This document shows, piece after piece, positions 1 to 39,244 of a stretch of DNA of 39,244 nucleotides; position 1 is the stretch's first letter, and each line of letters starts with the position of its first letter. The notes beneath the pieces were generated by a model, which saw nothing but the letters and a program-made list of their open reading frames with translations, was not told the origin of the DNA and did not search any database. This DNA comes from Thermodesulfovibrionales bacterium (lineage in GTDB: Bacteria; Nitrospirota; Thermodesulfovibrionia; Thermodesulfovibrionales; UBA6898). The stretch is from assembly GCA_020056455.1 (NCBI GenBank), contig JAGVHR010000235.1, positions 1 through 39,244 on the forward strand. Direction: 5' to 3'. A program made the translations under genes and the position numbers.

Positions 1-7
1 GGACTTG

Positions 8-1132
8 TCACAGACCCAGGTTTTGCAGCAATTTTGCGATTAGGGTATTTGAAATCAATAGTCCTTTTGCAGAAAAGCGGAAATGGCTGTCTGAGATTTG
101 GGCGAATCCTTCCTGTATCAGTTCTGTAGCTGCCTTTGGTATATTCAGCCCAAGCTCGTAGGCAGATGAAAGCCGGATGCCTTCCATCTTCCTGAGGCCG
201 AGAAAAATAAATTCCTTCAGCGCGTCTTCGCTCAATATTTCAGTTGCTCCGGCTTCAGGGATTTCATGTTTGCCCAGCCTTGTGATGTATTCTCTGATGT
301 CTCTGGTATTTTCTGAACGGACCCCTTTCATAAAAGAATGGGCCCCGGCGCCTGTTCCGATATATTCCCCCCTGCCCCAGTAGTTAAGGTTATGGATGCA
401 GCGATAACCCGGCAGGGCGTAGCTGGATATTTCATAATGTTCATAGCCTGAGGCGGCAAGGTAGGTGACTGCAAGGTCCTGCATTTCAAGGACATTGTCC
501 TCAGAAGGCAGGGTCAGGGCGTTTGTATCCAGCATCTGCTGAAGCGCGGTCCCCTTCTCCGGGGTAAGTTCATACGCTGAGATATGTTTTGGCCCGAGTG
601 AAACAGCAGTTGCGAGGGAATGACGCCAGGAATCAATGGCCTGCCCTGGAATGCCGTAGATAAGATCGATCGAGAGGTTTTTAATGCCGCTTGCGCAGAC
701 CATTTTTGCGGAATGTATTGCTTCCTGAGCAGTATGAATACGGCCCAGGGACTTGAGTTCGCGATCATGAAAGGACTGGATGCCGAGGCTGAGGCGGTTG
801 ACCGGCATCGAAGGCAGGGCAGCCACTCCGGACTGTGTTAATGTTCCAGGGTTTGCCTCGACAGTTATTTCAGTATCAGGCGCCAGGGTATAATTGGCCC
901 TTATGCACGAAAAGATTCTTGCGATATACTTTTCAGGAAGGACCGATGGGGTGCCGCCGCCGATAAAGACCGCTTTCAGGCCTGACGACAGCCCTTTTTT
1001 TAGCTCCAGCTCCCTGCATAACGCATCCGTGTAACTGTTTGCAATAGTTTCATCATAAGGCACGGAAAGAAAATCGCAATACACGCACTTCCTTACGCAA
1101 AAGGGGATATGGATATAGAGGAATCCCGGCAC
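8..1132 (-). CDS. hemW: HemW-like radical SAM protein (coproporphyrinogen III oxidase-like, heme chaperone)
   Basis: Translation starts LYIHIPFCVRKCVYCDF (radical SAM CxxxCxxC) with GGGTPS and the ISAYELTPEKGT region typical of HemW; start codon is GTG. Confidence 0.93.
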   Translation of the reverse strand: MPGFLYIHIPFCVRKCVYCDFLSVPYDETIANSYTDALCRELELKKGLSSGLKAVFIGGGTPSVLPEKYIARIFSCIRANYTLAPDTEITVEANPGTLTQSGVAALPSMPVNRLSLGIQSFHDRELKSLGRIHTAQEAIHSAKMVCASGIKNLSIDLIYGIPGQAIDSWRHSLATAVSLGPKHISAYELTPEKGTALQQMLDTNALTLPSEDNVLEMQDLAVTYLAASGYEHYEISSYALPGYRCIHNLNYWGRGEYIGTGAGAHSFMKGVRSENTRDIREYITRLGKHEIPEAGATEILSEDALKEFIFLGLRKMEGIRLSSAYELGLNIPKAATELIQEGFAQISDSHFRFSAKGLLISNTLIAKLLQNLGL

Positions 1133-1170
1133 ACTTTATTTTACATCCAGCTGCATAAAATAAGCAGTAT

Positions 1171-1199
1171 TTGACTTGTCTTCAGCTCATCCCTATCAT
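1171..1199 (+). promoter_or_regulatory. Candidate sigma70-type promoter for mazG (TTGACT-N17-TATCAT)
   Basis: ttgact at 1171-1176, 17-nt spacer, tatcat at 1194-1199; mazG ATG at 1208. Confidence 0.5.
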
Positions 1200-1207
1200 A
1201 AAATCCT

Positions 1208-1975
1208 ATGGATATTGAAGAACTCGTAAAGATCATGGCAAGACTTAGGGGCGCGGGCGGATGCCCCTGGGACAGGGAGCAGACCAGGGAATCTCTTAAG
1301 CCTTTTATTATAGAGGAGGCTTATGAGGTACTCGAAGCTATTGATGAAGGGGACCCTGTCGCTATCAGAGAGGAGCTTGGAGACCTCCTGTTTCAGATCG
1401 TATTTCAGAGCAGACTATCTCAGGAGAGAGGCGAGTTTGATCTTTCAGATGTCATTGCCGGCATTAAAAACAAAATGACTTTACGCCATCCGCATGTTTT
1501 TGGGGATGCACAATGCAAGACCTCCGGTGAAGTGGTTATCAAATGGGATGAGATCAAAAAGAGCGAAGGCAAACAGCGTGATTCCATTCTTGAGGGCGTT
1601 CCAAAAACACTTCCTGCCCTTCTGCGAGCAAAGAAAATCCAGGACCGCGCAGCGAAAGTCGGTTTTGATTGGGAGCGGACTGCCGATGCGCTTGAGAAAC
1701 TCGACGAAGAAGTTGCTGAGTTCAGGAACGCGGTGGAGAACAAAAAAGAACATGAGATCGAAGACGAACTCGGCGATATCCTTTTCATGGTAGTCAACAT
1801 CTCACGTTTTATCGGCGTCAATCCCGAGGAAGCGCTGAGGAAGACCATCAGCAAGTTCATCTCCCGTTTCCGGCATATTGAAATGGCGGCTGCTGAAAAA
1901 GGCCAAAAGCTTGCTGATATGCCGCTTGCTGAGATGGATGCACTCTGGGACGAGGCAAAAAAGACCAAATCCTGA
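1208..1975 (+). CDS. mazG: Nucleoside triphosphate pyrophosphohydrolase MazG
   Basis: MDIEELVKIMARLRGAGGCPWDREQT, EEAYEVLEAI, EELGDLLFQIVF and a repeated second MazG domain (ELGDILFMVVNISR). Confidence 0.95.
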   Translation: MDIEELVKIMARLRGAGGCPWDREQTRESLKPFIIEEAYEVLEAIDEGDPVAIREELGDLLFQIVFQSRLSQERGEFDLSDVIAGIKNKMTLRHPHVFGDAQCKTSGEVVIKWDEIKKSEGKQRDSILEGVPKTLPALLRAKKIQDRAAKVGFDWERTADALEKLDEEVAEFRNAVENKKEHEIEDELGDILFMVVNISRFIGVNPEEALRKTISKFISRFRHIEMAAAEKGQKLADMPLAEMDALWDEAKKTKS

Positions 1976-2246
1976 ACAGGCTGGCTGATTACAATTTGTT
2001 TCAGGGCCTGTTTGGATGTATTCTGATTACATCAGGGCATATATGCAGGAAAACTATTACAACATGGCAATACATCCAAGGGACACAGAAAATGCAGATA
2101 TACCATTTAATACATAGCCAGTCTCTGCTTCGGGGTCTCCCTGAATTCCCCTCAAGGGATGGGTCTGCTAATGGTATATTTGTAAATTCCAACTCCCTAA
2201 AGAAGCCGGCGTTTATGGCGTGTGTTGCCGGGGTCTTTGCGAACGC

Positions 2247-2624
2247 ATGAAAACCTGGTCTGAGACAATTTTGCTTGTTGAGGATGATATGATGGTGCGG
2301 GAACTCAACAGGGACGTGCTTGAAAAATTCGGCTACAGAGTTATTGCTGCAAAGGATGGGGAGGAGGCCCTGGAGCTCTATTATGCCAACAGGGACTGTA
2401 TTAGCATGCTCATCCTTGACGTGGTCCTGCCGAAAAAAAACGGCAGGGAAGTGTACGAAGCGATTCTTGCAGAGAATATCGGAATAAGGACCCTGTTCAT
2501 GAGCGGTTATGCCGGCGATCTTGTCCGGGGAAACGGGGTTTTTAACGGGCCTGTTAACTTCATCCCAAAGCCCGTATCGCCCATGAAGCTCCTGCAAAAG
2601 GTCAGGGAAGTCCTCGACTCGTGA
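2247..2624 (+). CDS. Orphan response-regulator receiver domain protein
   Basis: ETILLVEDDMMVRELNRDVLEKFGYRVIAA...LILDVVLPKKNGREVY...FMSGYAGD...FIPKPVSP: receiver fold with Asp and Lys sites. Start set to ATG 2247. Confidence 0.85.
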   Translation: MKTWSETILLVEDDMMVRELNRDVLEKFGYRVIAAKDGEEALELYYANRDCISMLILDVVLPKKNGREVYEAILAENIGIRTLFMSGYAGDLVRGNGVFNGPVNFIPKPVSPMKLLQKVREVLDS

Positions 2625-2717
2625 AGCCTTCGGGTTTCTCAATAGCTGTCCGGATCTCTTTAATTAATTTCCTTCTTGCAGTAAAATAAGACGACTTTAT
2701 TGAGGGGAGGTGGAAAT

Positions 2718-3974
2718 ATGGGGCATGTAAATGGACTCAAATGCAGGGAATGCGGAAGAGAATACCCTGTTGATCCGATTTATGTCTGCGAATTCTGCTT
2801 CGGTCCGCTTGAAGTGGCTTATGACTATAAGAGTATTGCTTCGGCGCTATCAAGGGAAAAAATAAAACAGCGGCCTGAGACCCTTTGGCGATATAAGGAA
2901 CTTTTACCGATTGATGGAGAACCTCAGGTGGGTCTTGATTCAGGATATACGCCGCTTGTCAGGGCAGACAGGCTTGCCGATGTTCTTGGCGTGGATGAGC
3001 TCTATATCAAGGACGATACTGTTGTTCACCCCACACTTTCTTTCAAGGACAGGGTGGTTGCAGTGGCCCTGACCAAGGCAAAGGAGTTCAACTTTGATAC
3101 AGTCGCCTGCGCTTCCACAGGGAACCTTGCCCATTCCGTATCAGCGCATGGGGCCCGGGCCGGTTTTGACAGGTTTATTTTCATTCCTGCGACACTCGAG
3201 GCGAGCAAGATTACTGCTTCGCTGGTATATGAGCCGAACCTTATTGCTGTTGACGGCAATTACGATGAGGTCAACAGGCTCTGCAGCGAAATCGCCAACA
3301 AGTATAATTGGGCGTTTGTGAATATTAATATCAGACCTTTCTACGCTGAGGGTTCCAAAACCACAGGATATGAGATCGCAGAGCAGTTAGGCTGGAAGGC
3401 CCCTGACAATATTGTTATACCATGCGCCAGCGGCTCGCTTCTGACCAAGGTGTGGAAGGCCTTGAAGGAATTCAAGCAGATCGGCATTCTGTCAGAGGTG
3501 AAGACCAGAATTTTCGGCGCTCAGGCAACAGGCTGCAGCCCCATTTCCACAGCTGTAAAAGCAGGCACTGATGTTATCAGACCGGTGAAGCCTGATACTG
3601 TGGCAAGGTCCCTGGCTATTGGAAACCCTGCCGATGGTTTTTATGCGACCCAGGTTATCAGGGAGACCGAAGGCTATGCTGAGGATGTGTCGGACCAGGA
3701 GATTATAGACGCGATAAAGCTCCTTGCCAGGACAGAGGGTATCTTTGCTGAAACAGCGGGCGGCGTGACTCTTGCTGTAACACAAAAGCTGATCAGGGCA
3801 GGGAAGATCAAACGTGATGAGTCAACGGTCATATGTATTACCGGAAACGGACTTAAGACGCAGGAGGCCCTGCAGGGGCATACGATATCTCCGTATTACA
3901 TTAAGCCCGGCCTTGCCTCTTTTGAGGAAGCGCTTGGAAAAATAAAAATAGCGACTGACAAGGAGGGCCGATAA
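2718..3974 (+). CDS. thrC: Threonine synthase (PLP fold type II) with N-terminal zinc-ribbon-like CxxC motifs
   Basis: CRECGREYPVDPIYVCEFCFGPLEVAYDY, PTLSFKDRVVAVALTKA, ACASTGNLAHSVSAHGARAG; SD ggggagg upstream of ATG 2718. Confidence 0.9.
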   Translation: MGHVNGLKCRECGREYPVDPIYVCEFCFGPLEVAYDYKSIASALSREKIKQRPETLWRYKELLPIDGEPQVGLDSGYTPLVRADRLADVLGVDELYIKDDTVVHPTLSFKDRVVAVALTKAKEFNFDTVACASTGNLAHSVSAHGARAGFDRFIFIPATLEASKITASLVYEPNLIAVDGNYDEVNRLCSEIANKYNWAFVNINIRPFYAEGSKTTGYEIAEQLGWKAPDNIVIPCASGSLLTKVWKALKEFKQIGILSEVKTRIFGAQATGCSPISTAVKAGTDVIRPVKPDTVARSLAIGNPADGFYATQVIRETEGYAEDVSDQEIIDAIKLLARTEGIFAETAGGVTLAVTQKLIRAGKIKRDESTVICITGNGLKTQEALQGHTISPYYIKPGLASFEEALGKIKIATDKEGR

Positions 3975-4264
3975 TGGCAGTGAAAGTAAGGATCCCGACC
4001 CCGCTGCAGAGGCTGACGCAAGGCAAAGAGGAAGTAGATGGAACCGCCGGGACAGTCATGTCCTTAGTGAGCAGCCTTGACAAGCTGTATCCCGGACTTG
4101 CCGAGCGCGTATCTGAAAACGGCAAGATCCGCAGATTTGTGAATATCTATGTAAATGATGAGGATATCAGGTTTCTCAACGCTGAGGAAACTCAGGTGAA
4201 GGATGGCGATGAGGTCTCCATTGTCCCTGCCATTGCAGGCGGCGCACCGGGGGCTGCCATATGA
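3974..4264 (+). CDS. ThiS/MoaD-family sulfur carrier protein, CysO-like, with C-terminal extension after GG
   Basis: KIRRFVNIYVNDEDIRFLNAEETQVKDGDEVSIVPAIAGGAPGAAI; ubiquitin-like carrier with diglycine followed by APGAAI. ATG overlaps the thrC stop (TAATG). Confidence 0.88.
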   Translation: MAVKVRIPTPLQRLTQGKEEVDGTAGTVMSLVSSLDKLYPGLAERVSENGKIRRFVNIYVNDEDIRFLNAEETQVKDGDEVSIVPAIAGGAPGAAI

Positions 4265-4497
4265 AAATGAGGGTGAAACTGACATTTCCCCAGGACCTGA
4301 TCAGAGAACCTGTGATTTTTACCATGGCCAGGCAGTTTAATGTGATGCCGAACATCAGGCGTGCCCGGGTTACTGAGACAGCCGGTGAGATGGTGCTTGA
4401 ACTCGAAGGAGAAAAGGACAACCTGGAAAAGGGTCTGAGTTTTCTAAAGGAAAAGGGAATTGATGTGGAATTGGTGGAAGGCGATGTTGTCGAATAA
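4261..4497 (+). CDS. Stand-alone NIL-domain protein
   Basis: 78 aa; RVKLTFPQDLIREPVIFTMARQFNVMPNIRRARVTETAGEMVLELEG matches the NIL domain pattern; ATGA overlap with upstream gene. Confidence 0.85.
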   Translation: MKMRVKLTFPQDLIREPVIFTMARQFNVMPNIRRARVTETAGEMVLELEGEKDNLEKGLSFLKEKGIDVELVEGDVVE

Positions 4498-4529
4498 ACG
4501 GCCCAGGGGCAGATAGACAGGAATATGTT

Positions 4530-5741
4530 ATGAAATATGTGGTGATTATAGGAGACGGCATGGCTGACAGGCCGATTGCAGCGCTTGGCGGCAAGACACC
4601 GCTCCAGAAGGCTGATACGCCCAACATGGACAGGCTTGCCTCGACAGGCATTGTCGGCAGGGTGAGGACCGTGCCTGAAGGTATGCACCCTGGTTCGGAC
4701 GTAGCGAACCTGAGCATCTTCGGCTATGACCCGGCCAGGTTTTATTCCGGGAGGGCGCCTCTTGAGGCGGCCAGCATAGGTGTTGAACTCGGCAGTGATG
4801 ATGTTGCTTTCCGCTGCAACCTTGTTACCCTTAGATACAACAAGGACAGGTCAAAGGCTGTGATGGAGGACTATAGCAGTGGTCATATTTCTTCTGATGA
4901 GGCAAGGGAGCTCATCCTCGAGATCAACAGTCAGCTCGGAACTGATGAACTTGTCTTTTATCCCGGCGTCAGCTACCGGCATCTTATGGTTTGGACAGGC
5001 GGTTCCGCTGACCTCGAATGCGTGCCTCCCCACGATATCCTGGGCAGGGACATAATTGACTATCTCCCGGTAGGAAAAGGCGAGGAAGTGATAAGAGGGC
5101 TTATGCTGAAGTCTGTTGATATCCTTGACTGCCACCCTGTCAACCGCAACAGGGTCAGGGATGGAAAGAACCCCGGCAACAGCTTATGGTTCTGGGGGCA
5201 GGGCAGGCGGCCTCAGATGCCGGTTTTTCGCGATAAATACGGCATCAACGGGGCGCTGGTCTCCGCTGTGGACCTTACAAGAGGCCTCGGCATTTATGCC
5301 GGCTTCGAAATCCTGAAAGTGCCGGGGATGACCGGGTATCTTGATACGAATTATAAGGGAAAGGCCGAGGCAACGCTTGAGGCATTAAACAGAGTTGATT
5401 TTGTCTACCTTCATGTTGAGGCGCCTGACGAGGCCGGTCATTCCGGCAAATATCAGGACAAGGTCAGGGCGATTGAAGACTTTGATAAATATATCGTTGG
5501 AAGTGTCATGGAAGGAATGAGGGCTTTTCCGGAATACAGGGTGCTGGTACTCCCGGACCATGCTACGCCCGTTGAGCTAAGGACCCATTCTGAGGAGCCT
5601 GTCCCGTTTGTCCTTTATGACAACCTGAAGCAGACCGGCAGTATAGTCTCTGCCTATGACGAAACGATTACCGGGCGTAATGACATCATGGTATTTGAAG
5701 AAGGGTTCAGACTTATGGATTATTTCATTAAAGGGAAATGA
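4530..5741 (+). CDS. ApgM-family 2,3-bisphosphoglycerate-independent phosphoglycerate mutase / proposed homoserine kinase
   Basis: [93 protein letters not shown]: alkaline-phosphatase superfamily ApgM; context is aspartate-family biosynthesis. Confidence 0.85.
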
Positions 5742-5754
5742 TGCGGAGGATAAC

Positions 5755-6972
5755 GTGGCGCTGATAGTACAGAAATACGGAGGCACATCAGTCGGGAATA
5801 TAGAGCGGATAAAAAACGTGGCCAACCGCGTTGTCAGGACAGTTGAGCAGGGAAACCGGGTAGTCGTGGTTGTCTCTGCGATGTCCGGTGAGACAGATAA
5901 ACTTATCGGCCTGGCGGGCCATATATCTGCCTCGCCTGCCGAACGCGAGATGGACGTGCTTCTGTCTTCAGGCGAGCGCGTTTCAAGCGCTCTTACTGCG
6001 ATGGCCATTGAGGAGCTCGGCCATAAGGCGAGGTCATTCACAGGCCGTCAGGCAGGGATCATAACCGACACGGTACATACCAAAGCCAGGATTGAGAGGA
6101 TCACAGGCAGCAGGACAAAACAGGCGCTTGACGAAGGATATGTGGTGGTGCTTGCCGGGTTCCAGGGTATTACCGAGAGCCAGGACGTGACTACTCTCGG
6201 AAGAGGAGGCTCTGACCTCTCTGCCGTGGCTATTGCCTCTGCCATTAAGGCTGACCTTTGTGAGATCTACACGGATGTGGACGGCGTCTATACAGCTGAC
6301 CCGAACATCGTACCTGAGGCGAGGAAGCTTGAAAAGATATCCTATGAGGAGATGCTTGAACTGGCGAGTCTCGGCGCCAAGGTGCTTCAGACCCGGTCCG
6401 TTGAATTTGCCATGAAGTACAGAGTGCCGGTTGTTGTAAGATCGAGCTTTAATGATAATCCCGGAACACTGGTTGTGGAGGAGGATAAAGAGATGGAAAA
6501 TGTAGTCGTATCAGGCATAGCCTACGACAAGAACCAGGCGAAGATTACGGTAGTGAACGTGCCTGACAAGCCTGGGATCGCTGCAAAACTGTTTGAGGCC
6601 ATAGCAGCCGCGAATATAGTTGTTGACATGATCGTCCAGAATATAAGCAGCGACGGCAAGTTCGCTGATATTTCCTTTACTGTTCCGAAAAACGACACGC
6701 GCAAGGCTCTTGAGGTGACTGAGGCCCTTGCAAAGGAACTCGGAGCAGAGCGCGTGGACAAGAGAGAGGACATCAGCAAGATCTCGGTGATCGGCGTAGG
6801 TATGAGGACGCATTCGGGCGTTGCCTCAAAGATGTTTCAGACACTTGCTTCCAACAACATCAATATTGCCATGATCAGCACGTCAGAGATCAAAGTCTCC
6901 TGCGTCATAGACCTGAAATATACGGAGCTTGCAGTGAGCGTGCTCCATGAGGCCTTTGGGCTGGCGGCATAG
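5755..6972 (+). CDS. lysC: Aspartate kinase
   Basis: [45 protein letters not shown]-terminal ACT domains; GTG start at 5755 with SD cggagga. Confidence 0.93.
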
Positions 6973-6976
6973 GGAG

Positions 6977-7004
6977 ACAGGAACCGGAATATTCCGACTC
7001 CTGT
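6977..7004 (+). other. Two-tier palindromic hairpin between lysC and cimA
   Basis: ACAGGA-AC-CGGAATATTCCG-AC-TCCTGT: outer 6-bp arms and an inner 12-nt perfect palindrome separated by a symmetric AC/AC internal loop. Confidence 0.6.
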
Positions 7005-7023
7005 TTGCGTATACTGAGACCAT

Positions 7024-8598
7024 ATGAAAAAAATCGAAATATACGATACCACGCTCAGGGACGGGGCCCAGTCAGAGGATGTATCTTTCTCTGTTGAGGA
7101 CAAGCTCAGGATAACCGGGAAGCTCGACGAACTCGGACTGCACTATATCGAGGGCGGCTATCCTGGCTCGAATCCCCGCGACCTGGAATTCTTCAGAAAG
7201 GCTGCAAAACTTAAACTTGCCAATGCAAAACTCGTGAGTTTCGGCAGTACTCACAGGCCAAAGAAGAAGGCTTCAAAGGATGAGACTCTCAAGGCGCTTC
7301 TTGATGCGAATACCTCTGTGATAACGATTTTTGGCAAGACCTGGGATTTTCACGTGAAGGAGGCGCTTAAGGTCCCACTCAGGGAAAATCTCGAAATCAT
7401 CCATGACTCGGTTGCTTTTTTGAAAAAACGCACTGACAAGGTTTTTTTTGACGCGGAACATTTCTTTGACGGTTATAAACGTAACCAGGAATATGCGTTG
7501 CAATGTCTTGAGGCGGCCCATGATGCCGGGGCTGAATGCCTGGTGCTCTGCGATACCAACGGAGGCTGCACGCCTTCGGAAATCAGGGAGATTGTCAGGA
7601 AGGTGAAGAAGGCCTGCTCTGCACCGCTCGGTATTCATGTGCATAACGACAGTGACTGTGCTGTTGCAAACTCAATAGTGTCCGTTGAAGAGGGCGTAAC
7701 GCAGGTCCAGGGCACGATCAACGGCCTTGGTGAACGCTGCGGCAATGCCAATCTTATCTCGATCATTCCCAATATTCAGCTGAAGCTCGGCATGAAATGC
7801 CTTGCTGACAAGAAGCTTGAAAAGTTACGTGAAGTATCGCGGTTTGTAAATGAGATCGCAAATTTGAGGCACTTCAAGCGGCAGCCTTACACAGGAGACA
7901 GCGCCTTTGCCCATAAAGCAGGCATGCATGTGAGCGCGATCCTGAAGCATTCCGAGACCTATGAACATATCAGCCCGGCCCTTGTAGGCAATTCACAGCG
8001 CATTCTCATCTCTGATCTGGCAGGCAGGGCGAATATCCTCAGAAAAGCAGAGGAGTTCGGTATCAAACTCTCAAACGATTCTGTGCAGCTTATCGATATC
8101 ATTACTCAGCTTAAGGAGCTTGAAAGCCAGGGCTTCCAGTTCGAAGGAGCAGAGGCGTCCTTTGAACTGCTCATGAAAAAAGCCCTTGGCCTGCACAAGA
8201 GGTTCTTTGACCTTATAGGGTTCAGGGTGATCATCGAAAAGAGGAAAGAGGGTGATGAGTCCCTGAGCGAGGCGACGATTATGGTCAGGGTGAGCGGGCA
8301 TGTTGAGCACACCGCTGCTACGGGGCACGGTCCTGTAAACGCTCTTGACAACGCACTGCGCAAGGCGCTTGAGAAGTTTTATCCTGTTCTCCGTGAAGTG
8401 AAACTGCTTGATTATAAGGTGCGCGTGTTAACAGCCGGCAAGGGCACAACAGCCAGGGTAAGGGTCCTGGTGGAATCCGGCGACAAAGAGGGCCGCTGGG
8501 GAACTGTCGGCGTGTCGGAGAACATAATCGAGGCCTCTTATCAGGCCCTTGTCGACAGCGTGGAATATAAGATGCTCAAGGAAGAACAGTTGTCTTAG
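7024..8598 (+). CDS. cimA: (R)-citramalate synthase, LeuA-like
   Basis: EIYDTTLRDGAQSEDVSFSVEDKLRI, HVHNDSDCAVANSIVSVEEG, QVQGTINGLGERCGNANL, C-terminal regulatory domain. Confidence 0.93.
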   Translation: MKKIEIYDTTLRDGAQSEDVSFSVEDKLRITGKLDELGLHYIEGGYPGSNPRDLEFFRKAAKLKLANAKLVSFGSTHRPKKKASKDETLKALLDANTSVITIFGKTWDFHVKEALKVPLRENLEIIHDSVAFLKKRTDKVFFDAEHFFDGYKRNQEYALQCLEAAHDAGAECLVLCDTNGGCTPSEIREIVRKVKKACSAPLGIHVHNDSDCAVANSIVSVEEGVTQVQGTINGLGERCGNANLISIIPNIQLKLGMKCLADKKLEKLREVSRFVNEIANLRHFKRQPYTGDSAFAHKAGMHVSAILKHSETYEHISPALVGNSQRILISDLAGRANILRKAEEFGIKLSNDSVQLIDIITQLKELESQGFQFEGAEASFELLMKKALGLHKRFFDLIGFRVIIEKRKEGDESLSEATIMVRVSGHVEHTAATGHGPVNALDNALRKALEKFYPVLREVKLLDYKVRVLTAGKGTTARVRVLVESGDKEGRWGTVGVSENIIEASYQALVDSVEYKMLKEEQLS

Positions 8599-9290
8599 GG
8601 CTTCAGTCTTATCTCCACCCTCCTGTTTTCAGCCCTGCTCTCAGGGGTGTCATTGGGTAACAGAGGTCTGAGCTCAGCATTGCCCTTCACATAAAAACGG
8701 GCCGGGTTTATCCCTTGTTTTTTGATGAAATATTTGAGTACCTTTGTGGCACGGTCTACTGATAGTTCCCAGTTGGAGGGGTAAAGAGGTGTGCTGATAG
8801 GCTGATTGTCAGTATGACCGTCGATTTCCACCTGGAATTGGGGGTGATTTCGTATCATGCCGCCGATCTTATCAAGTATAGGCTCAAACGAATGCAGTAT
8901 GTCCGCCTCACCTGGGCTGAAAGTCACCTTTTCTTTCAGAGTTATGATTACCTCACCTTTGACGGTACGGACGGACACCCCCTCCTGCATTTTCAGGTCT
9001 TCGATTATGGAAGACATTCCGTAGCCTGGTTCCTCATAAGCTGCAGGCCGGGCTGATTTATTATGATCTGAGGGTTGAATAGCCGCATTTTTTTGCTCAG
9101 GCGTCTTCTGCGCAGTCAGATTCCCTGCGGTGAGGGCAAAGACAAAAAAGACCAGGAGCAGGGTCAGCAGATCGCTGAGGGTTATGAGCCAGTTGCTGTC
9201 CGTATCTATGGAGGCGCCGGTTTTAGCCATGAGCCTCCTGTACGGAGAGGGAATCCATTCTGTCTTTTTCACTGTTTTGCCGACCTCCAT
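8595..9290 (-). CDS. motB: Flagellar motor stator protein MotB (OmpA-like C-terminus)
   Basis: WLITLSDLLTLLLVFFVFALT TM with stator Asp; VEIDGHTDNQPI...NWELSVDRATKVLKYFI...GKGNAE-type OmpA domain. Confidence 0.92.
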   Translation of the reverse strand: MEVGKTVKKTEWIPSPYRRLMAKTGASIDTDSNWLITLSDLLTLLLVFFVFALTAGNLTAQKTPEQKNAAIQPSDHNKSARPAAYEEPGYGMSSIIEDLKMQEGVSVRTVKGEVIITLKEKVTFSPGEADILHSFEPILDKIGGMIRNHPQFQVEIDGHTDNQPISTPLYPSNWELSVDRATKVLKYFIKKQGINPARFYVKGNAELRPLLPNDTPESRAENRRVEIRLKP

Positions 9291-9328
9291 CTGAATTTCA
9301 CCAGTGCCATTACTTTTCGTTCAGATAG

Positions 9329-10114
9329 TCATATCTCCCTGACAGACAGGACAGTATCAGCCCTCCGTGGGTCGGTATTTCCTATGCTGTCATATCCCTG
9401 AAGCCTTTCTTCTATCTTCATGGGGTGTTCTCCATTATGTATGGCAAGTATGCCCTCCATGGTCATATTCATCAATATTTCGGAGACCACAGACCTGTCA
9501 GTCACTCTTGCGCCCAGGGGCAGCATGAAGAGGTTTGAAATGACCACTCCGTAAAGGGTTGACATAAGAGCGCCTGCCATAAGTGGGGCCAGAGCGTCTA
9601 CAGAATGCAGATTGCTGAACATCCTGATTAGGATTATTACGGTGCCTACCAGCCCGAAGGCAGGAGTCAGCCGCGCCATGGTTTTCAGGATATTCTGGCT
9701 TGTATTGTAATTTACAATTCGTACAGCCATCTCCCGTTCCATGCTTTGTCGAATGTCTTCCTCACTATGATTGTTTATCAGAAGTTCAAGGCCGAACCTG
9801 AGAAAATCGTTGTCTATATCCTTTATCCTGCGTTCCATTGCCCTTATGTCAGCTCTCCTGTAAATCCTGGATAGTCCTGTTATTTCAATCAGGAGATCCT
9901 CCCTTTCACGCTGGTCCCTGAAGGTCTCGATAATGTCTCTAACAGAGCTGCGTATCTTGCTGAAAGGGAAGCCTATGAACAGAGAGCAGATGCTGCCTCC
10001 AAGAACTATGATCGCAGCGTCAGGGTTAAGGACAGACAGGCCGGAGTCCCTGAACATCAGTCCTACAAAAAGGGCCATGCCGCACATCAGTAATCCGCCT
10101 ATAACAAAATTCAT
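9329..10114 (-). CDS. motA: Flagellar motor stator protein MotA
   Basis: MNFVIGGLLMCGMALFVG start at 10114 with SD GGAGGTGGCAG; TPAFGLVGTVIILIRMF, PLMAGALMSTLYGVVISNLFMLPLG. Confidence 0.92.
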   Translation of the reverse strand: MNFVIGGLLMCGMALFVGLMFRDSGLSVLNPDAAIIVLGGSICSLFIGFPFSKIRSSVRDIIETFRDQREREDLLIEITGLSRIYRRADIRAMERRIKDIDNDFLRFGLELLINNHSEEDIRQSMEREMAVRIVNYNTSQNILKTMARLTPAFGLVGTVIILIRMFSNLHSVDALAPLMAGALMSTLYGVVISNLFMLPLGARVTDRSVVSEILMNMTMEGILAIHNGEHPMKIEERLQGYDSIGNTDPRRADTVLSVREI

Positions 10115-10158
10115 CTGCCACCTCCTGGAGATTTGGATGTTTCCAATATCAAAGAGAA

Positions 10159-10174
10159 AGCAACTGCCGTGCCA
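10159..10174 (-). promoter_or_regulatory. Sigma54 (RpoN)-type -24/-12 promoter for motAB
   Basis: Minus strand reads TGGCAC-GGCAG-TTGCT (consensus TGGCAC-N5-TTGCW); predicted +1 near 10148, about 34 nt upstream of motA ATG. Confidence 0.8.
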
Positions 10175-10395
10175 GGGCTCATTGGCTCTGATTGTCAACA
10201 ATAAATTCGCCGGCAGGCGGAAACACCCCCTGACCAGAAGAATATTTTTCCCTGTGTAAGGGTACATTTTTCCCTCTGCGCATTGATCTTTGAGGATAAT
10301 TTCCTTCGTCTCAAGCGTAGGAAAATTTCAGGGAGATTTCGATGGTCAGGTACGAGGACTTATAAGAGGGTCTCGGGCAATTTTCAGTTAATGTC

Positions 10396-10485
<90 letters not shown>

Positions 10486-10500
10486 ATTTTTTAGAAGTGA

Positions 10501-10509
10501 ATTATACCA
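10501..10509 (-). promoter_or_regulatory. Extended -10 element for tRNA-Ser
   Basis: Minus strand TGGTATAAT ends 16 nt upstream of the mature tRNA 5' end; no good -35. Confidence 0.55.
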
Positions 10510-10605
10510 TATTTAACGTATTGCCTTTCTGCTCCTTTCCCTGTCAAGGATAAGGTCTTCTTCAAAGGCTTTATTGATGATTTCATCTCAAGGCGTGAAA
10601 GGGTT

Positions 10606-11379
10606 TTAAGTTCTTCGGCGATCTTTTTTCTTCCAGTCTTTATGTGCCTTGTCTTTAATATGGTCCACATCTATCCTGTTTTTTATATCAGATGGAACGC
10701 AGGCCATATACTCAGGAAGAAATTTTGAATCAACCCATGCCTCTGCGCCGAGTTCAAGCCCATTGCGATAAAACCTTGCGAGGTCTTTTATAATCCCGGC
10801 AATATTTGGGGCGCCGTATAATTTTGTCTGATCAAGGTCAATAAAAAAAATACTCATTGCATCCGGATTCTCCTGCACAAGAATATTGGACCATTTCAGG
10901 TCTCCGTGAACTGCTCCGGCCAAATGCCAGTCGGCCACATTCCTGGCGAGCAGGCATGCGATATTTTCGTATTTGCTTAATTGCGGGTTATTGAATATAT
11001 GGACAAGATTCATCGAATTTTCTATTACAGAACTGAGGTAAAAGGAATTTCTCTGTTTCCAGGTGAGTTCTATGCAGGCAAAGGGTTCCGGCACCGGGAG
11101 CCCCATTTCCCAAAGCCTAAGATTTATTTTATAGAGGTGCTGCGCCCTGCTGCCGAAGACGAGCTTTGCGAGGAAGTGAAAAAAACCCTTGTAATTGAAC
11201 CTCTTTACCAATAGGTCATGGGGAAGCCCTGTATACCTGCCTGCGAGAATGCCGACAGTCGTTGACACATCATGCTTCTCCAGCACGAACGACTCCTCCC
11301 TGTTGCTGATTATCCGCTCCAGATTGGCAGACAGCAGAAAGGGATTATCAGACAAAAGGCGTAGAAATTTGCGCGGCAT
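10606..11379 (-). CDS. Kdo/WaaP-like lipopolysaccharide kinase family protein
   Basis: HGDLKWSNILVQ (catalytic loop) and IFFIDLDQTKLYG (DFD-like) with N-terminal LLVKRFNYKG; small protein-kinase-like fold of the Kdo kinase/InaA type. Confidence 0.7.
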   Translation of the reverse strand: MPRKFLRLLSDNPFLLSANLERIISNREESFVLEKHDVSTTVGILAGRYTGLPHDLLVKRFNYKGFFHFLAKLVFGSRAQHLYKINLRLWEMGLPVPEPFACIELTWKQRNSFYLSSVIENSMNLVHIFNNPQLSKYENIACLLARNVADWHLAGAVHGDLKWSNILVQENPDAMSIFFIDLDQTKLYGAPNIAGIIKDLARFYRNGLELGAEAWVDSKFLPEYMACVPSDIKNRIDVDHIKDKAHKDWKKKDRRRT

Positions 11380-11407
11380 ATAGTGATGTATCCTTTTTAA
11401 AAAGCAC

Positions 11408-11427
11408 TTGAGGCACTTGCAAAAGTA
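11408..11427 (+). repeat. Solo left terminus of the TTGAGGCNCTTGCAAAAGTA repeat family
   Basis: ttgaggcacttgcaaaagta; 19/20 identity to the left end at 11472. Confidence 0.6.
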
Positions 11428-11471
11428 TCAGAATTCCTATTTTATCTTGCGGAGGCGTTTTTATAATACCA

Positions 11472-11607
11472 TTGAGGCCCTTGCAAAAGTAAAAAACACA
11501 AGGTTGCCATTTCGACCAAAGGAAAAAATCTTATGTTTATCAACACGATGAAAGATTCCTCATTTCATTCGGAATGACTGAATTGGTACTTTTGCAAGAG
11601 GCTCCAC
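11472..11607. repeat. MITE-like inverted-repeat element (copy 1)
   Basis: Left end ttgaggcccttgcaaaagta (11472-11491), inverted right end tacttttgcaagaggctcca (11588-11607), core aaagattcctc...ggaatgac. Confidence 0.7.
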
Positions 11608-11725
11608 TCAGTCCTGACTTTGTCCGGCTTGCCACAAATAGAAGAGGCCTGCGATAGAGCGCCCGGCAATGCGGCTGGGCACACACGGACCCATGAACCG
11701 TGCAGAATATTTGGATATATTCTTG

Positions 11726-11731
11726 TATAAT
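11726..11731 (+). promoter_or_regulatory. Candidate -10 (TATAAT) upstream of ugd
   Basis: tataat 32 nt upstream of the ugd ATG; no convincing -35. Confidence 0.35.
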
Positions 11732-11762
11732 ACATAACCAATTGCAATAATCTGGAGGTAAT

Positions 11763-13067
11763 ATGCATATCGGAGTCATAGGAACAGGATATGTCGGGCT
11801 CGTCACAGGGGCCTGTTTTGCCGAATTCGGCGTTTCAGTCACCTGCATAGACAAGGACGCAAAAAAAATCAGGTCCCTGAAAAAAGGGGAGATACCTTTT
11901 TTTGAACCCGGTCTTGGCGATCTTGTCAGGAAGAATGTCAAGAACAACCGCCTCAGGTTTTCAACAAAGATTCAGGATGCCATTGACTCCTGCCTGGTCA
12001 TCTTCATTGCGGTGGGCACACCGCCGCGGGGAGACGGTTCAGCGGATATGCGTTATGTGGAGGAGGTGGCTGCTGAGATCGCCCAGGGCATCCGGGACTA
12101 TAAGGTGATAGTCACCAAGAGCACAGTGCCTGTTGGCACCGGCGCCAGGATCAGACAGATCATCTCGAAGCGGCTTAAGGAGCAGGTGGATTTCGATATC
12201 GTATCTAATCCTGAATTCCTTCGGGAAGGTTCTGCGATCGAGGATTTTATGCGTCCCAACAGGGTAGTGCTGGGAACTTCGAGCCAGCAGGCAATCGCGA
12301 TCATGAAGGACCTGTATAGTCCGCTCTATCTTATAGAGACCCCGTTTGTGATCACCAATGTTGAGACTGCCGAACTTATCAAATACGCTTCGAATTCTTT
12401 TCTTGCTGTTAAAATATCCTTTATCAACGAGATGTCCAACCTCTGTGACAGGGTCGGCGCTGATGTCCATATGGTTGCAAAAGGCATGGGGCTTGACCAT
12501 CGGATTGGAGGGAAGTTTCTCCACCCTGGTCCGGGCTTTGGCGGGTCGTGTTTTCCAAAGGACACGAGGGCGCTGATGACCATCGCGCGGGACAATAATG
12601 TCGAACTTGGAGTGGTCGGGGCAGCGGTTGAGGCCAACGAACGGCAGAAGCTGATTGTCTCTGAAAAGATACGACATGAACTTGGACAGATCAGGGGAAA
12701 AACCGTAGCTTTGCTCGGTCTTTCTTTCAAGCCTAATACCAATGATATGCGCGAAGCGCCTTCGGTCCGAATCATCGAACATCTCCTTAAGGCAAAGGCG
12801 AAGGTGACGGCTTATGATCCGATCGCCATGGAAGACGCAAAAGCGATTTTCAGCGCAGGCGTGAAGTTTGCTGCAAATGCCTACGACTGTGCAAAAGGCG
12901 CAGATGCGCTCGTTATCGTGACTGAATGGAACGAGTTCAGAAACCTCGACCTGTTGAAACTGAAGGGGCTGCTGAAAGAGCCTCTCTTTTTCGATCTGCG
13001 TAATATTTACGACCCTGCAAAGATGAAGAAACTCGGTTTCAGGTATTTCTGTATCGGCAGGAATTAG
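11763..13067 (+). CDS. ugd: UDP-glucose 6-dehydrogenase
   Basis: MHIGVIGTGYVGLVTGACFAEFG, NPEFLREGSAIEDFMRPNRVVLG, GPGFGGSCFPKDTRAL; SD ggaggt. Confidence 0.95.
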   Translation: MHIGVIGTGYVGLVTGACFAEFGVSVTCIDKDAKKIRSLKKGEIPFFEPGLGDLVRKNVKNNRLRFSTKIQDAIDSCLVIFIAVGTPPRGDGSADMRYVEEVAAEIAQGIRDYKVIVTKSTVPVGTGARIRQIISKRLKEQVDFDIVSNPEFLREGSAIEDFMRPNRVVLGTSSQQAIAIMKDLYSPLYLIETPFVITNVETAELIKYASNSFLAVKISFINEMSNLCDRVGADVHMVAKGMGLDHRIGGKFLHPGPGFGGSCFPKDTRALMTIARDNNVELGVVGAAVEANERQKLIVSEKIRHELGQIRGKTVALLGLSFKPNTNDMREAPSVRIIEHLLKAKAKVTAYDPIAMEDAKAIFSAGVKFAANAYDCAKGADALVIVTEWNEFRNLDLLKLKGLLKEPLFFDLRNIYDPAKMKKLGFRYFCIGRN

Positions 13068-13138
13068 GGAGTCGGCAGTAGTCAGAAACTGAAGCGAGGC
13101 AGTTGCCGGGAATAATAGATGCATCAACATAATGGGAG

Positions 13139-13897
13139 ATGCCGGGAAAGGTGACAGGATATAAAGCAGTATTTTCTGAGGAAGATAAAGAAAAAATCAT
13201 CAGGGATTTCCTTCCGTTTATAAAATATACGGCAAACCGTTTTTCATGGCGGCTTCCGCCTCAAATGACCGTCGACGATCTCATCAGCAGCGGCCTCATG
13301 GGTTTGCTTGACGCGCTTGAAAAATTCGAGCACGGCAGAGTCAAGCTCAGGACATATGCCGAATTCAGGATAAAAGGGTCAATGCTCGACGAACTCAGGT
13401 CCGTGGACTGGGTGCCCAGATCCATGAAGCAGAAGATCAATGAGATCAAGACGGCCCACGGCAGTCTCGAAAAGAAACTCGGACGCATGCCTGACGATGA
13501 AGAAGTTGCTGAAATGCTTGAAATTTCCCTCGATGAGTATTATAAGACCCTCCAGAGCGCAAACGGCGCAATATCACTTCGCTTTGAGGATTTTGAGGAT
13601 GGCGGCCCGAATGAGGGCCTGAATATCCTTGAATGTATCCCTGACCGGCAGGCCAGGAGCCCGCTTGCCATGCTTGAGGAGGCTGATCAAAAAAAGGTCC
13701 TTGCCCGCTTTATCTCGGCACTCCCTGAAAAGGAAAAGCTGCTACTTTCGCTTTACTACTGGGATGAGTTGACCATGAAGGAGATTGGAAAAGTCATGAA
13801 ACTGACGGAGGGCAGGGTCTGCCAGCTCCATAGCCAGGCATTAATACGGCTTAAGGCCAGGATGTCAAATGAGATGTCGGTTAAAGAAACCGACTGA
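13139..13897 (+). CDS. fliA: RNA polymerase sigma factor FliA (sigma28)
   Basis: FLPFIKYTANRFSWRLPPQMTVDDLISSGLMGLLDALEKFEHGR, EFRIKGSMLDELRSVDWVPRSMKQK, YYWDELTMKEIGKVMKLTEGRVCQLHSQAL. The start codon is uncertain (GTG 13150 possible). Confidence 0.92.
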   Translation: MPGKVTGYKAVFSEEDKEKIIRDFLPFIKYTANRFSWRLPPQMTVDDLISSGLMGLLDALEKFEHGRVKLRTYAEFRIKGSMLDELRSVDWVPRSMKQKINEIKTAHGSLEKKLGRMPDDEEVAEMLEISLDEYYKTLQSANGAISLRFEDFEDGGPNEGLNILECIPDRQARSPLAMLEEADQKKVLARFISALPEKEKLLLSLYYWDELTMKEIGKVMKLTEGRVCQLHSQALIRLKARMSNEMSVKETD

Positions 13898-13909
13898 ACA
13901 GGCCGATTA
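13882..13909 (+). promoter_or_regulatory. Possible sigma28-type promoter for the HEAT/che operon
   Basis: TAAAGAAA (13882-13889), N12, GCCGATTA (13902-13909); close to TAAAGTTT-N11-GCCGATAA but spacer +1 and one -10 mismatch. Confidence 0.35.
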
Positions 13910-13918
13910 ATATAAATT

Positions 13919-15766
13919 ATGAAGCGTTCCATACGCATGCCAAAATTGCTGAAAGACCTTTCCCATAGTGATGACACCAAAAGACGGGCTGCCGCGGAGC
14001 TTCTCTCAGGCGGGGATGAGCGGGCAATCTATCCTCTGATCAGGGCTTTGCAGGACAATAATCCTGGCGTTCAGGATGCAGCAATGCGCTCTCTTGTTTC
14101 CATAGGAGGTGAAGTCACTGCCTACATGGTAATCCCCCTTCTCAGGGAAGATTCGTATCTCAGGAATACTGCACTTATAATCCTGAGGGAGATCGGCGTG
14201 GAGACAGTGCCTCTTCTGTATTCTCTTCTCAGGGACAAGGATGACGATATAAGAAAATTCGCCCTTGATCTTCTGATCGACATCAATCAGGATGTTGATT
14301 CCGGGAAAATCCTGCCGCTGCTTAAGGACTCCAATCAGAATGTGCGGGCTTCGGCTGTCAGGGCTGCAGGTCTTGTGATGCAAAAAGATGCGGTCCCTTT
14401 TCTCCTCGATGCGCTCAAGGATGAGGAATGGGTATGCTTTTCCGCGCTTGAAGCGCTCGCGAAAATACAGGATGAAGCTGCTGTCCTGCCTATAGTTTCG
14501 CTCATTGAAAGTCAGAGCATGGTCCTCAGGTTTTCCGCGCTTGAGGCGCTCGGAAGCATTGGCTCGCCTATTGCGACAGGTCCCCTTTTGGCCTGTTTTT
14601 CCAGGGCTGATGAAATGGAAAAACGCGAAATAGTGAAGAGTCTTGTCCGGATCGGAGCAACTCCTTCCATGGCCGGCATATCAGGTATCCTTGTCGATAT
14701 GCTGAAAAATAGCGACTGGGACGAAAAGATGATAGCACTGAAAGGCATTGTTGCGCTCGGTCTGGAAGAAGCAATAACAGACATCGTGGACATGGGCGGA
14801 TCTCTGGACCCCTCAGCGCCTGAGAGCGAGGAAAGGCTGGACAGTATAAGGGAAGCCCTTCTGAGTTTCGGTTGCAAAGACGCTCTTGTGGGCTGCCTTG
14901 AAAACCCTTCCATTAGATTCCGCGGAAGGGTACTGGCTATCGGGCTGATCGGCGAACTCAGATGCCGGGACGCGGTCCCTTCATTGGTAAAGCTTATTGA
15001 AGGCAACCTGCGGGATGTCCGCCGTGCAAGCGTCAGGGCGCTCGGAGAGATGAGCAATAGCGGGGAGTTGCAGGTGTTTCAGGATACGATTAGCGACAAT
15101 GACAGCCATGTGAGAAAGGTGGCAATAGAGGTATTGGGCAGGATAGGCGGAAATGACTCCTTTGAACTCCTTTTGAAACTGCTCTCTGTTGAGAAATACA
15201 GGGATGTGCTTGAAGAGATAGTGAAGGCCCTTATAATACTCGATCAGCAGACTCTCTGCGGTCACGCAGGTGAATTCAACGCCACGCTCAGGGAGCTCCT
15301 TGCCCGACATGTGGACGATCAGAATGTCCTGATCAGTCTTGCAGGAGATGACAACCAGCAGGTAAGGGTCGCCGCCATAGCCGGTCTCGGCAGAATCGGC
15401 TCTGATGCGGCCATTGTACAGCTCCGGCAGTTCGTGAAAGACCCTGACAGGGAATTGAGGAAGGCTGCTGTTACGGCAATGGGTGAGCTTGGCTGCTGTT
15501 ATGACTATATCAGGGCAGCGCTTAATGATGAGGACATGTGGGTGCGACTCCATGCAGTCAAGGCCCTTGGCAGCTCAGAAGACCCGGCCAATATCGAGGC
15601 GCTGATGGCAGGGTTGAATGACAGGGAAATGCCGGTTGTCCTTTCCACAATTGATGCTGTTGCCCGGATAGGGGGACGGGAGGCATTCAGCGCGCTTGCA
15701 TGTCTTGAGGACCATGACAATCCTGTCATAAGGGAAAAGGCAGTGCAGACACTTGAGAGTTTATGA
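13919..15766 (+). CDS. Large HEAT-repeat (PBS-lyase-like) protein in chemotaxis operon
   Basis: 615 aa of recurring units such as DDNQQVRVAAIAGLGRIGSDAAIVQLRQFVKDPDRELRKAAVTAMGELG. Confidence 0.88.
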   Translation: MKRSIRMPKLLKDLSHSDDTKRRAAAELLSGGDERAIYPLIRALQDNNPGVQDAAMRSLVSIGGEVTAYMVIPLLREDSYLRNTALIILREIGVETVPLLYSLLRDKDDDIRKFALDLLIDINQDVDSGKILPLLKDSNQNVRASAVRAAGLVMQKDAVPFLLDALKDEEWVCFSALEALAKIQDEAAVLPIVSLIESQSMVLRFSALEALGSIGSPIATGPLLACFSRADEMEKREIVKSLVRIGATPSMAGISGILVDMLKNSDWDEKMIALKGIVALGLEEAITDIVDMGGSLDPSAPESEERLDSIREALLSFGCKDALVGCLENPSIRFRGRVLAIGLIGELRCRDAVPSLVKLIEGNLRDVRRASVRALGEMSNSGELQVFQDTISDNDSHVRKVAIEVLGRIGGNDSFELLLKLLSVEKYRDVLEEIVKALIILDQQTLCGHAGEFNATLRELLARHVDDQNVLISLAGDDNQQVRVAAIAGLGRIGSDAAIVQLRQFVKDPDRELRKAAVTAMGELGCCYDYIRAALNDEDMWVRLHAVKALGSSEDPANIEALMAGLNDREMPVVLSTIDAVARIGGREAFSALACLEDHDNPVIREKAVQTLESL

Positions 15767-16578
15767 ATATAATACTTCAGGATTCCACTTTCAAACAGCT
15801 CAGAGACTTTATATATGAGAAATCAGGTATTTTTATTCCTGATTCCAAGAAATATCTGCTTGAAAACCGCCTTATAAAACGTATGCAGGAAAAAAATATC
15901 ACCAATTTCGAGGACTACCTGTATCTCGTGGTTTACGGAAATAACAGTCTCGAACTTGCCAGGTTGTTTGACGCAGTTACGACAAACGAAACCTATTTTT
16001 TCAGGGAGCCCCAGCAGCTTGACGTGTTCGTCAATGACATTACGCCAAAAATCATAACCCGGAAGGCGACAAACGATATCAGTATCTGGTCTGCCGCCTC
16101 TTCCACCGGGGAGGAGCCATATAACCTTGTGATGCTGCTCAGGGAGAAGATGCCGCAGCTCCGCACCCAGGTCATCGGTTCCGATATCAGTGACAGCGTT
16201 CTTGAATCAGCCCGGAAGGCCGCTTACAGCTCCTATTCCGTGAGGAACGTGCCCCCGTTGTATATGAGTAAATATTTCAAGACAAACGGTCAGAACTTTG
16301 AGTTGGATGTGTCGGTCCGCAATGCCGTCATGTTCAAGAACCTGAACCTGATGGACAGTTCGAAAATGAAGACAGTCCGCAATATGGACGTGATCTTCTG
16401 TAGAAACGTACTCATCTATTTCGATGAAAAGGCAAAGCAAAGGGCAGTTTCTCATCTCTATGACAGCCTGAGACCCAACGGCTATCTTTTTATCGGGGCA
16501 TCGGAGAGCCTGCATAACGTGACCCGTGCTTTCAAGCCTGTTGTTATCAATAAAGTTGTCGTATATCAGAGGGGGTAG
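15763..16578 (+). CDS. cheR: CheR chemotaxis protein methyltransferase
   Basis: AVTTNETYFFREPQQLDVF, IWSAASSTGEEPYNLVMLL, MDVIFCRNVLIYFDEKAKQRAVSHLYDSLRPNGYLFIGASESL; ATGA overlap with HEAT gene. Confidence 0.95.
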   Translation: MNIILQDSTFKQLRDFIYEKSGIFIPDSKKYLLENRLIKRMQEKNITNFEDYLYLVVYGNNSLELARLFDAVTTNETYFFREPQQLDVFVNDITPKIITRKATNDISIWSAASSTGEEPYNLVMLLREKMPQLRTQVIGSDISDSVLESARKAAYSSYSVRNVPPLYMSKYFKTNGQNFELDVSVRNAVMFKNLNLMDSSKMKTVRNMDVIFCRNVLIYFDEKAKQRAVSHLYDSLRPNGYLFIGASESLHNVTRAFKPVVINKVVVYQRG

Positions 16579-16579
16579 C

Positions 16580-16972
16580 ATGAAGATATTGGTTGTAGAC
16601 GATTGCGCGACGACGAGAAAGCTCCTGAGCCTGTATCTTAAATCAAAAGGATATGAGGTGGTTACAGCTGAAAACGGTCTTGACGCCCTGGAGAAAGTCG
16701 GCAAGGAAAATGTCAACCTGGTGCTTTCTGATCTCAATATGCCCTATATGGACGGCATCGAGTTTGTGAAGAGTCTGAGGGCGAACCCTGATACCGCAGA
16801 ACTGCCGGTTGTTATGGTTACGACCGAGGCAGACCCTGAGGAGAAGGAAAAGGCCATGAAAGCAGGAGCCAATGGCTATATGATAAAACCGGTGACAGCA
16901 GAGATGGTTGCTCGGAATATAAAAGAAATCATGAAAGAACTGTTTGGAAAGGGAGGTAGTTCAGATGCCTGA
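16580..16972 (+). CDS. CheY-like response regulator (first of tandem pair)
   Basis: [20 protein letters not shown]...[17 protein letters not shown]...[27 protein letters not shown]. Confidence 0.9.
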
Positions 16973-17354
16973 TCTGAAGATGAAGTTTCTGGTTGTTGAC
17001 GATTTCTCGACGATGAGAAGGATCGTTAAGAATATCCTGAAACAACTCGGTTACGACAATATTGACGAGGCTGAAGACGGGGCACAGGCCTATTCCAAAT
17101 TGCAGAACGACCATTATGATTTCGTGATTTCAGACTGGAACATGCCTAATATGGACGGCCTTGATCTATTAAAGAAGATCAGGGGCGATGCGAGGCTGAA
17201 GGCGATGCCGGTCCTGATGGTGACGGCCGAGGCAGAAAAAGACAAGGTCATAGCCGCGATTCAGGCCGGAGTGAACAACTATATCGTAAAGCCTTTTACA
17301 GCTGAGGTGCTGAAGGAAAAAATGGACAGGATATTCGAAAAACTGGGGAAGTGA
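16965..17354 (+). CDS. cheY: CheY chemotaxis response regulator (classical type)
   Basis: [37 protein letters not shown]...[21 protein letters not shown]...[46 protein letters not shown] gggaggt. Confidence 0.95.
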
Positions 17355-17358
17355 CGTT

Positions 17359-17417
17359 AGGTATGAGTAGCGCCCTCAGTTTCTGACACCTTACACTCAT
17401 AACCTTATATTGGGCGC
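17359..17417 (+). promoter_or_regulatory. Candidate structured leader (interleaved inverted repeats, H-type pseudoknot topology) upstream of cheA
   Basis: AGGTATGAGT (17359-17368) pairs with ACTCATAACCT (17395-17405, one bulge); GCGCCC (17370-17375) pairs with GGGCGC (17412-17417); order A-B-A'-B'. Confidence 0.45.
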
Positions 17418-17433
17418 CTGCGAGGAGCGAGCA

Positions 17434-19212
17434 ATGCCGGATGAGATGGACGAGATAATCGCCGAGTTCATTACAGAGGCTGAAGAGTCTCTTGATAAGA
17501 TTGAGCCACTTTTTGTCGAGCTCGAGGCAAGGGGTCATGACAAGGAGATGCTCAACGATATCTTCAGGTCCATGCATACCATCAAGGGCGCTGCCGGTTT
17601 TCTTGGGTTCAGGAACATTGTTGATCTGTCCCACAAGGCAGAGAATATTCTCAAGAGACTGCGTGAAGGGGAGATCTCCATCTCGACATCTCTGATGGAC
17701 GCTGTGCTTAAGAGCGTGGATATGCTGAAGCTCCTTCTGCGCCACCTGAAGTTAAAAGACGGGGCAGAAGAGGATATTTCCCCTGTTGTCATTCTGCTGG
17801 ACAATGCCCTAAACGCAGCTTCAGAGCCGGTCCATGCCGCTCCTGCTGAGATAATTGCCCCTGTACAGGCAGTTGTTCCGCCCAGGACGGAACCCCGGAA
17901 GCCTGAAGACAAGGGCAAGGCGGCCTTGAATCAGGAAGAAGAAAAACCCGCTGTAAATAGCCTGCCTGAACAGCCGCCGGTTCCCGCAAAGCAGGCGGTT
18001 AATCTCCCTGCTCAGGAGTCGTTACAGACGCTTAGAATCGATGTGGAGCGGGTCGACAAGGTCATGGACCTCACCGGCGAGATCGTGCTGGTGAGAAACA
18101 GGCTTCTGAATCTGGCGAATTATCTTGAAGCAACGTACTCTGACGACAAGAATATTGAGCATCTCCTCGGCACAGTGGCCTTTCTCGACCTTGTCACTTC
18201 GGACATGCAGCTTGCTGTTATGAAGATGCGGATGCAACCCCTCAAAAAGGTCTTTGGCAAGTTCCCCCGTCTTGTCAGGGACCTTTCGAACAATATAGGC
18301 AAGGATGTGGAACTGGTGCTCTCCGGTGAAGACACTGAAGTGGACCGTTCTGTTATTGAACATATAAGCGACCCTATGGTACATATCATAAGAAATGCCA
18401 TTGATCACGGCTTAGAGTCACGGGACGAAAGGGCAGGGGCCAACAAGCCGGTCAGGGGCAAGCTCTCCATCAGGGCCTTTCAGCAGGGCAATACCATTAT
18501 TATTGAGGTCTCCGATGACGGCAAGGGCATAGATCTCGAGAAGGTCAAGAGGAAGGCTGTAGAGAGGCGGTTGATCACAGAAGAAGAGGCCCAGCGCATG
18601 ACGGACGACAATGCCGTCAACCTTATCTTCCTGCCGGGTTTTTCAACCATGGAGAAGACTACGGAGCTGAGCGGCCGGGGCGTAGGTATGGACGTGGTAA
18701 AAACGAATATCTCCAAGTTGAACGGCTATGTCGAGGTGATGACAAGAAAAGGCGCGGGCTCGACTTTCAGAATCAGCATCCCGCTGACTCTTGCCATTAT
18801 CCAGGCGCTTATGGTGAGAGCAGGCAACTCTCAGTTTGCAATTCCACTTGCCCCGGTTGAGGAGACGCTCAAGGTGCAACGCAGGGAAATAGAGAATATT
18901 ACCGGCCAGAAGGCTCTGGTGGTGCGCGATAAAGTGCACCCGCTTTTTGAAATGACCGATATCCTGAACCTTGACGACAGAGGCGCTGCAGACTCCCGCT
19001 ATGTGCTTGTCATAGCTATCGGCGACAGGAGATTCTGCATCGCAGTCGACGAACTCCTCGGTCAGGAAGAGGTTGTGATCAAGACTATCCAGGGTATAGA
19101 AACAGATTCCTCATTTATACTCGGGGCTACTGTAACCGGAGAGGGCAGGGTGGTGCTTATTCTCGACCTGGCAGGCATATCAAGAAACATCATTGGAACG
19201 TTGAAGGTTTAA
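17434..19212 (+). CDS. cheA: CheA chemotaxis histidine kinase (no obvious P2 domain)
   Basis: P1 SMHTIKGAAGFLGF; P3 LRIDVERVDKVMDLTGEIVLVRNRL; P4 HIIRNAIDHGLESRDER, DDGKGID, GRGVGMDVV; P5 CheW-like C-terminus; between P1 and P3 only a Pro/Ala/Glu-rich linker. Confidence 0.94.
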   Translation: MPDEMDEIIAEFITEAEESLDKIEPLFVELEARGHDKEMLNDIFRSMHTIKGAAGFLGFRNIVDLSHKAENILKRLREGEISISTSLMDAVLKSVDMLKLLLRHLKLKDGAEEDISPVVILLDNALNAASEPVHAAPAEIIAPVQAVVPPRTEPRKPEDKGKAALNQEEEKPAVNSLPEQPPVPAKQAVNLPAQESLQTLRIDVERVDKVMDLTGEIVLVRNRLLNLANYLEATYSDDKNIEHLLGTVAFLDLVTSDMQLAVMKMRMQPLKKVFGKFPRLVRDLSNNIGKDVELVLSGEDTEVDRSVIEHISDPMVHIIRNAIDHGLESRDERAGANKPVRGKLSIRAFQQGNTIIIEVSDDGKGIDLEKVKRKAVERRLITEEEAQRMTDDNAVNLIFLPGFSTMEKTTELSGRGVGMDVVKTNISKLNGYVEVMTRKGAGSTFRISIPLTLAIIQALMVRAGNSQFAIPLAPVEETLKVQRREIENITGQKALVVRDKVHPLFEMTDILNLDDRGAADSRYVLVIAIGDRRFCIAVDELLGQEEVVIKTIQGIETDSSFILGATVTGEGRVVLILDLAGISRNIIGTLKV

Positions 19213-19221
19213 GGAGGGCTG

Positions 19222-20415
19222 ATGCGGCAATATATCGGATTTCATCTCAACGGTAGTGAGTACTCGATCCCCATCCTTAAGGTGCGCGAGATCATCAGCA
19301 TGCCTGAGATTACAAGGATGCCGCAATCTCTTTCTTATATAGAGGGCGTGACGAATTTGCGGGGAAGCATTGTCCCGATCATTAATCTCAAAAAGCTTGT
19401 TCATCTGGGCAATGAGGACGAGCTCGGCGCCAAGGTGATTGTAGTGGCAAGCGGCAGTATGACCTTCGGCGTGCTTGTTGATGATATCAGCGGAGTCGTT
19501 ACCATTGAAGAGTCGGAGATCGAGCCTCCAGACCGTTTTCTGAGCAGCAGTATGGAGCAGATCGAAGGTGTGGCAAAGCTCAAGGACAGGCTTATCGTTC
19601 TTCTCGATACCAAACGGCTCATACCATGTGAGGACATTACGGTCTTTGAGGATGTCATCGTGGATATTAAGGAGGCAGGGGACGGCACAGTGGAAGTGGT
19701 CAAAAAGGTGCACACCAGCGGAGGAGAAACAACAGTGAAGGAAGTCCGCGATGCAAAGGAGTTTTTTGAAAAACGGGGAATAAGCTCGCAGGACCCGAGA
19801 TATGTGCTCGTTGATGATCTTATCTCTTTTATGGACGCTATAGCTGAGAATGATTATGACAAGGCTGATTTGGCCATCCAGGGCATACTGAAAAAGGGAC
19901 AATCTGATCTTTTTCGGGAGATCGGGAAGATAACGCGGAAGATGCATGATTCGATCAAGAGTTTCAGGGATGCTATTGATCCCAAGCTTAAGGATATGGC
20001 AAACGTTGAAATGCCTAATGCCGTAGACAGGCTCCAGCATGTCATAAGCAAAACCGAGGAGGCGGCAAACAAGACCATGGGCATTGTTGAGAAGTATATG
20101 CTGAAGATGGACGAACTGTCTGCCAGGATCAGCACCCTGAAGGAGCCTTTGGATACAATCTCATATCTCAGAGGCTTTAAAAACGGACTTGAAGACGACC
20201 TGACGGAGATTCTTACGACCCAGTCATTTCAGGATCTGACAGGCCAGACGATCAAGAAGGTCATCAGGCTCGTAGGCGATATAGAGGCCGAACTTGTGAG
20301 GCTTATCTCCACCTTCGGCGTGAAGATGGATGCTGGGGCTGTGGTCGAAATGCCTGTTACGGAGCAGGTCTCCCAATCCGGAGTTGACGACCTGCTGAAG
20401 GATTTCGGGTTTTAG
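19222..20415 (+). CDS. CheW-CheZ fusion: N-terminal CheW domain, C-terminal CheZ-type CheY-P phosphatase
   Basis: Residues about 1-138 CheW (YIGFHLNGSEYSIPILKVREIISMPEITRMPQSLSYIEGVTNLRGSIVPIINLKKL); about 228-397 CheZ (LFREIGKITRKMHDSI, AVDRLQHVISKTEEAANKTM, LTEILTTQSFQDLTGQTIKKVIRL, C-terminal QSGVDDLLKDFGF). Confidence 0.9.
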   Translation: MRQYIGFHLNGSEYSIPILKVREIISMPEITRMPQSLSYIEGVTNLRGSIVPIINLKKLVHLGNEDELGAKVIVVASGSMTFGVLVDDISGVVTIEESEIEPPDRFLSSSMEQIEGVAKLKDRLIVLLDTKRLIPCEDITVFEDVIVDIKEAGDGTVEVVKKVHTSGGETTVKEVRDAKEFFEKRGISSQDPRYVLVDDLISFMDAIAENDYDKADLAIQGILKKGQSDLFREIGKITRKMHDSIKSFRDAIDPKLKDMANVEMPNAVDRLQHVISKTEEAANKTMGIVEKYMLKMDELSARISTLKEPLDTISYLRGFKNGLEDDLTEILTTQSFQDLTGQTIKKVIRLVGDIEAELVRLISTFGVKMDAGAVVEMPVTEQVSQSGVDDLLKDFGF

Positions 20416-20466
20416 GCAATACAGTATGATTTCCGTTAAACAAAAGCCTGAGAAAGAGATGCCGGT

Positions 20467-21522
20467 ATGGTAAGGGTACTGATAGTAGACGATTCTGCGT
20501 TTATGCGCAACGCGCTGTCGTCCATGCTTTCCTCGGATCCTGAGATCCAGGTCGTGGCTGTTGCGCGCGACGGCATAGAGGCGATTGAGAAGATCAGGAC
20601 TTTAAAACCGGACATCGTCACCATGGATGTCGAAATGCCGAGGCTTGACGGCATCTCGGCCCTCAGACAGATCATGCAGCAAAATCCGGTCCCGGTAATT
20701 ATGGTGAGTTCACTGACGACTGACGATGCGAAGGTGACTCTCGATGCCCTTGAGCTGGGCGCTGCGGATTTTATTCCCAAGAATCTTTCAAACCTCTCAA
20801 TAGATATCGTCAATATCAGAGAGATCCTCATCAGTAAAGTAAAACAGATCGCCAGGAAAGGCATTCCAAAGCGGAGCCGTATGCCTCTGAATATGGATGT
20901 CCATCCTGCTGAAAAACCGCAGGCCATGCCTGTACGGACCACGGGCGACAGGCGGGTCAGTATTGTGGCGATCGGATCATCTACAGGCGGCCCCAAGGCG
21001 CTGCAGGAGATTATTCCGAGGCTGCCGGGGGAATTTCCTGTGCCGGTCATCATATCACAACATATGCCGGCGAGCTTTACCGGGCACTTTGCCCAGAGGC
21101 TCAACGAACTGAGCCTGATTACGGTAAAAGAAGCCCAGGAAGGCGATGTCTTGAAGCCCGGAGTTGTCTTTATCGCCCCTGGAAGAGGCCACATGCGGGT
21201 ACAAAGGAGACGGTCGCTTGAAACTGTTGTGACCATATCTGAGGAGAGCGGGGAGTATATCTACCGGCCTTCTGTGGACGCCCTCATGCTGTCTGTCTCA
21301 GAGTGTTTTCCAGGAAGGGCCCTCGGGGTGATCCTTACCGGAATGGGAAACGACGGCGTAAAAGGGCTGACAGCCATGAAGCAGACCGGCGCGCGAATCT
21401 TTGCGCAAAACGAAGATTCCTGTGTTGTATACGGCATGCCGAAAGCTGTTGTGGATGCGGGTATTGCCGATAAAATTCTCTCTATCGAAGAGCTGGCCGG
21501 CGAGATCCTGAATTCAGTTTAG
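20467..21522 (+). CDS. cheB: CheB protein-glutamate methylesterase
   Basis: RVLIVDDSAFMRNALSSML, VTMDVEMPRLDGISALRQIM, AIGSSTGGPKALQEIIPRLP, SQHMPASFTGHFAQRLN, GMGNDGVKGLTAMK. Confidence 0.96.
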   Translation: MVRVLIVDDSAFMRNALSSMLSSDPEIQVVAVARDGIEAIEKIRTLKPDIVTMDVEMPRLDGISALRQIMQQNPVPVIMVSSLTTDDAKVTLDALELGAADFIPKNLSNLSIDIVNIREILISKVKQIARKGIPKRSRMPLNMDVHPAEKPQAMPVRTTGDRRVSIVAIGSSTGGPKALQEIIPRLPGEFPVPVIISQHMPASFTGHFAQRLNELSLITVKEAQEGDVLKPGVVFIAPGRGHMRVQRRRSLETVVTISEESGEYIYRPSVDALMLSVSECFPGRALGVILTGMGNDGVKGLTAMKQTGARIFAQNEDSCVVYGMPKAVVDAGIADKILSIEELAGEILNSV

Positions 21523-21565
21523 GGAATGAAAATATATACAACATTCTGAAAAGGAGAGCTTTATC

Positions 21566-23167
21566 ATGAGGCTGACATTGGCTAAGAAGCTGTATGGTGT
21601 GATCATAGTATTGTCCGGGCTGCTTCTGATCTGCGGATCCATGTCGTTTTATCTGCAGAGGCATCTTGTCGGACAATACCAGGGGCTTGCCGCAGATGAC
21701 GGCGTACAGATGGAGGCCGGTATGGAGGCCAGGGTCCAGCTGGGGACTGCTGTCAATGCATACAAGAACTATCTGGTGCGCGGCGATGATAATTACGTGA
21801 AGGAGTTTCATGGCGCTGTTGAGAAGATTGAGCTTGGGCTGAAGAAATGGGAGGCGCTTGTTGAAGATGATGAGGAGAAGAGGGCGATTAGTGAGTCCAA
21901 TGAAGCTCTCGCTGCATTCAGGAAATCCATTGGGACCCTGGTAGAAGTGCGCAAAGGGAATTCGGACATTATTGCTGTGGACAAGCTGGCAAAGAGCGCT
22001 GACAGGGAACTTGCAGAAGCTCTTTCCCGTCTCGATGCTATTGCAGAGAAAAACTACGGCCTGCAGGAAAAGGAGATACTGGCCTCGGCAGGCCGGCTTT
22101 CCCTTGCTCAGCTTCTGCTTATAATCGTGTTCATCATTGCAGGCAGTATACTCAGCGCCATGACAGTGCGGGGCATCCTGAGGTCGCTTAAGGTTATGGC
22201 TGACACTATTGCTCACGTAGCTGAAGGAGACCTTTCGCAGGATGTGCCTGTAAGCCAGGACGATGAGATAGGCGAAATGGTAAAGGGCTTCAACTCCATG
22301 TTGGAGAACCTGCGCGCTATAACAAACCAGATCAAACGTTCTGCCACAACGCTTGCTGCCAGTTCGGAACAGCTTTCCGCCACTACGAATTCCCTGAGCA
22401 AGGGAGCGCAGGACCAGTCCCGGCAGACAGATCAGGCAGCAGCCGCGATTGCCGAAGTTGCGCAGACTGTAATGGACGTTGCTCAGAATGCCTCTTCAGC
22501 CTCGAATTCCTCAAAGGAGGCCAGCAGGATAGCTGATGAGGGAAAGCAAAAAGTAGCTGACACTGTTGAAGGCATGCACGACATAGCAGATACGGTAAAG
22601 GAGGCTGCCGCAACGATAACCGAGCTCGGCAAGTCAAGCCAGGAAATAGGCAATATAGTCAGGACTATAAATGACATTGCCGACCAGACAAACCTGCTTG
22701 CCCTGAATGCTGCAATCGAGGCTGCGCGCGCTGGAGAGCAGGGCAGGGGCTTTGCTGTTGTTGCCGATGAGGTGCGGAAACTCGCAGAGCGCACAGGCAA
22801 GGCGACGCGCGAGATCGGCGAGATGATAAGGAAGATACAGAGCGAGACTGAGCGGTCGGTCCATAGCATGAACTCAGGAATCGAGGAAGTTGAAAAAGGG
22901 GTAAAACTCGCGGAAGGGGCACGCGGCGCCATGATGCGCATAGTCGAGGCCTCGAACCATGGCACTGACATGATCCAGCGGATAGCGGCAGCTGCGGAGC
23001 AGCAGTCTGCAGCAACGGAAGAGGTGTCTTCGGGCATGGAGTCCATTGCTAATGTTACCCGCAATACGGAGGCCGCTTCTTCGCAGATACAGTCTGCGGC
23101 CCATGATCTCGCCCGCGTTGCAACAGAACTAAAGACAGTGATGGACTGGTTCAGGCTTCAGGGGTAG
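21566..23167 (+). CDS. Methyl-accepting chemotaxis protein
   Basis: Two TM segments flanking a helical periplasmic domain, HAMP, and signalling hairpin [47 protein letters not shown]. Confidence 0.96.
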
Positions 23168-23201
23168 TGAAAAGCGTCATAACCGGCGGAGGCGAGGACA
23201 T

Positions 23202-23681
23202 ATGGACGGAAAGATATTACAGTTGGTAACATTCAGTCTGGGCAATGAAGAATATGCCATGGATATCCTGAAAGTGCAGGAGATCAACCGAATGGTTGAG
23301 ATAACCCCTGTGCCGAACTCACCTGTATTTCTTGAGGGTGTGATAAACCTCAGGGGAAAGGTCATACCGGTTGTGACCCTGAGGAAAAAGTTCGGTCTTT
23401 CCATTAAAGCCAATGATGAACAATCACGGATCATGATCCTCGACATACAGGGGATTACGACCGGCCTTGTTGTCGATAGCGTATCAGAGGTATTGAGGAT
23501 CAGCGCCGACACAGTGGAGCCTCCTCCGCCTATGGCAACAAATATCAGCGCTGAGTTCATCAAGGGCATCGCAAAGCTCGAAAAAAGGCTGATTATTCTT
23601 CTTGATATCGATAAGCTTCTCGGCAGGGCTGAAAGCCGCGAGCTTGCAGCTTCATCATCAAAGCTGCTGAACAATGGATGA
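23202..23681 (+). CDS. cheW: CheW adaptor protein
   Basis: QLVTFSLGNEEYAMDILKVQEINRMVEITPVPNSPVFLEGVINLRGKVIPVVTLRKKFGL. Confidence 0.95.
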   Translation: MDGKILQLVTFSLGNEEYAMDILKVQEINRMVEITPVPNSPVFLEGVINLRGKVIPVVTLRKKFGLSIKANDEQSRIMILDIQGITTGLVVDSVSEVLRISADTVEPPPPMATNISAEFIKGIAKLEKRLIILLDIDKLLGRAESRELAASSSKLLNNG

Positions 23682-23739
23682 ACATCAGCAGAGTCCGGTA
23701 TAATGACACAGGAAAAGATAGAGGGCAGGGAGGACAGCG

Positions 23740-24570
23740 GTGGAAGCATCAGAAGTCAGACAAGACATAGATAAACTCGATAGCCTTTCGACTATCCCGA
23801 TTGTGCTTACCCAGATACTTCGGGCGACCAGGGACCCTTCTTGTCCTCCGGCAGAGCTCTACCGTATAATTGCCCGCGATCAGACAATTGCAGCAAAGAT
23901 TATCAGGATCGCCAACTCCCCTATCTTTGGGCACTCAGGCAGGGTAGGCGAGATACAACAGGCGATAATGTTTCTTGGCTATGAGCATATCAGGAATATT
24001 GCGATCAGTGTAAGTGTGGTTTCGATGTTTTCGAAGAGGGGGGACATAAATCTCAGGAATTTCTGGGCCCACTGTTATGAGGTGGCTTTTATTTCCTCCT
24101 ATATTGCTGAAGCGGCAACAATGGTGAGTCCCAAGGTCACCTTTCTGGCAGGGTTGCTGCATGATATCGGCAGGCTCATTTTTTACAATCTTTACAGGGA
24201 CAGGTATAAGGATATCTTTGGAACGGATGATCTGCTCGAAAAGGAGGTCGCTGCTTTCGGGTGTGATCATGCCCAGGCAGGAGGATGGTTTGCGGAGAAG
24301 GCAAAGCTGCCGGTTGAGCAGGTCCTGGCCATTCAGTACCATCATTCACCTTCAAAGGCAGGACAATATGCTGACATCGTGTCTGTAGTATCTCTTGCCG
24401 AGGCGCTGTCGCGAAGGTACAGCCCGAAGATCGAGGATGACGGCATCTGGACGGGCGAACACGATGCCATTCTTCTTGAACTTTCACTGAACAATGATGA
24501 CCTTGATGAGATTGGCGTAAGGCTGAGCCAGGAGCAGGCAGGGATACGGAACTTCCTTGAGTTGATATAA
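23740..24570 (+). CDS. HDOD domain protein 1
   Basis: KLDSLSTIPIVLTQILRATRDPSCPPAELYRIIARDQTIAAKIIRIANSPIFG, VTFLAGLLHDIGRLIFYN; GTG start. Confidence 0.9.
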   Translation: MEASEVRQDIDKLDSLSTIPIVLTQILRATRDPSCPPAELYRIIARDQTIAAKIIRIANSPIFGHSGRVGEIQQAIMFLGYEHIRNIAISVSVVSMFSKRGDINLRNFWAHCYEVAFISSYIAEAATMVSPKVTFLAGLLHDIGRLIFYNLYRDRYKDIFGTDDLLEKEVAAFGCDHAQAGGWFAEKAKLPVEQVLAIQYHHSPSKAGQYADIVSVVSLAEALSRRYSPKIEDDGIWTGEHDAILLELSLNNDDLDEIGVRLSQEQAGIRNFLELI

Positions 24571-24597
24571 CAAATCTGTCAAATATGGAGCTGAATA

Positions 24598-25452
24598 ATG
24601 AATAATGCTGAACTGATTTTGAAAAGCTGTGAAATCCCTGCAGTGCCTATGGTTGCTGTGAAGGTGCTCAAACTGGTCAATGATCCCAACACGGATATCG
24701 ATACACTTGCCGATACGATTATTGCCGATCAGGCGCTTGCCGCGAGGGTCCTGAGAGTTGCCAATTCAGCTTATTATGGAGCGCGCGGGAATATTGATAC
24801 CATATCTGACGCCATAGTAATGACAGGGTTTATGACAATAAAAAACATTGTCCTTGCAGCTGCGACCCGCAATGTTTACAAAAATTTCGGACTGCTCGAA
24901 GAAAAGCTCTGGGAGCACAGCATCGGCGTTTCTGTTGCGGCAGGCATACTTGCACGGGAGGTCGGAGGCCTGAGCTCTGAAGAGGCCACTGTGGCAGGAC
25001 TCTTGCATGATGTAGGTAAAGTGGTTATGAATAATAGTCAACCGGAACTATTTTCCATGCTGACCGAAATGGTCTACAATGAGCATATTACCTTTGCCCA
25101 GAGGGAAAAGGAGGTTTTCGGTTTTGGCCATGCCGAGGTCGGCGGACTTTTTTCCAGGAAGTGGGACTTTCCTGAAGGACTTTGCGATGTGATCAGGAGA
25201 CACCATTTTGAGCAGTATGATGACCTCCTGGACATGGCGCCCACCGAACGGACGCTCTGCACAGTGATTGCCCTTGCAGATGCGCTTTGCGTCAGGCTCG
25301 GCGTCGGGTACCAGGGGCCGATGCCGGATATTGTTCTCAGAGATGACGAATGCAGGGACATACTGCAGATAGGCGACGACCGGTATGCAGAGATTGACCA
25401 GACATTCAAAAAACTGTATATCGAAGAGAAGAGCAGCTATCAGACAGGCTAA
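24598..25452 (+). CDS. HDOD domain protein 2
   Basis: EIPAVPMVAVKVLKLVNDPNTDIDTLADTIIADQALAARVLRVANSAYYG, ATVAGLLHDVGKVVMNN. Confidence 0.9.
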   Translation: MNNAELILKSCEIPAVPMVAVKVLKLVNDPNTDIDTLADTIIADQALAARVLRVANSAYYGARGNIDTISDAIVMTGFMTIKNIVLAAATRNVYKNFGLLEEKLWEHSIGVSVAAGILAREVGGLSSEEATVAGLLHDVGKVVMNNSQPELFSMLTEMVYNEHITFAQREKEVFGFGHAEVGGLFSRKWDFPEGLCDVIRRHHFEQYDDLLDMAPTERTLCTVIALADALCVRLGVGYQGPMPDIVLRDDECRDILQIGDDRYAEIDQTFKKLYIEEKSSYQTG

Positions 25453-25472
25453 TATCAATAATTTTAAAGAAA

Positions 25473-25622
25473 ATGGCGATTGAGGCATTAAAAAAGATTT
25501 TTCAAATTCCTGCGCTGAAACAGCAGAAGGAAGTCAGTGTTCCCGGAAAGGACCAGAAGAAACGCAGACCACCCATGAAAGAGAAAGAAGGAAGCAGGGG
25601 GAAGATCGATATCAAGGTCTGA
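25473..25622 (+). CDS. Small basic 49-aa ORF, hypothetical
   Basis: MAIEALKKIFQIPALKQQKEVSVPGKDQKKRRPPMKEKEGSRGKIDIKV; fits between the HDOD 2 stop and the next CDS; below the track cutoff. Confidence 0.6.
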   Translation: MAIEALKKIFQIPALKQQKEVSVPGKDQKKRRPPMKEKEGSRGKIDIKV

Positions 25623-25628
25623 AGTCCT

Positions 25629-25991
25629 ATGCTGAAGCAACAGATAAATAATCCGGGACCCGGTCAGGCTGACAAGGCCTTAACAGACAGGACGCAACTG
25701 TCTGTTGAAATTGCTGAGATCAGTGAAATAGCGGAAATGCTGTTTGGGAAGATTGAAGACCGGATGAAAGCGCTTGTCGGTGTTGAACAGAGACTGGACA
25801 GTAAGATAGCGCTGCTTGAAGAACTTATCCAAAGGCTGGAGAAAGCAGCGCAGTCTTATGGATCCGGCGGTGACAAGCAGTATCGTGATATAACTGAACT
25901 GTCGGCCAGAGGTTTGAAAATTGACGATATTGCAGGATTACTTGACATCCCCAGAGGCGAGGTAGAACTGATCCTCAGATTACGTAAGTAG
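25629..25991 (+). CDS. Coiled-coil protein with C-terminal HTH-like DUF6115/DUF2802-type motif
   Basis: 120 aa; coiled coil then ITELSARGLKIDDIAGLLDIPRGEVELILRLRK. Confidence 0.65.
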   Translation: MLKQQINNPGPGQADKALTDRTQLSVEIAEISEIAEMLFGKIEDRMKALVGVEQRLDSKIALLEELIQRLEKAAQSYGSGGDKQYRDITELSARGLKIDDIAGLLDIPRGEVELILRLRK

Positions 25992-26038
25992 CTGTTACGG
26001 AAAAACTTTTCTTGTCCCGGCAAAAATTTCCCTCTCTA

Positions 26039-26068
26039 CTGCAGAGAATTGTGATCAGTTGTCTGCAG
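26039..26068. promoter_or_regulatory. Inverted repeat CTGCAGA-N16-TCTGCAG upstream of flgF operon
   Basis: Perfect 7-bp arms, 26039-26045 and 26062-26068. Confidence 0.35.
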
Positions 26069-26100
26069 GCAGTAACTACAGTGGATAATTAACAACCTGA

Positions 26101-26255
26101 TGAGCCTCTTGTAAAAGACTGAATTTGTCACCTCGAACAAAGTGAGAGGTCATATAACTCATTGATGATAAAAGATTCCTCGCTTCGGTCGGAATGACAG
26201 TAAGGGGGCTCGAAATGACAAAAATGGGAATTCCAATCCTTTTGCAGGAGCCTCA
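26101..26255. repeat. MITE-like inverted-repeat element (copy 2)
   Basis: Left tgagcctcttgtaaaaga, right ttttgcaggagcctca, core aaagattcctcgcttcggtcggaatgacag (shared with copy 1). Confidence 0.7.
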
Positions 26256-26286
26256 ATCCTCGGTTATTTTATGCTTATGGCTTTTC

Positions 26287-26302
26287 TGGCATCTGTTTTG
26301 CT
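26287..26302 (+). promoter_or_regulatory. Sigma54 (RpoN)-type promoter for flgF operon
   Basis: TGGCAT-CTGTT-TTGCT; predicted +1 about 26313, within 2 nt of flgF ATG at 26315. Confidence 0.75.
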
Positions 26303-26314
26303 TATATTAGAGGT

Positions 26315-27031
26315 ATGCATAAGGGAATTTATATAGCTCTCTCAGGCGCAACTCTGAAACAGTCACAGATGGACATCATTTCGCAGAACCTTGCCAATTC
26401 CGATACTATCGGCTACAAGAAAGACAAGATCTCTTTTCAGGAACATCTCATTTCTCAGATGAACAATAGGCAGGAACCTCCTGACGGCAGGACCATGAGC
26501 TATTTCGGTGTTGTAACAACTGATTTGGCGCCAGGAAGCATAATACATACAGGCAATACACTGGATGTTGCCATTGACGGAGAAGGCTATCTGAGCTTTG
26601 AGGACGGCCGGTACACGCGGCGTGGTGATCTCCGTCTCGATAATGAGGGTTATATTGTAAACCACCTCGGCGTAAAGGTGCTGGGCTCAGGCGGCCCAAT
26701 CCAGATAACCGACAACGGCAGGATAGAGATCAGCAGTACAGGCGAAGTAGCGGTAAAAGGAATAGTTATAGATACCTTGAAAGTAGTTGAGTTTAAGGAC
26801 GCCGGGGTATTGAGAAAAACAGGCGAGGGTATGTTTGAGGCCTCACAGCAGGGCACAGAATCATCATCAGCTTCTGTAAAGCAGGGCTATCTGGAAAAAT
26901 CGAATGTGGATACGGTAAAAGAGATGGTGAATATGATTACAGCTCTCAGGGAGTTTGAGACATATCAGAAGGCAATCCATTCTTTTGACGATTCAATAGC
27001 GCGTGTTATAAACGAAATGCCGAAAATATAA
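26315..27031 (+). CDS. flgF: Flagellar basal-body rod protein FlgF
   Basis: [39 protein letters not shown]-terminal [29 protein letters not shown]. Confidence 0.93.
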
Positions 27032-27044
27032 ACAGGAGGACAGG

Positions 27045-27833
27045 ATGATCAGGTCATTATATACGGCTGCGACAGGCATGGAAGCACAGAAACTCAACAT
27101 TGATGTTATATCCAATAACCTGGCGAATGTAAATACAGTGGGCTTCAAAAAAAGCAGGGCGGATTTTCAGGATCTTCTCTATCAGACGCTCAGAGAGCCC
27201 GGCGCATCTTCTGCTGAAGGCTCCCAGGTCCCCTCAGGAATCCAGGTGGGGCTTGGCGTCAAGCCTGTGGCTGTACAGAAGATGTTTCAGCAGGGCGACT
27301 TTATGTTGACTTCAAATCCGCTTGATTTTGTTATTGAGGGCGAGGGGTTTTTCCAGATCCTGATGCCGGATGGTACGATTTCGTACAGCAGGGCAGGAGC
27401 GTTCAAGCTCGACAGCGAGGGCCGTGTGGTGAATTCGGACGGCTATCCGCTTGAGCCTGCTGTTACAGTTCCTGCCAATACGCTTAATATTTCAGCGGGC
27501 GCTGACGGCAGGGTCAGCGTGGTGCAGGCAGGCAGCACAGCCTCGACAGAAATCGGGCAGATCGAATTAGCAAGGTTTATCAATCCTGGGGGCCTGAAGG
27601 CCATTGGAAAGAACCTCTTTCAGCAGACTGATTCATCAGGAGAGCCTGCGACCGGCAACCCTTCCACAGACGGACTCGGCACGCTTGCTCAGGGGTTTCT
27701 CGAGATGAGTAATGTCAATATAGTCGAAGAGATGGTGAATATGATCATCAGCCAGAGGGCATACGAGGTCACATCCAAGGTTGTTCAGGCGTCTGATGAG
27801 ATGCTTCAGACAGCAAACAATATGAAGAGATAG
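27045..27833 (+). CDS. flgG: Flagellar basal-body rod protein FlgG
   Basis: [71 protein letters not shown]. Confidence 0.96.
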
Positions 27834-27835
27834 AC

Positions 27836-28522
27836 ATGTCAGGGATCATAAGTCAGAGGTCTGTGATTCTGGTGTTTTTGCTGGTCAGTGGTTTCTTCCT
27901 GCTGTGTGGTTATGGCGAGGCTGTTGCTCCTGCGCAGATTGAAGACGCGCTGAAGGCGCATATCAGGACGAATTATCCATGGGCCGGGGTCGAGATTTCA
28001 GAGCTTGTGTTCAGGACAGACCCGCCGGATTCCCTGCCGGAGAGAATATTTGTGGAGCGGGGTCTGCCGAACAGGACGGTTTTCATTCTTGAATATGGCA
28101 ATGGAACGCGGATTACGGCAACCGCGAATGTAAAGATATTTGACAGGGTCATTATGACGAGAAGGGCATTTAAAAAGGGACATATACTGCATGAGGAGGA
28201 TGTATATGAGACCCTTATGGATGTTGTCAGAATACCAAAGGACGCGGTCAGGCCAGGCGCTGCGGTTGTCGGCGTGGCGCTGACACGGTCAGTGCTGCCG
28301 AACATGCCGGTTGTCTCAGGCATGGTGAGAGTGTCTCAGGCAGTGAAGAAAGGAACAAGAGTTATTATTACGGCAGAGGCCCCTGGTTTTTTCATGTCTG
28401 CCCGGGGTGAATTGAAAGAAAACAGTTTTGTGGGAAATGATGTCAAGGTACTCAACCTCGACTCAAAGAGGATAGTTACCGGAGTTCTTTCCGGTGAAAA
28501 TACCGTAAAGGTGGTGTTCTGA
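27836..28522 (+). CDS. flgA: Flagellar P-ring assembly protein FlgA
   Basis: Signal-like N-terminus; RAFKKGHILHEEDVYETLMDVVRIPKDAV, SAF-like domain, MSARGELKENSFVGNDVKVLNLDSKRIVTGVLSGENTVKV. Confidence 0.9.
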   Translation: MSGIISQRSVILVFLLVSGFFLLCGYGEAVAPAQIEDALKAHIRTNYPWAGVEISELVFRTDPPDSLPERIFVERGLPNRTVFILEYGNGTRITATANVKIFDRVIMTRRAFKKGHILHEEDVYETLMDVVRIPKDAVRPGAAVVGVALTRSVLPNMPVVSGMVRVSQAVKKGTRVIITAEAPGFFMSARGELKENSFVGNDVKVLNLDSKRIVTGVLSGENTVKVVF

Positions 28523-28523
28523 T

Positions 28524-29309
28524 ATGAGAGGCAATGAAATAAATGACAGGACAGAAGAGTTTCGGGCGAGCTTGAATACGGATGCTTTTTCAAGGCTCAT
28601 TATATCCCTGCTTGTTTTATTTACAGCCTCGTATATGCTTTTTTTCCTGGCAGGTTGCGCCACTTCTCCTGAACTGCCGCCACATCCTCCCAAATATGTC
28701 TATAGCCAGGAAAAATTGCCTGAAGCCTCGACCAATTCGCTTTGGCGTGATTCGGCGAGTCTTTATGAAGACAGAAAGGCCAGAAGGATAAATGACCTTG
28801 TTACTATAAAGGTTGTTGAAAATATTACCGGTTCCGGAACTGCCTCAACAAAGGCAAGCAGGGACTCCAATGCTGATTATGCGCTTACCGACCTGTTCGG
28901 CATGAACACTGACTTCAACCTTCATAATGCGTTTCTGCTGAAAGACATGTTTAAAGGGGCGAATGTCTTTTCACCGACAGTAAAGGGCAATGCAGCGTCT
29001 GATTTTGAAGGCAAGGGGGACACGAACCGTGAAGGCAAGCTGCTCGGCACCATCACGGCAAAAGTCGTTGAGGTAATGCCTAACGGCAATCTGGTGCTGG
29101 AGTCCCGTAAGGACCTTACCATAAACGATGAAAAACAGACGCTTGTTCTCAGAGGCATGATCAGGCCTGATGACGTGCTTCCTGACAACTCAATACAGAG
29201 CAGTCTCGTTGCAGACGCTGACATATACTTTGTAGGTAATGGCGTCCTTCAGGAGAAGCAGAAGCCGGGCTGGCTGACCAGGATACTTGATCAGGTCTGG
29301 CCGTTTTAG
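28524..29309 (+). CDS. flgH: Flagellar L-ring protein FlgH (lipoprotein)
   Basis: FFLAGCAT lipobox; SLWRDSASLYEDRKARRINDLVTIKVVENITGSGTAST; GTITAKVVEVMPNGNLVLESRKDLTINDEKQTLVLRGMIRPDDV. Confidence 0.94.
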   Translation: MRGNEINDRTEEFRASLNTDAFSRLIISLLVLFTASYMLFFLAGCATSPELPPHPPKYVYSQEKLPEASTNSLWRDSASLYEDRKARRINDLVTIKVVENITGSGTASTKASRDSNADYALTDLFGMNTDFNLHNAFLLKDMFKGANVFSPTVKGNAASDFEGKGDTNREGKLLGTITAKVVEVMPNGNLVLESRKDLTINDEKQTLVLRGMIRPDDVLPDNSIQSSLVADADIYFVGNGVLQEKQKPGWLTRILDQVWPF

Positions 29310-29360
29310 CGGCAGGCAAGAGTGACGGATGCCAACGCAGGAAAGGTAAGACGATAAATT

Positions 29361-30485
29361 ATGAATATGGGCGGAAACTTCAGAATAACCGGATGGCTGT
29401 TTTTCTGCGTTTCACTCTTTATTCTTTACTCTCCATTTGTTACAAACTCCGGCGCAGAACGTATAAAGGATATTGCCGGTTTCGAGGGCGTACGTACGAA
29501 CCAGATAATCGGTTACGGGCTGGTCGTTGGTCTTGACGGTACAGGGGATAAGGGCAATGCAACTTTGCAGAGTATTTCGAATATGCTTAAAAGTTCAGGC
29601 ATTTCGGTGAAGCTCAGCGATGTCAAGGCAAAAAATGTTGCAGCTGTAATGGTAACTGCCACATTGCCTCCATTTCCAAAGCCCGGCGTGAAGATCGACG
29701 CCATGGTTTCCACTATCGGTGACGCCAAGAGCCTGCAGGGCGGCACCCTGTTGCTGACGCCGCTGAAAGGACCTGACGGCTCTGTATACGCGCTCGGCCA
29801 GGGGCCGGTTTCGATCGGGGGTTTTATAGGTGGCGGCGGCGGCGCTTCAGTCCAGAAGAACCACCTGACAACCGGTAAGGTGCCTGATGGGATAATAGTG
29901 GAAAAAGATCCTCATTTTACTCTTGGCAACGGCAGGGAGATAAGACTGTTTCTCAGTAAGCCTGATTTTACAACAGCCTCAGAGATAGCGCGCAGGATCA
30001 ATGAAGAAATGCAGCATGATTATGCTTCCACGATCGATCCTTCTGCTGTTATGCTGCGCATCCCGGAGGGATATCGGGATAAAGTGGTTGAACTCATATC
30101 GAGGGTTGAAGCAATTGCCGTATCGGTTGATGTTCCGGCAAAGGTAATTATTAATGAGCGCACAGGCACAGTTGTCATAGGCGACAAGGTGCGGATTGCG
30201 CCGGTGGCAATAGCTCATGGTTCCCTGACAATCGAAATCAGGACGGATTTCAGGGTATCGCAACCGCCGCCGTTTGCGCCGGAAAGTGCAAGCACGGTTG
30301 TGGTGCCTCTGAAAGAGGTTGATGTGAAGGAACAGAAGGCCTCGCTTATAGAAGTCGAAGGTATTACGCTCGGCCAGGTTGTCAAAGGGCTAAATGCCCT
30401 TGGCGTGACGCCCAGGGACCTGATATCAATCCTCCAGGCGCTTAAGGCGGCCGGGGCATTGAGGGCTGAGCTGGAGATCATATGA
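29361..30485 (+). CDS. flgI: Flagellar P-ring protein FlgI
   Basis: ERIKDIAGFEGVRTNQIIGYGLVVGLDGTGDKGNATLQSISNML; INERTGTVVIGDKVRIAPVAIAHGSLTIEI. Confidence 0.96.
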   Translation: MNMGGNFRITGWLFFCVSLFILYSPFVTNSGAERIKDIAGFEGVRTNQIIGYGLVVGLDGTGDKGNATLQSISNMLKSSGISVKLSDVKAKNVAAVMVTATLPPFPKPGVKIDAMVSTIGDAKSLQGGTLLLTPLKGPDGSVYALGQGPVSIGGFIGGGGGASVQKNHLTTGKVPDGIIVEKDPHFTLGNGREIRLFLSKPDFTTASEIARRINEEMQHDYASTIDPSAVMLRIPEGYRDKVVELISRVEAIAVSVDVPAKVIINERTGTVVIGDKVRIAPVAIAHGSLTIEIRTDFRVSQPPPFAPESASTVVVPLKEVDVKEQKASLIEVEGITLGQVVKGLNALGVTPRDLISILQALKAAGALRAELEII

Positions 30486-31327
30486 AGATACTTCCACAGA
30501 CAGGCCACAGCTTTCACGGCGCTATCGAGGAACTAAAGGGGAGAAAAGACCCTGAAGCAGTGCGGGCTGTAGCAAAAGAGCTTGAGGCGCTCTTTGCCTA
30601 TGAGATGATCAAGGCGATGAGAGAAACCTCAGAGATGACAAATGGCGGCTTCGGCAAGGACACCTTTATGAGTATGTTTGACATGGAGCTCTCACGGCTC
30701 ATGGCTGACCGCGGGCTCGGGCTGAAGGAGATGCTCTTTAAGGGAATGCAGCGACAGGCACAGAAGGGTGAACAGAGTCCACAGTCCGATGTCCAAAGTC
30801 CGGAGGCAGATCTCAGCTCTCTGCCGGAAGACAGAGTCTCTGACGTTCGCACTATTAAACCTTTTTCCAGGGTCTCGGGCCCAAAGAAACAGCCTGAGTT
30901 CCTGAGGCCTGACCTTCAATCTCTGGAGCCTGTTTCTATTGGGCCCAATATGCCGGTTGACGGACGTATAAGTTCAAAATTCGGATTAAGAAAACACCCA
31001 ATCCATGGCGATATGAGATTCCATCATGGCATGGACATAGCAGCGCCTGAAGGCACTGAAGTCTACCCGCTTCGGGGGGGGAAGGTAATATTCAGCGGTC
31101 AGCAGCCGGGGTATGGGAACGCTGTAGTCATAGACCACGGAGACGGATATGTCAGTAAATATGCGCATAACAAGGTAAATCTTGTGAAGACAGGAGATCC
31201 AGTTGATGAACATACGGCCATAGCCCAGGTCGGCAGCACAGGGCTTTCAACAGGGCCTCACCTGCATTTTGAGGTGAGAGCGGACGGGAAGTATATTGAC
31301 CCTGCAAAGGCTTTGGCGATGAAATGA
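30482..31327 (+). CDS. FlgJ-like rod-binding domain fused to M23 peptidase
   Basis: N-terminal rod-binding region VRAVAKELEALFAYEMIKAMRETSE...FMSMFDMELSRLMADRGLGLKEMLFKGM; C-terminal M23 KHPIHGDMRFHHGMDIAAPEGTEVYP...GPHLHFEVRADGKYIDP. Confidence 0.9.
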   Translation: MKILPQTGHSFHGAIEELKGRKDPEAVRAVAKELEALFAYEMIKAMRETSEMTNGGFGKDTFMSMFDMELSRLMADRGLGLKEMLFKGMQRQAQKGEQSPQSDVQSPEADLSSLPEDRVSDVRTIKPFSRVSGPKKQPEFLRPDLQSLEPVSIGPNMPVDGRISSKFGLRKHPIHGDMRFHHGMDIAAPEGTEVYPLRGGKVIFSGQQPGYGNAVVIDHGDGYVSKYAHNKVNLVKTGDPVDEHTAIAQVGSTGLSTGPHLHFEVRADGKYIDPAKALAMK

Positions 31328-31330
31328 GGT

Positions 31331-31357
31331 TAAGGAAACGTTCAAAAGTTCCGATAA
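31331..31357 (+). promoter_or_regulatory. Sigma28 (FliA)-type promoter for flgMNKL
   Basis: TAAGGAAA-N11-TCCGATAA; 7/8 match to the GCCGATAA -10 and exact 11-nt spacing; 31 nt upstream of flgM ATG. Confidence 0.65.
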
Positions 31358-31388
31358 GAGAACAAATGGTTCATATCGGAGGTAAAAA

Positions 31389-31682
31389 ATGAAAGTTTAC
31401 GGTAATCAACCGCCTGAAAAGCAGGATGTTGTTGCAAGGACCCAGAAAGCAGGCAAGCCTGAGCAAGCCCTTGAAAAGGGGGCAATTGAGAAGATCGCTC
31501 CAATTGACAGGGTGGATCTGTCCGGTCAGGCAAGGGGTATGTCTGAGATGTTCAGCGCCATCAAGCAGCTTCCTGAGATACGGACGGAAAAGGTTCAGGA
31601 GATCGCAAAGGCTCTCAATGACGGCGCTTACAAGGTCGATCCAAATAAAGTCGCATCCAGGATGATAGACGAGCTGGTATGA
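31389..31682 (+). CDS. flgM: Anti-sigma28 factor FlgM
   Basis: 97 aa; DRVDLSGQARGMSEMFSAIKQLPEIRTEKVQEIAKALNDGAYKVDPNKVASRMIDELV; SD ggaggt. Confidence 0.93.
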   Translation: MKVYGNQPPEKQDVVARTQKAGKPEQALEKGAIEKIAPIDRVDLSGQARGMSEMFSAIKQLPEIRTEKVQEIAKALNDGAYKVDPNKVASRMIDELV

Positions 31683-32119
31683 CAACGGAAGAACGCATAA
31701 CGAGCATATTAAATGAGCAGATCAACTGCTATGAAATCCTGCTTGAACTTCTCAGGAATGAGCGGATTTGTCTCATTGAGCTCAATGCCGGACGCATCGA
31801 GGAACTTTATAAGAAAAAAGATGTCATTATTCTCAAATTGAAGCTCCTTGAGGATGAAAGGATACGGTTGATGAAAGGCTTTGGCGAAGGTGATATGACT
31901 CTGCTGAATCTGGCTGAGGCAACTGGTGACAGCGTGTTTCTTGATATCCGGTCAGCGTTGAAATCCCTTTTGCAGGCTGTTGAGGAATTGAATAATTATA
32001 ACAGGCTTCTCATTGACCGTTCACTGAGCTATTTTAGAAGCAATTCAGGATTTTTTTCGACTTTTGGTTTTAACGAAGGCAGGTCTCAGAAGGGCCTGCT
32101 GCTGTCACGGGAGACATAG
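31679..32119 (+). CDS. flgN: FlgN-type flagellar chaperone
   Basis: Helical 146 aa, ILNEQINCYEILLELLRNERICLIELNAGRIEELYKKKDVIILKLKLLEDERIRLM; between flgM and flgK. Confidence 0.82.
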   Translation: MTTEERITSILNEQINCYEILLELLRNERICLIELNAGRIEELYKKKDVIILKLKLLEDERIRLMKGFGEGDMTLLNLAEATGDSVFLDIRSALKSLLQAVEELNNYNRLLIDRSLSYFRSNSGFFSTFGFNEGRSQKGLLLSRET

Positions 32120-33739
32120 ATGTCACTTTTTGGGCTGTTTAACATCGGCAGAAGTGCGATCCTTGCAAGTCAGGCAGGGCTTGCCATTACCAATAATAAT
32201 ATCGCAAATGTAAACACCAGGGGCTACAGCAGGCGTGAGGTAATCCTTGAGCTGTCAAATCCGTCGCTGCTGAACGGGAATCTGGTCGGCAGCGGCGTAA
32301 CCGCAACAGGGATCAGGAGGCATTATGACAGGTTCATTGAGACCCAGCTCCTTGGGCAGGCACAGGCGCAGGGAAAGTCTGCTGCCCTTGAGCAGGCTTT
32401 CAGCGAGATTGAGCAGGTTTTTAATGAGTCGCAGATCCCAGGGTTGAGCGAATCACTCTCGGACTATTTCAATGCCTGGCAGGATGTTGCTTCAAACCCC
32501 CAGGGACAGCCGGAGCGCCAGCAGCTTCTTCAGAGATCGCAGTCTCTGGTTCGTCATATCCAGGCGATTGAGCAGGGCATTACCGATACTGTCAGACATA
32601 TCAACGACGAAATAGGCAGTATTACGGATGAAGTCAATGAAATGGCCTCAAGACTTGCCTCCCTGAATGAGCAGATAGTTATGGCAGAAGCCGGAGGGCA
32701 GGCTGGAGACGCTGCTGATTTCAGGGACCAGAGGGACCAACTTCTCAAAGACCTTGGCAACCTTGCAGATGTTTCATCTTATGAAAATCAGGACGGCTCG
32801 CTGACTGTGACTGTGGGCACAAGGAACCTTGTCTCCGGCTCCAAAGTCAATAAGCTCGAAAAAAGGGTGAATGTTGCGAATAATTATGAATTCTATCTTG
32901 ACGGCGTCAATATAACCTCGAATCTGTCAAAGGGCCGGCTTGGCGGATTTTTATCGGCACGGGCTGATATAGAGTCTAATCCTCTTGCGGATTTCAGAAA
33001 ACTTGTCGCGTCACTGATCAAGGAAGTGAACCTTCAGCATCAGAAGGGTTTCGGCCTTGACGGTTCGACCGGAAACAATTTTTTTAATACGCTTCAGCTT
33101 TCATCAAAGGACTCTTCTGCGGGCGCAGATATCACCTCTGCCGTGATCACAGACCTGAGTCAGGTGACTCTGGATGAGTATGATATTACCTTTGATGCTT
33201 CGAATAACTATTTTGTCCGCAATGCGGCAACAGGCGACCTGGTGACCTCCGGCGCCTACGTGTCCGGAGACCCCATTGCCTTTGACGGCATAGAGATCGC
33301 CATAACAGGAGCAGTGACAGCTTCGGACAGTTTTTTTGTCAGTCCGTTGACAGATGCGGTGAAGAACTTTGGTCTTGTGGTGGCGGATTACAGGCATATA
33401 GCAGCATCCTCGACAGCAGCCGGGCTCCCTGGGGACAATCTGAATGCCAGGGAAATTGCCGGGCTTGCCGATAGTGTGATATCTGATCTCGGCAGCAGCT
33501 TAAACGATTTTTATCGCACAATTGTTTCGTATACCGGCACGGCAGACAGGGCAGCCTCTGACATGCTTGCATTTGACAACAGCCTCATGGACCAGCTAAA
33601 CCAGAGGCGGGAGTCTATCTCCGGAGTTTCTCTTGATGAGGAGGCGATCAACCTGATTACGTTTCAGCGCTCTTTTGAAGCCGGGGCCAAAATGATACAG
33701 GTGACGGATGAGCTTCTGCAGACGATCCTTAACCTATAG
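32120..33739 (+). CDS. flgK: Flagellar hook-associated protein FlgK
   Basis: LFNIGRSAILASQAGLAITNNNIANVNTRGYSRREVILE; C-terminal GVSLDEEAINLITFQRSFEAGAKMIQVTDELLQTILNL. Confidence 0.95.
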   Translation: MSLFGLFNIGRSAILASQAGLAITNNNIANVNTRGYSRREVILELSNPSLLNGNLVGSGVTATGIRRHYDRFIETQLLGQAQAQGKSAALEQAFSEIEQVFNESQIPGLSESLSDYFNAWQDVASNPQGQPERQQLLQRSQSLVRHIQAIEQGITDTVRHINDEIGSITDEVNEMASRLASLNEQIVMAEAGGQAGDAADFRDQRDQLLKDLGNLADVSSYENQDGSLTVTVGTRNLVSGSKVNKLEKRVNVANNYEFYLDGVNITSNLSKGRLGGFLSARADIESNPLADFRKLVASLIKEVNLQHQKGFGLDGSTGNNFFNTLQLSSKDSSAGADITSAVITDLSQVTLDEYDITFDASNNYFVRNAATGDLVTSGAYVSGDPIAFDGIEIAITGAVTASDSFFVSPLTDAVKNFGLVVADYRHIAASSTAAGLPGDNLNAREIAGLADSVISDLGSSLNDFYRTIVSYTGTADRAASDMLAFDNSLMDQLNQRRESISGVSLDEEAINLITFQRSFEAGAKMIQVTDELLQTILNL

Positions 33740-33757
33740 CGCATTCGAGGGGAAATC

Positions 33758-34837
33758 ATGAGAATCTCTTCACTTATGCTGTACGATCAGTTAAAAAAGG
33801 CGATTCAGGGCGATATCAGCGAGCTTGCCGAGGCAAACCTCAGACTTGCAACCGGCAAAAAGATCAACAGGACGTCAGACGATCCGGTGGGGGCTGTCAG
33901 GGCGCTGGATTATAAGATAAATATCAGCAGAAACGACCAGTACAGGCGTAATATCCTTCAGGCCGGGAATTTTCTTGATGCAACAGACAAGTCACTTGCC
34001 TCTGGCCAAAACAGTATTTCTGAAATGAAAAATATGCTTTCGCTCGGGCTTGGTTCGATGGATGCCGGTGACAGGGACTTTTATTCGAATCAAGCGGCAG
34101 GATACAGGGATTTCCTTCTTGGCATATCCAATACAAAGTTCGGTGAACGCTATATCTTCTCAGGCTACCAGACTGATCAGCAGGCATTCACATTTAATGC
34201 GACTACGAACCATTACGATTATAATGGTGATGCCGGAGAAATCTCTGTTGCCGTGGATAACGGCGCGGGCTTACAGATGAATATCCAGGGAAGCGCTGCC
34301 TTCAGCGTAACCATGGATACCCCGACGCCTTCAGCGCTTGCCGACGGCACTCCCATAACCTATACTCAGACAGCAGACCCTGTGACAGGAGTCAACACGA
34401 TTACCATTGAGATCGGCAATGCCGGAGATCCAGGATATGATACGTTTTCTGCTTCAAATGTCATGGATATTGCCAACTATATGAGCTCTGCCTGGAAGGG
34501 CCAGGATGTGGACGGCAGTGTTCTTGATGCGTCCCAGACGGTCAGCGATCAGAAGGCGGCACACAGACTCCAGGCGCTAATGCCTGTGGTAGCGGAGGCG
34601 AGCGCCAATATGATCGGGCTTCAGGCAGAGATAGGGATACGGGAGGGTTTTCTGAATGATCAGAAGTCCCGTCTTGAGGCCTCAGTCACGAGTCTGGAAA
34701 ATGCCAGGGCCAGGACCGAGGATGCTGATATCAATGAGACGATTATCGATATCAAGATATCTGAAGTAGCGCTTGAGGCGCTGAGAAGTTCATCTGCCAA
34801 TGTCATATCGAGGTCCCTCTTCGATTTTCTGAAGTAG
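33758..34837 (+). CDS. flgL: Flagellar hook-associated protein FlgL
   Basis: MRISSLMLYDQLKKAIQ...LRLATGKKINRTSDDPVGAVRALDYK; flagellin-like C-terminus DINETIIDIKISEVALEALRSSSANVISRSLFDFL. Confidence 0.93.
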   Translation: MRISSLMLYDQLKKAIQGDISELAEANLRLATGKKINRTSDDPVGAVRALDYKINISRNDQYRRNILQAGNFLDATDKSLASGQNSISEMKNMLSLGLGSMDAGDRDFYSNQAAGYRDFLLGISNTKFGERYIFSGYQTDQQAFTFNATTNHYDYNGDAGEISVAVDNGAGLQMNIQGSAAFSVTMDTPTPSALADGTPITYTQTADPVTGVNTITIEIGNAGDPGYDTFSASNVMDIANYMSSAWKGQDVDGSVLDASQTVSDQKAAHRLQALMPVVAEASANMIGLQAEIGIREGFLNDQKSRLEASVTSLENARARTEDADINETIIDIKISEVALEALRSSSANVISRSLFDFLK

Positions 34838-34869
34838 GACGGTTTATGGCAGCAGGCGGTTAGCCTCCC

Positions 34870-35988
34870 ATGCAGATACCTCTTATCACAGTTCAGGACA
34901 ATATCCTCACACTTCTCCGGCCGTACGGCAGGGAACTCAATCTCAAAATCAACGACATTATAAGGGCTGACGTGCTCAACGTCATGAGTTCAGGAGACGT
35001 CTCCCTGAGAATTAACCAGAATAACGGCGATAGCATCATTATCGTTGCCAGAGCTGATGTCCCTCTAACCAAAGGCACCTCAGTTTTTTTTAAGGTCACT
35101 GCAAGCGATGCTGAGATCAAGCTTCAACTCATGGGGACCGCTTCAGAGGGTAACAGGACAGGGGCAAATCCTTCTGTAGAGGCACTGCCGCAGAAAGTAC
35201 TGAGAATGCTCTCGGAGCTTGCAGGTTCCAGACTCAGGGCAGAGGATATCAGGCTTATGGATGAGGTCTTCAAATCATTGCCTGACCGCATAAAAACATT
35301 GTTCCCGGAGTTTCGGGCGCTTGAGAGGATAATGCCGGAGATAGAGAAGCTGAACTCCGGAATACTGAAAGAGTCTGTTGAGGAATCCGGGGTCCTTTTT
35401 GAGACAAAGCTCAAGACAGCTGTGCGGGACCAGGCAGAGGGAAGAGGACAGGAGAAACTTGACCGGCTTCTTGCCTCAGGAGACCATAAGCTTGACCTGT
35501 TAAAACTAAAGGCGGCGCTTGGAGAAGCCCGGGTGATTGAGGCCTTGCGGAGGGCAGGTGTGAAGCCCTCGGAGATCCAGGCCAATGTGGACAAGGTCAT
35601 AAAAAACCTCGAATTTTTTCAGCTCGCTTCACAGGTGAACGATACGATCTATACTTTTCTGCCTCTGGCGTGGCAGGACCTCAGGGAAGGAGAGCTTTCC
35701 TTTAAGAAGGGAAGCTCTGATACTGAAGAGTCCTATACCTGCGAGATAAACCTCGATCTTGAACCTGTTGGAAAACTGTCAGTGTCTGTAACGCTGCATG
35801 AAGGCAGTTACTACGTAACCTTTTATGCTGAGGACCAGAAACTAAAGGACCTGATTAATGAGAGCAAGGGTTTGCTTGGACGGCATTTTTCCGATGCCGG
35901 ACTTTCCCTTATGATTATTAATATTACGCAGAGACAGGAGATCAGGTTCGGAGCAAAAAAGGGCCAGGGCCTGAATATAAGGGTTTGA
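34870..35988 (+). CDS. Divergent FliK/YlqG-like protein (predicted hook-length/export-associated)
   Basis: 372 aa; C-terminal region [60 protein letters not shown] resembles the FliK C-terminal fold; followed directly by FhlB. Confidence 0.55.
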
Positions 35989-35989
35989 T

Positions 35990-36256
35990 GTGATTGAGAA
36001 AAAAGCAAAAGCAGCAGCGCTGAAGTACAGACACGGTGAGGACAGGGCCCCTGCGGTAGTTGCCAAAGGTACAGGAGCTCTTGCTGAGAAGATTCTTGAA
36101 ACAGCGCGCGAGCATGGTATACCTATCCGCGAGGACAAGACCCTTGTAGAAATCCTTTCATCTCTTGACCTTTATCAGGAAATCCCTCCGGAACTCTACC
36201 GCGCTGTTGCAGAGATACTTGCGTTTGTCTATAAGCTCAATCTGAAGGCAAAGTGA
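35990..36256 (+). CDS. FhlB/YlqH (homolog of FlhB cytoplasmic C-terminal domain)
   Basis: GTG start; [75 protein letters not shown]; no NPTH motif. Confidence 0.9.
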
Positions 36257-36307
36257 GAGATCGTCCCGGCGCAGATGCCTTCTAATGGTTCTGCCTGCTC
36301 TGTTTCC

Positions 36308-36332
36308 TGTACACTGTTCCTGCAAGTGTACA
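36308..36332. other. Perfect 8-bp inverted repeat TGTACACT-N9-AGTGTACA
   Basis: 36308-36315 and 36325-36332, after the flagellar operon; no U-tract follows. Confidence 0.5.
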
Positions 36333-36363
36333 TGCTGCACAGAATAATAATATAATTGACTGC

Positions 36364-36503
36364 TGAGGCCCTTGCAAAGGTTCCCTTATCTGATATCTGA
36401 AGTGTGCGTGAAAACGGGAATCTATAACATCTTATTTTAAAGAATGCTATATTTCTGATTAAGACCTCGGGAATGACAAATTCAGACTTTTGCAAGGGGC
36501 TCT
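36364..36503. repeat. MITE-like inverted-repeat element (copy 3)
   Basis: Left tgaggcccttgcaaaggt, right acttttgcaaggggctc; flanked by CTGCTG at 36360-36365 and 36502-36507. Confidence 0.7.
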
Positions 36504-36529
36504 GCTGTTTTCAGAAAGGCTGAAGCGCA

Positions 36530-37918
36530 ATGAAACTGCATAATATCATCAATAAAACAGAAAAGACTATTCTGAACAATAACCTTCTTGCGCCGGGAGA
36601 TACAGTCCTTGCCGGGTTTTCAGGAGGTCCTGACTCTACGTGTATGCTTTGCGTGATGCAGGAGCTCAGAGAAAAGTATCGGCTACGGATTTACGCCTTG
36701 TATGTAGATCATAACCTCAGGCCCGACGAAGTCCCTGCGGAGATCGGGTTCTGCAAGGCGTTCTGCAAGAGTCTCGGCATTGATTTCATGGTCAGATCGA
36801 TTGATGTCATTTCTTACGCAAAAGAGCGCCATATGAACAGGCAGGAGGCTGCCAGGGAACTCAGATACCGGATTTTTCAGGAGGCTGCCTCTGAAGTAAG
36901 TGCGGGGAAGATTGCGCTTGCTCATCATGCAGATGATCAGGCCGAGACCTTGTTCATGAGGATAGCAAGGGGTGCAGGTCCGGCAGGCCTTTGCGGCATA
37001 CCTGTAAAAAGGGGCAATATTATCAGGCCGCTTATGGAGATTGAGCGCAGCGAGATCGAAGCGTTTCTTGCGGAAAAGAACATTTTGCCTGTCACGGATT
37101 CTTCAAATCTGAAGCAGGACTATTTCAGGAACCTTGTCAGAATGCAGTTGATTCCTGTATTGAAGCAGGTCAACCCAAATCTTGTGCAATCCATTGCCCA
37201 TACCATGGATGTCTTGCGGGAAGAAGAACGCTACTTCAATATCCTTGTCACCAAAACTCTCATGAAGCTTATCAGCAGGAAATCGGCAAGGAGAATCGAG
37301 CTTTTTCTTTCTCCACTGGAGGGCATGGACACTGTCATTCTGCGGAGGACGCTGAGACGGGCCATCAGCGAGACAGAGGGATTGCGAGGTATCGGTTTTG
37401 TTCATGTCGAGGAGATTATCGGCCTGATAAAAAAGGGAAGAAACGGCGACAGGCTTGTACTGTCGGGCAAGTGCAGGGTAATCAAGGACTATGCGCTGCT
37501 GGTCATTACCTCGGAGGAGCCAGTGAAAATATCCAGGTATGTTCTGCCCTTGCCCGGCGAGGCTGTTATCATAGGGGCAGGGCTTGTTCTGACAGCTGCG
37601 CTGGAGGAGAACTCTGCTCAGTTCGGAGATGGGAAAACATCGGTACTCCTCGACGCGGAAAAGCTGCATGGCCCGCTCATGGTAAGACCGCGCAGACCCG
37701 GCGATTATTTTTATCCCTTTGGGTTCGGAAGGAGGCGGAAGCTGCAGGACTTTTTTACAGATCTGAAAGTGCCGCGTGACGAGCGTGACAGTATCCCTCT
37801 TGTAACCTCGGGTGAGGACATCGCATGGGTTGCAGGCTATAGGGCGGATGACCGCTTCAGGGTCACGGAAACGACTAAAAAAACAGTGAGACTTTGCATC
37901 GTAAAGGGCAAATTTTGA
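36530..37918 (+). CDS. tilS: tRNA(Ile)-lysidine synthase
   Basis: DTVLAGFSGGPDSTCMLCVMQEL (SGGxDS PP-loop), LAHHADDQAETLFMRIARGAGPAGLCGI, C-terminal RPRRPGDYFYPFGFGRRRKLQDFFTDLKVPRDERDSIPLV. Confidence 0.95.
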   Translation: MKLHNIINKTEKTILNNNLLAPGDTVLAGFSGGPDSTCMLCVMQELREKYRLRIYALYVDHNLRPDEVPAEIGFCKAFCKSLGIDFMVRSIDVISYAKERHMNRQEAARELRYRIFQEAASEVSAGKIALAHHADDQAETLFMRIARGAGPAGLCGIPVKRGNIIRPLMEIERSEIEAFLAEKNILPVTDSSNLKQDYFRNLVRMQLIPVLKQVNPNLVQSIAHTMDVLREEERYFNILVTKTLMKLISRKSARRIELFLSPLEGMDTVILRRTLRRAISETEGLRGIGFVHVEEIIGLIKKGRNGDRLVLSGKCRVIKDYALLVITSEEPVKISRYVLPLPGEAVIIGAGLVLTAALEENSAQFGDGKTSVLLDAEKLHGPLMVRPRRPGDYFYPFGFGRRRKLQDFFTDLKVPRDERDSIPLVTSGEDIAWVAGYRADDRFRVTETTKKTVRLCIVKGKF

Positions 37919-37924
37919 CGGTCC

Positions 37925-38063
37925 TGTAAAAAAGTCCATATGCTGCATTGCGTTGCATTTTTCGTCACTGCGGGGTACAGCAAAGTACTCCTCAATTCTA
38001 ATAATTTGCGCGCCCTGTCTATGGCGCTTTTTACGAAACCGTCTATTTTTTGACTTTTTACGA
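37925..38063. repeat. Second inverted-repeat intergenic element (TGTAAAAAAGTC...GACTTTTTACGA ends)
   Basis: Terminal inverted repeat arms at 37925-37936 and 38052-38063 enclose non-coding sequence between tilS and gltX. Confidence 0.5.
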
Positions 38064-38132
38064 GTTTGTCAATTTTAATAAGACAGGCTCAGAGGGGTAT
38101 AGTGTAGCTCTGAGATCAGACCGGAGGTTATC

Positions 38133-39244
38133 TTGACAGAACAGGTTAGAGTACGATTCGCTCCCAGCCCAACCGGGCATCTTCATATTGGAGGGGCCCG
38201 CACAGCGCTTTTTAACTATCTGTACGCCCGTCATAATGGCGGCGCTTTTATTTTAAGAATCGAGGACACGGACAGGACCCGCTCCACTGATGAATATCTC
38301 GATGCGATCCTTCAGGGAATGCAATGGCTGGGCCTCGACTGGGATGAAGGCCCTTTCAGGCAGACCGACAGATTCGATGTCTATAGGGAATATGTCGACA
38401 GGCTTGTTAAGGAAGGAAGGGCCTATTACTGCTATTGCTCTGTTGAAGAACTGGAGCAGCGCAGGCAGCTTGCCCTGGCGCAGGGCAAACCTCAGAAGTA
38501 TGACGGCAGGTGCCGGGACATTAAAGGACCTGTTGAGGGCCGGTTGCCGGTTGTACGGTTCAAGACCCCCCAGGAAGGCGAAACAGTGGTCGAGGACCTT
38601 ATCCGGGGCAGGGTTGTCTTTGAAAATGCACAGCTTGATGACCTTATTATCCTCCGCTCCGACAATACGCCCACCTATAATTTCACGGTTGTTGTGGATG
38701 ATGTTGATATGGGCATTACTCATGTTATCCGGGGTGATGATCATTTGAACAACACGCCGAGGCAGATCCATATATATGAGGCTTTGGGCTATAAAGTCCC
38801 CGGCTTTGCACATCTGCCCATGATTCTCGGCGCGGACAAAACACGTCTTTCAAAGAGGCACGGGGCTACATCTGTCATGGCATATCAGGAGATGGGCTAT
38901 CTGCCTGAGGCCCTGCTGAACTATCTTGTCCGGTTGGGTTGGTCGCACGGAGACCAGGAAGTCTTCAGCCGTGAAGAATTGATAAGGCTGTTTTCCTTTG
39001 AAAATGTCGGGAGCGCAGCTTCGGTGTTCAATCCTGAAAAACTTCTCTGGCTGAATCAGCAGTATATCATGGCTTCTCAGCCTGAAAAACTTGCCGAACT
39101 GGTGATGCCATATCTCGTGACGGCAAATATCATTGCCGAAGACAGGCTGCCTGACATGGCATGGCTCTCAAAAGCAGTAAAGACCCTGCAGGAAAGGGCA
39201 AAGACGCTGACCGAACTGGCGGCACGGGCCATCGAATCGTTGCC
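38133..39244 (+). CDS. gltX: Glutamyl-tRNA synthetase (partial, runs off window end)
   Basis: TTG start after SD ccggagg; [103 protein letters not shown]. Absent from the supplied track. Confidence 0.96.

Follow-up and report, generated by a model that had tools for sequence, protein, structure and literature searches.

The window, by which we mean the whole stretch of 39,244 nucleotides of DNA that was analysed, contains a cheW-cheZ fusion gene (19222-20415, + strand). Its 397-aa product joins a complete CheW domain to a complete CheZ domain. The fusion is genuine, old, and widely conserved, and it is fixed throughout the window's class rather than being a local peculiarity. We infer its consequence for signalling from the sequence. 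The protein is most likely an array-embedded CheY-P phosphatase, and we give a probability of roughly 0.7 to the reading that it is a bifunctional scaffold-phosphatase, with its CheW head in the array and its CheZ tethered covalently from the base. E. coli mutants and models have been used to debate how much it matters where CheZ sits relative to CheA (e.g. PMC2673030). A link between adaptor domain and phosphatase that a whole bacterial class has made covalent is a natural experiment, and one in which the two parts can be separated by cutting the linker. The fusion suggests a second way, beside CheA-short, of holding CheZ at the array, and it also suggests a phosphatase-bearing counterpart of CheV.

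A single uninterrupted gene

The fusion ORF runs without interruption from an ATG at 19222 to a stop codon that ends at 20415. It begins 9 bases after the cheA stop codon, which its ribosome-binding site AAGGAGG (19211-19217, + strand) overlaps. Pfam matches to CheW (2e-34) and CheZ (1.4e-34) lie within the one open frame, in agreement with the single-ORF fusion of 397 aa proposed in the preliminary description, and both score far above their gathering cut-offs. With a profile built on 36 full-length relatives, E. coli CheW (2ho9) is matched at 3.6e-38, and E. coli CheZ (1kmi) at 1.8e-31 over chain residues 8-214, nearly its whole length.

The window's source assembly is fragmented (263 contigs), which would speak for a frameshift or an assembly join that merged separate cheW and cheZ genes. 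However, named Nitrospirae MAGs contain relatives with whole-length matches at 61-77%, and full-length, uninterrupted homologues at 28-81% identity are found in many genomes, some of them single-contig assemblies (e.g. G038, G047, G131, and G200). Because the same fusion recurs across this range of identities, an assembly or sequencing artefact is ruled out, and the chance that two ORFs were falsely merged is negligible.

Two complete domains and a linker with a conserved element

The CheW domain (residues 1-138; 19222-19635, + strand) is complete. Pfam PF01584 covers residues 3-134 (118.6 bits against a cut-off of 23.5), and Foldseek strongly recovers the CheW fold from the monomer model (8c5v_E, 2e-12, TMt 0.88). 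The fused domain has in common with CheW (PF01584; 2ho9, 8c5v, 2ch4) the complete fold and the salt-bridge residues, and it differs from free CheW in being permanently joined to a phosphatase and in belonging to an old clade apart from the free CheW of its own cluster. The E38-R62 salt bridge of E. coli CheW aligns its receptor and kinase sites (PMC3828127). The equivalent residues of the fusion, E23 and R47, are invariant in 79/79 fusions, and CheW positions G57, G99, V108, and G133 are invariant in 33/33.

R117 and F122, which belong to interface 2 in E. coli CheW, are poorly kept in the fused domain, and they vary in the free CheWs of fusion genomes too. This variability, together with the presence of a free CheW in the window cluster and in many relatives, would be consistent with a CheW half that no longer builds arrays but instead stabilises, dimerises, or loosely targets CheZ, in which case free CheW would be the adaptor and the phosphatase would be mostly cytoplasmic. 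We consider this unlikely, since the residues on which CheW geometry depends do not vary and the fused CheW, with a mean column conservation of 0.63, matches the catalytic half (about 0.67). The compact genome G238 (96% complete, one CheA) also speaks against it. The only CheW domains found there are those of the fusion and of CheA itself, a finding in favour of an adaptor role for the CheW half, with the limit that the G238 assembly is fragmented and a CheW gene may have been missed.

The linker between the two domains had been placed at residues 139-228, which is too long. The alignment of free CheZs from proteobacterial replicons starts at fusion residue 182-188 and the modelled CheZ helices begin at 192, so the linker occupies about residues 139-190 (19636-19791, + strand) and residues ~182-228 are part of CheZ. 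Helices at 192-208, 212-225, and 228-251 appear, to within a residue, in both AlphaFold models, one run with 36 sequences and the other with 79. No Pfam family scores over its cut-off in the linker, and it matches no known domain. It nevertheless has a conserved element at residues 145-177 (19654-19752, + strand) with the pattern VEV.K.....GGE..VKE, in which G168 and E174 are conserved at a level of at least 90% in 79 fusions. Strands are modelled at 146-152, 156-165, and 168-177 with low confidence (pLDDT about 45), and the linker may therefore carry a conserved, weakly modelled beta element. Families f14 and f22 have fusions that differ in the linker.

The same element bears on whether the gene could yield two products, namely the full fusion and a free CheZ translated from an internal start in the linker, much as CheA-short is produced. 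A GTG at residue 172 of the window's gene (19735-19737) is preceded by an SD-like GGAGG. However, candidate starts with an SD-like sequence are found in 17/31 fusion genes, at scattered positions of which none is conserved, and the other 14/31 have none. The SD-like run is made up of GGE codons, which the conserved amino-acid motif accounts for, and we regard a second product as very unlikely.

The CheZ half (residues 191-397; 19792-20412, + strand) is delimited by Pfam, the profile alignment to 1kmi, the free-CheZ alignment, and the model. It is complete, with PF04344 matching from residue 229 to the end (120.2 bits against a cut-off of 30.7). The model has two N-terminal helices followed by a long helical hairpin (254-305/310-365). 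As a whole the full-chain AlphaFold model is moderate (mean pLDDT 69, pTM 0.36) and weak in the linker, and from the monomer model Foldseek recovers CheZ weakly and not convincingly. The full-length profile match, the D143/Q147 pair, and the C-terminal CheY-binding helix are shared with E. coli CheZ (PF04344; 1kmi), whereas the fusion adds an N-terminal CheW and a linker, and its hairpin is shorter and does not have the apical residues W94/W97/F98.

The catalytic motif SFQDLTGQ spans residues 335-342 (20224-20247, + strand). Its D338 and Q342 align with D143 and Q147 of E. coli CheZ, which bears out the preliminary description's claim that the catalytic signature is kept; D338 is present in 79/79 fusions and Q342 in 77/79. 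The putative CheY-binding helix noted there at the C-terminus (residues 386-397; 20377-20412, + strand) also holds up, since SGVDDLLKDFGF aligns with SQDQVDDLLDSLGF of E. coli CheZ and a helix is predicted at residues 386-394.

Both exceptions at Q342 are second fusion copies in genomes G192 and G306, which belong to genus g42. These copies (G192:C21 and G306:C77; loci L136, 1-1182, - strand, and L141, 1-1179, + strand) have an Arg at the position of Q342 and keep the Asp. Around the G192 copy, no che gene was recognised out to about 5 kb. The g42 second copies are possibly catalytically dead paralogues.

Predicted anchoring at the chemotaxis array

The residues W94/W97/F98, which we take to be those in the apical loop of E. 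coli CheZ that are used for CheA binding, are gapped in 20/33 fusions, including that of the window, and are mostly not aromatic in the remainder. Loss of these aromatics as a result of fusion was considered and rejected, because they are missing from the free CheZs of Nitrospirota as well. In 1kmi, the hairpin of E. coli CheZ has its apical loop at one end and its N-terminal base at the other, so the fusion CheZ would be attached from the other end than E. coli CheZ. The fusion would be held through the N-terminal base of CheZ by a covalent tether, and E. coli CheZ through its apical loop by CheA-short. The role of the CheZ apical loop in E. coli CheA binding has been described (PMC7750401). 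With W94/W97/F98 missing and the equivalents of E38 and R62 invariant, array anchoring without CheA-short, as the preliminary description proposed, is the most economical reading.

In the scaffold-phosphatase arrangement that we favour, the CheW head would occupy the receptor-CheA-CheW array as an ordinary adaptor would. The CheZ halves of two molecules could pair into the usual four-helix bundle, and the resulting two-headed dimer could hold two adaptor sites, with the CheZ bundle hanging from the CheW heads by the ~50-residue linker. Neighbouring CheA would make CheY-P, probably that of the second, E. coli-like CheY of the cluster. The C-terminal helix would then catch CheY-P, and hydrolysis aided by D338 and Q342 would take place close to CheA. 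A CheY-P lifetime "set by array occupancy" had also been suggested, but this is unsupported and does not follow from the domains, from their conservation, or from the mechanism proposed here.

A broader possibility, which we put forward tentatively and at less than even odds, is that the array lattice of the whole class carries its phosphatase. Two-headed CheW-CheZ dimers would then form part of the structure of the adaptor ring, being the only free adaptor in some species, and kinase, adaptor, and phosphatase would be held in a fixed geometry with CheZ attached by its base and not by its apex.

Several known systems resemble parts of this arrangement. CheV (CheW plus receiver) is likewise a CheW-based adaptor that carries a second signalling domain, but the partner domain in the fusion is a CheZ phosphatase and not a receiver. 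Pfam finds no receiver in the fusion protein, whose C-terminal half is CheZ, and the protein is thus not a CheV. In Nitrospira-like relatives the equivalent operon encodes a CheW-receiver protein alongside a free CheZ. The nearest report that we found is from Leptospirae, where a CheY-P phosphatase is also fused to a core array component (PMC10542144). There, a CheC/CheX family phosphatase is carried on the kinase CheA, whereas here CheZ is carried on the adaptor. The CheZ of Azorhizobium caulinodans is similar in localising without the E. coli CheA-short determinants (PMC7750401). However, it is unfused and localises without chemotaxis proteins (PMC7750401), whereas the fusion would be expected to need the array. 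No CheW-CheZ fusion is described in the open-access full texts that were searched, and the architecture may have been catalogued before.

Chemotaxis cluster, distribution, and history

The window's fusion gene lies in a conserved flagellar che operon. Its cluster opens with a FliA-type sigma factor and extends to flagellar rod and ring genes, and the genes named here are on the + strand. At its head, the sigma factor (13139-13897; Pfam sigma-70 regions 2, 3, and 4) is followed by a HEAT-repeat protein of 615 aa (13919-15766), which is found directly before cheR here and in most fusion clusters. Then come cheR (15763-16578; Pfam), a first cheY (16580-16972) with 41% identity to E. coli CheY, a second cheY (16944-17354) with 67% identity, and cheA (17410-19212). 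The fusion gene is succeeded by cheB (20467-21522), a methyl-accepting chemotaxis receptor (21566-23167), both identified by Pfam, and a free cheW (23202-23681; Pfam 6.2e-41) whose product falls in a clade apart from the fused CheW. The second CheY satisfies the NCBIfam CheY equivalog model (205.8 bits against a cut-off of 189), and from its sequence it is the likely substrate of the fusion. The tandem cheY genes overlap as called, and the pair is kept in most fusion clusters. A Kdo/WaaP-type lipopolysaccharide kinase gene (10606-11379, - strand) lies between motAB-like genes and the che cluster.

The commonest order across families is HEAT-cheR-cheY-cheY-cheA-fusion-cheB, and clusters of this kind often continue with a receptor, a free cheW, an HDOD gene, and flagellar genes. 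Families f3 and f22 have the alternative order cheY-fusion-cheA-cheB. Two Nitrospira-like genomes (f29), in which CheZ is free, have the order cheR-cheY-cheZ-cheA-(CheW plus receiver)-cheB.

The window's CheA has domains P1, P3, P4, and P5 and a Pro/Glu-rich stretch between P1 and P3. P2 was detected neither in this CheA nor in eight other Nitrospirota CheAs, and the E. coli control matched PF09078. The missing P2 could indicate that the fusion is mainly a device for docking CheY or acting as a phosphate sink at the array, with its C-terminal helix replacing P2 and dephosphorylation being secondary. The orphan paralogues in G192 and G306, in which the architecture is retained but Arg stands in place of the catalytic Gln, might be taken the same way. 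However, this alternative has to contend with the near-universal retention of D338 and Q342 in the fusions, and P2 is also undetected in CheAs from free-CheZ genomes (L068 and L067). We accord it only a slight probability compared with an array-embedded phosphatase. A link between P2 loss and the fusion was likewise rejected, because the absence of P2 in these free-CheZ genomes means that it does not track the fusion.

Neither CheC nor CheX is matched in the window's genome (92% complete), which leaves the fusion as its sole recognised CheY-P phosphatase. The window's genus divides cleanly, with three genomes that have the fusion without CheC/CheX and five with the reverse. The che cluster of G002 (L094), the one genome of the CheX type inspected in this genus, is a different one. 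In a set of 61 relatives the fusion and CheC/CheX are not associated (odds ratio 0.74, p = 0.78). In light of this result and of the differing G002 cluster, we do not propose an order-wide exchange between the fusion and CheC/CheX.

A fusion covering most or all of the profile occurs in 92/396 sampled Nitrospirota genomes from 14 families, and G070, in which the two parts are fused by its open frame, is a 93rd. In the window's class the full fusion is present in 88 of the 94 CheZ-positive genomes. The six others comprise a cut-off fragment (G398) and five weaker matches. Free CheZs of about 200-290 aa occur in other Nitrospirota families (e.g. f26, f29, f33, and f35). Among plasmids, there is no fusion match that covers 80% of the query.

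In the CheZ tree the class fusions form one group, to which E. coli CheZ is attached on a long branch, and the f22 fusions sit with free CheZs. A single origin of all fusions is rejected only at the borderline (p-AU 0.056). Two f25 fusions (L064, 4186-5433, and L065, 976-2367) nest inside the clade of the window's class, a placement that points to horizontal transfer or to mis-binning of contigs.

In the CheW tree most fused CheWs group apart from the free CheW of their own cluster, and those of f14 and f22 are nearer free CheWs. The position of E. coli V105 is Ile in 33/33 fused CheWs and Val in 16/16 free CheWs. The separate clade and this Ile/Val split make the CheW half an old paralogue rather than a recently made duplicate of its neighbour. 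Only one free CheW (W7755; L082, 7755-8240) nests among the fused CheWs. It has a long branch and may derive from a fusion by loss of the CheZ half.
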